Source of the DNA: Mycolicibacterium sp. HK-90
Lineage (GTDB): Bacteria; Actinomycetota; Actinomycetes; Mycobacteriales; Mycobacteriaceae
Assembly: GCF_030486405.1 (NCBI RefSeq)
Contig: NZ_CP129613.1
Coordinates: forward strand, 5,270,001 to 5,334,000
DNA length: 64,000 nt
Direction of reading: 5' to 3'
Shown: in pieces, positions 1-64,000 of the stretch
Position numbering within the stretch: position 1 is the stretch's first letter
How the letters are laid out: each line of letters begins with the position of its first letter
The notes under the pieces: generated by a model
Database searches by the model: none
Seen by the model: only the letters and a program-made list of their open reading frames with translations
Told to the model about the DNA's origin: nothing
Translations under genes and position numbers: made by a program

Positions 1-363
1 TACGGACGCCATAAAAGGCGATAGTCGGGAGACGCTTGCTGAACTCATCATTTCTCCGATCCGGTAGAGACCCATATTTCGTGGATAATCGTTCCGCACG
101 TCCCTATCTTCGTCCACTGCCACGGTCGCCGACTCGACTGGCGCACCGCTACCCGGGATCAATGTGTGTCGCCGTGCTGCCGCCCCCTTAGAGATTGGGC
201 GTATGGAGCTGCTGCTGAAAGCAATCCAACCCCGTGCAGTTAAACCAGACGTGACGTTCTCAGCCAAGGCAGCGCCTCTTTTACCCAACACAGCGAGTGC
301 GGCCCCTCCCCACCGCACACCCCCAATAAGATTGTCATCGCTCTTAATTGTCTTCCGATTCAC
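1..363 (-). CDS. Partial ORF running off the left edge, unknown function
   Basis: An uninterrupted minus-strand frame of 121 codons runs from a GTG at 363 to base 1 and continues beyond the window. The start lies 13 nt downstream of the stop of the 156-aa gene, in the same direction, so it may be the last visible member of the ESX-substrate operon. The upstream Shine-Dalgarno is weak. The predicted sequence is rich in Ser, Arg and Gly early on and shows no motif I recognise; there is no clear signal peptide or membrane helix. The stretch looks less GC-rich than the rest of the window. The open frame is visible, but that it is a real gene is inference. Confidence 0.4.
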   Translation of the reverse strand, partial: MNRKTIKSDDNLIGGVRWGGAALAVLGKRGAALAENVTSGLTARGWIAFSSSSIRPISKGAAARRHTLIPGSGAPVESATVAVDEDRDVRNDYPRNMGLYRIGEMMSSASVSRLSPFMASV

Positions 364-376
364 GCCAGTTTGACAC

Positions 377-847
377 TCAATACTCCGGTACTATCCGCAG
401 AGACTGGAGAAAGGTACCGAATTCCTGTCGACAATGCAAGTATTCCTCTTCGGATATTGTAAACACAATATCCAGAACATGCGTTTCTCCGGTGGCGGTA
501 GGCGTCGCAATAGACATATGAGTAAGTCTTACGGGAACGCCGCTCACCAGGATAAATCGCATTTCCTGGGCGTATTCCGAGGACGGACCTTTGGCAATCC
601 AGTCCGATCTGGTGACCCGTAAACCGATCGTTCTCGCCCGTTTATGTTCAGAGTAATTGTGCGCAATCTCGCTCAGATCGACGTTCGATCCGAGGATGTA
701 CTCCGTAACAACAATACTAGGAATGAGCCGACTATCGCGATTTGCATCGCGCAACAGGACGGCAGATGCATGCTCTTCACCGACCCCCGCAGGGTCAACA
801 TTGGACCATCCGTCGGGAACAGCTGAATCGAATCTAACTTTATGCAT
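377..847 (-). CDS. Hypothetical 156-aa protein next to ESX substrate, possible immunity protein or chaperone
   Basis: A small soluble protein without signal peptide or membrane helix. The N-terminus (FDSAVPDGW, then a VDP motif) and the alternating beta-strand pattern recall the DcrB/LpqN-like fold common in mycobacteria, but I cannot assign a family. It lies 12 nt after the 462-aa ESX-type protein on the same strand, so the two are probably co-transcribed. In polymorphic-toxin loci the gene right after a toxin often encodes its immunity protein; that role is inference from position only. Base composition looks lower in GC than in the catabolic genes to the right, which would fit acquisition. 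Confidence 0.6.
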   Translation of the reverse strand: MHKVRFDSAVPDGWSNVDPAGVGEEHASAVLLRDANRDSRLIPSIVVTEYILGSNVDLSEIAHNYSEHKRARTIGLRVTRSDWIAKGPSSEYAQEMRFILVSGVPVRLTHMSIATPTATGETHVLDIVFTISEEEYLHCRQEFGTFLQSLRIVPEY

Positions 848-859
848 GATAGTGCCCAG

Positions 860-2248
860 TTATTCTAGGAACCAGTCGGTCAGTCGCTTCAGGTGGCCGG
901 CGACTTCCTTGGGATCTATCGTTATTTCCAACAAACCGGCTCCGCCGAAACCTCTGGCATGCCCGTAATGCCCACCAATACTGAATTTTCCATCGTCCGT
1001 CCGCCCCATATGAAAATCACTCGCAGCACCAGCCCCCGCAATTTCCGTGATGCCGGCGGTGATTTGAACTCCATAGCCGTTGAGTTCAACCTTTTGCGAT
1101 GAGTGCGCCCCGACGGCCACATCGCCACCCAATTGACCTCCCGATGGAGACGCGGCACCGGAGAGGTTGCCTCGCGCACCAAGTGCGCCATCTGCATGGC
1201 CTTTGACCTCAACTGGGCCTACATTTCTCGAACCATTGGCTTCGCCCTCAACGATACTGAGTCGGCCCTGGGCAGAACCTGTCACGCCGTCCTTTCGCAG
1301 TTCATAGCTCGCCCCACCGTGCGCGCCGAGCACCTCCAGACGCCAGTCATATTCCCCGCCGGGACCTTTGGCGCCACCCGCCTTATCCCACACTGCGGCG
1401 CCGTGTTCACCGGTCTTGCCTTCGGCGATCACAGGCCCCTTCGGTTTGTCCACCTTGACGTCCTTGCCCCATTCGCCGACCTTGGTGCCTGGTGGGGGCT
1501 TTTCATGCCGACCGTCCGGTGGCTTCAGGATGTCTTTGCTTTGTGGCGTGCCCCGGGACCCTTCGATCGACTTCTTTTGCTTGGGTACCGGCAGCCCGCC
1601 AGGTCCAGCTTCGCCGTCCTCGGTATCCGGCTCGCCTTCCTCCGGGTTCAGCTTGAACTGGTGATCCACTAGTCGGACCGTGCTGTCACGTCCGCCGTCG
1701 TCGCCGTCGAACCTTATCTCTTCGAGATCAACCGCCTTGCCTTGGAGACGTTTGCCCACCAGCGCGGCGGCACTAACGAGTTGTGCAGCGGTCCAACGGA
1801 TATCTTCGGCGTGCTCCGCCAGAGCCCTGTTCCGCTCAACGATCGTGGCAATGTCGTACTTGCGGGCGTCAGTGACGTTCAAATTCTCAGCCACTCTGAA
1901 CCCGTCGTCCTCGGCGGTGGTGATCGCTGCAACGGCCGCGTCCTTGGCAGCGTTGATGTCGTTGCTGCCGTTCTCGGCGAGGTCGGCAGCCTCGCGCAAC
2001 ACACCGCTCTGAAGACCAACCACAGCGCAGTCAGCAGTCACGCGGTCGACTGCAGCGTCCTTCGCGTCGCCCTCCCACGTGGTGCCACCCGGCGATGCGA
2101 TGTTCTGGCGGTGCTCATCGAAGGTGGCCTCGCTCCCCGTGGCCGCCCGACGCCAGTCCGTGGCGGCGTCGGTGAGGTGCGAAGTACTCCAGTCCTCGAT
2201 CTGTGATCGCGTCGGCGACCCACCCGCCGAAACGGCAGCCGGACTCAC
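860..2248 (-). CDS. ESX/T7SS-type secreted protein with Trp-x-Gly N-terminal domain and glycine-rich C-terminal domain
   Basis: A 462-aa protein. Residues about 15-180 are helical with TTWEGDAKDAA near residue 60, a Trp-x-Gly turn typical of type VII (ESX) substrates. A Pro/Lys/Gly/Glu-rich linker follows (about 195-275). The C-terminal domain (about 280-450) has regularly spaced GG, GxG and GAxG turns between short beta strands. That architecture, ESX domain plus linker plus variable C-terminus, is what T7SS effectors and polymorphic toxins show. The C-terminal domain matches no toxin I recognise. The GTG start overlaps the TGA of the EspC-like gene upstream (GTGA), so the two are translationally coupled. 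It is likely exported by an ESX system encoded elsewhere; toxicity is inference. Confidence 0.6.
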   Translation of the reverse strand: MSPAAVSAGGSPTRSQIEDWSTSHLTDAATDWRRAATGSEATFDEHRQNIASPGGTTWEGDAKDAAVDRVTADCAVVGLQSGVLREAADLAENGSNDINAAKDAAVAAITTAEDDGFRVAENLNVTDARKYDIATIVERNRALAEHAEDIRWTAAQLVSAAALVGKRLQGKAVDLEEIRFDGDDGGRDSTVRLVDHQFKLNPEEGEPDTEDGEAGPGGLPVPKQKKSIEGSRGTPQSKDILKPPDGRHEKPPPGTKVGEWGKDVKVDKPKGPVIAEGKTGEHGAAVWDKAGGAKGPGGEYDWRLEVLGAHGGASYELRKDGVTGSAQGRLSIVEGEANGSRNVGPVEVKGHADGALGARGNLSGAASPSGGQLGGDVAVGAHSSQKVELNGYGVQITAGITEIAGAGAASDFHMGRTDDGKFSIGGHYGHARGFGGAGLLEITIDPKEVAGHLKRLTDWFLE

Positions 2249-2523
2249 ACAGTCACCGAAATCGAGTCAGCACCGCTGCTGTCGGTGTCGTCATAGCGCC
2301 CGGCGCCCACCGACAAATCTCCACCCTGCCCCGCCACGCGTCGTGCCTGACGTTGTCGCACCATATTCAGTGCAGCGTTAACAGCGCTCACTCCGGCGGC
2401 ACTCGGATCATCACCACAAAAGAAACCACCGACTGCTTCCGCTGCCAATCCATCAGCAAGCGCATCGCTGGCACCGGCAGCCGCCCGCAAACCACCCGCG
2501 TTCACTTCCAGCCCGTTTGCCAT
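2245..2523 (-). CDS. EspC/DUF2580-like ESX-associated small protein
   Basis: A 92-aa protein beginning MANGLEVNAGGLRAAAGASD, the signature opening of the EspC (Rv3615c)/DUF2580 family, whose members are co-secreted with larger ESX substrates. Longer in-frame starts exist, but the ATG at 2523 is preceded by a strong GGGGGGA Shine-Dalgarno about 6 nt away, so I chose it. It is the first gene of the minus-strand locus and its stop overlaps the start of the 462-aa protein by 4 nt. By analogy with EspA-EspC and PE-PPE pairs the two products probably form a secretion complex. No canonical C-terminal YxxxD/E motif is obvious. Confidence 0.65.
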   Translation of the reverse strand: MANGLEVNAGGLRAAAGASDALADGLAAEAVGGFFCGDDPSAAGVSAVNAALNMVRQRQARRVAGQGGDLSVGAGRYDDTDSSGADSISVTV

Positions 2524-2752
2524 ATCAATCCCCCCAGCCTGGCTAATTCGGCCTGAGCAGCCTATCAGCGCGCGAGCCCGCCGCCTGGCCAACATCGACG
2601 TATCGCGAACCCCCGACGAGTTGAACGATCAAGCAGGCCCGCACCCACGGCGACGGTGATGGAACCACGAGCGAGCCGCCCGCAGGCCTGCAGCCGGTAC
2701 GGTTCCCGATCTTGTCGGCATGCCCCAGTAGCGTCATCGGCAGATCGAGATC

Positions 2753-3706
2753 ATGGGGATGCAGGTGAACCGCACGGTGCAGTACTGGCGACTTTTGCAG
2801 CCGGACGGTGCGCCGCTGCCCGGTGAGTTTCCGGCCGAGCAGGTGGTGCGGCGGCTGCGCCGAGCGGAGGCCGACGGCCTCAACCGCTACCGCCGCTGCA
2901 CCGACGGGATGCTGCTGATCGCGCACGGCGCGCGCGACGCCCGGATGCTGATTCTCGACAAGGTGCGGCGGGAGAACCTGCCCAGCATCGGCAGCGCCGC
3001 CGGCGCTCGGCGCGCCATCGGGCTGACTCCCGACGAGGGGCTGCTGGAACCGACATACTGCCTGTTCGGTGAGCGCAACATCGTTGCCCTGCTGACAAGC
3101 GGTGACGGCCCGCGGGCCCGTCGGCTGGTCGACTATCTGGAGCACAAGCTCGGCATCGAGGTGGGTATCGAGCCGGTGCTCACCCAGAACCTCGACCAGG
3201 CCCTCGACGCGATGAGCGTGTCCAGGGTCGACGTCGCAATCCCGGCCAATCGCATCAACCGCGAGCTAGTGGGCGGCGACTGGGTCCAGGCGCTCGACGG
3301 GGCCCGCGCGCTGGCCCAGGATGGTGTCGTGCGCATCGGGATCTCGGTGGGCCGTCGTGGCACCGGAACGGAGAAGGACGCCATCCGCCGCCGGATCCGC
3401 GAACTGATCGACCACCTGCGGGGCTCCGGCGCCCTGTCGGAGTTCGAAAGTGCACGCGTCGTCGGCTCCATCAGCGGCACGCCGCAATCTGTCGATCTGC
3501 TTGAGGACCGATTCGTCGAGCGGACCGAGGTCGATGCCGATCGGCTGAACGATCCCGAGCGGTCGACCGCATATGCGCGAGAACTGTTGCGGCAGTCGCT
3601 GACTCGCAATCATGAATACCTCCTGTCCGCCGTGCCCGAGGTTCCCGGCGAACCCGTGACGTATGCGGACACTTTGATCGAATTGCCTGACGATGAACGC
3701 GAATAA
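2753..3706 (+). CDS. RexA-like soluble protein of a two-gene membrane-effector module
   Basis: A 317-aa soluble protein without helices or signal peptide; no catalytic motif is recognised. By eye, residues about 70-165 follow the order of lambda RexA as I remember it: an acidic DE-x-L/LxxP segment, a short glycine-containing strand, a helix ending in DYL, then VGIEPVL and a beta strand, compared with DFL and VQIEPLM in RexA. Length is close (RexA about 279 aa). The partner is a four-helix membrane protein whose ATG overlaps this gene by 14 nt, as RexB partners RexA. The start is uncertain: ATG 2753, ATG 2759, or GTG 2765, which has GGGGA at ideal spacing. The RexA relation is a remote-homology hypothesis; the coupled gene pair is certain. 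Confidence 0.55.
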   Translation: MGMQVNRTVQYWRLLQPDGAPLPGEFPAEQVVRRLRRAEADGLNRYRRCTDGMLLIAHGARDARMLILDKVRRENLPSIGSAAGARRAIGLTPDEGLLEPTYCLFGERNIVALLTSGDGPRARRLVDYLEHKLGIEVGIEPVLTQNLDQALDAMSVSRVDVAIPANRINRELVGGDWVQALDGARALAQDGVVRIGISVGRRGTGTEKDAIRRRIRELIDHLRGSGALSEFESARVVGSISGTPQSVDLLEDRFVERTEVDADRLNDPERSTAYARELLRQSLTRNHEYLLSAVPEVPGEPVTYADTLIELPDDERE

Positions 3707-4217
3707 GCGCCCGGTCATCCAGTTCAGCCGGCGGGAAAGGCTGCAGCACAACTGGGTTCGCCACCAGTGGGCGGACTGGCTGGTCGCCCTGATCGTGGTC
3801 GGCGTATGGCTGGCACTGGGCCGGGCCGGTTGGCTGCCGTGGGCCCTGACCGAAGTCCCCCGCGACGCCCGTCGAACCACCTACCAGATCTTGGCGACGG
3901 TGGCAGCCACGATGGGCGGGTTCACCCTGACCAGCATCTCCATCCTGGTGAACCTGCTGCGCGCACCGATGACCACCGTGGACAAGCTCCTACCGGCCAA
4001 CGACAAACGCCGGGTGGGCACCGCATTCGTCTCGGCATTGCCCAGCCTGTTCGCATTGTTCGCGGCGGCGATTGTCGGGCTGATGACCGACGCCAACCTC
4101 GATTCCGGTCACTGGTGGATTCAGGCCACGATCATCGGCGCCGCCGTCGCCGCCGTCGCGTCACTCGCGCGGGTCGTGTGGATCCTTCGGCGCCTGCTCA
4201 GCCTGTCCTCGGACTGA
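3693..4217 (+). CDS. RexB-like four-helix membrane protein
   Basis: A 174-aa integral membrane protein with a short basic N-terminus. Predicted helices lie at about residues 28-46, 64-89, 108-131 and 142-165, with an Arg/Lys-rich loop after helix 2 (ending PANDKRR) and a basic C-terminal tail. Size and topology match lambda RexB (144 aa, four helices, a proposed ion channel), and the helix 2-loop-helix 3 pattern is similar. It overlaps the upstream 317-aa gene by 14 nt, implying coupled translation of sensor and membrane effector. It could instead be an unrelated small membrane protein of conserved-hypothetical type. Convergent with the rhodanese gene, 4 nt away. Confidence 0.6.
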   Translation: MNANKRPVIQFSRRERLQHNWVRHQWADWLVALIVVGVWLALGRAGWLPWALTEVPRDARRTTYQILATVAATMGGFTLTSISILVNLLRAPMTTVDKLLPANDKRRVGTAFVSALPSLFALFAAAIVGLMTDANLDSGHWWIQATIIGAAVAAVASLARVVWILRRLLSLSSD

Positions 4218-4221
4218 GCGG

Positions 4222-4668
4222 CTATTTCACCGGCTCCACGGTCAGATTCCGACCACTGGCCTGCCACGCCTTCATCCCACCCTTGAGTTCGACCACGTCG
4301 GTGTAGCCCAGCGATCTCAGGGCCTCGGCGGCCGTCGCGCTCATGGGACCGGTGCGGCAGTAGATCGCGATCGGGGCATCGCGGTCGGAGGGCAGCCGAT
4401 CAGCCTGCTCGGCGATCCGGTCGAACGGAATCGACAAGTCGGTGCCGGCGATGTCGCCTTCGAAGGGCACATGGACGTTGATCGTCAGCCGGTCGGATTC
4501 GGCTATGGCAGTGGCGAATTCATCCGGGCCGACCAGTCGATGGACGGCAACGCTCGCCGCCGCGGCTCCGGTGGAGGCGGCTGGCGGCGCCTCGGCCGGT
4601 GAGCCACACGCCGCCACCGACAGGGAAGCGACGACCGCAAGGGCACCGATGCACATCCTGGAGAACAT
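4222..4668 (-). CDS. Rhodanese-domain lipoprotein
   Basis: A 148-aa exported lipoprotein. The signal peptide ends in a lipobox SVAAC with the lipidated Cys at residue 21, followed by an Ala/Pro-rich linker. The rhodanese domain spans about 43-145, with active-site loop YCRTGPMS and catalytic Cys104. Rhodaneses move sulfane sulfur through a Cys persulfide; a cell-surface form suggests handling of persulfide, thiosulfate or metal stress outside the membrane. It is divergent from the Cys-rich DUF1326 gene, and a CsoR/CstR-like operator lies 10 nt upstream of its ATG, so repression by a CsoR-family sensor is likely. The 5' leader has no good Shine-Dalgarno. Confidence 0.85.
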   Translation of the reverse strand: MFSRMCIGALAVVASLSVAACGSPAEAPPAASTGAAAASVAVHRLVGPDEFATAIAESDRLTINVHVPFEGDIAGTDLSIPFDRIAEQADRLPSDRDAPIAIYCRTGPMSATAAEALRSLGYTDVVELKGGMKAWQASGRNLTVEPVK

Positions 4669-4677
4669 GCCGAAAGA

Positions 4678-4694
4678 ATACCCCTAGGGGGTAC
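4678..4694. promoter_or_regulatory. CsoR/CstR-like operator 1
   Basis: The 17-nt near-palindrome ATACCCCTAGGGGGTAC lies 10 nt upstream of the rhodanese start. The C-run/G-run palindrome flanked by TA is the classic binding site of CsoR-family (Cu(I) or persulfide-sensing) repressors. A second copy lies 58 nt away centre to centre, next to the divergent gene. Confidence 0.7.
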
Positions 4695-4735
4695 TTGTGC
4701 TCCAGTCCTCGGCGGTGCTACGGTCGCCGTGTCAG

Positions 4736-4752
4736 ATACCCCCCGGGGGTAT
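4736..4752. promoter_or_regulatory. CsoR/CstR-like operator 2
   Basis: ATACCCCCCGGGGGTAT, a near-perfect palindrome, lies just upstream of the Shine-Dalgarno (GGAAGGAG, 4758-4765) of the DUF1326 gene. With operator 1 it brackets the divergent promoter region, so one repressor could control both genes. No CsoR-family regulator gene lies in this window. Confidence 0.7.
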
Positions 4753-4773
4753 TCAACGGAAGGAGCGGAATCG

Positions 4774-5487
4774 ATGACCACTTCGTCGACACAGGTCGAT
4801 TGGCATTTGCGCGGAGAATGGTTCGACGTGTGCAGCTGCAAGTTGCCTTGCCCGTGCAGCTTCGCCCAGGAGCCGACGCACGGCGATTGCCTGTTCAACC
4901 TGGTGTGGCACGTCCGCGAAGGACACTACGGCGACACCGATTTGGCGGGCCTGAGCGTCATCGCACTCGGTGAGTTCGCCGGCAACATGTGGATCGGCGA
5001 CCCGAACGCGACGATGAAGTTGATGTTCTACATCGACGAGAAGGGCGACGCCGCCCAGCGTGATGCGCTCGAGCGAATCTTCACTGGCAAGGAAGGCGGT
5101 TGGCCGGCCGAATTCGCCAGCCTGATCTCGGACATGCGCGGCATCGAGTACGCCCCGATCAACTTCGAGGCCGCCGAGGATCTCGCCTACTGGCGCGCCG
5201 AGATTCCCGGCAAGGTCGATCTGAAGGTGGAGGCCCTGACCGGCCCGACGGCCGACCCGAATCGCCGGGTAACCACCGTCAATGCACCGGGCGCCGAGGT
5301 CGGCCCGGGACAGGTCGCGACCTGGGGTGTGGTCAAGGAAGACCACGCCGTGGGCTTCGAGTGGTCGCACGAGCGCACCGGCGCGTCGAGCAAGCACTTC
5401 CCATTCGACTGGCGTCCCGGGTCGGCGGAGGCGGGCTCCGGTGAGGCGAACGCAGCCGCAGACGCCTCCTGCAGCTGCGGCTGCTGA
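4774..5487 (+). CDS. DUF1326 cysteine-rich probable metal-binding protein
   Basis: A 237-aa cytosolic protein of the DUF1326 type. The N-terminal motif CSCKLPCPC (Cys20, 22, 26, 28) and the C-terminal tail CSCGC are strong soft-metal or persulfide ligands. The ATG at 4774 has GGAAGGAG 8 nt upstream; a longer in-frame GTG at 4729 would put the operator inside the coding region and is rejected. It is divergent from the rhodanese lipoprotein and shares the two CsoR-like operators. A role in copper (or persulfide) binding and detoxification is inferred from ligands plus regulation; the family has no established biochemistry that I know of. Confidence 0.8.
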   Translation: MTTSSTQVDWHLRGEWFDVCSCKLPCPCSFAQEPTHGDCLFNLVWHVREGHYGDTDLAGLSVIALGEFAGNMWIGDPNATMKLMFYIDEKGDAAQRDALERIFTGKEGGWPAEFASLISDMRGIEYAPINFEAAEDLAYWRAEIPGKVDLKVEALTGPTADPNRRVTTVNAPGAEVGPGQVATWGVVKEDHAVGFEWSHERTGASSKHFPFDWRPGSAEAGSGEANAAADASCSCGC

Positions 5488-5495
5488 GACCGGTA

Positions 5496-5532
5496 CCGAT
5501 GTCGGCGAGGCCCGCGGCCTCGCCGACATCGG
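5496..5532. terminator. Bidirectional hairpin terminator
   Basis: A perfect 16-bp inverted repeat (5496-5511 and 5517-5532) with a 5-nt loop lies between the convergent DUF1326 gene and the SDR remnant. There is no marked T-run, as is usual for mycobacterial terminators. Confidence 0.7.
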
Positions 5533-5533
5533 A

Positions 5534-5920
5534 TCATGTTGTACCGCAGGCTAATTCAGCCCGTTTGACAGGGTCATCGATTCTCCGGTCTGCAGCCGGC
5601 CCCGATCCGAGACCGTTGGCGATCGCCACGTCGATACCGCCGAACTGCGTGAGCGCGGTGTCCACCACCGAGCGCATGGCCGCCAGGTCGCGGACGTCGG
5701 CGGTCAGCGCCACACAGCACCGGCCGAATGCGGACACCTCGTCCACGGTCCGTTCCAGGTCGGCCGGCGTGGACAACGCATAGTCGACCGTCTCGATCGG
5801 GGCAGCGATGTCGCACACCACGATGTCGGCGCCTTCCCGCGCCAGCGTCGTGGCATGCGCACGTCCCTGTCCCCGCGCGCCTCCGGTGATCAATGCGGTC
5901 CTGCCCTCAAGTGCACCCAT
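5534..5920 (-). pseudogene. C-terminally truncated short-chain dehydrogenase (mycofactocin-coupled SDR type)
   Basis: Only the N-terminal half of an SDR remains. The Rossmann motif TGGARGQGR, the acidic beta-2 end and the long insert typical of carveol-dehydrogenase/mycofactocin-coupled SDRs are present, and the reading stops shortly after the beta-4 region, where the usual NAG is ANG. The YxxxK catalytic motif and substrate domain are missing; intact members are about 270-280 aa against about 128 here. The chosen ATG at 5920 has AGAAGGA upstream; longer in-frame starts exist. I read it as a decayed gene. Nothing downstream restores the missing half. Confidence 0.7.
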
Positions 5921-6219
5921 ACCCATCCTTCTGTCGTCAGCTCCTGGATACAGACCCGGCAGCGACGGCAAACCTCACCGGAGGTCTCAGATCGGTCTCG
6001 AAACGGGATGGCCGGCGGGCAACATCCGGCGGTGACACCGGAGAGCCCCGGTTGACTTGGCAAATAAATTCAATGCCGTGACCGGGAAGACCTCAGAGAG
6101 AGCAAAGTGGCTGCACCACACGGTTACAGGTGATTCTCAGGATGATCGTGAGATGCACTAATGTTATCTCCAGACGGGGGTTTTGGGCTCGAACACGGCA
6201 AACAACCCGGAGGTGAAAA
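5921..6219. other. Intergenic region without recognised gene
   Basis: About 300 nt between the SDR remnant and the secreted His-rich peptide. No convincing ORF or RNA gene is seen. The right-hand end presumably carries the promoter of the peptide gene, with an AT-richer patch at about 6150-6185; no defined -10/-35 can be assigned. Confidence 0.4.
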
Positions 6220-6459
6220 GTGATCCGTTCGAAACTGATGAGGGCCGCGGCAGTCGGGCTGGGCGCATTGGCGGTACCGGTCGGTGTGGCGGTTGCGGGA
6301 GCAGCTCCGGCCTCGGCCGGTCCTGAGATCTGCGCGACGGGGCCATACGGCTACGTGAGTGCTTGCGTCGAGGGCCCGGGCTGGGTCCGTCCGTGGTACG
6401 ACGACGGATGGCGTGGCCGCGGCCACGGTCATGGTCACGGCCACGGTCACGACGACTGA
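6220..6459 (+). CDS. Small secreted histidine-rich peptide
   Basis: A 79-aa precursor with GTG start and a strong GGAGGTG Shine-Dalgarno (6208-6214). A typical Sec signal peptide ends in an APASA-G cleavage site near residue 33. The mature peptide of about 46 aa has two Cys residues, is rich in Gly, Trp and Tyr, and ends in alternating HGHGHGHGH followed by DD. That tail should bind Zn, Ni or Cu. Similar signal-peptide plus His-rich small proteins occur in mycobacteria without assigned function. It stands alone and is followed by a strong hairpin terminator, so it is a single-gene unit. Confidence 0.75.
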   Translation: MIRSKLMRAAAVGLGALAVPVGVAVAGAAPASAGPEICATGPYGYVSACVEGPGWVRPWYDDGWRGRGHGHGHGHGHDD

Positions 6460-6476
6460 GCGACTAAACCACGGGT

Positions 6477-6519
6477 AACGCCGTGGCGGGAATCCGAGCC
6501 TGGATTCCGCCACGGCGTT
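6477..6519 (+). terminator. Hairpin terminator after the His-rich peptide
   Basis: An inverted repeat of 18-19 bp with a single bulge (6477-6495 and 6502-6519) and a 6-nt loop, followed by ATTCGTTT. It ends the small-peptide transcript before the thiolase operon. Confidence 0.8.
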
Positions 6520-6570
6520 ATTCGTTTCACGACCTCGAGTCACTCTCTTAGTTGTAGTAGCGTCTCGGTC

Positions 6571-7785
6571 ATGGAGGACGTCTGGATTCTCGGCGGCTAC
6601 CAGAGCGATTTCGCCCGCAACCTCTCCCGGGAGCGGGTCGACTTCGGGGGCCTGACGCGCGAGGTGGTCGATCACACCCTGGACAACGCCCAGGTCCACG
6701 CCGCCGACATCGGCGTGGTCCACGTCGCGAACGCCTTCGGGGAGCTGTTCGACGGGCAGGCGCACCTGGGCGCCATGCCGGCCACCGTGCATCCCGATCT
6801 CTGGGGCACGCCGGCGTCGCGCCACGAGGCGGCGTGCGCGTCGGGAAGCATCGCCGTCCTGGCGGCCAGTGCCGACCTACGCTCGGGTGCCTACGACTGC
6901 GCGCTGGTGGTCGGCGTGGAGTTGGAGAAGACCGTGCCCGGCGACACCGCGGCCGCGCACCTCGGCACCGCTGCCTGGGCCGGCCATGAGGGCACCGGAG
7001 CGGGGTTCCTGTGGCCGTCAATGTTCTCCGACGTGGCCGATGCCTACGACGACCGCTACGGCCTGGATCCGGCGCACCTGCGCGCCATTGCCGCGCTGAA
7101 CTACCGCAACGCGCGGGCCAACCCCAACGCGCAGACCCGCGGCTGGACCGTGCCCGATCCGATCGAGGCCGACGACGCCGGCAACCCGGTGGTCGAAGGA
7201 CGCCTGCGCCGCTTGGACTGCAGCCAGATGACCGACGGCGGCGCCGGCCTGGTGCTGGTCACCGACGCCTATCTGCGCACGCACCCACAGGCCAGTCCAC
7301 TGGCCCGGATCGCCGGATGGGGCCACCGCACAGTGGGATTGGGGCTGCGGCAGAAACTGGAGCGCGACGCCACGGAGCCGTATCTGCTGCCCCATGTGCG
7401 GCAGGCAGCACTCGATGCCTTCGGCCGGGCCAAGGTCACGCTCGACGACCTGGACGGGGTGGAGGTGCACGACTGCTTCACCCCGAGCGAGTATCTGGCC
7501 ATCGATCACCTCGGGCTGACCGGTCCGGGTGAATCCTGGAAGGCGATCGAGAACGGCGAGATCGAGATCGGTGGACGCCTGCCCGTCAATCCGAGCGGCG
7601 GGCTCATCGGCGGCGGGCACCCGGTCGGCGCCTCCGGGGTGCGGATGCTGCTCGACGCCACCAAACAGGTCAGCGCGGGCGCCGGCGCCTACCAGGTGGA
7701 GGGCGCAAAGACCTTTGGCACCTTGAACTTTGGCGGTAGTACCGCCACCACCGTCAGCTTCGTCGTGAAAGGAGTACCGGGATGA
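6571..7785 (+). CDS. Thiolase-superfamily protein (SCP-x/lipid-transfer-associated acetyl-CoA acetyltransferase type)
   Basis: A 404-aa thiolase-fold enzyme. The nucleophilic Cys89 lies in HEAACASGS, and the C-terminal GGGHPVGASG near residue 345 carries the catalytic His. The sequence is of the SCP2-thiolase branch, cleaving or handling 3-ketoacyl-CoA from bulky substrates, rather than the classical FadA type. The next gene (carotenoid/stilbene cleavage oxygenase) overlaps by 4 nt (ATGA), and a tandem HxlR regulator follows that. Their association suggests catabolism of an aromatic side chain or isoprenoid. Substrate unknown. Confidence 0.85.
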   Translation: MEDVWILGGYQSDFARNLSRERVDFGGLTREVVDHTLDNAQVHAADIGVVHVANAFGELFDGQAHLGAMPATVHPDLWGTPASRHEAACASGSIAVLAASADLRSGAYDCALVVGVELEKTVPGDTAAAHLGTAAWAGHEGTGAGFLWPSMFSDVADAYDDRYGLDPAHLRAIAALNYRNARANPNAQTRGWTVPDPIEADDAGNPVVEGRLRRLDCSQMTDGGAGLVLVTDAYLRTHPQASPLARIAGWGHRTVGLGLRQKLERDATEPYLLPHVRQAALDAFGRAKVTLDDLDGVEVHDCFTPSEYLAIDHLGLTGPGESWKAIENGEIEIGGRLPVNPSGGLIGGGHPVGASGVRMLLDATKQVSAGAGAYQVEGAKTFGTLNFGGSTATTVSFVVKGVPG

Positions 7786-9233
7786 ACACCGAAGTGGTGG
7801 CCAAATTCCTTTCCACCCTGCCCGAGGACGACACCCACCCGTACCGCACCGGGGCGTGGCGCCCGCAGACCACCGAATGGGATGCCGAGGATCTGCGGGT
7901 CGTGGACGGCGAGATTCCGACCGATCTCGACGGTGTGTATCTGCGTAACACCGAGAACCCGCTGCATCCCGCGTTTCAGACTTACCATCCATTCGACGGA
8001 GACGGGATGTTGCACATCGTCGGATTCCGCGACGGAAAGGCGTTCTACCGCAACCGGTTCGTGCGTACCGACGGCCTCCTGGCCGAGATCGAGGCCGGTG
8101 GCCCGCTGTGGCCCGGCATCGCCGAGCCCGTCGAACTCGCCCAGCGCGACCACGGCTGGGGCGCCCGCACCCTGATGAAGGACGCCTCCAGCACCGATGT
8201 GACGGTGCACCGCGGGGTCGCGCTCACGAGCTTCTACCAGTGTGGCGACCTGTACCGGGTCGATCCCTACAGCGGTGCCGATCTGGGCAAGGAAGATTGG
8301 GGCGGGGCCTTCCCCTCCGCGTGGGGCGTGTCGGCCCACCCCAAGGCCGACGACGCCACCGGCGAACTGCTGTTCTTCAACTACGGCAAGCAGGCCCCGT
8401 TCATGCACTACGGCGTGGTGGATGCCGACAACCGGCTGGTGCACTACGTCGACGTGGAACTTCCCGGCCCCCGACTGCCGCACGACATGGCCTTCACCGA
8501 GAACTACGTGATTCTCAACGATTTTCCGTTGTTCTGGGATGCCAAGTTCCTCGAGAGCAACATCCACCTGCCGAAGTTGCACCGCGATATGCCGTCCCGG
8601 TTCGGTGTGCTCCCCCGGCGCGGCGGGGCCGACGAGATCAAGTGGTTCGAGGCCGACGCCACCTACGTGCTGCACTTCACCAACGCCTACGAGGACGGCG
8701 ACGAGATCGTGCTCGACGGTTTCTTCCAGGGCAACGCGGTACCGGCCCTGGCGCTGGACAAGATGCAGACCAGGCTGCACCGGTGGCGGTTCAATCTGCT
8801 CACCGGCCAGACTCGCGAAGAGCAATTGTCCGACAGCATCACCGAATTCGGCATGATCAATCCCGGCCATGCCGGACGCGACTACCGCTACGCCTACGCC
8901 GCCACGGGCAAGCCGGGCTGGTTCCTGTTCGACGGCTTGGTGCGTCACGACCTACACACCGGATCCGAGCAGCGGTATGCGTTCGGCGACGGTGTGTACG
9001 GCAGCGAGACGGCCATGGCGCCGCGCGTGGGCAGCTCGGCGGAGGACGACGGCTACCTGGTCACCATCACCACAGACATGAACGACGACGCGTCCTACTG
9101 CCTGGTGTTCGACGCGGCGCGTGTCCCCGACGGCCCGGTGTGCAAACTGGCGCTGCCGGAACGGGTTTCCAGCGGAACCCACGCCACCTGGGCGCCCGGT
9201 GACGAGCTGCGCCGATGGCTGGTGCGTGACTGA
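7782..9233 (+). CDS. Carotenoid/stilbene cleavage oxygenase (RPE65 family)
   Basis: A 483-aa non-heme Fe(II) oxygenase of the beta-propeller carotenoid-cleavage family, normally about 480-500 aa. The four iron His fall in the expected contexts: SAHPKAD, LPHDMAFTENY, VLHFTNAYED and SGTHATW near the C-terminus. These enzymes split an alkene double bond with O2 to two carbonyls; bacterial members act on apocarotenoids, lignostilbenes or isoeugenol. It overlaps the thiolase by 4 nt and is itself overlapped 8 nt by the HxlR regulator gene, so the three form one operon. The exact substrate cannot be told. Confidence 0.88.
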   Translation: MNTEVVAKFLSTLPEDDTHPYRTGAWRPQTTEWDAEDLRVVDGEIPTDLDGVYLRNTENPLHPAFQTYHPFDGDGMLHIVGFRDGKAFYRNRFVRTDGLLAEIEAGGPLWPGIAEPVELAQRDHGWGARTLMKDASSTDVTVHRGVALTSFYQCGDLYRVDPYSGADLGKEDWGGAFPSAWGVSAHPKADDATGELLFFNYGKQAPFMHYGVVDADNRLVHYVDVELPGPRLPHDMAFTENYVILNDFPLFWDAKFLESNIHLPKLHRDMPSRFGVLPRRGGADEIKWFEADATYVLHFTNAYEDGDEIVLDGFFQGNAVPALALDKMQTRLHRWRFNLLTGQTREEQLSDSITEFGMINPGHAGRDYRYAYAATGKPGWFLFDGLVRHDLHTGSEQRYAFGDGVYGSETAMAPRVGSSAEDDGYLVTITTDMNDDASYCLVFDAARVPDGPVCKLALPERVSSGTHATWAPGDELRRWLVRD

Positions 9234-10152
9234 CCCACCGGCCGGCGGCACCAATGCCGTCGGGCAGATGCTCGGCTTGGTCGGTGACGAGTGGACGATG
9301 TTGGTGATGCAGCAGGCCTTGCTGGGCGCGACCCGCTACGGGCAGTTCCAGACCCGGCTGCCGATCTCCAGTTCGGTGCTGACCCGCCGCCTGGGCGCCC
9401 TCACCGACGACGGGGTGTTGCGGCGTCACCGCTACCAGGAGCGGCCCCCGCGCGACGAGTATCGGGCCACCGCCCGCGGCCGCGGGTTGTGGCCGGTGCT
9501 GTTGTCGATCTGGGACTGGGAACGCCACTGGGTGCCCGAGCACCGCGAATCCCTGCCCACCATGCGCCATCTCACCTGCGGTGCCGATTTCTCCCCGGTG
9601 CTCACCTGCGGCGCGTGCGGTGACCAGACCGCGCCCGGTGAGGTGACGGCGACGTGGGGACCGAGCGGAGGTTGGTCGCGGTCGCTGCCCCCGGTGGCCA
9701 CCCGGCGTCGCTCCGTCGACGACCGGCGTGACTCGCCGGCCGGCCAGTACCCCCAGACCATGAGCGTTCTCGGCAACCGCTGGGCGTTTGCGATCCTGGT
9801 GGCCACCTTCACCGGCACCAGCAGATTCTCCGAGTTCCAGCGACTGCTGGCCGCACCCCCCGGATCGATCGCCGACCGGCTGCAGACGTTCCGGGACAAC
9901 GGGATTCTGACCACCGAAGGTCCGCACTACCGGCTGACGGCGAAGGGCGCGGCGTTCCTGCCCGTGCTGGTGACCGCGCTGGCGTGGGCACAGCGTTCCT
10001 TTCCGGATGCCGAAGGCCCCGCCGTGAATCTCGTCCACACCGGCTGCGGTGGCTCGTTCTCACCGGTCCTGCGGTGCGATCAGTGCGGCGATCGGCTCGC
10101 CGGGGCCACGGTGGCCGTTGTCGATCCACTGGTTGCTGACAGTTCCGCCTAG
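9226..10152 (+). CDS. Tandem HxlR-family transcriptional regulator with Cys-rich tails
   Basis: A protein of about 308 aa made of two fused HxlR winged-helix modules. The first covers about residues 8-105 (GDEWTMLVMQQALLG, then RRLGALTDDGVL), the second about 180-275 (LGNRWAFAILVATFTG). Each module is followed by a Cys-rich zinc-ribbon-like segment: CGADFSPVLTCGACGD and CGGSFSPVLRCDQCGD. Normal HxlR proteins are about 110-150 aa dimers, so this is a covalent dimer. The GTG start at 9226 lies inside the oxygenase gene end (8-nt overlap); earlier in-frame codons lie within that gene. It probably regulates its own operon. Confidence 0.8.
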   Translation: MTDPPAGGTNAVGQMLGLVGDEWTMLVMQQALLGATRYGQFQTRLPISSSVLTRRLGALTDDGVLRRHRYQERPPRDEYRATARGRGLWPVLLSIWDWERHWVPEHRESLPTMRHLTCGADFSPVLTCGACGDQTAPGEVTATWGPSGGWSRSLPPVATRRRSVDDRRDSPAGQYPQTMSVLGNRWAFAILVATFTGTSRFSEFQRLLAAPPGSIADRLQTFRDNGILTTEGPHYRLTAKGAAFLPVLVTALAWAQRSFPDAEGPAVNLVHTGCGGSFSPVLRCDQCGDRLAGATVAVVDPLVADSSA

Positions 10153-10335
10153 TTTCCGGGCCGACAGGTGGCAGATCCGCGGCCGTCCCACCGCTGACGG
10201 CGGCCGGCCAGAACGCCGGCGAGCCACGTGAGGAATGCACCCGTGGACACGCCGGGCGCGGCAGGATGACGGCTTCACGCCGCCCTCTACAGCTGTGACA
10301 TGGCTAAACGGCGCGCAGATGTCGTCGAAATTGTG

Positions 10336-10362
10336 CTGGCACTCTCCGGGGGCGAGTGCTAA
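10336..10362 (+). promoter_or_regulatory. CIRCE element (HrcA operator)
   Basis: A 9-nt arm CTGGCACTC (two mismatches to TTAGCACTC), a 9-nt spacer, and a perfect 9-nt arm GAGTGCTAA. This is the canonical CIRCE layout. It lies about 70 nt upstream of the Hsp20 start, so HrcA repression with heat-shock release is expected. Confidence 0.85.
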
Positions 10363-10434
10363 TATCGGCGGTGCACAGTGATTGGCTGCCTGCCAGGGTG
10401 GCGGGCTCTGAGATGACACGGGAGGTGGATTACT

Positions 10435-10884
10435 GTGCTTCGTTTTGATCCGTTCAGCGACCTTGATGCTTTGACCAGGAGTTTGCTGTCAGGTGATTCC
10501 GGGTCAATGCGCACACCCAGGTTCATGCCGATGGACCTCTGCAAGATCGGCGACCATTACGTCTTGACGGCCGACCTTCCCGGCGTCGATCCGGGCTCGG
10601 TGGACGTCAACGTCGACAACGGCACGCTGACCATCTCCGCGCATCGGACCGCACGGTCCGAAGAATCCGCGCAGTGGCTGGCCAACGAGCGGTTCTTCGG
10701 CAATTTCCGACGACAGCTGTCACTCGGCGACGGGATCGATACGTCGGCGATCTCCGCCACGTACGAAAACGGTGTCCTCACCGTCACGATCCCGATTGCC
10801 GAACGCGCCAAGCCGCGCAAGATCGATGTGGCTCACGGCGCCGATCGCAAGTCGATCGAAACCAACACTGTCGATGCGGATTAA
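10435..10884 (+). CDS. Hsp20/alpha-crystallin small heat-shock protein
   Basis: A 149-aa ATP-independent chaperone. The N-terminal arm has MLRFDPFSDLDAL, the alpha-crystallin domain spans about 38-130 with ADLPGVDPGSVDV and the terminal strand motif ENGVLTVTIP, and a short tail follows. GTG start with GGGAGGTGG upstream. It resembles mycobacterial Acr2/Hsp (Rv0251c) more than HspX. A CIRCE element upstream places it in the HrcA regulon. It is transcribed alone; the following GNAT gene is convergent, ending 4 nt from the putative stop. Confidence 0.9.
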   Translation: MLRFDPFSDLDALTRSLLSGDSGSMRTPRFMPMDLCKIGDHYVLTADLPGVDPGSVDVNVDNGTLTISAHRTARSEESAQWLANERFFGNFRRQLSLGDGIDTSAISATYENGVLTVTIPIAERAKPRKIDVAHGADRKSIETNTVDAD

Positions 10885-11486
10885 CTGATCCCGCCACGGC
10901 GGTCCAGCCTGAACTTCAGGCTGGACCGCGCCGCGGGCCATTCGACATCCAGGATCGAGTAGACCACGGTGTCGCGGCGAGAGCCGTCGGGCGACAGCTG
11001 GTGGCTGCGCAGCACCCCGTCCTGCTTGGCGCCGAGGCGCTCGATCGCCGCACGGCTGGCGAAGTTGAAGAAATGGGTGCGGAATTCGACTGCCACACAA
11101 TTCAGTTCGTCGAAGGCGTGGCCGAGCATCAAGAGTTTGGTCTCGGCATTCACGCCGGTCCCGCGGACGTCGGCGACATACCAGGTATGCCCGATCTCCA
11201 ACCGGCGGTTGGGCCCGTCCACATTCAGATAGCTGGTGGACCCGACAAGCCTGCCGTCGAGATCGCGCACCACGAAGCTCACGCCGTGATCGGCCGCGCG
11301 CAGTTCGAGCATGCGCTGCACCCACTCGGCGGCGGCACCGGGCTGCGGCGTCATGGTGTACCAGAGCGAGCCCAGCTCACCGTCGGCGGCAGCGGCGTCG
11401 ATCTCGGGAATGTGCTCGCGGCTCAACGGCTCCAGCCGCACCCAACTCTTACCGGTCAACTCAACCGGCGTCACGAACTCACCCAT
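10881..11486 (-). CDS. GNAT-family N-acetyltransferase (RimJ/RimL type)
   Basis: A protein of about 201 aa. It begins GEFVTPVELTGKSWVRLEPL and carries the acetyl-CoA-binding region RGTGVNAETKLLMLGHAFDEL near residues 115-135, followed by the N-F-A-S-R-x-A-I-E-R-LGA motif of RimJ/RimL and other protein or small-molecule acetyltransferases. Start: ATGATG at 11489-11484; the inner ATG (11486) has GGAGGG at better spacing, while the outer ATG gives a 4-nt overlap with the upstream membrane gene stop. Substrate unknown. The last bases overlap the end of hsp20 convergently. Confidence 0.85.
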   Translation of the reverse strand: MGEFVTPVELTGKSWVRLEPLSREHIPEIDAAAADGELGSLWYTMTPQPGAAAEWVQRMLELRAADHGVSFVVRDLDGRLVGSTSYLNVDGPNRRLEIGHTWYVADVRGTGVNAETKLLMLGHAFDELNCVAVEFRTHFFNFASRAAIERLGAKQDGVLRSHQLSPDGSRRDTVVYSILDVEWPAARSSLKFRLDRRGGIS

Positions 11487-11905
11487 CATCGCCCTCCGAA
11501 TGTTGACAGAAGCGACCACACCGAACACAACCCGGCCAGTACCGCCATCACGCCGCCGACATAGAGCCCGTAACCGGCGGCCACCGGCCCCTTGACGTTG
11601 AGCATGTAGTACCAGACCGTCAGCCCCACCAGGGTCAGCGAAATCAGCAGCCCCGCAGCCGAAGCCCACCGCTGCGACAGGCCACGGCCCGCCATGGCAC
11701 CGGCCACGACGAGGACGGCACCCAGCAGAACGATCAGCTGCCCGGCACCGAAACCGCGTGGCAGAACGATGCTTCCCACCGCCCCGCCGATCGCGTTTGC
11801 CCGGCCGCCGCCGTTGGCGCTGGTGGTCAGCCACGGCAACCAGGCCACCACGATCAGGACGGCAGCACACAGTGCCACCAGCCAACCTGGACGCAGACGA
11901 ACCAT
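11486..11905 (-). CDS. Small four-helix membrane protein
   Basis: A protein of about 139 aa with predicted helices at about 8-27, 52-72, 78-102 and 110-132, and a short glycine-rich extracytoplasmic loop after helix 1. No motif tells its function. It is translationally coupled to the GNAT gene by TGA/ATG overlap. The ATG at 11905 nearly touches the divergent cupin start, so both transcripts must have very short leaders. Confidence 0.65.
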   Translation of the reverse strand: MVRLRPGWLVALCAAVLIVVAWLPWLTTSANGGGRANAIGGAVGSIVLPRGFGAGQLIVLLGAVLVVAGAMAGRGLSQRWASAAGLLISLTLVGLTVWYYMLNVKGPVAAGYGLYVGGVMAVLAGLCSVWSLLSTFGGR

Positions 11906-11924
11906 GACGACGAGACTATCGGGT

Positions 11925-12377
11925 GTGACCGAACTACCCGACTGGGCCAGACAGCTCGATCTCGCCCCACACCCCGAGGGCGGCTGGTACCGCGAGACCT
12001 GGCGTAGCGAACTGACCATCAGCCAGTCCTCGCTGCCGTCGGGGTACTCCGGGCCGCGCAACGGCGGCACCGCGATCCTGTTCCTGTTGATGCCCGGCCA
12101 GCAGTCGGCGTGGCATACGGTGCGCAGTGCCGAGCTGTGGTTCCACCACCGGGGCAGTCCGTTGGTTCTGGAGATCGGCGCGGAGAAGACCACCGCGGCC
12201 GCGCGACTCCTCGGCCCGGACGTCGCCGCCGGGCAGCATCCACAACTGCTGGTGCCGCCCGGCTACTGGCAACGTGCGGTGCCCCGTGACGACGAGCCCG
12301 CCCTGGTCAGTTGTGTGGTGGTGCCGGGCTTCGACTTCGCGGACTTCGCGCTCAGTCCTGCAGCGACGACAGATTGA
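11925..12377 (+). CDS. Cupin_5/DUF985 domain protein
   Basis: A 150-aa single-domain cupin. The characteristic opening APHPEGGWYRETWRS (about 13-27), the FLLMPGQQSAWHTV segment, and ELWFHH and VPPGYWQRA near the end match the DUF985/cupin_5 family, whose role (possibly sugar-epimerase-like) is not settled. I chose the GTG at 11925; an in-frame ATG at 11904 would overlap the divergent gene start. Its 3' end overlaps the convergent glyoxalase-fold gene by 26 nt. Confidence 0.8.
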   Translation: MTELPDWARQLDLAPHPEGGWYRETWRSELTISQSSLPSGYSGPRNGGTAILFLLMPGQQSAWHTVRSAELWFHHRGSPLVLEIGAEKTTAAARLLGPDVAAGQHPQLLVPPGYWQRAVPRDDEPALVSCVVVPGFDFADFALSPAATTD

Positions 12378-13125
12378 ACTCGGCACCGGTCGGGTCGGCG
12401 ACCGCGGCCAGCCGGCCGTAGGGCGTGTCCTCGGCCGGGCGCACCACCGAGCCACCGTTGGCGACGATCAGCTCGATGGTCTTGTCGACGTCCTCGGATC
12501 CCAGGAACGAGCACCAGTGCGACGGCATCCCCTCGGGCATGAACGCCGCACCGTCCATCACACCGATGAGTGCCTCGCCGTCGAAGTTGGCTGTGCTGTA
12601 CCGGAATTCATCGGTGTCCGAGACGGTCTCGGTGGTCCAGCCGAACGCCGTGCGATAGAAGTCCAGGGCCTTGGCGTAGTCACGGGTGGTCACCTGGTGA
12701 TACACCGGTGCACCGGCCTCGTTGAAAACCGCGAAACCCTCGTGTCCGCCCGGCTGCCAGATACCGAAGAACGCACCCGTCGGATCTGTCATCATCGCCA
12801 TCCGGCCCTTGGCCGGGATGTCCATCACCCCACCGCAGTTGCTCCCGCCGGCCGCGGTAACCGCGGCGACGGCAGCATCCGCGTCGGCCGTGTGCAGGTA
12901 GACGGTCCAGGCGTCCGGGGCGTTCCACTGCGGATCGTTGCGCATCAGCCCGGCCACCACCTGGCCGTCGACCGATGCGGTGACGTAGCCACCGTATTCG
13001 GGGCCGCCGGTTTCAAAACTCCACCCGAACACCGCACCGTAGAACTGCTTGGCACGCTCGAGGTCAGAGGTGGTCAGGTCGGTCCAGGTGGGGGCGCCCA
13101 GCGGGGCGCTCTGGCGGGTAACCAC
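12352..13125 (-). CDS. Two-domain VOC/glyoxalase-fold protein (CFP30B/Rv0577-like)
   Basis: A 257-aa protein of two VOC domains (about 10-125 and 138-255). Each has the FYxxxFGW helix (FYGAVFGWSFE, FYRTAFGWTTE) and a terminal DPTGA-x-F strand. This is the layout of M. tuberculosis Rv0577/CFP30B, a glyoxalase-like protein linked to methylglyoxal handling and cofactor biology. A second copy of the same type lies at 59921-60757. No full set of glyoxalase I metal ligands is evident, so enzymatic activity is uncertain. Confidence 0.85.
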   Translation of the reverse strand: MVTRQSAPLGAPTWTDLTTSDLERAKQFYGAVFGWSFETGGPEYGGYVTASVDGQVVAGLMRNDPQWNAPDAWTVYLHTADADAAVAAVTAAGGSNCGGVMDIPAKGRMAMMTDPTGAFFGIWQPGGHEGFAVFNEAGAPVYHQVTTRDYAKALDFYRTAFGWTTETVSDTDEFRYSTANFDGEALIGVMDGAAFMPEGMPSHWCSFLGSEDVDKTIELIVANGGSVVRPAEDTPYGRLAAVADPTGAEFNLSSLQD

Positions 13126-13196
13126 GATGATGTCTCCTTCAGGGTGAGTGATCGGTCGCTAGGTTGACCACGGCCGCACGGAAAACTCATCGCCGC

Positions 13197-13757
13197 TCAG
13201 CAGCCACCGTTGATCGTGTGGTCCGGCCGGCCGCCGTCATCGAGTGTGATCGTGGTGGTACCCGCGCGCGACAGCTCGACTCGCACCGTCCGCGGACCCG
13301 TCCATTCGACATCTTTGAGCCCGTCACGTTCGCCGTTGATGCAGCCCAGACTGTTCTCTCGCGACAGCAGACCGTGGTTGGTGAACACCCGCACCGATGT
13401 CAGCGTGTCGATCGAAAGTCCGCCGCCCTCGAGCACGACCAGCTCCATGCTGCCGTCCGGTGACGGGAGCCGTTTCACCTCATCGCGGGTGCCGCCGAGT
13501 AACGACGCGAACCACACGATGCCGCCCCACACCACCCCGATCAGGACGATCAGCACCACGCCGAGCCACTTGACCAGCGGCTTCCGAATCCCCAGACCGC
13601 AGGCGGCGGCCAACGCCACACATCCCGCGACGCCGAAGATCCCCGGATGGAGCAACCAGGGCCGAATCCGGTAGTAGTCGAACAGCAGAAACCCCGAAAC
13701 GACGAGCCCCCAGAGGAATACGCCGAGAACCGCCACCAGGCCCGCTGCCACCCGCAC
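13197..13757 (-). CDS. Membrane protein with extracytoplasmic domain, unknown function
   Basis: A 186-aa protein with three predicted helices (about 4-27, 37-55, 63-87) followed by a soluble C-terminal half (about 90-186) of beta strands carrying two Cys (one at SLGCING, one terminal in INGGC) that could form a disulfide outside the cytoplasm. No family recognised. It stands between the glyoxalase-fold gene and the acyl-CoA dehydrogenase operon, with 18 nt to the latter. Confidence 0.65.
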   Translation of the reverse strand: MRVAAGLVAVLGVFLWGLVVSGFLLFDYYRIRPWLLHPGIFGVAGCVALAAACGLGIRKPLVKWLGVVLIVLIGVVWGGIVWFASLLGGTRDEVKRLPSPDGSMELVVLEGGGLSIDTLTSVRVFTNHGLLSRENSLGCINGERDGLKDVEWTGPRTVRVELSRAGTTTITLDDGGRPDHTINGGC

Positions 13758-13775
13758 GCGGTTACTGTACGCAGG

Positions 13776-14831
13776 TCAGCGGTAGCTCTGAGCGATCCTG
13801 GCGCGGTGTTCGGCGGGCGAGCCGAAAAGCGACCGGTTGAGCGCGGCCCGCTTGAGATAGACGTGTACGCCGCTCTCCCAGGTGTAGCCGATGCCCCCGT
13901 GCAGTTGCATGGCCTTCCCGGCCACCTCGACCGCTGTGTCGGTGGCGTAGGCCTTGGCCATGGATATCGCAGTTGCGGCGTCGTCGCCATCCGTCGCAAC
14001 GGCCGCCCCCACCAGCTGACGGGCCACCGAGATCTGAACCATCATGTCCGCACACGCGTGTTTGACGGCCTGGAAGGAGCCGATCGGACGGCCGAACTGT
14101 TGCCTGACTCCGGTGTAGGCCACCGTGTTGTCGAGCATGGCCTGGGCGATGCCCAGGCTGTCACAGGCCACCGCGAGGGCGGCCCGATCAGTCAGCGCGC
14201 GCACCTGAGTCTCCGGATCACCCTCGAATCGCCATACCGCGTCCTCGTCGACCTCGAGACCCTCGGCCGTCACGGTCGCCAGCCGGCGGGTCTCGTCGAG
14301 CACCGGCTGTTCGGTGACCGTGAGGCCGGGTGCGTCGACGGCCACGTCGACCATCATCGCGACCCCGTCTGCGTCGCGGGCCGGCAGCAGCAGCCGCCGG
14401 GCGCCTGCGGCGTCGGGCACAAAGGTGGCCCGGCCGTGGACGCGCCAACCCAGCCGGGTGGTGGCCAGCTCGAAGGGGGCCGGCTCGCCTCCTCCGGGCA
14501 GGGCGAGGGTTGCCCGGACGTGGCCTGCGACGACATCCCGCAGCAGCGCGTCGCGAGACGCGTTGGGCTGCACCGCATTCAAGGCCCCGATGGCCAGTAC
14601 GGCACCGCCCAGGTATGCGGTGGGCGCGGCGGCCCGGCCCAACTCCTCGCAGATCACCGCGACCTCGGCGAACGTGGCACCGGCGCCGCCGGCGTCCTCG
14701 GGTGCATCCAGGCCGACCCAGCCGGCCGAAACGATTGTCGCCCAGCCGGCCGGGTCGTTGTCGACGTCCTTGGCCAACAGGTCGGCTGCAACCGACCGCA
14801 ATTCATCATGGATTTCGGAGAATTCGCTCAT
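13776..14831 (-). CDS. Acyl-CoA dehydrogenase, short FadE subunit
   Basis: A 351-aa acyl-CoA dehydrogenase-fold protein. The C-terminal helices carry RQQFGRPIGSFQAVKHACADM and QLHGGIGYTWESGVHVYLKR, typical of FadE28-like partners of steroid-type heteromeric dehydrogenases. It starts at ATG 14831, 1 nt after the stop of the 387-aa FadE gene, so the two are probably the two halves of an alpha2beta2 enzyme oxidising a bulky acyl-CoA to the enoyl-CoA. Last gene of the long minus-strand operon. Confidence 0.87.
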   Translation of the reverse strand: MSEFSEIHDELRSVAADLLAKDVDNDPAGWATIVSAGWVGLDAPEDAGGAGATFAEVAVICEELGRAAAPTAYLGGAVLAIGALNAVQPNASRDALLRDVVAGHVRATLALPGGGEPAPFELATTRLGWRVHGRATFVPDAAGARRLLLPARDADGVAMMVDVAVDAPGLTVTEQPVLDETRRLATVTAEGLEVDEDAVWRFEGDPETQVRALTDRAALAVACDSLGIAQAMLDNTVAYTGVRQQFGRPIGSFQAVKHACADMMVQISVARQLVGAAVATDGDDAATAISMAKAYATDTAVEVAGKAMQLHGGIGYTWESGVHVYLKRAALNRSLFGSPAEHRARIAQSYR

Positions 14832-14832
14832 C

Positions 14833-15996
14833 TCACACCGCACTCGGTTCTCGGGGCAGGCCCAAGCCGCGTTCACCGATGATGGTGCGCTGGATCTCGC
14901 TGGCCCCACCGGGAACGGTCCATTCCCATGATCCGATGAAGTCGAGCATCCAGGCGCCTGACTCCCAGCCGCTGGAAACTGGTTTGGCCAGCACGGTGTG
15001 AGCGTTCAGGCCACCGATCTCCGCGCCGAAACCGGTCATCCGTTGCAGCAGTTCGCTGTAGTAGAGCTTGACGATCGACGCATCGGCCGGACCGGCCTTA
15101 CCCGCCTCCGTGCGTTCGACCAGGTCCCGGCACAGCCCGCGCAGTCCGGTCAACTCGATCTCGAACTGTGCCAACCGGTCTGCCACCACCGGATCGTCGA
15201 GCGGTGCGGCCTCCAGCAGCCAGTTGAAGCCCGCGTTGCCCAACCGCTCCGACAACTCCAGCATGGTCATGCCGCGCTCGGCGCCGAGTGTGGCCTGGGC
15301 GACCTGCCAGCCCTTGTTCACCGGGCCGATGAGATTGGCTTCCGGTACGGCGACGTCGTTGAGGAAGATCTCGCAGAAATGCGAATCCCCCACCGCGTTT
15401 CGGATCGGCCGCACGTCGATGCCGGGGGTGGTCATGTCCATCAGGAAATACGAGATGCCGTGCCGCTTGGGTGCTTCCGGATCGGTGCGGGCGAGCAGCA
15501 GGCACCAATCGGCATGCATGGCGCCACTGGCCCAGAGCTTCTGGCCGTTGACGATGAAGTTGTCGCCGTCGGCCTTCGCCGTGGTGCGCAGCGCGGCCAG
15601 ATCGGAGCCGGCCTCCGGTTCGGAGAATCCCTGCACCCAGATCTCGCCGTCGAGGATGGCGGGCAGATGTCTGTTGCGCTGCTCGTCGGTGCCCGCGGCC
15701 AGCAAGGTGGAGGCGGCGTGGTGGATTCCGACGAAGGCCAGCACCAGCCGGGGCGCGTCGTGCGCGGCCAGCTCCTGGTACAGCACAATCTGCTGCGGAA
15801 CCGACATGCCGCCGCCCCATTCGGCCGGCCAGTGCGGCACCGCATAGCCCGCGGTGTGCAGCTCGGCGAACCAGGACTTCTGGAACGACACGAACTCGTC
15901 TGCGCCGACCCCGGTCTGGTTGGGGCGCCAGTCTTTCGGGACGTGGTCCGCGCACCAGTCCTTCACCGTGGCCCGGTAATCATCGATATCGGTCAT
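14833..15996 (-). CDS. Acyl-CoA dehydrogenase, large FadE subunit
   Basis: A 387-aa FAD-dependent dehydrogenase. The FAD and substrate loop QGFSEPEAGSDLAALRT (about 125-141) and the C-terminal PGGASEIQRTIIGERGLGLPRE are standard for FadE27/FadE29-type subunits. Adjacent to the shorter 351-aa FadE, with which it likely pairs, and overlapped 4 nt by the upstream 310-aa FadE. The substrate is presumably a CoA thioester made by the FadD and CaiB genes of the same region. Confidence 0.9.
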   Translation of the reverse strand: MTDIDDYRATVKDWCADHVPKDWRPNQTGVGADEFVSFQKSWFAELHTAGYAVPHWPAEWGGGMSVPQQIVLYQELAAHDAPRLVLAFVGIHHAASTLLAAGTDEQRNRHLPAILDGEIWVQGFSEPEAGSDLAALRTTAKADGDNFIVNGQKLWASGAMHADWCLLLARTDPEAPKRHGISYFLMDMTTPGIDVRPIRNAVGDSHFCEIFLNDVAVPEANLIGPVNKGWQVAQATLGAERGMTMLELSERLGNAGFNWLLEAAPLDDPVVADRLAQFEIELTGLRGLCRDLVERTEAGKAGPADASIVKLYYSELLQRMTGFGAEIGGLNAHTVLAKPVSSGWESGAWMLDFIGSWEWTVPGGASEIQRTIIGERGLGLPREPSAV

Positions 15997-16925
15997 GACG
16001 AGAACAACCCGGTGAGCCCGCGACGGCCGAGCCTGGCAGTCAGAGTGTCGCGGGTCTTGGACACCCCGAAGGGCAAGCGGCGCAACGGCTGGCTATACCG
16101 CGACAGCCAGGACAGCATGGTCTCATCGCAGAAGCCGACGGCTCCGTGCAGCTGATGGCACACCCGGAACACCACCTCGGCGGCCTCGATCGCGGCCAGC
16201 CGCAGCGCCAGCGCGTCGTCGATGGCCTCGTCGGCCTGATTCGTTTTCAGGCTCCACAGCGCGTATTTGGCGAGCATGTCGACGCCGCTGTGCTCCACCT
16301 CGGCGTCCGTCAGCTGGAACTGCACACCCTGGAACGACGACAACGTCTGCCCGAACTGCTTGCGCAGACTGACGTGTGCGACCGTCAGGTCGATCGCCCG
16401 GTCCAGCATGCCGAGCAGCGTCCATGACGGAAGCACCAGAGCCAGGGCCACGTCGCCGACACCCGCCTCGTCCGCGGCGGCAAGCTCGAGGGCGGTGGCG
16501 AACGACGGGCCCGTGACGCCGGTGGCGGTCACGGTGCTGCGTGCACCATCCAAGGTGACCGCGGCCCAACGGTTGTCCAACCCGTGCAACGCCGCCTCCG
16601 GGGCATCGGCGTCGACGACCACCAGCCCGTCGACATCGAGATCCTCCGGGCGTGACAGCCGCTCGGCCACCGGATAGGGCAGCGCCCAGTAGCCGGCACT
16701 GCGGCACACCGCGGCGGCGGCCTCGAGTGAGTCGGCGTCGGCCCGCGGTTCCAACTCCATGACGCCCAGACCGTCGAGCACCGGAGTGACCAAGTCGGCA
16801 CGGGTTTCGGGCTTGGCATCGGCCTGTACCAGCAGCTGATCACCGCCGGCCGCCTCGAAGGCCCTGAGGGCTTGGCGGCCATACTCTTTCGCGTCATCGC
16901 TGAGGTCGAGAATCATCGTCGTCAC
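15993..16925 (-). CDS. Acyl-CoA dehydrogenase-like protein, reduced FadE subunit
   Basis: A 310-aa member of the family, shorter than the usual 380 or so. The middle beta-domain is diverged, while RKQFGQTLSSFQGVQFQLTD and QLHGAVGFCDETMLSWLSR in the C-terminal helices are clear. It lacks the usual EPEAGSD-type FAD loop, so it is probably the non-flavin half of a heteromer with the 384-aa FadE just upstream (4-nt overlap). This second small/large pair mirrors the pair at 13776-15996. Confidence 0.82.
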   Translation of the reverse strand: MTTMILDLSDDAKEYGRQALRAFEAAGGDQLLVQADAKPETRADLVTPVLDGLGVMELEPRADADSLEAAAAVCRSAGYWALPYPVAERLSRPEDLDVDGLVVVDADAPEAALHGLDNRWAAVTLDGARSTVTATGVTGPSFATALELAAADEAGVGDVALALVLPSWTLLGMLDRAIDLTVAHVSLRKQFGQTLSSFQGVQFQLTDAEVEHSGVDMLAKYALWSLKTNQADEAIDDALALRLAAIEAAEVVFRVCHQLHGAVGFCDETMLSWLSRYSQPLRRLPFGVSKTRDTLTARLGRRGLTGLFSS

Positions 16926-18076
16926 GCCTTCCCGGCCAGCATGGTCCGCGACAACAGGATCCGCTGCATCTCGATGCTGCCAGAGGACACCGTGGACGCC
17001 TGCGAGTACCGCCAGTGGTCCTCGACCTCGGCGCGGAAGTACTCGGCTTCTGCGCTGTCACCCCTGGGGAGGGCGGCCACTATTTCCATGAGCACCTCGG
17101 CACTCTCCTGGTCCAGCCGCGTCACCGCGATCCGATATGCCGCGGAGTCACCGGGATTCACCCGCCCGGTGGCCTGCATGGACACCACCCGATAGGCCAT
17201 CAGCCGGGCCCGGCGACAGTGGGTGAGCATCCGGGTCCACCGACCGCGCAGCTCGCCGGGCAGTCGCTCCCACCTGTCACCCAGCACCTCGGGTGCGGCC
17301 TGCAGCAGCCGCTCGCACCGCGCATAGCGGGCGATGCCGACACGTTCGAACGACACCACGTCCTGCACGATCGACCAGCCCTGGTCCACGGTGCCCAGCA
17401 CATCGGCCTCGGTCACCTTGAGGTCGTCGAAGAACACCTCGTTCAGGTGGTGCGGCCCCATCATCGTCCTGATCGGGCGGACCTGAATGCCCGGGGAATC
17501 CATCGGCACCAGGAAGATGGTCATGCCCTGCTGCTTCTTCTCCCCCTTGGATGTCCGGGCCAACAGGAAGCACCACTGCGCCATGGTGGCGTAGGAGGTC
17601 CAGATCTTCTGGCCGTTGACCCGCCAGCCGTCGTCCTCCCGGCGCGCGAAGGTGCGCAGTGACGCCAGATCCGATCCGGCTTCGGGCTCGGAAAAGCCCT
17701 GACACCAGATCACTTCACCGTTGGCGATCGGCGGCAGGTGCTTACGCTGTTGCTCTTCGGTGCCGTGCCGCATGATGATCGGCCCGACCCAGTTGACCCC
17801 CATGTACTGCGCACCGCGCGGCTCATGATGCGCCCACATCTCCTCACGCACCACGGTTTGTTCCCACACCGAGGCATCGCCGCCGCCGAACTCCTTCGGC
17901 CACGACATGCACAGCAGGTGCTTCTCCGCCAGCGTGCGGCAGAACTGCTGGGCCACCGCAAGATCGGCGGGGTCATCGGTGAACGCGCCGAGATAGTCGG
18001 CGGGCACCTGGTCGGCGATCAGCGCACGCAGCTCACCGCGCAGCGCGTCAGCCGCCTCACCAAACTCGAAATCCAC
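16922..18076 (-). CDS. Acyl-CoA dehydrogenase, large FadE subunit
   Basis: A protein of about 384 aa. The flavin loop QGFSEPEAGSDLASLRTFARR, KIWTSYATMAQWCFLLART, and the C-terminal SSGSIEMQRILLSRTMLAGKA are standard acyl-CoA dehydrogenase elements. The GTG at 18076, with GGAAGG about 6 nt before it, is preferred over a long in-frame extension into the CaiB gene. It lies 11 nt after caiB and overlaps the reduced FadE by 4 nt. Confidence 0.88.
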   Translation of the reverse strand: MDFEFGEAADALRGELRALIADQVPADYLGAFTDDPADLAVAQQFCRTLAEKHLLCMSWPKEFGGGDASVWEQTVVREEMWAHHEPRGAQYMGVNWVGPIIMRHGTEEQQRKHLPPIANGEVIWCQGFSEPEAGSDLASLRTFARREDDGWRVNGQKIWTSYATMAQWCFLLARTSKGEKKQQGMTIFLVPMDSPGIQVRPIRTMMGPHHLNEVFFDDLKVTEADVLGTVDQGWSIVQDVVSFERVGIARYARCERLLQAAPEVLGDRWERLPGELRGRWTRMLTHCRRARLMAYRVVSMQATGRVNPGDSAAYRIAVTRLDQESAEVLMEIVAALPRGDSAEAEYFRAEVEDHWRYSQASTVSSGSIEMQRILLSRTMLAGKA

Positions 18077-18087
18077 TCCTGGCCTTC

Positions 18088-19236
18088 CTATTCCGCCGTG
18101 GCCGTATCGAGACGGGCCAGCACCTCGGCGGTGTCGGCTCCCAGTTCCGGTGCGTACCCGGCGACCCCGCCCGGGGTCCGGGAGAACCAGGTCGGCACAC
18201 CCGGCATGCGAACCGGCCCGTGTGGGGTGTCTATGGTCTCGAACAGACCGACGGCGTTGAGGTGCTCGTTCTCGAACAGGTCCGCGGGGGCGAGCATGGG
18301 TGCCGCCGGAATCTCCAACTCCGCGAACAGATCCAGCCATTCGGCAGTCGTACGTTCCTTGAGGGTCTGGGCCACCAGCCCGTACACCGTGTCGATCTGA
18401 CGGGCCCGCTGTTCCAATGTGGCGTAATCGGGGCTGTTCCAGATCGGCTGCACGCGGTCGATGAACGCATTCCAGTGCTTGTCGTTGTAGATCAGCGCCG
18501 CGATGTGACCGTCCTTGGTCTCGTACGGTCTGCGGTTGGGCGTGACCGCTCGCGGATACACCGCAGGCCCCAGCGGAGGCTCGAACATCGCGCCGTTGGC
18601 ATGCTCGACGAGCATGAAGGAAGCCATCGTCTCGAACATGCTGACCTCCACCTCCTGCCCCTCGCCCGTGCGCTCCCGGTGGAACAGCGCCATCGTCGTG
18701 GCGTACAGCGCCGTCAATCCGGCCACCTTGTCGGCCATGATGGTGCCGACGTACGACGCCTCACCCGTCAATTCCTGCTGCACCGCGGGCAATCCACACT
18801 CGGCCTGAATGGTGTCGTCGTAGGCCGGCCGATCGGCATCCGGGCCGCGGCGCCCGTACCCGTAGCAGTTGGTGTAGACGATGCGCGGGTTTATCGCGGC
18901 CACATCGTCATAGCCGAAGCCGAGCTTGGCGATCGCCTTGGCGCGCATCGAATGGATGAACACGTCGGCATCGGCGATCAGCGCACGCAGGTGGGCCTTG
19001 CCCTGATCCGACCGCAGATCCAGGACCACACTGCGCTTGCCCCGGTTGACGTTGACGAACACCCCACTCATGCCGGGTGCCGGCCCGACCGAGATGTAGC
19101 GGGTGTTGTCCCCCGCCGGTGTTTCCACCTTGATCACGTCGGCGCCCATGTCGGCCATGATCTGCGTGCAGTACGGCCCCATCACCATCGCGGTGAGGTC
19201 GATGACCCGAATGCCCCGCAGCGGACCGCCGGTCAT
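18088..19236 (-). CDS. CaiB/BaiF-type family III CoA-transferase
   Basis: A protein of about 382 aa. The N-terminal PLRGIRVIDLTAMVMGPYCTQIMADMGADVIKVE segment is diagnostic (given here only as a family hallmark), and the catalytic Asp is expected in the AYDDTIQAECG region near residue 155. It transfers CoA between carboxylic acids, activating the pathway substrate without ATP. The ATG at 19236 overlaps the SDR stop by 4 nt; a 46-residue upstream extension lies inside that SDR and is rejected. Confidence 0.88.
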   Translation of the reverse strand: MTGGPLRGIRVIDLTAMVMGPYCTQIMADMGADVIKVETPAGDNTRYISVGPAPGMSGVFVNVNRGKRSVVLDLRSDQGKAHLRALIADADVFIHSMRAKAIAKLGFGYDDVAAINPRIVYTNCYGYGRRGPDADRPAYDDTIQAECGLPAVQQELTGEASYVGTIMADKVAGLTALYATTMALFHRERTGEGQEVEVSMFETMASFMLVEHANGAMFEPPLGPAVYPRAVTPNRRPYETKDGHIAALIYNDKHWNAFIDRVQPIWNSPDYATLEQRARQIDTVYGLVAQTLKERTTAEWLDLFAELEIPAAPMLAPADLFENEHLNAVGLFETIDTPHGPVRMPGVPTWFSRTPGGVAGYAPELGADTAEVLARLDTATAE

Positions 19237-20153
19237 GAGGTGACCCCCTCTGCCGCCCGGCTGAAGCTGTAGCGGATGTGGTCGACGTGACCGTCGGGAA
19301 CCACCGGGAAGACCACCGGATCGCTGAGGTCGCGGATGGAGTTGATACGACCCCCGACGTCCTCCACCGTCCATGACGGCTGATACACCCCAGGGCTCTC
19401 GGCCACGACCGCGCGAGCCAGCCGCCCGGCGATCGCCACCAGGAATTCACCGGTGATCGAACAGGATTCGTGAGCCAGCCAGCCGACGGCCGGGGCCACC
19501 AGGTCCGCGCCCATCGGCGGGTAGGCCGAGGTGTCCAGGCCCTCGGCCATCCGGGTTACTGCGCCCGGCACAATCGCGTTGCACCGCACCCCTTCGGCGG
19601 CACCCTCCAGCGCGACCACATTGCACAACCCGAGGATCCCGGCCTTGGCGGCGGCGTAGTTGGCCACTTCGTGGTTCCCGTACAACCCGCCGATCGACGA
19701 GGTGAGCACCACGCGGCCATATCCGGCCTCGCACATCAGTGGAAACGCCGGGCGCACAACGTGGAACGCACCGCGCAGGTGCACGTCGAGAACGGCGTCG
19801 AAATCCTCGTAGCTCATCTCTTTGAGGGAGCCGCGTCGTACGGTGCCTGCGTTGTGGATCAGGATGTCGAGCTTTCCGAAGCGCTCGACGGCGGCGTCGA
19901 TGATGGCCTGGCCGCCTGCGGGCGTCGCCACCGATTCGGTGACGGCGACGGCTTGTCCACCGGCCGAGACGATTTCGTCGACCACGGCCTGTGCGGGCGC
20001 GGAGTCGGTGCCGTCACCGGCGAGACTGCCGCCGGGATCGTTGACGACCACCTTGGCGCCTTTCGATGCCAGCAGCAGGGCGTACTCGCGGCCCAGGCCC
20101 CGGCCGGCGCCGGTGATGACGGCGACACGATCGTCGAATCTGAGTGTGCTCAA
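19233..20153 (-). CDS. Short-chain dehydrogenase (FabG/MFE-2-like)
   Basis: A 306-aa classical SDR with TGAGRGLGREYA, NDPGG, NAG, a catalytic Ser in SSIGG and YAAAK. The GRGLGREYALLLASKGAKVVVND style matches the SDR domain of peroxisomal multifunctional enzyme type 2, that is, 3-hydroxyacyl-CoA dehydrogenases. The extra C-terminal 50 or so residues (with TVEDVGGRINSIRD) also fit that class. Coupled by 4-nt overlaps on both sides, it likely does the 3-hydroxyacyl-CoA step of the same pathway. Confidence 0.87.
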   Translation of the reverse strand: MSTLRFDDRVAVITGAGRGLGREYALLLASKGAKVVVNDPGGSLAGDGTDSAPAQAVVDEIVSAGGQAVAVTESVATPAGGQAIIDAAVERFGKLDILIHNAGTVRRGSLKEMSYEDFDAVLDVHLRGAFHVVRPAFPLMCEAGYGRVVLTSSIGGLYGNHEVANYAAAKAGILGLCNVVALEGAAEGVRCNAIVPGAVTRMAEGLDTSAYPPMGADLVAPAVGWLAHESCSITGEFLVAIAGRLARAVVAESPGVYQPSWTVEDVGGRINSIRDLSDPVVFPVVPDGHVDHIRYSFSRAAEGVTS

Positions 20154-20995
20154 GCGAAGGGCTCCTCGCCCTCGAGCTTGGTGCGTTGCAGCAACCGGCC
20201 CGACGTCGGGTCATACGGCGTGGCCCGGTGCATGGTTCCGGTGTTGTCCCAGATCACCAGGTCACCGACGGTCCACTTGTGCCGGTAGGTGAAGTCCGGC
20301 TGGGTGGCCCAATCCCGCAGCCGGACCAGCAGTTCGGCGCTCTTGCGGAAGTCGATCGGGCCGTCGGCGTCGACGATGTGGCGCGCGGTGGCGCCGAGCA
20401 CCAGTGACTTGCGGCCGGACTGATGGGTCCACACCAGCGGCAGTTCCCGGTCGCCGATGGCCATCATGCGCCGCAGAGTCTTGGTGGTGGGCTCGGGGTC
20501 GTAGTAGAACAGCGTGTTCCACGCCGAGTGCATGACCCGCAGCCCGTCGATGTCGGCCTTGTCCTCATCCGACAGGTCGTCGTAGGCGGCGTAGGTGTTG
20601 CAGAACTCGGTGTCGCCTTCCTCGGGGTTACCCAGCGCGACACTCTGCAGCAGCGACGCCAGGATCGGCACCTCGTTCATGGTGCCGTCGATGTGCCAGT
20701 ACAGCGAGCCCTTGAGATAGTCGGCCTGCTTGTTCACCTCGGTGTCCAGTGAAACCTTGTAGAGCTTCTCGCCCTGGTGCTCGGGAGCGAAGGTGCCGAG
20801 GGTCTCGGTGAACGCGATCTGCTCGTCATCGGTGAACCCGATCTGCGGGAAGACCAGCACCCCGCGCTGCTCCAGCAGCTCGCGGATCCGTCCGGCATGT
20901 TCACCGGACAGCAGTGTGGCCTTGTCGGCTCGGATCTCGGTTCCGATGCGCGGCTTGATATCCCGGGTCTCAAATACCGTGGTCGGTGTCGTCAT
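20150..20995 (-). CDS. TauD/TfdA-family Fe(II)/2-oxoglutarate dioxygenase
   Basis: A 281-aa protein. The iron ligands are the HxD in YWHIDGTMNE near residue 99 and the distal His in GTMHRATPYD near residue 260, with Arg in RLLQRTKL for 2-oxoglutarate. The family hydroxylates unactivated carbons (taurine, 2,4-D, alkyl sulfates, gibberellin-like acids). It overlaps its neighbours by 4 nt in the catabolic operon, so an early hydroxylation of the substrate is the likely role. Confidence 0.88.
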   Translation of the reverse strand: MTTPTTVFETRDIKPRIGTEIRADKATLLSGEHAGRIRELLEQRGVLVFPQIGFTDDEQIAFTETLGTFAPEHQGEKLYKVSLDTEVNKQADYLKGSLYWHIDGTMNEVPILASLLQSVALGNPEEGDTEFCNTYAAYDDLSDEDKADIDGLRVMHSAWNTLFYYDPEPTTKTLRRMMAIGDRELPLVWTHQSGRKSLVLGATARHIVDADGPIDFRKSAELLVRLRDWATQPDFTYRHKWTVGDLVIWDNTGTMHRATPYDPTSGRLLQRTKLEGEEPFA

Positions 20996-22833
20996 GACGT
21001 GAGCTCTAATCCGTCGAGATCACCCTTGGCCCGCCAGTCAGCGATCAGCTCATCGAAGGCGTAGAAGCCGGGCGAGTAGAAGTCACCGAGGAAAGCGCCG
21101 TTGCGCTCAGCGCCACCGCGTCCCTCGTTGTTGTAGTACCCAGGCGTGCAGGATAATTCGAACGCCGAGTTGTCGATCGACAGTTCGCGGACCGTCGCGA
21201 CCCAGGCGTCCTGCCCTTCCTGACTTGGCTCGACCGTGCTGGCGCCCCGGTTCTGCGCCTCGGCGATGATGTAGGCGATGTGCTTGGCCTGCTGTTCGAA
21301 CATCGCCGTGGTGTTGGCCGATACGCCGCCCTGGATGAAGCCCATGAAGAACTGGTTGGGGAATCCGCGGCTCGTCATGCCGTGCAGAGTCTTGTAGTCG
21401 TTCTGCCAGTAGTCGAACAGGGACAGTCCGTCGCGGCCCACGATACGGTCGATCGCGAACCGGCGGCTGATCTCCGTGGAGATCTCGAACCCGCTCGCGA
21501 AGATCACGCAGTCGACCTCGTACTCGACTCCGTCGGCAACGATGCCCTTTTCGGTCAGCCGCTCGACACCCTTGGATGCCGAAACGTCGACGAGCGTCAC
21601 ATTGGGCCGGTTGAAGGTTTCCAGGTAGTGCTCGCTGGACGTCGGCCGCTTGCACATGAAGCGGTAGTACGGCTTCAACGCCTCGGCGGTCGCGGGATCC
21701 TCGACGATCTCGCCGACCAGCCGACGCAGCCGCTCCATGATCTTGAAGTCTTCTTCTTCCCGGAAGGCCATGATCTGCTCGATGGTCACTTCGGCCGGGT
21801 TCTCGCTGGCCGCGATCCGGGCGGTCAGATTGCGCCCGAGCTCAGTCCAGAAGTCGCACACCAGGTCCGGCTCGCCGAACACCACCCCGACAAAGGGAGA
21901 CCAGTTGTGGAAGTTACGCTTGCGCTCCTCCTGCCAGCCCGGCTGCAGCGAAGCGGCCCAGGCCGGATCGGTGGGCGGGTTGGTGCGCGCATCGACCGAC
22001 GACGGGGTCCGCTGGAAGACGAAGAGTTGCTGGGCATCGCGGCCGAGGTGCGGTACCAACTGAATGCCCGTCGCACCGGTGCCCACGAGGGCGACCCGCT
22101 TGTCGGCCAGTTTGTGCAGGCCGCCGTCGGCGTCCCCGCCGGTGTAGTCGTAATCCCAGCGCGCGGAGTGGAACACGTGGCCCGTGAAGTCATTGATGCC
22201 CGGGATGCCCGGCAACTTCGGCCGGTTATAGGAACCTTGGGCCATGACCACGAAACGAGCCCGGATGTCGTCGCCCCGGTTGGTGCTGATCTGCCAGCGC
22301 TGCGTCGCGTCATTCCAATGCAATTCCCGCACCTGCGTCGAGAACAGGGCACCGTCGTACAGCCCGAAATGCTTGCCGATGTTGCGGCAGTGCTGGAAGA
22401 TCTCGGCGCCGTCGGCGAACTTCTTGCTCGGCATGAAACCAAGCTCTTCGAGCAGCGGGATGTAGCAGTAGGCGTCGTTGTCACACTGGATCCCTGGGAA
22501 GCGGTTCCAGTACCACACGCCACCGAAATCACCGGCCATCTCGATGACCCGGATCCCCTCGACACCGGCCTTCTTCAGATATGCGCCGGCCAGTAGACCG
22601 GCGAATCCGCCGCCGAGGATGACGACATCGGCGTCCTCGACGATCGGATCCCGTTCGGTCACCGTCGTATACGGATCGACCTCGTAGAGCTCGGCGAACT
22701 CACCTTCCAGTTCCAGGTACTGGTCGCCGCCCTCGGGCCGCAGCCGCTTGGCCCGCTCGAAGGCGTACTTCTCCCGGATCGCATCGATGTCGAAATCGGC
22801 CGGGGTGTCGGTGGGACCACACGGTTGGGTCAT
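20992..22833 (-). CDS. Flavin-containing Baeyer-Villiger monooxygenase
   Basis: A 613-aa NADPH/FAD monooxygenase. It shows the FAD Rossmann GGGFAGLLAG near residues 72-81, the BVMO fingerprint FTGHVFHSARWDYD near 215, and the NADPH Rossmann GTGATGIQ. Length and an N-terminal extension match the CHMO/steroid-monooxygenase branch. It inserts oxygen next to a ketone, giving an ester or lactone. A lactonase-like beta-propeller lies on the divergent strand at 26491. Coupled by 4-nt overlaps to the TauD and LLM genes. Confidence 0.9.
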   Translation of the reverse strand: MTQPCGPTDTPADFDIDAIREKYAFERAKRLRPEGGDQYLELEGEFAELYEVDPYTTVTERDPIVEDADVVILGGGFAGLLAGAYLKKAGVEGIRVIEMAGDFGGVWYWNRFPGIQCDNDAYCYIPLLEELGFMPSKKFADGAEIFQHCRNIGKHFGLYDGALFSTQVRELHWNDATQRWQISTNRGDDIRARFVVMAQGSYNRPKLPGIPGINDFTGHVFHSARWDYDYTGGDADGGLHKLADKRVALVGTGATGIQLVPHLGRDAQQLFVFQRTPSSVDARTNPPTDPAWAASLQPGWQEERKRNFHNWSPFVGVVFGEPDLVCDFWTELGRNLTARIAASENPAEVTIEQIMAFREEEDFKIMERLRRLVGEIVEDPATAEALKPYYRFMCKRPTSSEHYLETFNRPNVTLVDVSASKGVERLTEKGIVADGVEYEVDCVIFASGFEISTEISRRFAIDRIVGRDGLSLFDYWQNDYKTLHGMTSRGFPNQFFMGFIQGGVSANTTAMFEQQAKHIAYIIAEAQNRGASTVEPSQEGQDAWVATVRELSIDNSAFELSCTPGYYNNEGRGGAERNGAFLGDFYSPGFYAFDELIADWRAKGDLDGLELTS

Positions 22834-24002
22834 GCGTTGGCCTTTTCCGGCAGTGCCGCCGCGTGCAGCGGGGCGGGCATGTCATGCACCGCGGGCAGCA
22901 CCTCGGCGGCGAACAACTTGGTGGACTCCATGGCCTTCTCGTACGGCATGGTGCCGAACTGGGGCACGATGGTGACCTCGCAGAACGAGCAGGCCTCCTG
23001 TGCGGCCTTGAGCTTCTCGAACACCGTCTCCGGCGTGCCGATCAGCAGGTTGGAGGCGTGGTATCCGGGCGGGCCGCCCTTCTTCTGGTTGCCGACCTCC
23101 GAAGCCAGCACCGCCGTTGCGCTCGCCTCGCGGGCGGCATAGGCCTCATAACCCTTGACGCCCTTGAAGTTCGACGCATCGGCGAAGCCGTAATGCACGT
23201 TGACGTCGCGGTTGGCCGTCCAGATCCACTCTTCAGTCTCTGCCACCTCGTCCTCGGAGCCCACGCAGTACATGAACATCACGTTCTTGGGCTGACAAGG
23301 CCCCAGACCTTCTTCAGCGCGGAAGGTGTTGACCTTGCGCACCTCCTCGCCGGCATCGGTGATCGGCTTGTTGCCCACGAACAGCGGCACCATGCCGCGC
23401 CGGGACAGGATTTCCAGCGACTCGGCGGTCGAGGACGAGCTGTAGATGCGATCGAACAGGTCGGTGCTGATCGGCTCGGGACGCAGCGACATTTCCGGGA
23501 AGCTGAAGATCTTGCCGTCGTAGGAGAACCGCTCACCCGAGAAGGCCAGCTTGAGGATGTCCAGCGTCTCGTTGAAACGGTCGCGGCTCTCCTCACGCGG
23601 CACGCCCACCGCGGCGAACTCCCCCTTGGACACCCCGCGGCCCAGGCCGATCGTGGTGTAGCGCCCGTTGGAGACGATGTCGAGGTATGCGATCTGAGTG
23701 GCCAGCCGGATCGGGTTCCACCACGGCACCACCGCCACGAACGTGCCCAGGCTGACTCGTTCGGTGCGTCCGGCGAAATACGTCAGGGCCTGAATCGGGT
23801 TGGGTGTCATGCCATATGGCGTGCCGTGGTGCTCGGGGAACCAGATCCCGTCGAAGCCGAGCGGCTCGGCGAGGTCGCCCAGCGCCAGTGCGGCCTGCAC
23901 GCACTTGTAGTCCGGTGTGGCGGGTGGGGTGCTGAAGTCGCCGGCGAGTACGCGCTCCCAGTCGTGGGAGTTCTGCGCCCCGGTGCCCAGATTAACTTTC
24001 AT
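22830..24002 (-). CDS. LLM-class flavin-dependent oxidoreductase
   Basis: A 390-aa luciferase-like TIM-barrel protein. FDGIWFPEHHGTPYGMTPNP near residues 55-75 and YTTIGLGRGVSKGEFAAVG near 135 are typical of bacterial luciferase-like monooxygenases and F420/FMN enzymes. Either cofactor is possible. Its ATG follows AAGGAGCG and a large hairpin (24021-24069) that separates it from the Rieske gene. Overlaps the BVMO gene by 4 nt. Confidence 0.87.
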   Translation of the reverse strand: MKVNLGTGAQNSHDWERVLAGDFSTPPATPDYKCVQAALALGDLAEPLGFDGIWFPEHHGTPYGMTPNPIQALTYFAGRTERVSLGTFVAVVPWWNPIRLATQIAYLDIVSNGRYTTIGLGRGVSKGEFAAVGVPREESRDRFNETLDILKLAFSGERFSYDGKIFSFPEMSLRPEPISTDLFDRIYSSSSTAESLEILSRRGMVPLFVGNKPITDAGEEVRKVNTFRAEEGLGPCQPKNVMFMYCVGSEDEVAETEEWIWTANRDVNVHYGFADASNFKGVKGYEAYAAREASATAVLASEVGNQKKGGPPGYHASNLLIGTPETVFEKLKAAQEACSFCEVTIVPQFGTMPYEKAMESTKLFAAEVLPAVHDMPAPLHAAALPEKANA

Positions 24003-24020
24003 ATTCGCTCCTTATCGGGC

Positions 24021-24069
24021 GATTTGTGCACGCTTACCGGCGGTGAGCGCCGGTGGGCGTGCACAAATC
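24021..24069 (-). repeat. Large inverted repeat between Rieske and LLM genes
   Basis: A perfect 13-bp outer stem (24021-24033 with 24057-24069), plus an inner 7-bp stem ACCGGCG/CGCCGGT around GTGAG. The left arm of the minus-strand transcript overlaps the Rieske stop, and the structure ends about 10 nt before the LLM Shine-Dalgarno. It could be a partial terminator or an mRNA-stability element inside the operon, or one copy of a dispersed mycobacterial repeat. Confidence 0.7.
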
Positions 24070-25483
24070 ACTGGATGTCGGTGGGCGCTCCGGTGCCCAT
24101 GTACTTGGAAAGTTGGTAGTGCAGGTTGACCGTGCTGCGTTCGCGATAGGGGTTCGGCAGGGTTCCCGGGAAACCTGCCGATTTCATCCCTTGTTGCACC
24201 GCCGCCATGTTCGAGAAGTCCTGCGGCAGTACCGACAGCCAATTCGGTGAGTCCTTCGGGGTGTAGGCCCACTCGGTCTGCGGCTCTTCACCTTTGGGGT
24301 ACAGCTCGAACACTGCGACCTCGAAGATGCATTTGTCCGGGTTGTAGCTCGGATCGGGGCGCGCGCTGTAGCACAGCGCACTGGTCAGACCCTGTCCCAC
24401 TTGGAAGTTCGGGAAGATCTGCCACGCCGTGCCGCTCTGCCCCAGGATGTCCGGCGGGATGGTCGGCCAGATCACGCCCCGCGCCTCGTCATCGCGGCGG
24501 GCCGAGGCCAGCCAGTGCTGCAGCACCTCGTCGGCGGGGGTGCCCTCGGGCAGTTCGTCGACCAGCCGCTTGGCGGCGTTCACCAGCGTGTTCGTCGTGG
24601 TCGCGTTGGTCTCTTCCATGGTGTACACCTGCATCTCGGCAGTGGAGATGCGCGGATCACCGGTGCCCAGGCGGATCTTGGACTTGGTCTCGTCCATACC
24701 TTTCGGCGCGTCGTAACCGATGTTGCTGTGCTTGCCCTGCGCCTTCGCCCAGCCCTTGAACTCGCCGAACTGGTTGAACTCCGGGTGCGTGGTGAACACG
24801 TGGTAGGTCTCGTTGAAGGCCTCCATCGCGACCTTCCAGTTGCAGTCGAAGTACAACCACTTGCGCCACTTGTAACGCATGTTCTCCAACCCGAACGGGT
24901 CGAGGATCTTGGCCGCCGGGTACAGGTAGTCGATCAGCGGCTCGCAGTGCGGGTCCATGTTGATGAACAGCCACCCACCCCAGGTATCCACCTGCACGGG
25001 CGCCAGGTGGGTGTTGCGCGGATTGAGCTTGCCCTGCCAGTCGTCCTGTTCCCGGATGTGGGTGCAGGCTCCGTCGAGTCCGTACGTCCAGCCGTGGAAC
25101 CCGCAGACGAAGGATTTCCTGGCCCGGCCGGTCGCGTTCTTGGCACCCTCGGGGTTGTCGATGAGCTTGCGGCCACGGTGCATACAGACGTTGTGGTGGG
25201 CCGCAAAGGTGTTCGCGCCGGTTCGGACGATGATGATCGAGTCGTCGAGGATGTCGTACGTCAGGTAGTTGCCGACCTCGGGAATCTCCTCGACCCGGCC
25301 CACCTGCTGCCACACCTTGCGCCACAGCCGATCCCGTTCAGCGCGTGCGTAATCCGCGGAGACATAGGCCTCGACCGGGATGGTCGTCGGCGCAGACAGG
25401 TCCTCGGCGATGACTCCGGTCGAGTCGTCCGGTTCGGCGTCGACCTCCATCGCGGCGTCGAGATCGGATTCGGTGTGGGCCAC
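24068..25483 (-). CDS. Rieske-type aromatic-ring-hydroxylating oxygenase, alpha subunit
   Basis: A 471-aa oxygenase. The Rieske [2Fe-2S] ligands lie in CMHRGRKL and, after a longer than usual spacer, CGFHGWTY (about residues 98-125). The mononuclear iron site has NETYHVFTTH near 245. It uses electrons from a separate reductase, not encoded nearby. The GTG start shares one base with the SDR stop (TAGTG). Substrate may be aromatic or alicyclic; similar Rieske proteins in mycobacteria include steroid hydroxylases such as KshA, but this one is longer. Confidence 0.87.
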   Translation of the reverse strand: MAHTESDLDAAMEVDAEPDDSTGVIAEDLSAPTTIPVEAYVSADYARAERDRLWRKVWQQVGRVEEIPEVGNYLTYDILDDSIIIVRTGANTFAAHHNVCMHRGRKLIDNPEGAKNATGRARKSFVCGFHGWTYGLDGACTHIREQDDWQGKLNPRNTHLAPVQVDTWGGWLFINMDPHCEPLIDYLYPAAKILDPFGLENMRYKWRKWLYFDCNWKVAMEAFNETYHVFTTHPEFNQFGEFKGWAKAQGKHSNIGYDAPKGMDETKSKIRLGTGDPRISTAEMQVYTMEETNATTTNTLVNAAKRLVDELPEGTPADEVLQHWLASARRDDEARGVIWPTIPPDILGQSGTAWQIFPNFQVGQGLTSALCYSARPDPSYNPDKCIFEVAVFELYPKGEEPQTEWAYTPKDSPNWLSVLPQDFSNMAAVQQGMKSAGFPGTLPNPYRERSTVNLHYQLSKYMGTGAPTDIQ

Positions 25484-26328
25484 TAGATCCTCCTGATGGC
25501 TTCGCGGAAGGATTCGTCCTTGAGGAACAGCGAGGTGTTGTCGGCGCCCAGATGCGTCCAGCGCAGGTTGAGCCCGCCGTCGACCAGGATGGTCTGGCCG
25601 GTGATGTAGCTGGACAGATCCGAGAGCAGGAACAGGATGGCCCCGGCCTGCTCCTCGGGAGTGCCCCGCCGGCCCATCGCGATCGCCCGCTGGTCACGCT
25701 CGGGGTCGGCATCGACATATGTTGCGGAGGCGGCGGTTTCGGTGACACCGGGGGCGACGGCGTTGACCCGGATGCCGTCCGCGGCGAGCTCGGCCGCCAT
25801 CGTGCGGGTGGCGGCAACGATCGCGGCCTTCGCCGTGCCGTAGGCGACGTGATAGGGCGCGGTGTTCATCCCACTGATCGAGGACACCGACACAATGGAG
25901 CCTGGGGTGCCGTGCGATCGGATCTCGGAAGCCACCGCCTGGCTCATGAAGAACATGGTTTCCAGGTTCGCCGTGAACAATTCGCGCCAGTCGGCCCGCG
26001 ACACCCGGGTGGCCGGCATCCAGGTGGACGGCGCGGCACCGCCCGCCACATTCACCAGCCCGTAGAGCTCACCATCGGCGCGGCGCGCCGCATCGAGCAC
26101 CGTGGCGATGCCGTCATCGGTGGACGCGTCGGCGGCCACGGTCACGACGTCCAGCCCCTTGTCGGCCAGTGGCGCGACGTGAGTGTCGAGGTTGTCCTGT
26201 GAGCGGCTCACCGCCACGACCGTGGCTCCGGCCTCGGCCGCCATCCGGGTGACGGTGGTGCCGATCCCGCCACCTCCGGCGCCCGACACCACCACGACCC
26301 GGCCATCCAGGCTCAGGGAACTGTCCAT
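25483..26328 (-). CDS. Short-chain dehydrogenase, first gene of the minus-strand operon
   Basis: A 281-aa SDR. It has an unusual glycine-rich Rossmann loop SGAGGGGIGTTV, NVAGG in place of NNAG, catalytic Ser in SSISG and YGTAK. The ATG at 26328 gives MDSSLSLDGRVVVVSG; a longer in-frame start would run into the promoter. It starts the operon that ends with the acyl-CoA dehydrogenases and probably oxidises or reduces a hydroxyl/keto group of the substrate. The divergent promoter region contains candidate GntR operators. Confidence 0.87.
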   Translation of the reverse strand: MDSSLSLDGRVVVVSGAGGGGIGTTVTRMAAEAGATVVAVSRSQDNLDTHVAPLADKGLDVVTVAADASTDDGIATVLDAARRADGELYGLVNVAGGAAPSTWMPATRVSRADWRELFTANLETMFFMSQAVASEIRSHGTPGSIVSVSSISGMNTAPYHVAYGTAKAAIVAATRTMAAELAADGIRVNAVAPGVTETAASATYVDADPERDQRAIAMGRRGTPEEQAGAILFLLSDLSSYITGQTILVDGGLNLRWTHLGADNTSLFLKDESFREAIRRI

Positions 26329-26358
26329 GCGCAACCCTTGCCGATTCGCTTGTCCTAT

Positions 26359-26370
26359 TTGTCCGGACAA
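26359..26370. promoter_or_regulatory. Palindromic operator candidate TTGTCCGGACAA
   Basis: A perfect 12-bp palindrome in the 162-nt divergent promoter region between the SDR and the beta-propeller gene, with a third half-site TTGTCC at about 26350. A related site lies at 26455-26466. The GntR/HutC regulator encoded just downstream is the obvious candidate binder. Confidence 0.55.
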
Positions 26371-26454
26371 CATATAACGATCTTCATATTGGAGAACACT
26401 ATTCCGCAGGGGTTATTCAGCCGTCAAGGGCCGAATCGAACCTTCTGGCACCTA

Positions 26455-26466
26455 TTGTCTGGACTA
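26455..26466. promoter_or_regulatory. Second operator-like site TTGTCTGGACTA
   Basis: Matches TTGTCCGGACAA at 10 of 12 positions, 25 nt upstream of the ATG of the beta-propeller gene. Two similar sites, one near each divergent start, fit a shared repressor. Confidence 0.45.
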
Positions 26467-26490
26467 CGACGACTTGCTAACGTCCGGGTC

Positions 26491-28095
26491 ATGAGCGCGC
26501 CTTCGGTAACCGACGCGAGGTACACCGCAAATCCCACGACAGCCGGGGAGTGGACGCTGGAGCAGGTCACCGGCCCCAGCCGACTGTTCGGGGCGAACGG
26601 CCTGCGCACCGGGCCCGACGGCCGTATCTACGTCGCGCAGGTGACCGGCAGCCAGATCAGCGCCCTCGACCCTGAGACCGGACGGCTCGAAACCATCAGC
26701 GCCAAGGGCGGCGACATCATCGCGCCCGATGACGTCGCCTTCGACCCGAGCGGCAACCTGTACGCCACCGAGGTGATGGACGGCCGGGTCAGCGTTCGCG
26801 CGGCCGACGGCACCACCCGGGTCTTGCGCGACGACGTGCCCTCGGCCAACGGCATCACCTTCCACCAGGGCCGACTGTTCGTCGGCGAATGCCGCGAGGG
26901 TGGCCGGCTCATGGAGTTCGACCTCACCGGCAGCGCGCCACGCATCCTGCTGGAGAACGTGCCCTCGCCCAACGCGATGGAGGTCGGCCCCGACGGGCTG
27001 CTGTATTTCCCGGTGATGGGTGCCAACGAGATCTGGCGGATAGATCCCGACGGCGGCGAGCCCCAGGTGGTGGCCGGCGGCCTGGGCGTCCCGGACTCGG
27101 TCAAGTTCGACGCCGATGGCTACATCGTCTCGACGCAGGTGGCCAGCGGTCAGGTGCTGCGTATCGATCCGCGCACCGGCGCGCAGGTACTGCTGGCCCA
27201 GCTGACCCCCGGCCTGGACAACTGCACCTTCGTCGACGGCCGGCTGTTCGTCTCGAACTTCACCGGTGAGATCACCGAGATCCTGTCCGGCGGCAGCACT
27301 CAGGCCCTGCTACCGGGCGGGCTGAACTGGCCACTCGACCTCACCATGGGCGACGACGGCAATCTGTACGTGGCCGACGGCACCTACTTCTACCGGGTCG
27401 GCCCCGACGGCAGCCTGGACACCGTCGCGATGCTGTTCTCGCCGGGCTACCCGGGCTTCTTGCGTGGCGTGACCGCCTCGGGCCCAGGGGAATTCATCGT
27501 CACCACCGCGGCCGACACCGTGACCCGCTACCGTCCGGGCGGCAGCGAGGACGAGGTGAGCCACATACTCGCCGGAGGCGTCGACCAACCGTACGGCGTG
27601 GCCGTGGCGCCGGACGGTTCGGTGCTGGTCGTCGAACAGGGTGCCGGACGGCTGCTTTCGGTGCGCGACAGCTCCACCACGGTGCTGGCCTCGGCGCTCG
27701 ACACCCCGGTCGCGGTGGCGATCGGCCCCGACGGCGCCCCGCTGGTCTCGGTGGCCGGGGCGGTTGTCCGGGTCGACGGCGGGAAAGCCGCACCGCTGAT
27801 CGACGGATTGCACACGCCGCACGGCATTCTGATGCGCGACGGCGCGCTCTACATCGTCGACTCCGGCAGCAAGGAGGTTGTCGAGTACGACCTCGATACG
27901 GCCGCCCGCACCACGATCGCCACCGGGCTGCCGGTCGGCCCGCCGCCCGGGGTGACCCCCAAGCCGCTCAAGGGCATGCCGCCGTTCTCCGGCCCGCAGG
28001 GCCCGTTCGCCGGGATCACCGGCGGATCCGATGGCACCCTCTACATCTCGGGCGACGGTGACGGCAGCGTGCTGGCACTGCGCCGGAACCGGTGA
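26491..28095 (+). CDS. SMP-30/gluconolactonase-like beta-propeller protein
   Basis: A 534-aa protein of repeated beta-propeller blades, each with a GPDG, D-P-x-G or DG-x-L-Y-V-A/T-D motif (for example GPDGRIYVAQ and GDDGNLYVADG). It looks like a double SMP-30/NHL-type propeller, as the length allows two six-bladed units. Such proteins include lactonases and hydrolases; hydrolysis of a lactone made by the divergent BVMO is attractive but unproven. No signal peptide from the chosen ATG (26491). A longer in-frame start at 26338 would cover the operator region and is rejected. Confidence 0.78.
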   Translation: MSAPSVTDARYTANPTTAGEWTLEQVTGPSRLFGANGLRTGPDGRIYVAQVTGSQISALDPETGRLETISAKGGDIIAPDDVAFDPSGNLYATEVMDGRVSVRAADGTTRVLRDDVPSANGITFHQGRLFVGECREGGRLMEFDLTGSAPRILLENVPSPNAMEVGPDGLLYFPVMGANEIWRIDPDGGEPQVVAGGLGVPDSVKFDADGYIVSTQVASGQVLRIDPRTGAQVLLAQLTPGLDNCTFVDGRLFVSNFTGEITEILSGGSTQALLPGGLNWPLDLTMGDDGNLYVADGTYFYRVGPDGSLDTVAMLFSPGYPGFLRGVTASGPGEFIVTTAADTVTRYRPGGSEDEVSHILAGGVDQPYGVAVAPDGSVLVVEQGAGRLLSVRDSSTTVLASALDTPVAVAIGPDGAPLVSVAGAVVRVDGGKAAPLIDGLHTPHGILMRDGALYIVDSGSKEVVEYDLDTAARTTIATGLPVGPPPGVTPKPLKGMPPFSGPQGPFAGITGGSDGTLYISGDGDGSVLALRRNR

Positions 28096-28099
28096 CGCC

Positions 28100-28837
28100 A
28101 TGACCGTCACCTCGCCCGAGCACCGCTACCTGCAGGTCGCACGCACCCTGCGCAAAGAGATCGTCGACGGCGTGTACCCCGTGGGGTCACAACTGCCCAC
28201 CGAACACGAACTGTGTGAGCGTTTCGAGGTCAGCCGTTACACCGTGCGCGAGGCCCTGCGGCGGCTGCGCGACGACAATCTGGTGACCTCACGCCCGCGG
28301 GCCGGGACCACAGTGGCGCAACGGGCGGCGACGAACAGCTATGCGCAGGACGTGGTCTCGATCAACGACCTGCTGGCGTTCGCCACCGGCGCACAGTTCA
28401 CCATCGAGTCCAATGCCATGGTGACCATCGACAACGAGTTGTCCGAGCGCACCGGGCTCCCCCTCGGCGAGCAGTGGCTGGCGGTCCGCGGCTACCGGCA
28501 GGCCGATCACGACCAGGCGCCGGTGTGCCGCACCGAGTACTACATCAACCGCAGCTTTGCCGCGGTGGGCCGGCTGCTGCAAAGACATTCAGGCCCGATC
28601 TTCCCATTGATCGAGGACCTGTTCGGGGTCAGCATCGTCGAGGTGCACCAGGAGATCTCAGCGATCGTGACCTCACCGGAACTTGCCGCGGGACTCAAGG
28701 TCGATACCGGCAGCGCCGCCCTGCAGATGCAGCGCACCTACACCACCTCCGACGGAGAGATCGCCCAGGTCACCATCAACACCCACCCGTCGGACCGATT
28801 CCGGCACGCGATGACGATGCGTCGGGTCAAGGGCTGA
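28100..28837 (+). CDS. GntR-family regulator, HutC/UTRA type
   Basis: A 245-aa regulator. The N-terminal winged helix (about 8-75) has LRKEIVDGVYPVGSQLPTEHELCERF and VSRYTVREALRRLRDDNLV, and the UTRA ligand-binding domain (about 95-240) follows. It sits between the beta-propeller and the FadD genes of the plus-strand operon, 4 nt after the former. It probably senses a pathway intermediate and controls the divergent promoter at 26329-26490, where TTGTCC palindromes lie. Confidence 0.9.
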   Translation: MTVTSPEHRYLQVARTLRKEIVDGVYPVGSQLPTEHELCERFEVSRYTVREALRRLRDDNLVTSRPRAGTTVAQRAATNSYAQDVVSINDLLAFATGAQFTIESNAMVTIDNELSERTGLPLGEQWLAVRGYRQADHDQAPVCRTEYYINRSFAAVGRLLQRHSGPIFPLIEDLFGVSIVEVHQEISAIVTSPELAAGLKVDTGSAALQMQRTYTTSDGEIAQVTINTHPSDRFRHAMTMRRVKG

Positions 28838-28839
28838 GC

Positions 28840-30399
28840 GTGGTACCACGCGACCACGCCCGCAACGACGACGCCTACTCCCGCGGGCTCTGGGTGTCCA
28901 CCACACTGGCCGACGCCCTGGCCGACGCGGCGCGTGACACACCGGACCGGGCCCTGGTGGTCGACGGCGACCGCACCCTGACCGCCCACGAATTACACAG
29001 CCGGGCAAAGACTCTGGCGGGTCAACTCGCCGACTGGATGCCGGCCGGCAGCGTGGTGTCCTTCATGCTGCCCAACTGGCACGAGGCCGCGATCATCTAC
29101 CTGGGCGCCACGCTGGCCGGCATGGTGATCAACCCGATCCTGCCCTCGCTGCGTGACCGTGAACTGCGTTTCATCCTCGACGATGCGCAGGCCCGCGCCA
29201 TCTTCATACCCGCCGAGTTCGGCAACCACGACTACGCGGCGATGCTCACCCGCGTGTGCTCCCAGCTGGACACGCCACCGGAAGTGGTGGTGCTGCGGGG
29301 GGATCCGGGCCCGCACCGTGCCTTCGACTCCCTGGCGGACGCACCCGACCGGAACCTGCCCACACTCGACCCGGACGACATCCGGATGATCATGTACACC
29401 TCGGGCACCACCGGGCGCCCCAAAGGGGTTTTGCACAGCCACAACTCGATCCACGCGCTGATCCGTCAACTGCGCGAACACTGGATGGTCGAGCCGGGTG
29501 ACACCTTTCTCGTGCCGTCGCCGATCGCCCATATCGGCGGCTCCATCTACGCGTTCGAGTGCCCGCTGCTGCTGGGCAGCACCGCGGTACTCATGCAGCG
29601 CTGGAACGCAGAAGAAGGCGTTGCGCTCATGACCGGACACCGGTGCACCCACATGGCCGGCGCGACACCTTTTCTGGAGCAATTGTTGGGTGCCGCCGAG
29701 CGGGCCGGGACCCGGCTACCCGACCTCAAGGTGTTCATCTGCGGCGGTGCCTCGGTACCCCCGTCGCTGATCCGCCGGGCCTCGGACTATTTCGACAAGG
29801 CCGTCGTCAGCCGGGTGTACGGCTCGACCGAGGTGCCCGTCACCACCGTCGGCTCCCTGGCACCAGGCGACGTCGACCATGCCGCCGACACCGACGGACG
29901 CCCGGGCATCGCCGAGATCCGGTTGGCCTCCGGCGAGATCACCGCCCGCGGGCCACAGATGCTGCTGGGCTACCTGCACCCCGAGGACGAGATCGAATCC
30001 TTCGACGCCGACGGGTTTTTCCGCACCGGAGATCTCGGTCGATGGGTTGACGGCGACTACCTGCAGGTGACCGGGCGTGCCAAAGACCTGATCATCCGCA
30101 ACGGCGAGAACATCTCGCCGAAAGAGGTCGAGGACATCCTGGTCGGCGCACTCGGCATCACCGAGGCGGCCGTGGTCGGGCTACCCGATGAGCGCACCGG
30201 GGAACGCGCCTGCGCGGTCCTGGTAACCGCCGACAGCCACACCCCCGGCGTGGCCGAGGTGAGCAGGTTGCTGGCCGAGCACGGGCTGGCCCGGTTCAAA
30301 ACTCCCGAGCAGGTGGAGATCTGGGATGCGCTGCCGAAGAACGACGCGGGCAAAGTGTTGAAGCATCAGATCCGAGCGACGCTGAAGGGGCATGACTAA
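28840..30399 (+). CDS. Acyl-CoA synthetase (FadD, AMP-forming)
   Basis: A protein of about 519 aa. The adenylation motifs are YTSGTTGRPKGVLHSH (A3), YGSTEVPVT (A5), FRTGDLGRW (A7), and the C-terminal GKVLKHQIR carrying the catalytic Lys. The GTG at 28840 lies 2 nt after the gntR stop; a much longer in-frame reading through gntR is rejected. It activates an acid substrate or ring-cleavage product of the pathway to its CoA ester. Confidence 0.88.
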   Translation: MVPRDHARNDDAYSRGLWVSTTLADALADAARDTPDRALVVDGDRTLTAHELHSRAKTLAGQLADWMPAGSVVSFMLPNWHEAAIIYLGATLAGMVINPILPSLRDRELRFILDDAQARAIFIPAEFGNHDYAAMLTRVCSQLDTPPEVVVLRGDPGPHRAFDSLADAPDRNLPTLDPDDIRMIMYTSGTTGRPKGVLHSHNSIHALIRQLREHWMVEPGDTFLVPSPIAHIGGSIYAFECPLLLGSTAVLMQRWNAEEGVALMTGHRCTHMAGATPFLEQLLGAAERAGTRLPDLKVFICGGASVPPSLIRRASDYFDKAVVSRVYGSTEVPVTTVGSLAPGDVDHAADTDGRPGIAEIRLASGEITARGPQMLLGYLHPEDEIESFDADGFFRTGDLGRWVDGDYLQVTGRAKDLIIRNGENISPKEVEDILVGALGITEAAVVGLPDERTGERACAVLVTADSHTPGVAEVSRLLAEHGLARFKTPEQVEIWDALPKNDAGKVLKHQIRATLKGHD

Positions 30400-31172
30400 T
30401 GCAGGTTGCGATCGTCACCGGAGCCAGCAGTGGCATCGGATTCGGCTGTGCCACTACACTCGCCGAGGCGGGCATGGCGGTGCTCGGCACCGGCCGCGAC
30501 GAAGGCCGGCTCGCCGAACTCGAGCGCGCCGTCGGTGACTCGGACCGGATCGCAACCCTCGCCGTCGACCTGGCCGAGGATGACGCTCCACAGCGCATCG
30601 TGGAGGCCGCGTTGTCCCGATGGGGCCGCATCGACTTCCTGGTCAACAACGCCGGCATCGGCAGCCCCAAACCGCTGCACGAGACCGATGACGAGACCCT
30701 GGACCATTTCCTGGGGATCATGCTGCGCGCCCCCTTCCGGTTGGCCCGAGATGTGCTGCCGCACCTGGGTCCCGGCTCGGCCATCATCAACGTCACCTCG
30801 ACCTTCGCCGTCGTCGGCGGGTTGCGCGGCGGCGCGTACTCTGCCGCCAAGGGCGGATTGACGGCGCTGACCACACACATCGCCTGCCAGTACGGCGCAC
30901 AAGGTATCCGCTGCAACGCGGTGGCCCCCGGTGTCACCGTCACCCCGATGGTCGAGCAGCGGCTCAACGATCCCGGCTTCCGCAAGATGCAGATCGAGAT
31001 GACCCCGCACACCCGGCTGGGCCGGGTCGAGGACATCGCGTCCACCGTCGCCTTCCTGTGCTCGGACGGCGGCAGCTTCATCAACGGACAGACCATCGTC
31101 GTCGACGGCGGCTGGAGCTCGACGAAGTACCTGTCCGATTTCGCGTTCAAGTCCAAGTGGGTTGCCGAATGA
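30399..31172 (+). CDS. Short-chain dehydrogenase (FabG-like)
   Basis: A 257-aa SDR with TGASSGIGFG, NNAG, catalytic Ser in VTSTFA, YSAAK, and the C-terminal GQTIVVDGGWSS. Its ATG shares one base with the FadD stop (TAATG) and its end overlaps the second FadD by 4 nt, so the three are one translational unit. Likely a 3-hydroxyacyl-CoA or alcohol dehydrogenase of the pathway. Confidence 0.9.
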   Translation: MQVAIVTGASSGIGFGCATTLAEAGMAVLGTGRDEGRLAELERAVGDSDRIATLAVDLAEDDAPQRIVEAALSRWGRIDFLVNNAGIGSPKPLHETDDETLDHFLGIMLRAPFRLARDVLPHLGPGSAIINVTSTFAVVGGLRGGAYSAAKGGLTALTTHIACQYGAQGIRCNAVAPGVTVTPMVEQRLNDPGFRKMQIEMTPHTRLGRVEDIASTVAFLCSDGGSFINGQTIVVDGGWSSTKYLSDFAFKSKWVAE

Positions 31173-32638
31173 ACGTTTTCGCGGTGCTCGATCAGGCTGC
31201 GGTCCGGTTCGGGGACCGCGGTGCGGTGTTCGTGGGCGAACGCCAACTGCACACCTGGGCGCAGCTGCACGACCGCGTGCTGCGGCTGGCCACCTCCCTG
31301 AAAGGACGCGGTGATCGCGGTACCCGCGTCGCCGTGGCCAGCGAGAACCGGCCCGAGATCGTCGAGCTGATGTTCGCCATCTGGGCGGCCGAATGCGTGT
31401 TCGTCCCGATCAACTACAAGCTGCATCCCCGCGAGATGGCCGATATTCTCGCCGATTCCGGTGCCGCGCAGGTATTCGCCTCGGCCGCGATCGCCGAGAG
31501 ACTTGCGCCGGCCACAGCGGTGCCCGTCGAAACCATCGGCGGCCAGGACTACGCACAGCGGCTCCACGCCGAGCCCGGCGCCCCGCCGTCCACCGACCCG
31601 GCCGCGCTGGCGTGGCTGTTCTACACCAGCGGCACCACCGGAAAGTCCAAGGGCGCCATGCTGTCCCACCGCAATCTGATGGCGATGACGGTGGCGCATC
31701 TGGCCGATTTCGACGACCCGGATGAGAACTGCAGTCTGATCCACGGCGCTCCCATGTCGCACGGTTCCGGTCTGTACATCCCGCCCTACGTGCTGCGTGG
31801 TGCCCGTCAGGTGGTGCCCGAATCCGCCGCGTTCGAACCCGACGAGTTCCTGGACCTGTGCGGCCATCACCCCGGCAGCAGCGCGTTCCTGGCCCCGACC
31901 ATGGTGCAGCGCCTTATCCAGACCGGGCGACCCCGCCCGGAGAACCTGAAAACCGTTGTGTACGGGGGCGGGCCGATGTACGTCGACAGCCTCAAGAAGG
32001 CGCTGGCCACCTATGGCCCGATCTTCGTGCAGCTCTACGGGCAGGGCGAGGCGCCGATGACCATCACCGGGCTGCGCCGGGGCGATCACGTCGGAGCAGA
32101 CGACGCCACGCTGGGCTCGGTGGGCTACCCACGCTCCGGCGTCGAGGTCGCGGTGCACACCGCGGACGGCACCGCTGCCGCCGTCGACGAGATCGGCGAG
32201 ATCGTCTGCCGCGGCGACGTCGTCATGTCGGGGTACTGGAACAACCCGACCGCCACCGCAGCCACGCTCAAGGACGGCTGGTTGCACACCGGGGACATGG
32301 GTTCCTTCCATGCGCACGGTTACCTCACGCTGCGCGACCGGTCCAAGGACGTGGTGATCAGCGGGGGCAGCAACATCTATCCCCGCGAGGTGGAGGAAGC
32401 ACTGCTCGAACACCCGGACGTCGTGGAGGCGGGCGTGGTGGGAGCCCCCGACGCCGACTGGGGCGAGGTCGTGGTCGCGTTCGTGGTCGGTGACGTGGAC
32501 GCGGCGGCACTCGATGCGCACCTGCTCGAACGCATCGCCCGGTTCAAGCGGCCCAAGCGCTACGAGTTCATCGATTCCCTCCCGAAGAACAGCTACGGCA
32601 AGGTGCTGAAACGCGCCCTGCGGGAACGTTTGGCCTGA
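31169..32638 (+). CDS. Acyl-CoA synthetase (FadD, AMP-forming)
   Basis: A 489-aa adenylating enzyme. It shows FYTSGTTGKSKGAMLSH (A3), YGQGEAPMT (A5), LHTGDMGSF (A7) and GKVLKRALRERLA at the C-terminus with the catalytic Lys. The ATG at 31169 overlaps the SDR stop (ATGA). Shorter than classic long-chain FadDs, similar to medium-chain and aromatic acyl-CoA ligases. Two FadDs in one operon suggest two activation steps, such as for two products of a ring cleavage. Confidence 0.88.
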   Translation: MNVFAVLDQAAVRFGDRGAVFVGERQLHTWAQLHDRVLRLATSLKGRGDRGTRVAVASENRPEIVELMFAIWAAECVFVPINYKLHPREMADILADSGAAQVFASAAIAERLAPATAVPVETIGGQDYAQRLHAEPGAPPSTDPAALAWLFYTSGTTGKSKGAMLSHRNLMAMTVAHLADFDDPDENCSLIHGAPMSHGSGLYIPPYVLRGARQVVPESAAFEPDEFLDLCGHHPGSSAFLAPTMVQRLIQTGRPRPENLKTVVYGGGPMYVDSLKKALATYGPIFVQLYGQGEAPMTITGLRRGDHVGADDATLGSVGYPRSGVEVAVHTADGTAAAVDEIGEIVCRGDVVMSGYWNNPTATAATLKDGWLHTGDMGSFHAHGYLTLRDRSKDVVISGGSNIYPREVEEALLEHPDVVEAGVVGAPDADWGEVVVAFVVGDVDAAALDAHLLERIARFKRPKRYEFIDSLPKNSYGKVLKRALRERLA

Positions 32639-32713
32639 ACCATGGACGGACGGGCGTCGACGGTAATACGCTGATGTGACCCAGCTCACTCGCGAGAGAC
32701 CCGAGGAGGCGGG

Positions 32714-32971
32714 ATGATGGCCGCCAACTCTTTACAACAGACCACGCATTTTCCCAAGCAGAAGGCGCCCTGCGGGCGCATGGTCGAAGGCGATCGCCAC
32801 GTCGAGAGCGACGACGACGGCCTGAGCTACGACGACCTCAAATTCTCCTGCGGCTGCCGCGAAAGCCGCCATGTCTATCACGACGGATGCGTGGCCATCC
32901 GCACCGTGAGACATGACGGGAAGGTGCTGCGGGACGAGCGCTGCAGAGAGCATGAGGCCTTCGAAGTGTGA
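32714..32971 (+). CDS. Small Cys/His-rich protein upstream of frdA
   Basis: An 85-aa soluble protein. Its C-terminal half carries CGCRESRH, then HDGC and CREH, that is five Cys and several His in about 40 residues, which looks like a zinc or iron-sulfur binding module. The start is MM; the second ATG (32717) is equally good behind GAGGAGGCGGG. It ends 9 nt before frdA, so it is probably co-transcribed with fumarate reductase. I do not recognise the family; a role in assembly or redox sensing for Frd is only a guess from position. Confidence 0.65.
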   Translation: MMAANSLQQTTHFPKQKAPCGRMVEGDRHVESDDDGLSYDDLKFSCGCRESRHVYHDGCVAIRTVRHDGKVLRDERCREHEAFEV

Positions 32972-32980
32972 GGCCACGGT

Positions 32981-34723
32981 ATGACCGCCTCACACGACAT
33001 AGTGGTGATCGGAGGGGGCGGCGCTGGATTGCGCGCCGCGATCGCCATCGCTGAGACCAATCCGCGGCTGAACGTCGCGATCGTGTCCAAGGTGTACCCG
33101 ATGCGCAGCCACACCGTCTCGGCCGAGGGCGGTGCCGCCGCCGTGGCCGGCGCCGACGACACCATAGACGAACATGCCTACGACACCATCTCGGGCGGCG
33201 ACTGGCTGTGCGACCAGGATGCTGTCGAAGCCTTCGTCGCGGAGGCACCGCTCGAGCTCATGCAGCTCGAACACTGGGGTTGTCCGTGGAGCCGAACGCC
33301 GGACGGGCACATCGCCGTTCGCGCATTCGGCGGCATGAAGAAGCTGCGCACCTGGTTCGCGGCCGACAAAACCGGTTTTCACCTGCTCCACACGCTGTTT
33401 CAGCGCGTACTCGCCTATCCCGACATCGTGCGCTACGACGAATGGTTCGCCACCACACTGCTCGTCGACGATGGCGTGGTACGCGGTCTGGTCGCGATCG
33501 AACTGGCCACCGGGCGTATCGAGACCATCCTGGCCAACGCGGTGATCATGTGCACCGGCGGATGCGGCCGGGTGTTCCCGTTCACCACCAACGCCAACAT
33601 CAAAACCGGTGACGGGATGGCGCTGGCGTTCCGGGCCGGGGCGCCCCTCAAGGACATGGAGTTCGTGCAGTACCACCCGACCGGGTTGCCGTTCACCGGG
33701 ATCCTGATCACCGAGGCCGCCCGAGCGGAGGGCGGCTGGCTGCTGAACAAGGACGGCTACCGGTATCTGCAGGATTACGACCTGGGCACGCCGACACCGG
33801 AACCCAAGCTGCGCAGCATGGAGCTGGGCCCGCGAGACCGGTTGTCGCAGGCATTCGTTCATGAGCTGGACAAGGGGCGCACCGACGAAACCCCGTACGG
33901 CCCTGTGGTTTACCTTGATCTCCGGCACCTGGGCGCCAAGCTCATCGACGCCAAGCTCCCATTCGTGCGGGAGCTGTGCCGCGATTATCAGCACATCGAC
34001 CCGGTCACCGAACTGGTGCCGGTCCGGCCTGTCGTGCACTACATGATGGGCGGCGTCCACACCGACATCTCCGGCGCCACCGGACTGCCCGGGCTCTACG
34101 CCGCGGGCGAGACGGCGTGCGTCAGCATCAACGGGGCCAACCGGCTCGGGTCCAACTCGCTGCCCGAACTGCTGGTGTTCGGGGCGCGGGCCGGACACGC
34201 AGCGGCCGAGTACGTCTCCGGAGCCGGTGCGACGCCCACAGCCGTGCAGGCGCAGGCCCGCGCCGAAGAGCAGCGACTGGAACACGACCTGAGCCGGCGC
34301 GCCGAGAGTGGCAGTGAACGCATCGCCGACATCCGCACCGACATGCAGACGGTGCTGGAGACCGCGGCCGGCATCTACCGCGACGGGCCCGCCCTGACCA
34401 AGGCCGCCACGCAGGTCCGCGAATTGCAGGAGCGGTTCGCCAACGCCGGTATCGACGATCACAGCCACACGTTCAACACCGAGCTGCTGGCGTTCCTGGA
34501 GCTGTCGGGCATGCTCGACATCGCCCAGACGATCGTCGAATCCGCCTCCCACCGCACCGAATCCCGCGGCGCACACCAGCGGACCGATTTTCCCGACCGT
34601 GACGACGCACAGTTCCTCGCCCACACCATGGCCTATCGAGAGCCCGACGGCTCAGCGCGGATCGACTACCTGCCGGTCACCATCACCCGCTGGCCACCGG
34701 GCGAACGAATCTACGGGAGATGA
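32981..34723 (+). CDS. frdA: Fumarate reductase flavoprotein subunit
   Basis: A 580-aa flavoprotein. The FAD Rossmann [10 protein letters not shown] is at 11-20; His44 in SHTVSAEGG is the expected site of covalent FAD attachment; HPTGLP and the C-terminal RGAHQR region hold active-site residues. It reduces fumarate with quinol, or the reverse. The full frdABCD set follows with tight spacing. The fused separate-anchor layout (two small membrane subunits) matches E. coli and M. tuberculosis FrdABCD rather than the mycobacterial Sdh enzymes. Confidence 0.93.
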
Positions 34724-34724
34724 G

Positions 34725-35465
34725 ATGGCAGACCGAATTGTCATGGAGGTGGCCCGGTATCGCCCCGAAACCGATACCGAGCCGGTGATGCAGACTTACG
34801 ACGTTCCACTCACCCGGGAATGGGCGGTGCTCGACGGACTGAACTACATCAAGGACCGACTGGACGGCACACTGAGCTTCCGGTGGTCATGCCGGATGGG
34901 GATCTGCGGCAGCTGCGGCATGACCGTCAACGGAGATCCGAAACTGGCATGCGCGACGTTCCTCGTCGACTACCTGCCGGGGCCGGTGCGGGTGGAGCCG
35001 ATGCGCAACTTCCCGGTGATCCGCGATCTCGTCGTCGACATCAGCGATTTCATGACCAAGCTGCCCCGCATCAAGCCGTGGATCATCAACGACGACGAAC
35101 CGGCCGCGGATACCGAATACCGCCAAACACCATCCGAACTCGACGAGTTCAAACAATTCAGCATGTGCATCAACTGCATGCTGTGCTACTCGGCGTGCCC
35201 GGTGTACGCGCTGGATCCGGACTTTCTCGGCCCCGCGGCGATCGCGTTGGCGCAGCGGTACAACCTGGATTCCCGTGACAAGGGCGAGGAGCACCGGCGC
35301 GACGTGCTGGCCGCCGCCGACGGCGCGTGGGGGTGCACCTATGTCGGCGAGTGCTCGGTGGCCTGCCCGAAGGGCGTTGATCCGGCAGGCGCGATCCAGC
35401 GCTACAAGCTCACGGCCGCAACGCATTCGGTGAAGAACCTGCTCCTGCCGAGGGCCGCGCGATGA
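34725..35465 (+). CDS. frdB: Fumarate reductase iron-sulfur subunit
   Basis: A 246-aa protein. [2Fe-2S] ligands are in [10 protein letters not shown] plus a later CATF; the ferredoxin-like half carries [12 protein letters not shown] and [14 protein letters not shown] for the [4Fe-4S] and [3Fe-4S] clusters. It carries electrons between the membrane quinol site and FrdA. The ATG at 34725 immediately follows the frdA stop (TGAGATG); the longer reading is rejected. Overlaps frdC by 4 nt. Confidence 0.93.
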
Positions 35466-35836
35466 CGACCTATCGCCAGCCCGTCCCGCTGTTGTGGTGG
35501 GCCAAACGTGGTTCGTACCTGCGGTACATGCTTCGTGAGCTCAGCTGCGAGTTCGTGGCCTGGTCGGTGATCTACCTGGGCTTGCTCGTGTGGACCCTGG
35601 CCACCGGTCGTTACGACTGGTTCCAGGACTTCAGCACCCACCCGCTGGTGATCGTGCTGAACTTGATGACGCTGGCGTTCCTGTTGTTGCACACCGTGAC
35701 CTGGTTCGGCCTGGCGCCGCGCGCGATGGTCGTGCACCTGCGCGGCCGGCGCGTACCGGCGGGTGCGGTGCTGGTGGGGCATTACGTCGCGTGGCTGGTG
35801 GTTTCCGCGGTGGTCGCATGGGTGGTGCTGGCATGA
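35462..35836 (+). CDS. frdC: Fumarate reductase membrane subunit C
   Basis: A 124-aa membrane anchor with three helices (about 31-48, 63-85, 103-122). The opening [20 protein letters not shown] and the [15 protein letters not shown] segment are very close to M. tuberculosis FrdC (Rv1554) as I remember it. It binds quinone/menaquinol together with FrdD. Overlaps frdB and frdD by 4 nt each. Confidence 0.92.
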
Positions 35837-36192
35837 GTGCGCCGGCCCGGCGGACACCGGAACCGTTCTTCTGGCTGTTGTTCTCGGCCGGCGGCATGGT
35901 GAGCGCACTGGTGCTGCCGGTGCTGATGTTGCTTTTCGGCGTGGTGTTCCCGCTCGGTCTGCTCGATGCGCCCGCCCCTGAGCATCTGCTGGCGGTGGTG
36001 CGCAATCCGCTGACGCGTATCGTGCTCGCCGGTGTGTTCGTGCTCGGGTTGTTCCACTGGGCCCACCGGGCCCGCTTCCTCCTCGAGCATGGGCTGAAGC
36101 TCGGCCGCTTCGACCGGGTGATCGCGGTGTGCAGTTACGGCACAGCCGCGTTGTGCTCGATCGCCGCGATCTGGGTGCTGATCACGATCTAG
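35833..36192 (+). CDS. frdD: Fumarate reductase membrane subunit D
   Basis: A 119-aa membrane anchor with three helices. RRTPEPFFWLLFSAGGMVSALV and the C-terminal HAHR-like HWAHRARFLLEHGLKLGRFDR segment match FrdD of M. tuberculosis and E. coli. The ATG at 35833 overlaps frdC by 4 nt; the long upstream in-frame extension is a shadow of frdC. Followed by a long inverted repeat that probably terminates the operon. Confidence 0.92.
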   Translation: MSAPARRTPEPFFWLLFSAGGMVSALVLPVLMLLFGVVFPLGLLDAPAPEHLLAVVRNPLTRIVLAGVFVLGLFHWAHRARFLLEHGLKLGRFDRVIAVCSYGTAALCSIAAIWVLITI

Positions 36193-36253
36193 CGCGAGCA
36201 GACACAGGATCGCCCTTTTCAGGGGTTTTCATGCGATTCCGCGTCTGCTCGCG
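36193..36253. terminator. Long imperfect inverted repeat, likely bidirectional terminator
   Basis: Arms 36193-36213 and 36233-36253 pair at 18 of 21 positions, with a perfect 11-bp outer stem CGCGAGCAGAC/GTCTGCTCGCG and an inner loop containing CCCTTTTCAGGGG. It lies between the convergent frdD and DapB-like genes. The GCGAGCAGAC outer arm resembles a repeat I associate with other mycobacterial intergenic regions, so it may be a dispersed element as well. Confidence 0.7.
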
Positions 36254-36269
36254 AAAGAACGTTGACCAC

Positions 36270-37343
36270 TCACCACATCAATCCGCGGATCAGCGCAGTT
36301 GGTGGAATATCCTCGGCGGCAATTAATCCCGCCGGAGCGTCACACACCCAGTCGATCGCGTTGACCACTCGGGCCGCCGTGGACACGCACCCGGCATCGG
36401 TCACATCCAGCACTGGATGGGACAGGCTGGTGTACATCTCGATGCGTGGCTCGCCCTCCACGATCACCTGGTGCACGCCGGACTGCCCGTCGGGCGGATA
36501 TTCCCAATCCGGCGCTGCCGCAGGCGTGAGGCGCGTGGTGTGTTCAACGGTGATGACCGGCACGCCGCCGCGAACACCTTCGGCGGCAAATCGTGTCCCA
36601 GCCAACCGCCCTGGCTCGACGGTCATCATCGTGCATTCGATGCGCTCGGTGGTGTACCACGGCTCGAAGCGCTCAGTGACCTCGTCGAGTTCCACCCCGA
36701 GACGATCGGCGAGATTACGCACCAGGCCGCCGAACATCGACGTGATCACCCCCGGCTGGAACGCCATCGGCAGGTCGTCGTCCGGGGTGGTCCCGAAACC
36801 CATGGCGGTACCGGTGTATTCGTAGTCGTCGTAGTTTCCGTAGTCGAAGATCTCCTTGACCGTCACCGACTCGGCACGAGTGACCAGACTGAGCGCGGCA
36901 TACACCGCCGTGTCCCCCGAGTATCCGGGGTCGATGCCGTTGACATACAGCGACGAATTCCCCGCTGCGCAAGCCTGTTCGAGCGGCACCCGCAACCAGT
37001 CGTCGGCCTGGTGCGGGGTAACCAGCCACACCATCGAAGTGCCGACGACGTTGATCCCGGCCGCCAGGAAGCGCGACATCTGCTCGATGGCTTCCATCGG
37101 CCGGGTCTCGCCCAGCGCCGTGTAGACCACGCAATCCGGCCCGAGCGCGATCAGCGCGTCGATGTCGTCGGTCGCGATGACACCCGTCGGCTCGCTGTGT
37201 CCACACAGTTCGGCAGCGTCGCGCCCGATCTTTTCCGGACCTGACGCATGGACGCCGACCAACTTCAGATCTGGTCTGCCGATGACCGCCGCCAGTGAAT
37301 GCCTACCGACATTGCCGGTCGAGAATTGGACCACTCTGCGCAT
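36270..37343 (-). CDS. DapB-fold NAD(P)H-dependent dehydrogenase-like protein
   Basis: A 357-aa protein starting RRVVQFSTGNVGRHSLAAV, an N-terminal Rossmann domain of the dihydrodipicolinate-reductase type as in 2,4-diaminopentanoate dehydrogenase. The C-terminal half is a mixed domain with GIDPGYSGDTA near residue 140. Two further paralogues (44756-45805 and 45798-46856) lie in the facing operon. Substrate unknown. It is the second gene of a divergent pair with the SDR at 37363, 19 nt apart. Confidence 0.82.
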   Translation of the reverse strand: MRRVVQFSTGNVGRHSLAAVIGRPDLKLVGVHASGPEKIGRDAAELCGHSEPTGVIATDDIDALIALGPDCVVYTALGETRPMEAIEQMSRFLAAGINVVGTSMVWLVTPHQADDWLRVPLEQACAAGNSSLYVNGIDPGYSGDTAVYAALSLVTRAESVTVKEIFDYGNYDDYEYTGTAMGFGTTPDDDLPMAFQPGVITSMFGGLVRNLADRLGVELDEVTERFEPWYTTERIECTMMTVEPGRLAGTRFAAEGVRGGVPVITVEHTTRLTPAAAPDWEYPPDGQSGVHQVIVEGEPRIEMYTSLSHPVLDVTDAGCVSTAARVVNAIDWVCDAPAGLIAAEDIPPTALIRGLMW

Positions 37344-37362
37344 CGTTGCGCTCCATTCGTGT

Positions 37363-38151
37363 TCAGTAGTCGGGGATCGGCAGCGGCGAGTTGCTCGACT
37401 CGATACCGCCGTCCACATGGAAGATAGCGTTGGTGGCGTAGCAGTCGCGGGTGGACAGATAAACGCACAGCCGGCCCAGGTCCTCGACGTCGCCGAGCCG
37501 GTGCAGAGGCGTTGCCTCGTTCATCTTCTCCAGCGAGCCCGGCAACATGTCCAGGCTGCCCTGCAGGCCATCGGTCGCGAACGATCCCAGTGCGATCGCG
37601 TTCACCCGGATCTTGGGCGCCAACTCCTGCGCCATCGCACGGGTGAGCGCCTCAAGACCACCCTTGGCCGTGCAGTAAGCCGTCAACGCACGGATGCCGA
37701 ACCGGGCCGACCCTGACGAAATGTTGACGATCGAGCCACGCCCGGCCTCGATCATGTGCGGTGCGACAAGTTGACTCATGATGAAAGCCGAAGTGACACA
37801 CCAATCGAAGGTGTGTCTGAAGTCCTCGTCGGTGATGTCGAGAAACCGCGCGTAGGTGGATCCGCCGACGTTGTTGACAAGAATGTCGATCCGGCCGAAC
37901 CGCTCCATCGTCGTGCTCACCACTCGTTCTCCGTCGGGTCGGCTCATCGCATCAGCGACCACCGCCACACCCCTGCCGCCTGCGGCCTCGATACCGGTGA
38001 TCGTCCCGACGATGTCGGATTCCGTTCTTGCCGTGCCGACCACGGTGGCACCAGCCTCAGCCAACACTCGCGCGATACCCTGGCCGACTCCCTTCCCCGC
38101 ACCGGTCACGATCGCGACCTGCCCGGTGAGATCGAACTGTTCCATTGCCAT
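37363..38151 (-). CDS. Short-chain dehydrogenase
   Basis: A 262-aa SDR with TGAGKGVGQGIA, NNVGG, catalytic Ser in SSGSA, YCTAK and the terminal HVDGGIES. Start ATG 38151 (GAGAGGGG upstream) or 38145. It is divergent from the membrane-protein operon and shares its 227-nt promoter region, so it may be regulated with it by the TetR protein. Likely oxidises an alcohol or ketone on the same substrate as the P450s. Confidence 0.87.
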   Translation of the reverse strand: MAMEQFDLTGQVAIVTGAGKGVGQGIARVLAEAGATVVGTARTESDIVGTITGIEAAGGRGVAVVADAMSRPDGERVVSTTMERFGRIDILVNNVGGSTYARFLDITDEDFRHTFDWCVTSAFIMSQLVAPHMIEAGRGSIVNISSGSARFGIRALTAYCTAKGGLEALTRAMAQELAPKIRVNAIALGSFATDGLQGSLDMLPGSLEKMNEATPLHRLGDVEDLGRLCVYLSTRDCYATNAIFHVDGGIESSNSPLPIPDY

Positions 38152-38359
38152 TGAGAACCCCTCTCGCAGAAAACAGTCTTCATCTAACGACTCAACCTGA
38201 CTCACGTCAACGAAAATCCCTAAAAGCTCAGCTCCATCGCCTCACTAGATACGCGTAGAGACACTCTAAATACTGGTCTATCAGCAGTAATTCACTGAGA
38301 AAACAACGGAAACGCCCACCTGGGCAGGTAGCCACCCAGGGGTTGACTCTCACACGTTA

Positions 38360-38373
38360 CTGACTATAGTCAG
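38360..38373. promoter_or_regulatory. Palindromic operator candidate CTGACTATAGTCAG
   Basis: A perfect 14-bp palindrome 5 nt upstream of the first ATG of the large operon, in a region with -10-like TATAGT. The second gene of the operon is a TetR regulator, so this is a likely autoregulatory TetR operator that would also control the divergent SDR. Confidence 0.6.
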
Positions 38374-38378
38374 CCTTC

Positions 38379-39110
38379 ATGAATCTGCGATTGACCGGTT
38401 CGGGCAGCAAGAGCGCAGCTCTCGCCGCGCCGGGCACCTCGGCGAGCGGACTCGACGAGCACATGGAGGCCTCGCGACTCGCCCAACGCCAGGCCGACAA
38501 GTGGCTGATCTCCGGGAGCCTGCTGATCGGCACCGCCGCCCTCGGCATCTTCGGCCTCCCACTGTTCCTGCGCGGGGTTTGGCTGCTACGCAAGGCCCAG
38601 CGGGACGGCCTGACCGTGCGCCCCATGCTGGTCACCCTGCTGGGCTACCTGGTCATCGTCGACGCCGCGATCAACACCGTCGGCTGGGCGCTGGACACTA
38701 TGGCCAGCCACACCATCCTGGCCCGAATCCTGTTGAACGGCTGGGGCAACATGTTCGACGCCGGCTACTTCTGGCACTACAACGAACTGTGGATCGGCGG
38801 CGCCGCAGGCCCGGGTGAGAAGGCCATGGAAGTCGGCATGATCCTCACGGTCTTCACCATGCGGATCGCCGCAGGCATCGGGTTCCTGCAGATGAAGCGC
38901 TGGGGCCACCAGTGGATGATCATCACCTGCTGGATGGGTGTGGTGATCTGGTGCATCTACGTCTTCAACATGACCATGTACGCCGATGTCCGGTTCGCCG
39001 GCGTGGTGCTACCGGTCGTCGGCTGGTGGCTCTACGACATCTTCTACATCACCCCGTTCCTGGCCATCCCCTACCTGCACTCGGTCAACCGTGAGATCTT
39101 CTCGGACTGA
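38379..39110 (+). CDS. Conserved multi-helix membrane protein, copy 1
   Basis: A 243-aa protein. After a soluble N-terminus ending EASRLAQRQADKW come about six helices (roughly 42-65, 82-103, 110-120, 143-165, 172-196, 200-225). A conserved loop [16 protein letters not shown] near residues 126-142 holds Asp, His and Glu, MKRWGHQW adds a His, and the C-terminus ends [10 protein letters not shown]. The His/Asp/Glu set in a hydrophobic setting could bind a metal. A near-duplicate lies at 42416, with about 15 differences over the last 122 residues by eye. It is the first gene of the TetR/VWA/AAA+ operon. I do not recognise the family; enzyme subunit or transporter are both possible. Confidence 0.72.
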   Translation: MNLRLTGSGSKSAALAAPGTSASGLDEHMEASRLAQRQADKWLISGSLLIGTAALGIFGLPLFLRGVWLLRKAQRDGLTVRPMLVTLLGYLVIVDAAINTVGWALDTMASHTILARILLNGWGNMFDAGYFWHYNELWIGGAAGPGEKAMEVGMILTVFTMRIAAGIGFLQMKRWGHQWMIITCWMGVVIWCIYVFNMTMYADVRFAGVVLPVVGWWLYDIFYITPFLAIPYLHSVNREIFSD

Positions 39111-39122
39111 GCGGCCTAAACC

Positions 39123-39731
39123 ATGTCGCCTCAGGTGAAACCGTCAGCCCGCGAACAGCGTCGGCTGCAGACGCGGGAACGCATACTCGGCGCCGCGATC
39201 GCCGAGTTCACGTCGTCGGGTATGGCCGGCACCGACGTCGGCGCCATCGTCACCGCGGCCGGGGTGGCCCACGGCACCTTCTTCTTCCACTTTCCCAGCA
39301 AGGAGCATGTGCTGCTGGAGCTGGAACAACGCGAAGAAGCCCGGATGGCAGCCGATTTCGCCCGCATCCTCGACGGTCCGCACGACCTGCCGACTGCACT
39401 GGCCCAGCTGGTCGAGTTGGTCACCGCACTGGAACAGCGATTCGGCCCGGTCCTGTTCAAGGAGCTTCTGGCGCTGCACTTCTCCCCGACCCGTCCGACC
39501 AAGGACGAGTGGACCGATCACCCCGTGATCGTGCTGCTGGTTCGCGAGATCGAAAGAGCCTGCGGCAACGGTGAAGTCCACCCCGAGGTCGACGCCTTCT
39601 ACAGCGCGACGTTCTTCCTGCTGGGACTCTACGGCGTGCTGACCACAACCGAACACGGCGAAGCACGAGACACGATGCTGGCCAAACTGGTGACAACCGC
39701 CCTTCGGGGACTGACCATAAAGGAGGTCTGA
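39123..39731 (+). CDS. TetR-family transcriptional regulator
   Basis: A 202-aa regulator. The N-terminal helix-turn-helix (about 14-60) reads RERILGAAIAEFTSSGMAGTDVGAIVTAAGVAHGTFFFHFPSK in outline (ending in the TFFFHFPSK recognition helix), and the C-terminal ligand domain is helical. It is the second gene of the operon, 12 nt after membrane protein copy 1, so it likely autoregulates through the 14-bp palindrome at 38360. Ends 1 nt before the 34-aa microprotein start. Confidence 0.9.
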   Translation: MSPQVKPSAREQRRLQTRERILGAAIAEFTSSGMAGTDVGAIVTAAGVAHGTFFFHFPSKEHVLLELEQREEARMAADFARILDGPHDLPTALAQLVELVTALEQRFGPVLFKELLALHFSPTRPTKDEWTDHPVIVLLVREIERACGNGEVHPEVDAFYSATFFLLGLYGVLTTTEHGEARDTMLAKLVTTALRGLTIKEV

Positions 39732-39732
39732 C

Positions 39733-39837
39733 ATGGATTGGGTCTGGGAGATCCTGCGCTACGTCGCAGCGTGGGGTGGAGCAGGTTTGGTGATCTGGTT
39801 CTGGTACTGGATGTTCTCCAACCTCGGGACGTTCTGA
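39733..39837 (+). CDS. 34-aa single-helix membrane microprotein
   Basis: ATG to TGA with a strong AAGGAGG Shine-Dalgarno inside the tetR end, 1 nt after its stop. The 34-residue product begins MDWVWEILRYVAAWGG, continues as one hydrophobic, Trp/Tyr/Phe-rich helix (about 8-28) and ends SNLGTF. Seven aromatic residues line the helix. It has no other ORF in its place and ends 6 nt before the VWA gene. Its place in a run of perfectly spaced genes supports translation. Perhaps a small subunit of a membrane complex with the duplicated membrane proteins. Confidence 0.7.
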   Translation: MDWVWEILRYVAAWGGAGLVIWFWYWMFSNLGTF

Positions 39838-39843
39838 ATCCCG

Positions 39844-41376
39844 ATGACCGAACTCTCCGATGCGCATGCCTTGGCGCTCGAGCGCAGTTGCGCGGTGACC
39901 GCCGTTGCCCTCAGTGGGCAGCGCCGCACCGGCGTCCGACTGGTCACCGGAGCCCACCGTGCCTTCGGCGTGAGTGCGACGCTCGACTACGTCCACGTCC
40001 CTTACCCACAGCTCGAACGCGATTGGGGTCGCCGAACCGTTACCTGCGGTGTGGCACTGCAATGTTCGCCATCCAAGGAGCGGCTCGCCCACTATCGGCT
40101 CAACGAACTCTCGGCTCGCGAGCTGCGGGCCCTGACCACCATCGAGGCCCGGGTCTCCCTCGGCTGGGTCGCGCAGAACTGGACCGGCCTGCTCGACGAG
40201 TTTCACAAGGTGGCACCAGAGCTGGAAGCATTACCGGCAACGCTGGAGGCCGACGAGATGTTGCGCCGCGCAGTCGAAGCGGCGCGTGACGGCGATGTTC
40301 CCCACGCCCACCCGATCGCGGGCCGGCTGCCACGGGGCTTCACCATACCGCACGGCTTGACCGACAAGCTGCGCCGCAGTTTCGGCAGAATGCCCTGGAC
40401 CTCAACGCAGAAGCGCCTGCCCCGACCGTATTCCATTCCGGTGGGCGGCGACGGCGGGGTACGCAACCCCAACCTGCCGCCGCCGAGCCGGCCGCAGGAC
40501 AACGACCTGGACATCACCCCCGAGCATCGGCAGGGCATCCCCTACCCCGAATGGAACTCGTGGACCCAGAGCTTCCTGCGCGATCACGTGGCGGTACTCG
40601 AGCGACAGCACCGCAGCGATACCCACCAACCGAACTCGGCGTCGGCCGAGCTGAGGAAGTGGTTCTCCGAGCACACCCACCGCGCCATGAAGAACCGCTT
40701 GGAGGACGGCTCCGATCTCGACGTCGAGCAGTACGTGAGCCATTACATCGACGTGACGACCGGGGAGGCTGTCGAGCCACGGATCTTCCGTGAGCTGCTA
40801 CCCAGCAGTCGCGATGTCACCACCGCACTGCTGCTCGACGGCAGTTCGTCGCTGGGTGTGCACGGTGGGCGAGTCTTCAAGTTGGAGTTGGCCTGTGCCG
40901 ATGCACTGTCACGGGCCATGACTGTGGCCAAGGAAAGGCACGGCATCTTCACCTTCACCGGAAATACCCGGCACCGCGTAGAAGTGAGCTGCCTCAAGGA
41001 CTTCGAGGACCGCCGCTTCGTGCCACCGAGTCTCCTCGGTCTTTCAACCGGTGGCTACACCAGGCTCGGCGCACCGCTGCGCCACCTCACCAGCCGGCTG
41101 TTGGCACAGCCGTCGGAACGGCGGCTGCTCATCGTGATCGGTGACGGGCTGATCTCCGACGAAGGCTACGAGGGGCGTTACGCCTGGGCGGACGCGGCTC
41201 ATGCGGTCGAGGAGGCCAACGAGGCCGGGGTCTCCGTCTACTACGTCGGCGTCGGTCCGGTGCGCGTCGACCCGCTGCCGGAGGTCTTCGGTGACCGCCG
41301 GTCCCAACGTATCCGCCGCGTCGAGGACCTGCCGCGGGTTCTCGCGCATGTCCACAGAGAGCTTGTCGCAGCATGA
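39844..41376 (+). CDS. VWA-domain protein of NorD/CoxE type
   Basis: A 510-aa protein. The N-terminal half is helical with the PYPEWN motif near residue 235, a hallmark of NorD-like proteins. The C-terminal VWA domain (about 325-505) has the MIDAS DGSSS at about 332-336, the Thr in TGGYTRLG and the Asp in VIGDGL. NorD/CoxE/CbbO proteins work with a MoxR-type AAA+ partner (encoded just downstream) to remodel or load metal into a target enzyme, such as nitric-oxide reductase, CO dehydrogenase or Rubisco. No such target is nearby, so a new client, probably a membrane protein of this operon, is likely. Confidence 0.82.
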   Translation: MTELSDAHALALERSCAVTAVALSGQRRTGVRLVTGAHRAFGVSATLDYVHVPYPQLERDWGRRTVTCGVALQCSPSKERLAHYRLNELSARELRALTTIEARVSLGWVAQNWTGLLDEFHKVAPELEALPATLEADEMLRRAVEAARDGDVPHAHPIAGRLPRGFTIPHGLTDKLRRSFGRMPWTSTQKRLPRPYSIPVGGDGGVRNPNLPPPSRPQDNDLDITPEHRQGIPYPEWNSWTQSFLRDHVAVLERQHRSDTHQPNSASAELRKWFSEHTHRAMKNRLEDGSDLDVEQYVSHYIDVTTGEAVEPRIFRELLPSSRDVTTALLLDGSSSLGVHGGRVFKLELACADALSRAMTVAKERHGIFTFTGNTRHRVEVSCLKDFEDRRFVPPSLLGLSTGGYTRLGAPLRHLTSRLLAQPSERRLLIVIGDGLISDEGYEGRYAWADAAHAVEEANEAGVSVYYVGVGPVRVDPLPEVFGDRRSQRIRRVEDLPRVLAHVHRELVAA

Positions 41377-41477
41377 CTTCGAGTGAGGAGCCGGAGGCGG
41401 ACCACAGCATGACTTCGAGTGAGGAGCCGGAGGCGGACCACAGCATGACTTCGAGTGAGGAGCCGGAGGCGGATCAC
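41371..41477 (+). repeat. Three tandem 36-nt repeats
   Basis: Units 41371-41406, 41407-41442 and 41443-41477. The first two are identical; the third differs at one base and is 1 nt short before the next ATG. Each unit holds an ATG and purine-rich GAGGAG/GGAGG, and a fourth partial copy is the MoxR start itself (GCATGACT). The period is a multiple of three and keeps a reading frame open. Confidence 0.9.
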
Positions 41478-41483
41478 GCATGA
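41373..41483 (+). CDS. 36-aa acidic triple-repeat peptide
   Basis: The 36-nt repeats encode an open frame with three copies of MTSSEEPEADHS (the last ends DHA). Its ATG overlaps the VWA stop (ATGA at 41373-41376) and its stop overlaps the ATG of the AAA+ gene (ATGA at 41480-41483), so it would fit a translational-coupling chain exactly. The peptide is strongly acidic with no helix or hydrophobic part; Asp-His and Glu residues could bind metal. It might instead be a non-functional expansion of the coupling region. Translation is inference from the perfect 4-nt overlaps at both ends. Confidence 0.5.
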   Translation: MTSSEEPEADHSMTSSEEPEADHSMTSSEEPEADHA

Positions 41484-42274
41484 CTACAGACACGTACTAC
41501 TCGAACGGCAGCGAGATCAAGCTGTTCGAGCGAGCCTGTGAACAACGACTGCCGGTGATGCTCACCGGCCCGACCGGATGCGGTAAGACCCGCCTGGTCG
41601 AGCACATGGGTGTGCTGTTGCGCAGACCCGTCGTCACCATCAGCTGCCACGACGACCTCACCAGTTCCGATCTGGTCGGGCGGTTCATGGTGACCGGAGG
41701 CGATGTGGTGTGGACCGACGGGCCACTCACCCGGGCGGTGAAGGCCGGCGCCATCTGCTATCTGGACGAAGTCGTCGAGGCCCGCCATGACTCGCTGGCC
41801 ATCCTGCATTCGTTGACCGATCACCGCCGGGTCCTCTACCTCGACCGGGCCGGCGAAGTGGTCGAGGCACCGGAGACCTTCATGCTGGTGTGTTCGTACA
41901 ACCCGGCCTACCGCAGCTCGCTCAAGGAGCTCAAACCCTCCTTCCGGCAACGCTTCGTCACCTTGCCGATGAACTACCTGCCGCCGGATCGCGAGGCCGA
42001 GGTGATCGTCGCCGAGGCGGGAGTCGAGTTGCCGACGGCCCAGCGGCTCGTCCAATGCGCGATGGCGATCCGCACCGCGGACGAGGCATTTCACTTCGAA
42101 CCGCCCTCGACCCGTGTCCTCGTCACCGCCGCACAGTTGATCGTCTCCGGCGCAACGGAACTGGAGGCGGCGGAAGCCTGCGTTCTGGCGCCGTTGTCCA
42201 CGGACGGGGCGATCAGCGACGGACTACGCGAAGTCGCGGTGGCGAGTTTGGCCTCCTCCGATAGCTCACTCTAG
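41480..42274 (+). CDS. MoxR-type AAA+ ATPase (CbbQ/NirQ/NorQ family)
   Basis: A 264-aa ATPase. Walker A GPTGCGKT (30-37), the family loop CHDDLTSSDLVGRF (about 57-70), Walker B ICYLDEV (about 93-99), sensor region CSYNPAYRSSLKELKPSFRQRF near 140-160, and the small lid domain at the C-terminus. The SSDLVGR and SYNP motifs are those of NorQ/CbbQ. It should form a hexamer that acts with the upstream VWA protein as a metal-cofactor insertion or activation machine. Followed by an 18-nt spacer with AAAGGAG and the 42-aa microprotein. Confidence 0.9.
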   Translation: MTTDTYYSNGSEIKLFERACEQRLPVMLTGPTGCGKTRLVEHMGVLLRRPVVTISCHDDLTSSDLVGRFMVTGGDVVWTDGPLTRAVKAGAICYLDEVVEARHDSLAILHSLTDHRRVLYLDRAGEVVEAPETFMLVCSYNPAYRSSLKELKPSFRQRFVTLPMNYLPPDREAEVIVAEAGVELPTAQRLVQCAMAIRTADEAFHFEPPSTRVLVTAAQLIVSGATELEAAEACVLAPLSTDGAISDGLREVAVASLASSDSSL

Positions 42275-42290
42275 AAAGGAGTCCACCCCG

Positions 42291-42419
42291 ATGGACGAAC
42301 AGGAACGAAAGCGCAAGCGAGCCCTCATCGTGCTGCAGATCGTCATCTACGGTTACTTGCTCGCGATGTTCGGAATCCAGCTCTACATGTCGTTCACCCG
42401 GGGCTGGTGGGAGCTGTGA
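42291..42419 (+). CDS. 42-aa single-helix membrane microprotein
   Basis: ATG behind AGAAAGGAG, stop TGA overlapping the GTG of the next gene (GTGA). The 42-residue product has a highly charged N-terminus (MDEQERKRKR), one helix (about 11-34) and ends FTRGWWEL. It has the same position relative to membrane protein copy 2 as a partner subunit would. Together with the 34-aa microprotein it makes two tiny Trp-ended membrane peptides in one operon. Confidence 0.72.
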   Translation: MDEQERKRKRALIVLQIVIYGYLLAMFGIQLYMSFTRGWWEL

Positions 42420-43105
42420 CAGCCGCCGACGTGACCACGGTCAGCCTCGAAGACCACCACGAGGAATCACGGCTGGCCCAGCGTCGGGCCGACAAATGGA
42501 TGATCGTCGGTGCCGCGTTGATGGGCATGTGGGCCCCCGGCTTGATCGGCTTTCCCATTTTCATGCGCGGCGTGTGGCTACAGCGCCAGGCTCAGCGGGC
42601 CGGGCTGTCGGTGCGTCCGATGATCGTCACGCTCATCGGGTATCTGGTGCTGATCGACGGGATGCTCAACAGTTTGGGCTGGGCACTGGATCTGGTGGCC
42701 AACCACACGCTGATCAACCGGGTACTCATGATCGGCTGGGGCCACATGTTCGATGCCGGCTACTTCTGGCACTACAACGAACTGTGGATCGGCGGCGCCG
42801 CGGGCCCGGGTGAGAAGTCGATGGTCTTCGGCATGATCCTCACGGTGTTCGCGATGCGCTGCGCCGCCGCGATCGGGTTCCTGCAGATGAAACGCTGGGG
42901 CCACCAATGGATGATCATCACCTGCTGGATGGGCGTCCTGATCTGGTGCCTCTACATCTTCAACATGACCATGTACGCCGACGTCCGCTACGCCGGAGTC
43001 ATCTTCCCCGTCATCGGGTGGTGGCTCTACGACATCTTCTACATCACCCCCTTCCTCGCCATCCCCTACCTGCACACCGTCAACCGCGAAATCTTCTCGG
43101 ACTGA
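42416..43105 (+). CDS. Conserved multi-helix membrane protein, copy 2
   Basis: A 229-aa paralogue of the protein at 38379. The first 25 residues differ, while [12 protein letters not shown] and everything after align without gaps; the Asp/His/Glu loop [16 protein letters not shown] and the C-terminus TVNREIFSD are conserved. The GTG at 42416 overlaps the 42-aa gene; an in-frame GTG at 42407 is possible. Long stretches are identical even at DNA level, so the duplication is recent or under strong constraint. Two copies in one operon suggest a hetero-oligomer. Confidence 0.72.
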
Positions 43106-43116
43106 AGGAGACAACT

Positions 43117-43530
43117 GTGACCACCACAGACGAAACCAAGGCCGAGGACCTACCGCCCGGCACAACGCCGTACTACGCCCGCATGCACAAATGGATCAAA
43201 CGGGCCGTGCTGGTGTGCCTGGTGGCCCTCGTCATCGAAGGTGCGTTCACCCTGCCGTTCATGGCGGTGTACTACGGCTATCCGACGCTGAGCCTCACCG
43301 AGATCTGCAGTGAGCTTCTCAAAGTCCGCTACTCGGACGATGCGCTGGAGTGCAAGGTCCCGTACCCGCCGCTCGGCCCGCCCGAAGGCGCCGAAGGCAA
43401 GGACACCGCCCAGGACGAATGGGGTATCCAGCCCGTGCCGAAGTATCACCGGCTCGGATTCCGCGAGCTGGTGCGCATCCACCAAGAGCGGGAAGCTCGC
43501 CAAGCCGCCCAACAACAGCCGAGCCCGTAG
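43117..43530 (+). CDS. One-helix membrane-anchored protein, unknown function
   Basis: A 137-aa protein (GTG start behind AAGGAG). A cytoplasmic N-terminus of about 25 residues ends in MHKWIKR, a single helix covers about 29-50, and an 85-residue hydrophilic tail follows with two Cys (EICSELL, ALECKVP) and a charged C-terminal helix ([15 protein letters not shown]). It lies 11 nt after membrane protein copy 2 and 8 nt before the first P450. It could be a subunit or scaffold of the proposed membrane complex. No family recognised. Confidence 0.65.
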
Positions 43531-43538
43531 GAGCCCCC

Positions 43539-44759
43539 GTGCCGGAGTCACTCGAACGCCACGCCGAGAACTGGGATCTGCGCCACCAGGATTTCAACGA
43601 CAACGACTTCCTCTACGATGTCTACTCGGTTATGCGACAGCAGTCACCGTTCGCCCGCACCGACAAACCATTCCTCAGCGCGACGCCGGCGGGCGCGTGG
43701 GTGGCGGTGCGCTACGCGGAGTGCGTCCAGATTCTGCAGGACTGGGAGCACTTCTCCAGCAACCCGACACCTGAGGGCGCCGAGCAGCTCGCCGGTGATC
43801 TGGTGATCACCCTCGACCCGCCACGTCAGCAGAAGTTCCGCAAGGTCCTGAACCCGTACTTCTCTCCAGCACGGATGAAGGCGCTGCGCCCCGAAATCGG
43901 CATCGAGACCGATCGGCTCATCGACGAATTCATCGAGTCCGGTCGCGGTGACCTCGCCCAGATCGCCTGGCGTCAACCAGGAATCGTGTTCTTCAAGTAT
44001 CTGCTCGGCATGCCGGTCGAAGACGTCCCGCTGTGCATCGAGCTGACCGACACCGCGCTCAACGGCGTCACCGAGCAGGACCGGATGGGCGCCTGGGGCG
44101 GGCTGTATCAGCACCTGCACGACGCCGTGACCGTTCGGATGGACCAGCCGCCCCGTGACGACATGATCGATGTCCTGCTCTCTGCCGAGATCGACGGGGA
44201 GAAACTGTCATTCGGCGATGTCGTTTCCAACGCCATGCTCCTGGTCCAGGCCGGCCTCGAGACGACTGCCAGCGCAATGTCTTTCGCCTATCACTACCTC
44301 GCCACCAACCCGGCCGAGCGGGACCGCCTGATCGGCGATCCCGAACTCCTCACCCGGGCGGTGGAGGAGTTCATCCGGTTCGCCGGGTCGATCCACGGCA
44401 TCCCCCGCACCGTCGCCAAAGAGGTGGAACTGAACGGGTGCACCTTCTCGCCGGGCGAGTCGGTCATCGTCAACTACGCCGCCGCCAACCGCGACGAACA
44501 GGTGTTCCCCGACGCGGACCGGTGCATCCTCGACCGCCGCGAGAACCGCCACCTCGGTTTCGGCGCCGGCGTACACCGCTGTCTCGGCTCCAACCTGGCT
44601 CGACTGGAATTCCAGGTGGGCCTGGAGCGGGTGCTGTCCCGAATGCCCGATTTCACCCTCGCAGCGGGAGAGCAGGCGAAGTTTCACGGCAACTCCGTCA
44701 CCCGCGGATTCCGCTCGGTCCCGGTTACTTTCACGCCCGGCGACCGGTCCACGACATGA
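43539..44759 (+). CDS. Cytochrome P450
   Basis: A 406-aa bacterial P450. I-helix AGLETTAS carries the acid-alcohol-type pair, the ExxR is in EEFIRF, and the heme loop FGAGVHRCLGSNLAR holds the cysteinate. GTG start 8 nt after the previous stop behind TAGGAG. Probably of a CYP family acting on terpenoid or steroid-like substrates, but this cannot be specified. Redox partners are not encoded here. Overlaps the DapB-like gene by 4 nt. Confidence 0.9.
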   Translation: MPESLERHAENWDLRHQDFNDNDFLYDVYSVMRQQSPFARTDKPFLSATPAGAWVAVRYAECVQILQDWEHFSSNPTPEGAEQLAGDLVITLDPPRQQKFRKVLNPYFSPARMKALRPEIGIETDRLIDEFIESGRGDLAQIAWRQPGIVFFKYLLGMPVEDVPLCIELTDTALNGVTEQDRMGAWGGLYQHLHDAVTVRMDQPPRDDMIDVLLSAEIDGEKLSFGDVVSNAMLLVQAGLETTASAMSFAYHYLATNPAERDRLIGDPELLTRAVEEFIRFAGSIHGIPRTVAKEVELNGCTFSPGESVIVNYAAANRDEQVFPDADRCILDRRENRHLGFGAGVHRCLGSNLARLEFQVGLERVLSRMPDFTLAAGEQAKFHGNSVTRGFRSVPVTFTPGDRSTT

Positions 44760-45805
44760 CCTACCGGGTCGTGCAGTGGACGACAGGCAACGTCGGCCGC
44801 AAGTCGGTCCACGCCATCGTCGCGAATGCCGAACTCGAGCTTGCCGGCTGCTACGCCTGGTCACCCGACAAGGTGGGAAAGGACGTCGGCGACCTCTGCG
44901 GCATCGAACCGCTGGGCGTGGCAGCCACCGACGACGCCGACGCGCTGCTGGCCCTGCAGCCGGACTGCGTCGTCTACAACCCGATGTTCGCCGACGTCGA
45001 CGTACTGGTCCGCATTCTCGGCGCCGGCATCAACGTCGTCACCACGTCCGAGTTCATCAACGGGCACGGCCTGGGCGAGGGTCGCGATCGTGTCATCGAC
45101 GCCTGTGAACGCGGCGGCTCAACCATTTTCGGCAGCGGCATCAACCCGGGCTTCATCCAGTTGTTCGCCGTTGTCACCGCAGGCATCTCTGATCGCGTCG
45201 ACCGGATCTCCATTCTGGAGTCGTTCGACACCACGATCTACAACTCGCCGGCCACCGAGATCCCGATGGGCTTCGGCTATCCCATCGACCACCCCGATCT
45301 GCCGGCGATCACCGAAAAGGGATCGGGCATCTTCCGAGAAGCGGTCCAGCTGGTTGCCGGCGCTCTCGGTGTCGAACTCGACGGTATCCGGTGCGACCCC
45401 AGCTATGCCCAGACCACCGAAGACCTGGATCTGCCCGGCGCCTGGACCATCTCCGCCGGCTGCGTCGCCGGCATCGACGTCCGGTGGATCGGCACGGCCG
45501 GCGGGCGCGATGTGATCGAGATCCGCGGCGTGTGGACCAAAGGCCAGTCGCTGGAACCGGCCTGGTCGACCACGTTCGGTTACACCGTCACCGTGGAGGG
45601 CAGGCCGACGATCAAGAGCACCTTGAGCTTTGAACCTCCCCCGGACTTCGTAGCCGAAACCATCGAGGACTTCATCATGCTCGGGCTGACGATCACCGCC
45701 ATGCCCGCAATCACCGCGATCCCCGCGGTGGTGGCCGCGCCCCCGGGCATCGCCACCTACAACGACCTGCCCCTACTACTGCCCCGAGGTGTACTCAATG
45801 TCTGA
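44756..45805 (+). CDS. DapB-fold NAD(P)H-dependent dehydrogenase-like protein
   Basis: A 349-aa protein starting MTYRVVQWTTGNVGRKSVHA, with an N-terminal Rossmann domain and GSGINPGFIQLFA near residue 130. Paralogous to the following gene and to 36270-37343. Members of this family include amine dehydrogenases, but many mycobacterial copies near P450s have no known substrate. It overlaps both neighbours (4 and 8 nt). Confidence 0.83.
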   Translation: MTYRVVQWTTGNVGRKSVHAIVANAELELAGCYAWSPDKVGKDVGDLCGIEPLGVAATDDADALLALQPDCVVYNPMFADVDVLVRILGAGINVVTTSEFINGHGLGEGRDRVIDACERGGSTIFGSGINPGFIQLFAVVTAGISDRVDRISILESFDTTIYNSPATEIPMGFGYPIDHPDLPAITEKGSGIFREAVQLVAGALGVELDGIRCDPSYAQTTEDLDLPGAWTISAGCVAGIDVRWIGTAGGRDVIEIRGVWTKGQSLEPAWSTTFGYTVTVEGRPTIKSTLSFEPPPDFVAETIEDFIMLGLTITAMPAITAIPAVVAAPPGIATYNDLPLLLPRGVLNV

Positions 45806-46856
45806 CAAGACCTACCGGATCATCCAGTGGATGACCGGGGACGTCGGCCAGGCCGGCGTGCGACACTTCGCCGAGAGCCCGGTGTTCGACCTCGTCGGAG
45901 TCCTGGTGCACAGCGAAGACAAGGTGGGCAAAGATGCCGGCGAGATCGCGGGTATCGCACCGATCGGTGTGACCGCCACCGACGACGTCGACGCCCTCGT
46001 CGCGCTCGACGCCGACTGCGTCTTCTACACGCCGATCATCATGGACGTCGACACCGTGTGCCGGCTGCTACGGTCAGGCAAAAACGTGGTGACCACGAGC
46101 GGGTTCTTCCATCCCTCACCGGATTTCCGCGAACCCGCCGAACAGATCCGGGCCGCCTGCCTCGACGGCGGGACGTCGTTCCACGGCGGTGGTATCCATC
46201 CCGGCTACGCCGGGGACATCCTGCCGCTGACCCTGGCCCGCGTGATGAGCCGGATCGACACCATCCAGGTGTACGAGGTCGTCGACGTACTGAAGGACGC
46301 CCCGATGGACCACATCGACTGGATGGGATTCGGCAAAGACAAGGACAAATTCCTCACCGAGCCAACGATTCTGGGTCTCGGCCTGCCGTTCTTCGCCCAG
46401 TCGATGCACATGATCGCCGACGGCCTGGGCGTGACCATCGACGAGGTGACCGCCGCCGAGGTCGAAGTCGCGACCGCCGCCGAGGACATCCCCCACGACG
46501 AGGGCGCGATACCGAAGGGCACCGTCGCCGCGCAACGCCACGAATGGACCGCGTGGGTGGACGGGCAGCCACTGATCGTCTTCCACGCGATCTATCTGAC
46601 CGCCGGCCCCGACAAACTCGACCCGGCATGGGATTGGGGCGAGACCCGGTACGAGATCGTGATCGAGGGCGACCCGCCCACCGAGCTGACCCTCAAAGGT
46701 GTCCGGCGGGCCGACGGCACCATGACCCATCCCGGCTACGACTGGACGGCCATGGGCGCCATCAACGCGATCCCCGATGTCTGCGATGCCCCGCCCGGCT
46801 GGCACAACCACCTCGACCTCGGGCTCATCCGGCCCCGTGGGCTCGTCCGCCGATGA
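45798..46856 (+). CDS. DapB-fold NAD(P)H-dependent dehydrogenase-like protein
   Basis: A 352-aa paralogue of the preceding protein, beginning SDKTYRIIQWMTGDVGQAGVRH. It has GGGIHPGYAGDILPL near residue 135 and the same C-terminal layout. The ATG at 45798 lies inside the end of the upstream gene (8-nt overlap). Two adjacent diverged copies could form a heteromer or act on successive intermediates. Confidence 0.83.
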   Translation: MSDKTYRIIQWMTGDVGQAGVRHFAESPVFDLVGVLVHSEDKVGKDAGEIAGIAPIGVTATDDVDALVALDADCVFYTPIIMDVDTVCRLLRSGKNVVTTSGFFHPSPDFREPAEQIRAACLDGGTSFHGGGIHPGYAGDILPLTLARVMSRIDTIQVYEVVDVLKDAPMDHIDWMGFGKDKDKFLTEPTILGLGLPFFAQSMHMIADGLGVTIDEVTAAEVEVATAAEDIPHDEGAIPKGTVAAQRHEWTAWVDGQPLIVFHAIYLTAGPDKLDPAWDWGETRYEIVIEGDPPTELTLKGVRRADGTMTHPGYDWTAMGAINAIPDVCDAPPGWHNHLDLGLIRPRGLVRR

Positions 46857-47266
46857 CCTCCCAACCGGCACTGCACCACGTCGTGTTCGCGGTCGCCGCG
46901 GAACGGACAGCCGACATGGTGCAGATGTTCACCGACCTCGGATTCACCTTCAACGCGGCCGAACTCACCGACCTAGGCGTCCACGTGCACCTGGACTGGG
47001 ACCGCGGCGTCGAGCTGATCAGCCCGTTGTCCGGCTCGACCGCATCGGTGGCGGCCTCTGTCAACGACTTCCTCGACCGCCACGGCGACGGTGTCTACAC
47101 CGTGGTGGTCCGTGTGCCCGACGCCGGGGCGGCTGAGGCCGTGACACAGCGGTACGGGTCGGTGACGCGGTTCCGTCAGGGATTCTCCGGTGACGGCTCC
47201 TACCTCGACGAGATCGACCTGTCCGCCCTGGGACTGCCCCTGACATTCCTGTCCACCAATGTGTAA
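46853..47266 (+). CDS. VOC-family (glyoxalase-fold) protein
   Basis: A 137-aa single VOC domain: ALHHVVFAVAAE at the N-terminus, a HVHLDWDRGVELISP strand set and a C-terminal DEIDLSALGLPLTFL. VOC proteins serve as lyases, epimerases or extradiol dioxygenases; metal ligands are not fully evident. It is coupled by ATGA to the DapB-like gene and overlapped 8 nt by the second P450. Confidence 0.78.
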   Translation: MTSQPALHHVVFAVAAERTADMVQMFTDLGFTFNAAELTDLGVHVHLDWDRGVELISPLSGSTASVAASVNDFLDRHGDGVYTVVVRVPDAGAAEAVTQRYGSVTRFRQGFSGDGSYLDEIDLSALGLPLTFLSTNV

Positions 47267-48476
47267 GCCGAGCGTTTTCGACGCGGGTTTGCCGACCCTC
47301 GACTACTCCGTCACCGACACCCCGCAGCAGATCTATTCGCAGTTCCGGGAGGCTCAGGAAGTCGCGCCGATCGCACTAGGCCCGATCGGGCCCGAAGTGC
47401 TGTCCTACGAGATGGCGCGCGCCGTACTGCGCGATCCGCGGTTCGGGATCCCCCAGGGCATACACCTGTCCGCCCATGGCATCACGTCAGGTCCGTTGTG
47501 GGACAGGGTGACCCGCAGCATCCTGAACATGGAAGGTGAAGAACACCGCCGGTTGCGCAGCCTGGTCGCCCGGGCGTTCACGCCGCGTGCCACCGCGCGC
47601 ATGCACGACGCGATCCACAGCGTCGTCAACGAACTGCTCGACGACATTCAAGACGCCGGCCGGTGCGAGTTCGTGGCGGACGTCGCGCGGCCGTATCCGA
47701 TTCCGATCATCTGCGCCCTTTTCGGCGCACCGCGCGAGGACTGGCAGCAGTTCTCCCGCTGGGCCGAGGACATCTTCAAAATCGTCAGCTTCGACTGCGA
47801 CCTCGCCCAGGAGGAGCCGGTCGTATTGAAAGCGTGGGACGAGTTCGACGATTACATCGACGACATGATCGCCCACCGGCGGCGGCACCTGACCGACGAC
47901 CTGCTGTCCGACCTGATCCGCATCGAAGTCGGCGGCGACCGGATGGACGCCGCCGAACTGCGAATGCTGGCGTTCTCCATCCTGATCGCCGGAACCGACA
48001 CCACCCGCAGCCAACTGGCGGCCTCGATGCAGGTGCTCTGCGACCACCCCGACCAGTGGGCTCTGTTGCGGGAGCAGCCCTCCCTGGCCATGCGTACGGT
48101 CGAGGAAACCATGCGGCATTCGCCGTCGATGTGCAGCACCGTGCGCAGCGTCGCCGATGACGCCGAGATCGGCGAATACAATTTTCCCGCAGGGACATTC
48201 ATCATCGTGAACACCTATGCGGCCAACCGCGATCAGTCCGTCTACGACGATCCGACCCGCTTCGACGTCACCCGCGAGGACCCGCCTCCGATCCTGACCT
48301 TCGGTGGCGGCGTACATTACTGCCTCGGCGCGAACCTGGCGCGGCTCGAGCTGTCCGAGGCACTCACGATCCTGTCTCGGCGGCTTCCGAACCCTCGAGT
48401 GGCCGGACCGGTTCCCTGGAAGCCACTACTCGGCCTGAGCGGCCCGACCAGCCTGCCGCTGGAGTTCGACCGATGA
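47259..48476 (+). CDS. Cytochrome P450
   Basis: A 405-aa P450 with I-helix AGTDTTRS, ExxR in EETMRH and heme loop FGGGVHYCLGANLAR. Distinct from the first P450 of the operon. The ATG at 47259 overlaps the VOC stop and its end overlaps the ERG2-like gene by 4 nt. Two P450s suggest consecutive oxidations of a lipophilic substrate. Confidence 0.9.
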   Translation: MCKPSVFDAGLPTLDYSVTDTPQQIYSQFREAQEVAPIALGPIGPEVLSYEMARAVLRDPRFGIPQGIHLSAHGITSGPLWDRVTRSILNMEGEEHRRLRSLVARAFTPRATARMHDAIHSVVNELLDDIQDAGRCEFVADVARPYPIPIICALFGAPREDWQQFSRWAEDIFKIVSFDCDLAQEEPVVLKAWDEFDDYIDDMIAHRRRHLTDDLLSDLIRIEVGGDRMDAAELRMLAFSILIAGTDTTRSQLAASMQVLCDHPDQWALLREQPSLAMRTVEETMRHSPSMCSTVRSVADDAEIGEYNFPAGTFIIVNTYAANRDQSVYDDPTRFDVTREDPPPILTFGGGVHYCLGANLARLELSEALTILSRRLPNPRVAGPVPWKPLLGLSGPTSLPLEFDR

Positions 48477-49041
48477 CGTACAAGATCGACCCTGACGTGC
48501 TGCACAACGTCGCCAAGCAGGTCGTCGGCCTGCCACTGGACGACGGCAAGCTCCTCGCACACGCAATCGAGAGACTGGCAGACGCCTATCCGGACCTGAT
48601 CCACACCGGGCCGGGCCGGTGGGTCGGTAGCAAGGCCGGAGGAATCCTCGGCAAGGCAGGTTCCTGTACTTCAGCCCCCGCGAGTACGTCGTACTCTTCG
48701 GTTCGCCCACTGGGACACAGGGCTTTTCAGGTCGATACAAGCACGTCGACATCCACAAGTTCCTGCTCGCGGGTCAGATCGACTCCTACGACCTCGATTC
48801 CGACGACACCGTGCCGTTGCCGACACTGCTCCCCGGCGAGCGCACCTGCCTGGAACGCGGGCATGCCCGCGGCCTGACCATCCACCCCGGATCGTGGCAC
48901 CTCGAATACGGTCGCGGCGCCGTGGTCACCACGCTGCCCTTCGCGATGGTCGACACGCTGCTGGTATCCCTGGAGCTCGAATCCGTACGGCGTTCGGCGG
49001 CCGAGTTCAGCAAGCTGGTCAGCCGGCGATTTCGCCGCTGA
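48473..49041 (+). pseudogene. ERG2/sigma-1-receptor-like protein gene with single-base frameshift
   Basis: Frame 1 from ATG 48473 gives YKIDPDVLHNVAKQVVG through VGSKAGGILGK. At about 48652-48660 the frame must shift by one missing base, after which another frame reads RFLYFSPREYVVLFGSP, GFSGRYKHVDIHKF and on to the natural stop at 49041. The joined product (about 189 aa) resembles the ERG2 (fungal C-8 sterol isomerase)/sigma-1 receptor family, including the HVDIHKF, HPGSWHLEYGRG and FAMVDTLL segments. It may be a recent pseudogene, a sequencing error or programmed shift. Last gene of the operon; the fold suggests a sterol- or terpenoid-like ligand. Confidence 0.72.
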
Positions 49042-49044
49042 CGC

Positions 49045-49074
49045 CGAACAGCCCCCGCAAGCGGGGGCTGTTCG
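49045..49074. terminator. Perfect hairpin, bidirectional terminator
   Basis: A perfect 14-bp inverted repeat (49045-49058 and 49061-49074) around AA lies between the convergent ERG2-like gene and toxin gene. It ends the long operon. Confidence 0.85.
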
Positions 49075-49084
49075 CGAGAGGAAA

Positions 49085-49534
49085 CTACGAGGACGCGTAG
49101 AGCGCCTTGAACTTGTTCAGCGACTGCTGGATATCGCCCTTGAGCGCGGCAGCCACCACCATGCCGATCGGCCCGAACAGCGCGGGCCCGCCGAGGTGCA
49201 CATCGAAGGACACCTTGGCGCCATCACCGCCGTCGACCGGGGCAGGCGTGATCTTTCCGATCAGCTTGACCTTGACCCCACCCCGGCCATCGCCGTTGAG
49301 GGTCAATGACTGCGGTGGCTTGTAGCTCACCAGCGTCCACTTCACCCGGTTCAGCATGCCCTTGACCTCGACGATCGAGTCGATGACCGTGCCCTTCTCC
49401 AGGGTTTCGGGCAACTTCGACCGCCAGGCGCGGTGGATGCTGAGCCACTCGTCGTAACGGGACAGATCAGAGGCGTACTCCCACGCCTTCTCCGGCGGCA
49501 ACGGAACATCGACGGAGACTGACAATTTGGCCAT
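49085..49534 (-). CDS. SRPBCC-fold toxin-like protein (Rv0910-like)
   Basis: A 149-aa SRPBCC (START-like) protein: KLSVSVDVPLPPEKAWEYASDLSRYDEWL at the N-terminus in outline, with the hydrophobic-pocket strands and the long C-terminal helix. In M. tuberculosis the homologue Rv0910 is reported as the toxin of the Rv0909/Rv0910 pair. Here the small antitoxin-like gene lies directly upstream (3-nt gap) and ctpE upstream of that, which is the same order. SRPBCC proteins also bind lipids, so a lipid-binding role is an alternative. Confidence 0.85.
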   Translation of the reverse strand: MAKLSVSVDVPLPPEKAWEYASDLSRYDEWLSIHRAWRSKLPETLEKGTVIDSIVEVKGMLNRVKWTLVSYKPPQSLTLNGDGRGGVKVKLIGKITPAPVDGGDGAKVSFDVHLGGPALFGPIGMVVAAALKGDIQQSLNKFKALYASS

Positions 49535-49537
49535 AAG

Positions 49538-49726
49538 TTACTGCTGCGGCGCCTGCGGATCGTCCTTGCGGATCGCGTTCTTGGCCGCGTCCTGCGCCTT
49601 GTCGACGTGCTGGCTGTATTTGCCCTGCGTCTTCTGGTCGACGATGTCGCCGGCCTTGTCGATGGCCGTGTCCACCTTGTCGGCGTTCTTCGACAAGAGG
49701 TCCTTCGCTTTGTCCAGGAATCCCAT
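49538..49726 (-). CDS. MT0933-like antitoxin (Rv0909-like)
   Basis: A 62-aa highly charged helical protein: GFLDKAKDLLSKNADKVDTAI, then DKAGDIVDQKTQGKYS and a Q-rich tail, which is the MT0933-like antitoxin pattern. It partners the SRPBCC gene that follows 3 nt later. Located 59 nt after ctpE, as in M. tuberculosis Rv0908-Rv0909-Rv0910. Confidence 0.88.
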   Translation of the reverse strand: MGFLDKAKDLLSKNADKVDTAIDKAGDIVDQKTQGKYSQHVDKAQDAAKNAIRKDDPQAPQQ

Positions 49727-49785
49727 CAGCCCACCCTATCTTTCTCGATTGTCATCCGAACGCCCGATATTCTTCCCGCTCCCAG

Positions 49786-52161
49786 CTATCTCCACAACCG
49801 GCGCTTCTCCCCCAGCACCATGCCCTGCACCCACCAGATGACCTCGATCAGCGCGGCGCCGACCAGGCCGATCCCCAGCGCAATGCCGGTGACCTTGAGA
49901 TTCGACGGATCCAGCATGAACAGGCGCTGAGCCAGCGGCAAACAGAAGATCAGCACATAGGCCAGCCCGGACCCGGCGACCAGCCCCACCCGCCACCACT
50001 CATAGGGCCGCGCCACCACCGACAGCACCCACAACGAGGACACCAGCAACGTGATCAACGCGGCCGTCGAGGCCTGCGTCTGCTCCACGGGCGTGGCCGC
50101 CCGGCCCTGATAAGCCACCAGGTAGGAGACGAATGTGACAGTGCCGACCACTACGCCCGACGGCAGCGCCGCCGTCATCACCCGCCGGACGAAACCCGAG
50201 TGGGCCCGCTCGTTGTTCGGGGCCAGCGACAGGATGAACGCCGGGATGCCGATGGTGAACCAGGCCGCGATCGTCACGTGGATCGGCTGGAACGGGAACA
50301 GCAGCGGATCGGTGTCGAACCATTCCGCCGACAAACCCGCCAACCCCACCAGAATCGCCAGCAGCACCGAGTACACGGTCTTGGTGAGGAACAGGTTCGA
50401 GACCCGCTCGATGTTGCCGATGACGCGCCTGCCCTCGCCGACCACATAGGGCAGGGTGGCGAACTTGTTGTCCAGCAACACGATCTGTGCCACCGCACGG
50501 GAAGCGGAACTGCCCGATCCCATCGCGACGCCGATGTCGGCGTCCTTGAGGGCCAGCACGTCGTTGACGCCGTCACCCGTCATCGCCACCGTGTGCCCGC
50601 GCGACTGCAGCGCGTGCACCATGGCCCGCTTCTGATCCGGGCGCACCCGGCCGAAGGTCGTGTACTCCTCGAGCGCGGCAGCCAGTTGCTCCGGCTCGTG
50701 GGGCAACTGCCTGGCATCCATCGTCTCGCCGTGCAGGCCCAGCTTGCCCGCCACCGCGCCCACCGACACGGCATTGTCGCCGGAGATCACTTTGACCGAA
50801 ACATGCTGGGAAGCAAAGTAATCGAGGGTGTCACCGGCGTCGGGGCGGATCCGCTGTTCCAGCACCACCAATGCGACGGGGGTGACGGTGCCGGGCGCCT
50901 GCGGCGCGTCGACCGCAAGATCGGACGAACCCAGCAGCAGCACCCGCAGGCCCTGGGCCCCGATCTGCTCGGCCTGTTCGGCCTCTGGGGATGTGGAGTC
51001 CAACAACACATCCGGGGCGCCGATCACCCAGTTACCGTGTTCGCCATAGGACGCGCCGCTCCACTTGGTGGCCGATTTGAACGGGGCGGTGGCGGTGGCC
51101 GTCCACCCCGGCGGCGTCGTGTAGGCCTCGGCGATGGCCAGCATGCTGGCGTTGGGCCGGGCATCGTCGGCGGCCAGCTGCGCCAGCACCGCCGTGACAT
51201 CGTCCTGGCTGAACGTCGTCAGATCGCTGAGCCGCATACCGTTTTCGGTCAGCGTGCCGGTCTTGTCCGCGCACACCACGTCCACACGGGCCAGGCCCTC
51301 GATCGCGGGCAGCTCGTTGACCAGACACTGCCGCCGGCCCAGCCGCACCACCCCGACCGCGAACGCGATCGAGGTCATCAGCACCAGGCCCTCGGGCACC
51401 ATCGGCACCAGCGCACCGACCATGCGCAGCACCGCGTCCTGCCAGTCAGCGCGGGTGGTGAACAGCTGGGTGTAGATGGTGAGCAGGCCGGCGGGCACCA
51501 GCAGGTAGGTGATGAACTGCAGGATCTTGTTGATCCCGTTGCGCAGTTCGGATTTCACCAAGGTGAACTTGGACGCCTCCTCGGCCAGCTTGGCGGCGTA
51601 TGCCTCGCGGCCCACCTTGGTGGCCCGGTACGCGCCGGAGCCGGCCACCACGAAACTGCCCGACATCACCGGGTCGCCGGCGTCCTTGGCGATCGGATCG
51701 GCCTCACCGGTCAGCAGCGACTCGTCGACCTCGAGGTTGGACTCCTCGATGATCTCGCCGTCCACCACGATCTGATCGCCGGGCCCCAGCTCGATGATGT
51801 CGTCGAGCACCACCTCGCTGGGCAGCACGTCGCGGCTGCCCGACGCCCGACGCACCGTTGGCCTGGCCTGCCCGACGATGGCCAGCTTGTCCAGCGTCTG
51901 CTTGGCCCGGATCTCCTGGATGATGCCGATGGCGCTGTTCGCGATGATCAGCAGACCGAACGCGCCGTTGATCAGCGAACCGGTGGACAGCACGATCAGG
52001 AACAGCACTCCGAGGATCGCGTTGATCCGGGTGAAGACGTTGCCGCGGATGATGTCGGAGATGCTGCGGGCCGCCCGCGTCGGGACGTCATTGCTCTTCC
52101 CCTCGGCAACCCGCTGCGCCACCTCGGCATCGGTGAGACCAATGAGATTGATCGTCGTCAT
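49786..52161 (-). CDS. ctpE: P-type cation-transporting ATPase CtpE
   Basis: A 791-aa P-type ATPase. The phosphorylation site is in [12 protein letters not shown] near residue 305, the actuator loop in LLTGEADP near 150, and the hinge in [13 protein letters not shown] near 530. Helices lie at the N-terminal side (about 45-90), 215-275 and a six-helix C-terminal block. No Cys-Pro-Cys in helix 4 (MVPEGLVLM instead), so it is not a heavy-metal P1B pump. Mycobacterial CtpE is implicated in Ca2+ uptake. Gene order with Rv0909/Rv0910-like genes supports orthology. Confidence 0.9.
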
Positions 52162-52253
52162 GGGCGCAAAAGTCTCCGTCTGGTCGGTGGCGTGGTGCTC
52201 AGAACGTCAGTTTGCCACCGCGGACCGCCGCTGCCTCGGCGAACGCGGCAGCG

Positions 52254-53360
52254 CTACAGCTCCCACCACGGGTCGAGGGCCGCGGACTCGGCGTCCACCC
52301 GCTGCCCGGGCCGCGGCACCGCGATCTGTACGCCGGCCGGATCGGCCGCCGTCAGCAGCCGTCGCACCGGCTCGGCCCACGGGTGTGGCGCCAGCCGGAA
52401 CGTCGCCCAGTGCACCGGCACCAGCAACCCGGAATCGGTGACGTCCAGATGGGCGCGCACCGCTTCCTCGGGGTTCATGTGGATGTCGGGCCAACTGGGG
52501 TGGTACGCGCCGACCGGCAACAGAGTCAGATCGAAAGGTCCGTACTCCGAACCGATTTCGGAGAAACTCTTGGTGTAGCCGGTATCCCCGCCGAAGAACG
52601 CCCGGTGCCGCGGCCCGACGATGGCCCACGACGCCCACAGCGTGGTGTTGCGCTGGAACATCCGGCCGGAGAAGTGGCGGGCCGGGGTGCACACCAGCGT
52701 CAGATCGCCGATCCGGTGGCTCTCGTTCCAGTCCAGCTCGATGATCCGATCCTCGGGAATTCGCCACTTGCGCAGATGCGCGCCGATCCCCAACGGCACC
52801 AGGAACGGGGCCCGCTGCATGCGGGCCAACCCGAGGACCGTCTCGATGTCGAGATGGTCGTAGTGATCGTGGCTGATCAAGATCGCGTCGACGGCGGGCA
52901 GCGCCTCCAGTGGCAGCGGTGGTTCATGCAGCCGCTCCGGGCCCACCACGCGCGACGGCGAACACCGACGACTCCACACCGGGTCGGTCAGCACCCGGTA
53001 CCCGTCGATCTCCACCAGCGCGGTCGAATGGCCGTACCAGGACACCGCGCAAGACGCGGCCTGGCCGTCGGCCGGCTCGGCCAACGGGATCGGCCCGCGG
53101 GGCCGGCTGGCCGAACCGGGGCCGAACATCTCGGTGAGCAGCAGGCGCCATTCTTCGCGGCCCATGCTGATGCCCGGCGAGGCCGGCTCCGCGTTGACGA
53201 ACACCCCGTCGGCGTACTGCGGGGACCGCTGCGCCACCGGGCGGATGTCGCGGGGCAGCGCCCCCACCGAGGCATAGGTCCCGTTCAGCGCGCGCAACAA
53301 CCAACCACCGGCCAGCAGCGAGGCCGACCGGGCCCCCAACCGCAGCGCGGCGCGCAGCAC
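52254..53360 (-). CDS. Metallo-beta-lactamase-fold hydrolase (Rv0906/NAPE-PLD-like)
   Basis: A protein of about 368 aa. An N-terminal hydrophobic stretch (about 5-20) could be a membrane anchor or uncleaved signal. The zinc motif SHDHYDHLD is near residue 160, with further ligands in CTPARHFSGR, FFGGDTGY and PVHWATF. It is the UlaG/NAPE-PLD-like branch; the M. tuberculosis counterpart is Rv0906. GTG start at 53360, 1 nt after the echA6 stop, so the two are coupled. Substrate is likely a phospholipid or phosphodiester, by family. Confidence 0.85.
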   Translation of the reverse strand: MLRAALRLGARSASLLAGGWLLRALNGTYASVGALPRDIRPVAQRSPQYADGVFVNAEPASPGISMGREEWRLLLTEMFGPGSASRPRGPIPLAEPADGQAASCAVSWYGHSTALVEIDGYRVLTDPVWSRRCSPSRVVGPERLHEPPLPLEALPAVDAILISHDHYDHLDIETVLGLARMQRAPFLVPLGIGAHLRKWRIPEDRIIELDWNESHRIGDLTLVCTPARHFSGRMFQRNTTLWASWAIVGPRHRAFFGGDTGYTKSFSEIGSEYGPFDLTLLPVGAYHPSWPDIHMNPEEAVRAHLDVTDSGLLVPVHWATFRLAPHPWAEPVRRLLTAADPAGVQIAVPRPGQRVDAESAALDPWWEL

Positions 53361-53361
53361 G

Positions 53362-54096
53362 TCAGGCCCCGGTGAAGTTCGGCGGTCGCTTCTCGATCCG
53401 CGCCACCTGCGCCTCGATGACATCCTTGGATGCCCACGCCTTGTCGAACAGTTCCTTGTGGGCCGGCCAGGACTCCTCGTAGGCGCCGTCGTCGTTGAGC
53501 ACCCGCTTGGCGTGCTGCAATGCCAGCGGCGCGAATCCGGCCAGCTCGGCGGCCCACTTCTGCGCGTCGGCCAGGGTGCCGATGCGGTTGGCCATGCCGG
53601 TCTGCAGCGCGGTTTCGGCGGTGAGCCGCTCGGCGCCGAGCAGCATGCCCCGCGCCCGGCCGTAGCCGACGAGCGAGGTCAACCGGCGGATGCTCCAGTT
53701 GTCCAAGGCCAGCCCGTACTTGGCGACCGGGAACTGGAAGTAGGCGTTGGGGGCGACGACCCGAAGATCGCAGATCATCGACAGGATCACGCCCGCGCCG
53801 ATCGCCGGGCCGTTGATCGCACCGATGACGGGAACCGGGGCCGCATCGATCGCCAGGTTCAGCGCCAGGGCCTTGTCGGGGAGCTTCTCCGCCATGCCCG
53901 CGGCGTCGGTGAGGTCAGCTCCGGAGCTGAACACCGGGCCGGCACCGGTCAGCACGATCGCCCTGATGTCCTCGGACGCGGCGTTCTCCACCGCCTCCCG
54001 CAGGCTGTCGACGAGCTCGCCGTTCAGCGCGTTGCGCCGCTCCTCGCGTTGCAGTTCCAGGGTCAGGACACTGCCGTCTCTGGTCACACCAATCAT
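53362..54096 (-). CDS. echA6: Enoyl-CoA hydratase/isomerase-family protein EchA6
   Basis: A 244-aa crotonase. The oxyanion-hole segments SSGADLTD (about 57-64) and [11 protein letters not shown] (about 92-102) are present. The position expected to carry the catalytic Glu pair is not obvious, in line with M. tuberculosis EchA6, which binds acyl-CoA without hydratase activity and feeds FAS-II/mycolate synthesis. It is divergent from accD3, 26 nt apart, as in Rv0904c-Rv0905. Confidence 0.88.
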
Positions 54097-54122
54097 GCGG
54101 CCAGCCTATATACGCTCATGCT

Positions 54123-55595
54123 GTGAGTCGGATCGGCGCCCGCGCGCTTCGTGATGCAGTGCTCGACGAAGGTTCGTTCCGGAGCTGGGACGCCCCGCCG
54201 CTCGAGATCGCCCGTTCGGATGACTACCAGCGTGAATTGGCCGAGGCGAAGGCGTTGACCGGGCTCGACGAATCGGTGCTGACCGGTGAGGGCACCATCT
54301 TCGGCCGCCGCGTGGCCGTGGTGGCCTGTGAGTTCGACTTCCTGGCCGGGTCGATCGGGGTGGCCGCCGCCGAGCGGATCACCGCCGCGGTGACGAGAGC
54401 CACAGCCGAGGGCCTGCCCCTGCTGGCCTCGCCCAGCTCGGGCGGGACCCGCATGCAGGAGGGCACCGTGGCGTTCCTGCAGATGGTGAAGATCGCCGCG
54501 GCCGTCGAACTGCACAAGCAGGCCCACCTGCCCTACCTGGTGTATCTGCGCCATCCGACCACCGGCGGCGTGTTCGCGTCGTGGGGTTCGCTCGGGCACG
54601 TCACCGCCGCCGAGCCCGGCGCGCTGATCGGCTTCCTGGGCCCACGGGTGTACGAGCACCTGTACGGCGAACCGTTCCCATCCGGGGTGCAGACCGCCGA
54701 GAACCTGCACGCCCACGGTGTCATCGACGGCGTGGTGCCGCTGGCGCTGCTGCGCGACACCCTGGACCGCACGCTGCGGGTGGTGTCCGATGCCCCCGGT
54801 CCGGCGCCTGCGGCCGTGGCGGCCGAGCCGCTGCCCGACGTGCCGGCCTGGGAATCGGTGCAGGCGTCACGGCGGCCGGACCGGCCCGGGGTCGGGTATC
54901 TGCTGCGCCACGGCGCCACCGACCGGGTGCTGCTCTCCGGTACCGAGCGGGGCGAGGCGGCGACGATGCTGCTGGCGCTCGCCCGGTTCGGCGGGCAGCC
55001 CGCGGTGGTGCTCGGACAGCGTCGCAGCGAGGGCGGGTTGATCGGACCCGGTGCGCTGCGTGAGGCCCGGCGCGGCATGGCGTTGGCGGCCGGACTTCAG
55101 CTGCCGCTGGTGCTGGTGATCGACACTCCCGGACCGGCGCTGTCGATCGAGGCCGAGCAGGGCGGGCTGGCCGGTGAGATCGCCCGCTGCCTGGCCGAAC
55201 TGGTCACACTCGACACCCCGACGGTGTCGGTGCTGATGGGTCAGGGCAGCGGCGGCCCCGCCCTGGCGATGGTGCCGGCCGACCGGGTGCTGGTCGCCGC
55301 GAACGGCTGGCTGGCCCCGCTGCCACCCGAGGGCGCCAGCGCCATCGTCTACCGGGATACCGCGCACGCCGCGGAACTGGCTGCCGCGCAAGGGGTTCGG
55401 TCAGTAGACCTGGTACGCCACGGCATCGCCGACACGATCGTGCCCGAACACCCCGACGCCGCCGACGAACCACGGGCCTTCACCGAGCGGCTGTCGACGG
55501 CCATTGCCGGCGAGATCTCTCAATTGCGCGCCATGCCCGGCGAGCAGCGGCTGCAAGCCCGGTTGGATCGTTACCGGCGGATCGGTTTAGGCTGA
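54123..55595 (+). CDS. accD3: Acetyl/propionyl-CoA carboxylase carboxyltransferase subunit AccD3
   Basis: A 490-aa carboxyltransferase with two crotonase-fold halves. The N half shows PLLASPSSGGTRMQEG and GGVFASWGSLGHV; the C half shows LVIDTPGPALSIEAEQGGLAGEIAR and LMGQGSGGPALAM. It transfers carboxyl from biotin to acyl-CoA as part of an ACC-type complex. GTG start at 54123. Same neighbour relation to echA6 as in M. tuberculosis. Ends before an inverted repeat at 55615-55669. Confidence 0.88.
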   Translation: MSRIGARALRDAVLDEGSFRSWDAPPLEIARSDDYQRELAEAKALTGLDESVLTGEGTIFGRRVAVVACEFDFLAGSIGVAAAERITAAVTRATAEGLPLLASPSSGGTRMQEGTVAFLQMVKIAAAVELHKQAHLPYLVYLRHPTTGGVFASWGSLGHVTAAEPGALIGFLGPRVYEHLYGEPFPSGVQTAENLHAHGVIDGVVPLALLRDTLDRTLRVVSDAPGPAPAAVAAEPLPDVPAWESVQASRRPDRPGVGYLLRHGATDRVLLSGTERGEAATMLLALARFGGQPAVVLGQRRSEGGLIGPGALREARRGMALAAGLQLPLVLVIDTPGPALSIEAEQGGLAGEIARCLAELVTLDTPTVSVLMGQGSGGPALAMVPADRVLVAANGWLAPLPPEGASAIVYRDTAHAAELAAAQGVRSVDLVRHGIADTIVPEHPDAADEPRAFTERLSTAIAGEISQLRAMPGEQRLQARLDRYRRIGLG

Positions 55596-55614
55596 ATTTC
55601 ACCCCGGCGTCGCC

Positions 55615-55669
55615 GAGATCAACGCTGTGGTCGTCCGGATCGCGAATCCACGACCAAAGCGTTGATTTC
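55615..55669. terminator. 20-bp imperfect inverted repeat, bidirectional terminator
   Basis: Arms 55615-55634 and 55650-55669 pair at 18 of 20 positions around a 15-nt loop. Located between the convergent accD3 and YhgE/Pip genes. The GATCAACGCT/AGCGTTGAT arms look like a dispersed mycobacterial intergenic element. Confidence 0.7.
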
Positions 55670-55690
55670 GGGGCCGATTCAGATCGCCGA

Positions 55691-57697
55691 TCACACTTCG
55701 ATCGGCGGGTGCAATCGATCCATCGTGTACTGCCGGTTTCGCCGCGCCGCCCACGAACTGCCCGCGAGCGAGAGCGCCAGCACGCCGGCCAGCACCGCGA
55801 TCGCGATCCACAACCGCGAATCGATCCCGCCCACGATCAACTGCCGAAGCCCGTTGACCGCGTAAGTCATCGGATCGACCGGGTGCAGGATCTGGAACGG
55901 TTTGGCGGTGGTCTCCACCGGATAGATGCCACCGGCCGAGACGAGTTGCAGCATCAGGAACGCCAGCGTGACGACCCGGCCCACCGACACCCCGAACAAT
56001 GCGTTGAACGCCTGGATCAGAGCGAGGAACGCGCCGGCCACCAACAGCAGGAACGCCACCGTGGCCAGCGGGTACTTGGCTTGCAGGCCGACCCCGAAAT
56101 GCACCACCACGTACATCACCACGACCTGGCAGACCACGATCAGCAGGGCGGGCCAGTAGGAGGCCAGCACCACCCGCAGCGCACCCAACCCGTTGACCAC
56201 GGGCCGGGACTGCAACGGCTGCAACAACATCCAGATGATCAGCGCGCCGATGAACAGGGCCAGCGGCAGGAAGAACGGCGCGAAACCGGTCCCGAACGTG
56301 GCGGCCGGGTTGTGTGTCTGGATGTCCAGCGCCACCGGCGCGGCCAGGGTCCGGGCCACCTCGGTGCGCTGTTGCGGGGTCCATGACGGTACCTGGGTGG
56401 AGCCGTCCTTGAGTGCGGTGGCCAACTGCTGGTTGCCGGCCTCGAGTTTCTCCGTGCCCGCGGCGAGTTCGCCTGCCCCGTTGGACAGTTGACGGCCACC
56501 GTTGGCCAGCTGAACCAGGCCGCTGTTGAGCCGCCGCGCACCGTCGTCGAGTTGATGCGCGCCGTCCCGCAATTTGACGACGTCGGAGCGCAATCCGCCG
56601 GTGAGCGCCTTGTTGATGAACACCCGTAGCTTGCTGTTCGGGTCACCCAGCTCGTTCTCCAGCTGAGTGGCATTGTCGCGCAAGCGGATCAGACCCTCAT
56701 CGGTGGCCGGGTCGAGACCACGGGCGACGAGCAGCCGATGCGCACCGGCCAGGAACTCCCCGGTGTCGCGCACCGTGGGATCGGGGCTGTTGCGCAGGAT
56801 GCCGACGGCCTGGTCGACGATCGCGGCGGCGTGCGCCTGGTCGATGTTGAGTGCGGCGATCCGGGCGGTGGTGGAGCGCACCGCGCCCGACAGCCGTTGG
56901 GCCGCCATGCCGACCTCGTTGGGGTCCAGGCCGAGTCCGCTGACCCGGTCCAGCACGGTGAGCAGCGGATCGGTGGCGGTGTCGACCGCTGTCGACAACT
57001 GCCGGGTACCGGCGGCCAACTGCGCGGACCCGTCCCGCGCGGTGACCAGACCCGCAGTCAGGGCGTCGGCCCCTGTGGACAACCGGTGCGCACCGTCATT
57101 GGCCGCGGCACTGCCGGTGGCCAGCTGCTGCGCCCCGTCCGCGGCCTTGACCAGGCCGGCCCCGGCGTCGGTCAGCCCCGTCAGCACGGTGCCGACCGTG
57201 CGCTCGCCGATCTTGGCGTTGATCTGGTTGATCACCTCACGCGCCGCGTTCTGGCCGATGATCGAGCCCAGGTAGTTGTTGGCGTCGTTGAACGTGAAAC
57301 GGACGTTGGCCTGGTGGGGCGACTCACCCGACGGTGACGAGATGCTGGTGCTGAAATCCTCCGGCAACGTGATCGAGAAGTAGTACCTGCCACTCGCCAC
57401 CCCGTCGGCCGCCTCCTGCGCCGAAACCCGGTGCAGCTGAAGCTGTCCCGAGTCGACCAACGCGTCGGAAACCTCGGCGCCTGCCTTGATCTGCTGGCCC
57501 TCCGCGACAGTGCCCCGATCCTCGTTGACCAGCGCGACCGGAACCTTGTCCACCTCGCCGAACGGATTCCAGAACGCCCACAGGTACATCGCGCCGTACA
57601 GCAGCGGCAGCAAGATCACCGTCACGAGCGCGATCCGCGGCATCGTGCCGCGCGAGAAACGTTTCAGGTCGGTACCCAGCGACATTCCTGCCAGCAC
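55691..57697 (-). CDS. YhgE/Pip-family membrane protein (ABC-2 type)
   Basis: A 668-aa membrane protein. One helix near residues 20-40, then a long extracytoplasmic domain (about 45-460) with heptad-like repeats of DGAxQLxxGxxxLxxG (coiled-coil-like, e.g. TGADALTAGL, AAGTRQL, DDGARRLNSGL), then five or so C-terminal helices (about 465-650) of the ABC-2 permease type. This matches the YhgE/Pip (phage infection protein)/ESAT-like exporter family. A degenerate ABC ATPase gene starts upstream and ends 2 nt before it. Exporter or envelope remodelling function; a second start at residue 5 is equally likely. Confidence 0.85.
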   Translation of the reverse strand: MLAGMSLGTDLKRFSRGTMPRIALVTVILLPLLYGAMYLWAFWNPFGEVDKVPVALVNEDRGTVAEGQQIKAGAEVSDALVDSGQLQLHRVSAQEAADGVASGRYYFSITLPEDFSTSISSPSGESPHQANVRFTFNDANNYLGSIIGQNAAREVINQINAKIGERTVGTVLTGLTDAGAGLVKAADGAQQLATGSAAANDGAHRLSTGADALTAGLVTARDGSAQLAAGTRQLSTAVDTATDPLLTVLDRVSGLGLDPNEVGMAAQRLSGAVRSTTARIAALNIDQAHAAAIVDQAVGILRNSPDPTVRDTGEFLAGAHRLLVARGLDPATDEGLIRLRDNATQLENELGDPNSKLRVFINKALTGGLRSDVVKLRDGAHQLDDGARRLNSGLVQLANGGRQLSNGAGELAAGTEKLEAGNQQLATALKDGSTQVPSWTPQQRTEVARTLAAPVALDIQTHNPAATFGTGFAPFFLPLALFIGALIIWMLLQPLQSRPVVNGLGALRVVLASYWPALLIVVCQVVVMYVVVHFGVGLQAKYPLATVAFLLLVAGAFLALIQAFNALFGVSVGRVVTLAFLMLQLVSAGGIYPVETTAKPFQILHPVDPMTYAVNGLRQLIVGGIDSRLWIAIAVLAGVLALSLAGSSWAARRNRQYTMDRLHPPIEV

Positions 57698-57699
57698 GA

Positions 57700-58440
57700 T
57701 TACTCGCCACCTTTCTGCGAACCGGCCGGTTCGGCCAGGGTCGTGTTGGGCACTGTCAGCTGGGCCCGCACGGCCGAGGCCAGGTGATCGGGCACCCCGT
57801 TGACGGTCGCGGTGATCACGGTCTGCTTCTCCCCCAGTGCGATCAGGCGTCCCAGCAGAACGTCCCGGTTGCGGTCGTCGGTGACGTGGTCGAGGTTGCC
57901 GACCACCAGCAGTGGTGGGCTTGCGGTGTTGGCCAGCGCGATCCGCAGCAGGATCTGATCGAGCTCGGTGAGCCCGTCGAAGTACGACGTCAGCGACGGC
58001 AGAGGCAGATCACCGAACACCGGCGCGCACAGCGCGGCGAGGTCGTCGGCGTCGGCCCGGCCCACCAGCGTGTACCACGGTGCATCCCAACGGCGTTGCT
58101 CGGTGACCAGGTCGCGCACCGTCACCGACTCCGACACCCGGTCGAGCTCATCGATCCCGGCCAGCGCCGCGACACGGAAGATCTCGGGTGCCCGGGACCG
58201 GCCGATCACGGTCAGCTGCCCCGACACCGGTTTCATCCGTCCGGCGAGGGTCATCAGCAATGCGGTGCGCCCGGTACCCGCCGGCGCGACCAGCACCGTG
58301 ACCCCGCCTTCGTCGATGTCGAGGTCGATGGGACCGTAGACGGGACCCCATGGGCCTCGCATCGTGATCCCGCGGGCGGTGACGGCCGGTGGCTTTTGCT
58401 CGTCCTCGCCGGTGTCGGGCTCTGGACTTAGCTGAGGCAT
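57700..58440 (-). CDS. Degenerate ABC-transporter ATP-binding protein
   Basis: A 246-aa nucleotide-binding domain. Walker A is APAGTGRTAL, with Arg in place of the usual Lys; the signature region FDGLTELDQILLRIALA only loosely fits LSGGQ; Walker B PPLLVVGNLDHV lacks the catalytic Glu. It therefore looks inactive or slow. It precedes and nearly touches the YhgE/Pip-type permease, its likely partner. The ATG at 58440 is preferred over an in-frame extension into the divergent gene. Confidence 0.8.
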   Translation of the reverse strand: MPQLSPEPDTGEDEQKPPAVTARGITMRGPWGPVYGPIDLDIDEGGVTVLVAPAGTGRTALLMTLAGRMKPVSGQLTVIGRSRAPEIFRVAALAGIDELDRVSESVTVRDLVTEQRRWDAPWYTLVGRADADDLAALCAPVFGDLPLPSLTSYFDGLTELDQILLRIALANTASPPLLVVGNLDHVTDDRNRDVLLGRLIALGEKQTVITATVNGVPDHLASAVRAQLTVPNTTLAEPAGSQKGGE

Positions 58441-58495
58441 GGCCCAATCACAACACATCGGCAGGGCCGGCACAGGGAATGGCATTCTGGGATTC

Positions 58496-59188
58496 ATGGA
58501 GCCTCTGCTGCAGTTCGCAGGGAACTTCTGGTGGCTGATCTTCCCGCTGGGAGGAATGATCGGCGGCGGTATCCGGGCGGTATCCGCCGCCAACGAGCGG
58601 CGCGCCGAACGGCGCCTGGAGCGTTACCGGATCAAACAGCAGACCAAGGTCGAGATGGCCCGGGCCGCGTCGGCGACGAAATCGTCGGCAGCCGCCCGGC
58701 AGCGCGAGTTGTCGAAGACGCTCGACACCCACGACCGCACGAATGCCCGCTGGCTGGACTACGAGATCGACATCGCCAAACTGCTGGACTTCCCGCTGAT
58801 GACCGACATGCGCGACCCGCTAACGATGGCGTTTCACAAGGCACGCGGCCGCGCCGACCTGCTGCGGCCCGAATCCGTGGCCGACCTGCTCCCCGACCGC
58901 GCCGCCCAACTCGAATACCGCGACGCGGTACACGACTACGTGTCGGCATTCGACATCGCCGAGGCCGAGGCGGTGCGCCGACGGCGCAGCGATTTCTCCG
59001 CCGAAGCACAGGAACGCCTGGCCCGCGCCCAGCAGCTGCTGCGGCTCGCCTCCGACGACGGCGCCACGCCGCAGGAACGCCAGAACGCCTACACCCGAGC
59101 GAAGAAGGAACTCGACGGCTTGATCGTGCTGCCCACGGCGACGCGGGCGAGCATCGAGCGCGGCATCCTCGGCGAGTTGGAGGCCTAG
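58496..59188 (+). CDS. Membrane-anchored coiled-coil protein, unknown function
   Basis: A 230-aa protein with one N-terminal helix (about 5-25, ending GGMIGGGIRAV) and a long, charged, Ala/Arg/Glu-rich helical remainder (for example ERRAERRLERYRIKQQ). No signal cleavage site. Divergent from the ABC gene and overlapping the methyltransferase by 4 nt at the 3' end. I do not recognise a family beyond conserved actinobacterial hypothetical protein. Confidence 0.7.
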   Translation: MEPLLQFAGNFWWLIFPLGGMIGGGIRAVSAANERRAERRLERYRIKQQTKVEMARAASATKSSAAARQRELSKTLDTHDRTNARWLDYEIDIAKLLDFPLMTDMRDPLTMAFHKARGRADLLRPESVADLLPDRAAQLEYRDAVHDYVSAFDIAEAEAVRRRRSDFSAEAQERLARAQQLLRLASDDGATPQERQNAYTRAKKELDGLIVLPTATRASIERGILGELEA

Positions 59189-59859
59189 CCTCCGGCCGGG
59201 CGTGCGGCGACGAGGACGACCGTCGGCCCGGTCTGGCCGTCCGGGGGTAGGCGCAGTTCCGCGACGGGTTCGAGCCCAGCCCGGATGACCAGGGCGGCAA
59301 GCTGTTCCGGCTGCCATTGATACGTCGTCCACTGCACCGGCACCCCGCCGTAACCCTCGGTGCGCGCGACGTCGTCGTCCCCCACGTGGAACGCGATGAT
59401 CACCTGCCCACCGGGCCGCAAAGCGCGGGCGAATGAGGCCAGCACCGCGGGCACCACGTCGCGCGGCAGGTTGAACAGCGACCACCAACCCAATACCCCG
59501 CCCAACGAGGAGTCCGCCACGTCGAGGTCGGTCGCCGAACCGACGCTGAACTCGCAGTCGGGATACAGTCGGCGCGCGTGCTCGATCATGCGGGGCGACA
59601 AGTCGATACCAGAGACGTCCACCCCGCGCTCGGCGAGGTACCCGGTCACCGTGCCCGGCCCGCAACCGACATCGAGGACGGGACCCAGGCCGGCGACGGA
59701 GTCGGCGAAGACGTCGATGGCCGCCTTCAACCACGGATGGGTCCGGATGTCACCGATGCCCGTGGTCTGCACCATGTGGACATAGTTGTCGGCAACCCGA
59801 TCGTAGGAATCGCGAACGGTTTCCAGATCCTCGGGCTGCGGCACGGTGCTACGACTCAT
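59185..59859 (-). CDS. Class I SAM-dependent methyltransferase
   Basis: A 224-aa methyltransferase. Motif I VLDVGCGPGTVTGYL (about 57-70), the acidic GIDLSPRMIEHAR loop and GGQVIIAFHVGD later are standard for small-molecule methyltransferases (Methyltransf_11/25). Substrate unknown. Convergent with the preceding gene (4-nt overlap). Confidence 0.88.
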   Translation of the reverse strand: MSRSTVPQPEDLETVRDSYDRVADNYVHMVQTTGIGDIRTHPWLKAAIDVFADSVAGLGPVLDVGCGPGTVTGYLAERGVDVSGIDLSPRMIEHARRLYPDCEFSVGSATDLDVADSSLGGVLGWWSLFNLPRDVVPAVLASFARALRPGGQVIIAFHVGDDDVARTEGYGGVPVQWTTYQWQPEQLAALVIRAGLEPVAELRLPPDGQTGPTVVLVAARPAGG

Positions 59860-59920
59860 GACGCCACTCTAGGGGTCAGAACCCAGGATTCCGGATCACC
59901 GCAGATGCGACGATGGGCAC

Positions 59921-60757
59921 ATGACCGAGCCAAGGACCTATCCCGCCGGAGTGCCGTGCTGGGTGGACACCGACCAGCAGGATGTGCCTGCCGCCCAGGA
60001 CTTTTACGGCCGGCTGTTCGGCTGGACGTTCGAGAACGTGCTGCCCGACGATTCCGACGATGCCTACCTGATCGCCACCCTGGAAGGTCAGGACGTCGCC
60101 GCGATCTCCTCGGCGGAGACCGGCCAGGAGATCGCCTGGAACACCTACGTCGCGGTGGACGACGCCGATGCGACGGCCGCGGCCGTGACCGCCGGCGGCG
60201 GGACCGTGACCGGCGGACCCGACGACGCGGGCCCCGGCGGCAGGCAGGCCGGTTGCACCGATCCGCGCGGCGCCCACTTCAAGCTGTGGCAGCCACGGCG
60301 GCGACTTGGCGCCCAGCTGGTCAACGTTCCGGGCACCTGGAATTTCAGCGATCTGCAGACCACCGATCCACAGGCGGCCGCCGCCTTCTACGGACCGGTT
60401 TTCGGCTGGGAGTTCGACAACGCCGGGTTCGCGACGATGATCCGCCGCCCGGGATACGCCGATCACCTCGCCGCGACCGTCGATCCCGACATCCTGGAAC
60501 GCCACGCCGCCGCCGGCACCCCACCCGGATTCTCCGACGCGGTGGGCTGGATCGGGCAGCTTGCCGACGAGCAACAACCCGAGCACTGGCAGGTGGCATT
60601 CGCCGTGGCCAACCGCGACGAATCCGTGGCGCTGGCCGAAAAGCTCGGCGCGGCGGTGATTTCCAGCGACGATGCCGAATGGGCGAAATCCGCCCTGATC
60701 CAGGACCCGCAGGGCGCCCGGCTGGTGCTGAGCCAGTTCAGCCCGCCGGAAGGCTGA
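59921..60757 (+). CDS. Two-domain VOC/glyoxalase-fold protein (CFP30B/Rv0577-like)
   Basis: A 278-aa protein, paralogous to 12352-13125. FYGRLFGWTFE and FYGPVFGWEFD mark its two domains, with a DPRGA and DPQGA strand at each end. Same family caveats. The 3' end overlaps the convergent membrane protein gene by 20 nt. Confidence 0.85.
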   Translation: MTEPRTYPAGVPCWVDTDQQDVPAAQDFYGRLFGWTFENVLPDDSDDAYLIATLEGQDVAAISSAETGQEIAWNTYVAVDDADATAAAVTAGGGTVTGGPDDAGPGGRQAGCTDPRGAHFKLWQPRRRLGAQLVNVPGTWNFSDLQTTDPQAAAAFYGPVFGWEFDNAGFATMIRRPGYADHLAATVDPDILERHAAAGTPPGFSDAVGWIGQLADEQQPEHWQVAFAVANRDESVALAEKLGAAVISSDDAEWAKSALIQDPQGARLVLSQFSPPEG

Positions 60758-61136
60758 TCACCGAACGGTTTCGCGTGCGGTAGAACAGCACGGCCGCGGC
60801 AATGATCACCTCAATCAGAGCCAGCAGCGTCGCCGTCGTCATCACGGCGGAGGCCTGAGCCGGGACCCCCATGCCATGGTGATGGTTGGGCATCGGGGTG
60901 TGCATGGCGATCATGGCCAGGCTCATCAACGCGATCGTGCACCAGACCCCGGGAGTACCGGTGCGCCACAGATGACCTGCGCAGTACAGACACCCGACGA
61001 CCATGCCGACCAGCACCGCGGCGGCAACCGGGCTGGTGGACGCGCCGAGCATCAACCCATGTAGCACAGCCGAACTCGCGGCCAGCAGCGCACACGACCG
61101 CCGCCCAAGAACACTGCAGGCACGCGCGGACGACAT
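60738..61136 (-). CDS. Small four-helix membrane protein with His-rich loop
   Basis: A 132-aa integral membrane protein with helices at about 12-33, 35-52, 61-78 and 96-118. The loop between the last two contains [12 protein letters not shown], several His and Met that could bind Cu or another metal. Function unknown. The ATG at 61136 is divergent from the asparaginase gene, 80 nt away. Confidence 0.65.
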
Positions 61137-61216
61137 CGCCCCATGGTCGCAGCAATCGCACGTCAGCGCTGCCGAAACCCCCGTACGTGTTCGCGTGTCG
61201 TCGTACCGTCAGCCGT

Positions 61217-62299
61217 ATGACCAACTTCGCAGCCCGCCCGGCCCGGTCGCGACGGGTGATGAGCACATTCCTGCTGGCGGTCGCGATGACCGCCGCATGT
61301 TCGAGCAACCCGACGTCGACGGACACCGCGACGAACACCACCGGACCGGGGAATGGCGAAGCAGCGTCGGGCCGCGTCGTGGTGATCACCACCGGCGGGA
61401 CCATCGCGACGAGCACCGACGCCAACGGCGTGCGCCGGCCCACGGTCGGCGGAGCCGAGTTGGCGGAAGGCCTCGACGTCGAGGTGGTGGAGGTGATGAA
61501 GAAGGACAGTTCGCAGCTGACACCACGAGACTGGGACGCGATCGGCACCGCGGCCAAGAAGGCGGTGGCGGACGGCGCCACCGGCGTGGTGATCACGCAC
61601 GGCACAGACACCATGGAAGACACCGCGATGTGGCTCGACGTCACCTACAACGGGCCGGCACCGATCGTGCTGACCGGGGCGCAGCGTAGTTCCGACGCCC
61701 CGGACGCCGACGGACCGACCAACCTGCGCGACGCGATCACCGTGGCGTCCAGCCCCGCCGCGCGCGACCAGGGCGTGCTGATCATGTTCGCCGGTGACAC
61801 ATTCCAGGCGTTGGGCACCCACAAGACGACCACCCAGGATCTCAAGGCGTTCGGTGGCACCCCACCGATCGGGTCGGTCGCCGACGACACCTTCACGCTC
61901 GACCACCCCGCGAAGCGTCCGTTCCTCGGTGACGTACCGGCGGCCACGGCACCTCCCGTCGCCATCGTCGCGGCCTACCCGGGCGACGGCGCGGGACCCA
62001 TCGATGCCGCAGTGGCGGCGGGCGCGCGCGGAATCGTCGTGGAGGCACTGGGTTCCGGCAACGCCGGGGAGGGCGTGGTGGACGCGGTACGCCGGCACGC
62101 CCCGGCCGGGGTGGCCTTCGGGATCTCCACCCGCGTCCCGACCGGTGAGGTCGTCGCCGAGTACGGTCCGGGTGACGACATGGTCAAGGCCGGCGCCGTG
62201 ATGGTCCCCAACCTGCGGCCGAGCCAGGCGCGGGTGTTGATGATGGCCGCCCTGGCCACCAATCAGCCGGTGCGCGACGTGGTCGGCCGCTGGGGCTGA
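61217..62299 (+). CDS. Type-I/II L-asparaginase, predicted lipoprotein
   Basis: A protein of about 360 aa. A signal peptide ends in the lipobox MTAAC, then a Ser/Thr/Gly-rich linker, then the asparaginase domain from about residue 52: TTGGTIAT (first catalytic Thr), [10 protein letters not shown] (second Thr/Asp pair), [16 protein letters not shown]. It hydrolyses asparagine to aspartate and ammonia. Surface anchoring fits nitrogen scavenging outside the cell; M. tuberculosis AnsA is instead described as secreted or cytosolic without a lipobox, as far as I recall. Start at ATG 61217 or 61259. Confidence 0.85.
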
Positions 62300-62305
62300 C
62301 CGGCG

Positions 62306-63934
62306 CTACTCGGGGGCGAGGCCGAGGAGTTTGACACTCTCCTCGCGCATGTCGACCTTGCGGATCTTGCCGGTCACCGTCATCGGGAACTCGTCCACCA
62401 CGAGCACATAACGCGGGATCTTGTAGTGGGCGAGCTTGTCGGCGGCGTAGGCCCGGACCGCGTCGGCATCGAGCGGGGCCCGGCCGGGTTTCATCCGGAT
62501 CCAGGCGCAGATCTCCTCACCGAACCGCGCATCGGGCACCCCGATCACCTGGGCGTCGTCGATGTCGGGGTGGGTGTACAGGAACTCCTCGATCTCACGG
62601 GGGTAGACGTTCTCCCCACCGCGGATCACCATGTCCTTGATCCGGCCGACCACCGTGCAGTAGCCGTCCTCCCGCATCACCGCGAGGTCACCGGTATGCA
62701 TCCAGCCATCCGGATCGATGGCCTCCGCGGTTTTCGCCGGCTCGTCCCAATACCCGAGCATGACCGAGTAACCGCGGGTGCAGAATTCGCCGGGCTGCCC
62801 GCGCTCGACCGTCTCCCCGGTGTCCGGGTCGACGATCTTGACCTCGATGTGCGGATGGGCCCGGCCGATGGTGGCGGTACGACGCTCCAGATCGTCGTCG
62901 ACCAGCGTCTGGCACGACACCGGCGACGTCTCGGTCATGCCGTAGCAGATCGCCACCTCGGCCATGTGCATGTCGGCCACCACCCGTTTCATCACCTCGA
63001 CCGGACACACCGAGCCCGCCATGATCCCGGTGCGCAACGAGGACAGGTCGAACTGGGCGAAATCGGGATGCCCCAGCATGGCGATGAACATCGTGGGCAC
63101 CCCGTAGAGCGCCGTGCACCGCTCGGATTCGACTGCGGCCAAGGTGATCCCGGGATCGAAACCCGGGGCGGGGATCACGATCGCCGCACCGTGGGTCAGC
63201 GCACCGAGGTTGCCCATCACCATGCCGAAGCAGTGGTAGAACGGCACCGGGACGCACACCCGGTCGTTGCGACCGAAATTGATCAGGCCGCCGACGAAGA
63301 ACCCGTTGTTCAGGATGTTGCGGTGGCTCAGCGTCGCGCCCTTGGGGAATCCGGTTGTCCCCGAGGTGTATTGGATGTTGATCGGGTCGGTGTTGGACAG
63401 TTCGCCGATCCGCGCGCGAAGCCGGTCGTCATCGACCTGCTCGGTGTGCAACCGGTCCCAGTCGAGGGTGCCGAGGAAGATCACGTCTTTGAGCTCCGGG
63501 CAGTCCGCCTGCACCTCGGCCACCATCGTCACATAGTCGGAGGTCTTGAACGCGGTGGCCGACACCAGCGTCCGCACCTGCGACTGCCGCAGCACATAGG
63601 CGAGTTCGTGGGTGCGGTAGGCCGGGTTGATGTTCACCAGGATCGCCCCGATCTTGGCGGTCGCGAGCTGCAGCATCACCCACTCGGCGCAGTTCGGCGC
63701 CCAGATACCGACTCGGTCACCCTTGTCCACACCCGAGGCCATCAGACCTCGGGCCACGGCATCGACCTCGGCGTCCAGCTCGGCATACGTCCAGCGCCGC
63801 CCCGTCGCGACCTCGACCAGCGCCTCGGCGTCCGGTTGGGCGGCCACCATCTGCTCGAAGTTGGCGCCGATGGTCTGCTCGAGCACAGGTACATCGGTGG
63901 GGCCACGGTCATAGGAACTCATCGCCGCGTTCAT
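62306..63934 (-). CDS. Acyl-CoA synthetase (FadD35-like)
   Basis: A 542-aa adenylating enzyme. It has [16 protein letters not shown] (A3), [10 protein letters not shown] (A5), MHTGDLAVM (A7), and [18 protein letters not shown] at the C-terminus. The sequence style is that of FadD35-type medium- or long-chain acyl-CoA ligases. Its ATG overlaps the stop of an upstream gene (ATGA), so it is part of a minus-strand operon extending past the right edge. Confidence 0.85.
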
Positions 63935-64000
63935 TCCACAAGGTCCTCGTATCGGTATTCGGTGGAAATCGGTTCGCCCGCTTCGTGAGCCGCATCCTCC
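63931..64000 (-). CDS. C-terminal end of a gene running off the right edge
   Basis: A minus-strand frame opening at the window edge reads [20 protein letters not shown] and ends TGA at 63933-63931, overlapping the FadD ATG by 4 nt. Only about 22 residues are visible, too few to name the protein; operon coupling supports it as real. Confidence 0.6.

Follow-up and report, generated by a model that had tools for sequence, protein, structure and literature searches.

NorQ/NorD-type machines, in which an AAA+ ATPase acts with a VWA protein, have a handful of known clients, namely cNOR, Rubisco and CO dehydrogenase, and the related CbbQO also remodels its client without metal insertion. The MoxR/VWA pairs known to us mature enzymes and do not drive transport, and we know of no EXPERA enzyme, EBP included, that needs a metal. 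NorQD is described as essential for insertion of non-haem FeB into the membrane enzyme cNOR (PMC9976466; PMC13036017), an activase function of CbbQO is discussed (PMC13036017), and E80 and D108 are given as the catalytic acids of EBP (PMC4263179).

A gene set containing such a pair was analyzed in a window of 64,000 nucleotides from Mycolicibacterium sp. HK-90 (NZ_CP129613.1, positions 5,270,001 to 5,334,000). We consider it somewhat probable that the set encodes an EXPERA-like membrane enzyme of several subunits that acts on a lipophilic substrate, is switched on or matured by a NorQD-type machine of its own and is controlled by a TetR regulator. Many mycobacteria carry an unstudied membrane set that is probably built around the fold of sterol-isomerizing enzymes, and the presence of a dedicated activator machine points to an undescribed lipid- or sterol-related enzyme. 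Among the matches listed in a literature search, judged by titles and abstract openings and covering few subscription journals, nothing was found on the gene set or on the operator as a regulatory site.

Gene content, order and co-occurrence

Positions 38379-43530 encode a set of seven proteins (M1, u1, VWA, AAA+, u2, M2 and T; Table 1), and the reading frames and translations account for every gene listed in the first-pass annotation of this DNA, including its two one-helix microproteins (u1 and u2) and its one-helix protein with a soluble tail (T). The membrane proteins described there as near-identical are a related pair split into M1 and M2, which are 72% identical. The M2 start is more likely GTG 42416, overlapping the u2 stop. 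Pfam and NCBIfam searches return no match over cut-off for M1, M2, u1, u2 or T of the window, the few listed matches having E values of 0.07 or worse. A TetR gene, absent from the earlier description, also lies within the block. A defense system was considered and rejected, as PADLOC run on five of the proteins gave weak AAA matches only.

Table 1. Features of the gene set, in window positions
Feature	Position	Strand	Basis or remark
Candidate palindromic operator	38360..38373		CTGACTATAGTCAG over -10-like TATAGT, just before M1 start codon
M1, polytopic membrane protein, EXPERA-like core (predicted)	38379..39110	+	fold predicted via M2 and distant-relative models
TetR-family regulator	39123..39731	+	PF00440 E 1.5e-11
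u1, 34 aa, one helix	39733..39837	+	in 79/80 loci (best 80 of 320); no family match
NorD-type VWA protein	39844..41376	+	PF00092 over cut-off; solved NorD 9qhd E 3.1e-32, residues 222-510
NorQ/CbbQ-type MoxR AAA+ ATPase	41480..42274	+	PF07728 E 1.4e-36; PF08406 E 1.9e-20; solved NorQ 9qh4 E 3.9e-77
u2, 42 aa, one helix	42291..42419	+	in 80/80 loci (best 80 of 320)
M2, polytopic membrane protein, EXPERA-like core (predicted)	42407..43105	+	AF2 model and VIA-align matches
T, 137 aa, one helix and soluble tail with two Cys	43117..43530	+	in 80/80 loci (best 80 of 320)

The assignment of the ATPase and VWA protein to the NorQ/NorD type is upheld by the profile and structure matches in Table 1. The ATPase contains both AAA_5 and the CbbQ/NirQ/NorQ C-terminal domain over cut-off and aligns with NorQ over residues 6-255 of 264, and a MIDAS motif (DxSxS, T and D) was read by eye in the VWA protein. 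It had been stated that no known client is encoded, and indeed no NorB-like client was seen in the genome: no norB linked to the pair was found, the only two COX1-family matches lying at 0.62 and 2.25 Mb, with the window at 5.27 Mb. These two heme-copper oxidase subunit I genes are open frames of 586 and 582 aa, which we take to be ordinary ctaD.

The best 80 of 320 confirmed loci were kept for comparison, and the order M1-u1-VWA-AAA-u2-M2-T is found in 78 of these 80, which excludes chance. M. vaccae and M. vanbaalenii are among the bearers of the set (loci L074 and L068). Across 158 sampled genomes of the same genus, M is present in 91, and the co-occurrence test proposed in the first-pass annotation finds the ATPase type in 89 of the 91 genomes bearing M versus none of the 67 without it, the lowest best match per genome in the ATPase search being 76%. 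M together with u1, u2 and T is the constant partner of the pair in mycobacterial loci and is therefore its best client, in agreement with the earlier choice of the duplicated membrane protein. A P450a match (E ≤ 1e-4, counting those of low identity) lies near 66 of the best 80 loci and catabolic genes adjoin many loci; nevertheless, the P450s and reductases further along vary between loci and are not constant neighbors, whereas the core is constant. The sterol-like chemistry proposed earlier becomes more plausible in view of the match to the EXPERA fold described below.

In 70 of 79 loci the palindrome TGACTnnAGTCA precedes the M1 match by no more than 170 bp. When up to 2 mismatches are allowed, the window contains one match, compared with a mean of 0.03 in shuffled sequences (3 of 100 shuffles with one), and the promoter-like match at the palindrome is at chance level (1 found, 0.8 expected). 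Outside the M1 loci the palindrome is absent from 14 of 15 other loci checked, indicating that the operator is a feature of the main mycobacterial locus and not of the family. A TetR regulator, putatively bound at the TGACTnnAGTCA operator (TGACTATAGTCA operator), would control the gene set.

Fold and conserved residues of the membrane proteins

The AF2 model of M2 (pLDDT 73.2, pTM 0.69) has EBP and the sigma-2 receptor as its best VIA-align matches, and the AlphaFold model of a distant M relative is likewise best matched by the EXPERA fold, the two models not being independent of each other. The EXPERA profile PF05241 is matched in one register by two distant M members below cut-off (best 19.4 bits versus 25.7). 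Matches at E ≤ 1 are confined to 2 of 24 M members; the other 22 give none, and neither M1 nor M2 of the window is matched. An EXPERA-like fold of the M core is moderately supported. A bridge through bacterial EXPERA proteins was attempted with hhalign and discarded: 36 and 48 columns were aligned with E values of 0.04 and 0.058 and a probability of about 1%, giving no support, and these values are slightly better than those of the 12 controls listed of 60 (0.15 for a single reversed sequence and 0.30-0.49 for eleven that were block-shuffled). Alignment of M with EBP is at chance level, for which reason no map of catalytic residues from EBP to M is claimed; M does have invariant acids.

Residue conservation was assessed by aligning 24 M proteins; in alignments A1 and A2 the row for L050 carries a few extra N-terminal letters. 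All 24 share D84, N88, D116 and E136, and 23 of them have D95. No His or Cys position is invariant among them, and H122 is replaced by Asp or Asn in distant members, so that the conserved Asp/His/Glu metal site of the first-pass annotation is unsupported as drawn; a metal in the M complex is possible. A copper monooxygenase, suggested by the letters WGH and NEL in M2 that resemble PmoC, was rejected because this His is not conserved even in M1 and no copper membrane monooxygenase family in Pfam matches any of the 24 M proteins at E 1 or below.

Distant M genes retain u1-, u2- and T-like neighbors, an observation that is new here, as are the ATPase differences among branches given below. The u1-like proteins are either standalone or fused to T, and the 7 T-like sequences aligned have a common motif in the helix, with P-x(6)-G at its end. 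In L054 and L154, which come from another family and another class, the M, VWA and AAA genes directly adjoin one another. An FtsH-type AAA-only ATPase takes the place of NorQ/NorD in one M branch (L052/L053), and in other distant branches no ATPase adjoins M. G126, G071 and G990 contain distant M genes in genomes without a VWA protein of the NorD kind found here; in G071 an FtsH-type AAA ATPase adjoins M, and in G990, the only one of the three searched genome-wide for the ATPase, the best match is 52% identical. Wide occurrence of M without the pair, named earlier as refuting the proposal, is seen in part, in these three genomes. One distant relative was found among plasmids; viral contigs contain no match to M2 peptide patterns, and a search of a viral fold library with the M2 model gave nothing at E ≤ 0.001.

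Proposed mechanism and alternatives

We infer that M1, M2, u1, u2 and T would assemble as a single membrane complex. With an EXPERA fold like that of EBP, a sterol isomerase, and of the sigma-2 receptor, the M core would most likely bind and chemically change a sterol- or terpenoid-like lipophilic substrate in the membrane. The NorQ-type ATPase ring, docked on the NorD-type VWA protein, would bind the complex from its cytosolic side, and ATP-driven twisting would bring the M complex to its active state, as proposed for NorQD acting on nitric oxide reductase; this activation may or may not involve metal insertion. The earlier interpretation is supported as regards the type of the pair, its M/u1/u2/T partner and the lack of a NorB client, and unsupported as regards the Asp/His/Glu site.

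It is conceivable, though we doubt it, that the set is a new membrane metalloenzyme in which NorQD puts iron, manganese or copper into M1/M2, which then oxidizes a lipophilic substrate, with D84, D95, D116, E136 and, in the mycobacterial clade only, a His as ligands. The conserved acidic positions and N88, the role of NorQD in FeB insertion, and one-helix subunits and oxidative neighbors that would fit a redox complex are consistent with this, but the lack of an invariant His or Cys, the lack of a known metal requirement in EBP, the nearest fold, and the remodeling activase CbbQO argue against it, and the FtsH-type ATPase in L052/L053 favors remodeling as such. Since that ATPase stands beside the same kind of M in another branch, metal insertion versus mechanical remodeling alone is a testable question. 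We regard as unlikely the specific form in which a heterodimer of EXPERA fold, joined by the three one-helix subunits and bearing a carboxylate-bound metal inserted by its own NorQD, oxidizes sterol-, hopanoid- or terpenoid-like lipids, which would be a categorically new metalloenzyme.

That the M complex is a transporter or channel for lipids or sterol-like compounds, which the pair would load or gate and which would supply the nearby P450s and dehydrogenases, is improbable in view of the enzyme-maturing role of known MoxR/VWA pairs, the changing neighbors around a constant core and the profile search proposed earlier, which gave no over-cut-off match to a known transporter family and weak ones only, among them LptF_LptG (E 0.22) and, in one distant member, MerC (E 0.13). 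In its favor are the polytopic protein with three one-helix partners, the catabolic neighbors and a sigma-2 receptor structure with bound cholesterol (7mfi). That the pair serves another client such as a P450, the membrane genes being mere neighbors, is very improbable: P450-like genes do lie near most loci, but the pair sits between u1 and u2 in the conserved order, coincides with M across genomes and remains contiguous with M in L054 and L154.

If the activated EXPERA-like enzyme is real, NorQ/NorD-type machines would gain a client class with a sterol-isomerase-like fold, widening their known roles, and mycobacterial lipid metabolism would gain an unstudied enzyme in more than half of the sampled genus genomes.

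Comparison with known systems

The M set resembles the copper membrane monooxygenases PmoA/PmoC and AmoA/AmoC in combining polytopic membrane subunits with small helical proteins and differs from them in its lack of an invariant His and of Pfam matches at E ≤ 1 among the 24 M proteins. With the EXPERA superfamily (EBP, TMEM97/sigma-2 receptor, TM6SF) M shares a predicted helical bundle that gives the best VIA-align match for both models, conserved acidic residues, and the PF05241 register of two distant members, but M has extra N-terminal helices and no over-cut-off profile match. We know of no EXPERA protein with an AAA+/VWA pair and one-helix subunits, nor of one that depends on an AAA+ activator; M would be the first. 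Unlike with NorQ/NorD, no NorB is seen, and the candidate client is a membrane protein of EXPERA-like predicted fold that is accompanied by three one-helix proteins; residues 1-221 of the VWA protein have no reported match to NorD, and an FtsH-type AAA replaces the pair in one branch of M loci. In common with NorQ/NorD and CbbQ/CbbO, it encodes an AAA+ protein that matches the CbbQ/NirQ/NorQ family along almost its whole length, a VWA partner with a NorD-like C-terminal half, and a membrane client candidate in one operon with the pair.

Organization and conservation of the module

In the window, which belongs to a single-contig genome of 6.49 Mb, the polytopic membrane proteins M1 and M2 (72% identical) are encoded together with the one-helix proteins u1, u2 and T, a VWA protein and an AAA+ ATPase. 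A third M of the same genome sits in a second complete module, TetR-u1-VWA-AAA-u2-M-T, in which M is unduplicated. The further NorQ-like ATPase of locus L208 is adjoined by a gene resembling GMC oxidoreductase. Since each unit of the 36-bp repeat includes an ATG and a ribosome-binding-site-like stretch, the ATPase gene seems to have undergone tandem duplication of its start region.

Features of the window and related genes of the same genome (G000)
Feature	Locus	Position	Remark
Block M1, TetR, u1, VWA, AAA+, u2, M2, T			all + strand
Palindrome CTGACTATAGTCAG		window 38360-38373	ahead of M1 start; sole match within window
36-bp repeat, 3.3 copies		window 41369-41485	separates VWA and AAA genes
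Two P450s, two 2,4-diaminopentanoate dehydrogenase-like proteins, glyoxalase-like protein		window 43539-48476	downstream of module, codirectional; matched in 40 to 66 of the best 80 loci
Second module, single M copy	L015	G000:C1:557500-577400	gene upstream resembles IS-element helix-turn-helix protein (by eye)
EXPERA protein above Pfam's cut-off	L162	G000:C1:499687-499962	about 67 kb from third M gene
Further NorQ-like ATPase, 53% identical	L208	G000:C1:2414001-2432000	overlaps 565-aa open frame

Scanning named genomes yielded 320 confirmed relatives of M2, of which only the best 80 were retained, and the sample therefore represents the closest part of the family. VWA, AAA, u2, M2 and T are present in all 80 loci and M1 and u1 in 79/80 each, with the order M1-u1-VWA-AAA-u2-M2-T in 78. 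The exceptions are L126, in which the upstream part is absent and the fetched stretch begins at contig base 1, 1.4 kb before M2, and L127, in which the VWA match is split in two pieces. The M/u1/VWA/AAA/u2/T set is a unit. The flanks vary: P450, reductase, SDR and glyoxalase-like genes occur in 40 to 66 of the best 80 loci, weak matches included. Among these loci, Mycolicibacterium senegalense is closest throughout (92-100% per core protein). M1 and M2 each form one clade (support 0.966 for 65 distinct M1 sequences and 0.859 for 80 distinct M2 sequences). Modules with a single M occur in one further genus of the family and in three genomes from a different family within the class.

In 70/79 loci the palindrome TGACTnnAGTCA lies ahead of the M1 match, at a distance of at most 170 bp, a count that does not represent independent events because the loci are related; from base composition, about 5e-5 sites would be expected per 170 bp. 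In total, 141 sites are present in 1.59 Mb, and 38 of the 40 other sites listed are 650-790 bp away from the M1 match, on one side or the other. The palindrome is absent from 14 of 15 other loci examined, comprising second modules, other families and distant types.

Association of M with an AAA+ partner

The first-pass annotation had proposed a NorQ/NorD-type pair, and this assignment proved genuine: a profile search of the AAA+ protein identifies AAA_5 and the CbbQ/NirQ/NorQ C-terminal domain, its residues 6-255 match solved NorQ (E 3.9e-77), and residues 222-510 of the VWA protein match solved NorD (E 3.1e-32). Co-occurrence with the membrane protein, which the annotation suggested testing, is also borne out within the genus (158 genomes, requested completeness at least 95%). 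M is present in 91 genomes, and the module-type ATPase, taken as a best hit of at least 76% identity read by eye from the table, in 89, every one of them with M, although in G031 it is matched only as a fragment. Among genomes lacking M, the best ATPase listed reaches an E-value of 3.8e-80 (51% identity) and falls well short of the module type. M without this ATPase is represented by G1063, in which the match covers just a 66-residue piece of a distant M, and G990, whose M is exclusively of a distant type. Six loci (L016, L017, L019, L020, L055 and L056) contain u1-u2-M-T without the pair, which is found elsewhere in each genome.

M occurs in 24/394 genomes and 5/137 genera across the class, in 9/396 genomes of the phylum sample and in 1/199 genomes of the class to which the most distant carrier belongs. 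Four genomes from two other families (G071, G094 and G126; G558) encode M proteins 31-37% identical to M2, as do a Mycobacterium branderi plasmid and G990, whose M proteins are 85% alike. L154 (from G558, of another class) and L054 (from G094) combine M, VWA and AAA with u1-, u2- and T-like proteins, and in L051, L053, L155 and L196 a single protein of 82-105 aa contains both the u1-like and the T-like helix. In L052 and L053 the place of NorQ/NorD is occupied by an FtsH-type ATPase whose open frame overlaps the end of M and which consists of the FtsH AAA module and lid without the protease domain (for the L052 copy, profile search gives TIGR01241, E 8.3e-107, PF00004 and PF17862). No ATPase adjoining M was seen in L051, L155 or L196.

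As to whether the M family exists without the pair, the result is divided: the pair adheres closely to the mycobacterial clade, but distant M proteins in G126, G071 and G990 occur without a module-type VWA, the NorD-like proteins of these genomes being only of other kinds (30-34% identical over the C-terminal part). Taken with the contents of the distant loci, the co-occurrence data thus indicate that the pair is clade-bound and that an AAA+ partner of M recurs, not always NorQ/NorD-type and not always adjacent.

Conserved residues and proposed function

Among 24 M proteins (M2 numbering), invariant residues include R70, P71, D84, N88, W92, D116, E136, W174, W180, R194, W206 and P220; D95 is retained in 23/24, and 23/24 have either Asp or Asn at position 209. 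None of the 24 proteins reveals an invariant His or Cys, and H122 is replaced by Asp or Asn in distant members, a pattern that does not match the fixed Asp/His/Glu metal site envisaged by the first-pass annotation. Judged from these residues, the site may instead be a carboxylate site or an acid-base site such as that described for EBP (PMC4263179).

The most economical interpretation is that M1, M2, u1, u2 and T form a membrane complex with an EXPERA-like core, which its own NorQ/NorD-type machine would mature or activate and which would act on a lipophilic substrate. Conservation supports the putative link between ATPase and client well; support for the predicted EXPERA-like fold of the M core is moderate. 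We infer enzyme activity and the lipophilic nature of the substrate, and the putative complex may or may not contain metal. In the known system, NorQD is reported to be essential for insertion of FeB into membrane-bound cNOR; the same accounts propose a twisting of NorD by NorQ, and binding of acidic residues on the client's surface by either the VWA metal site or a linker remodelled by it (PMC13036017, PMC9976466).
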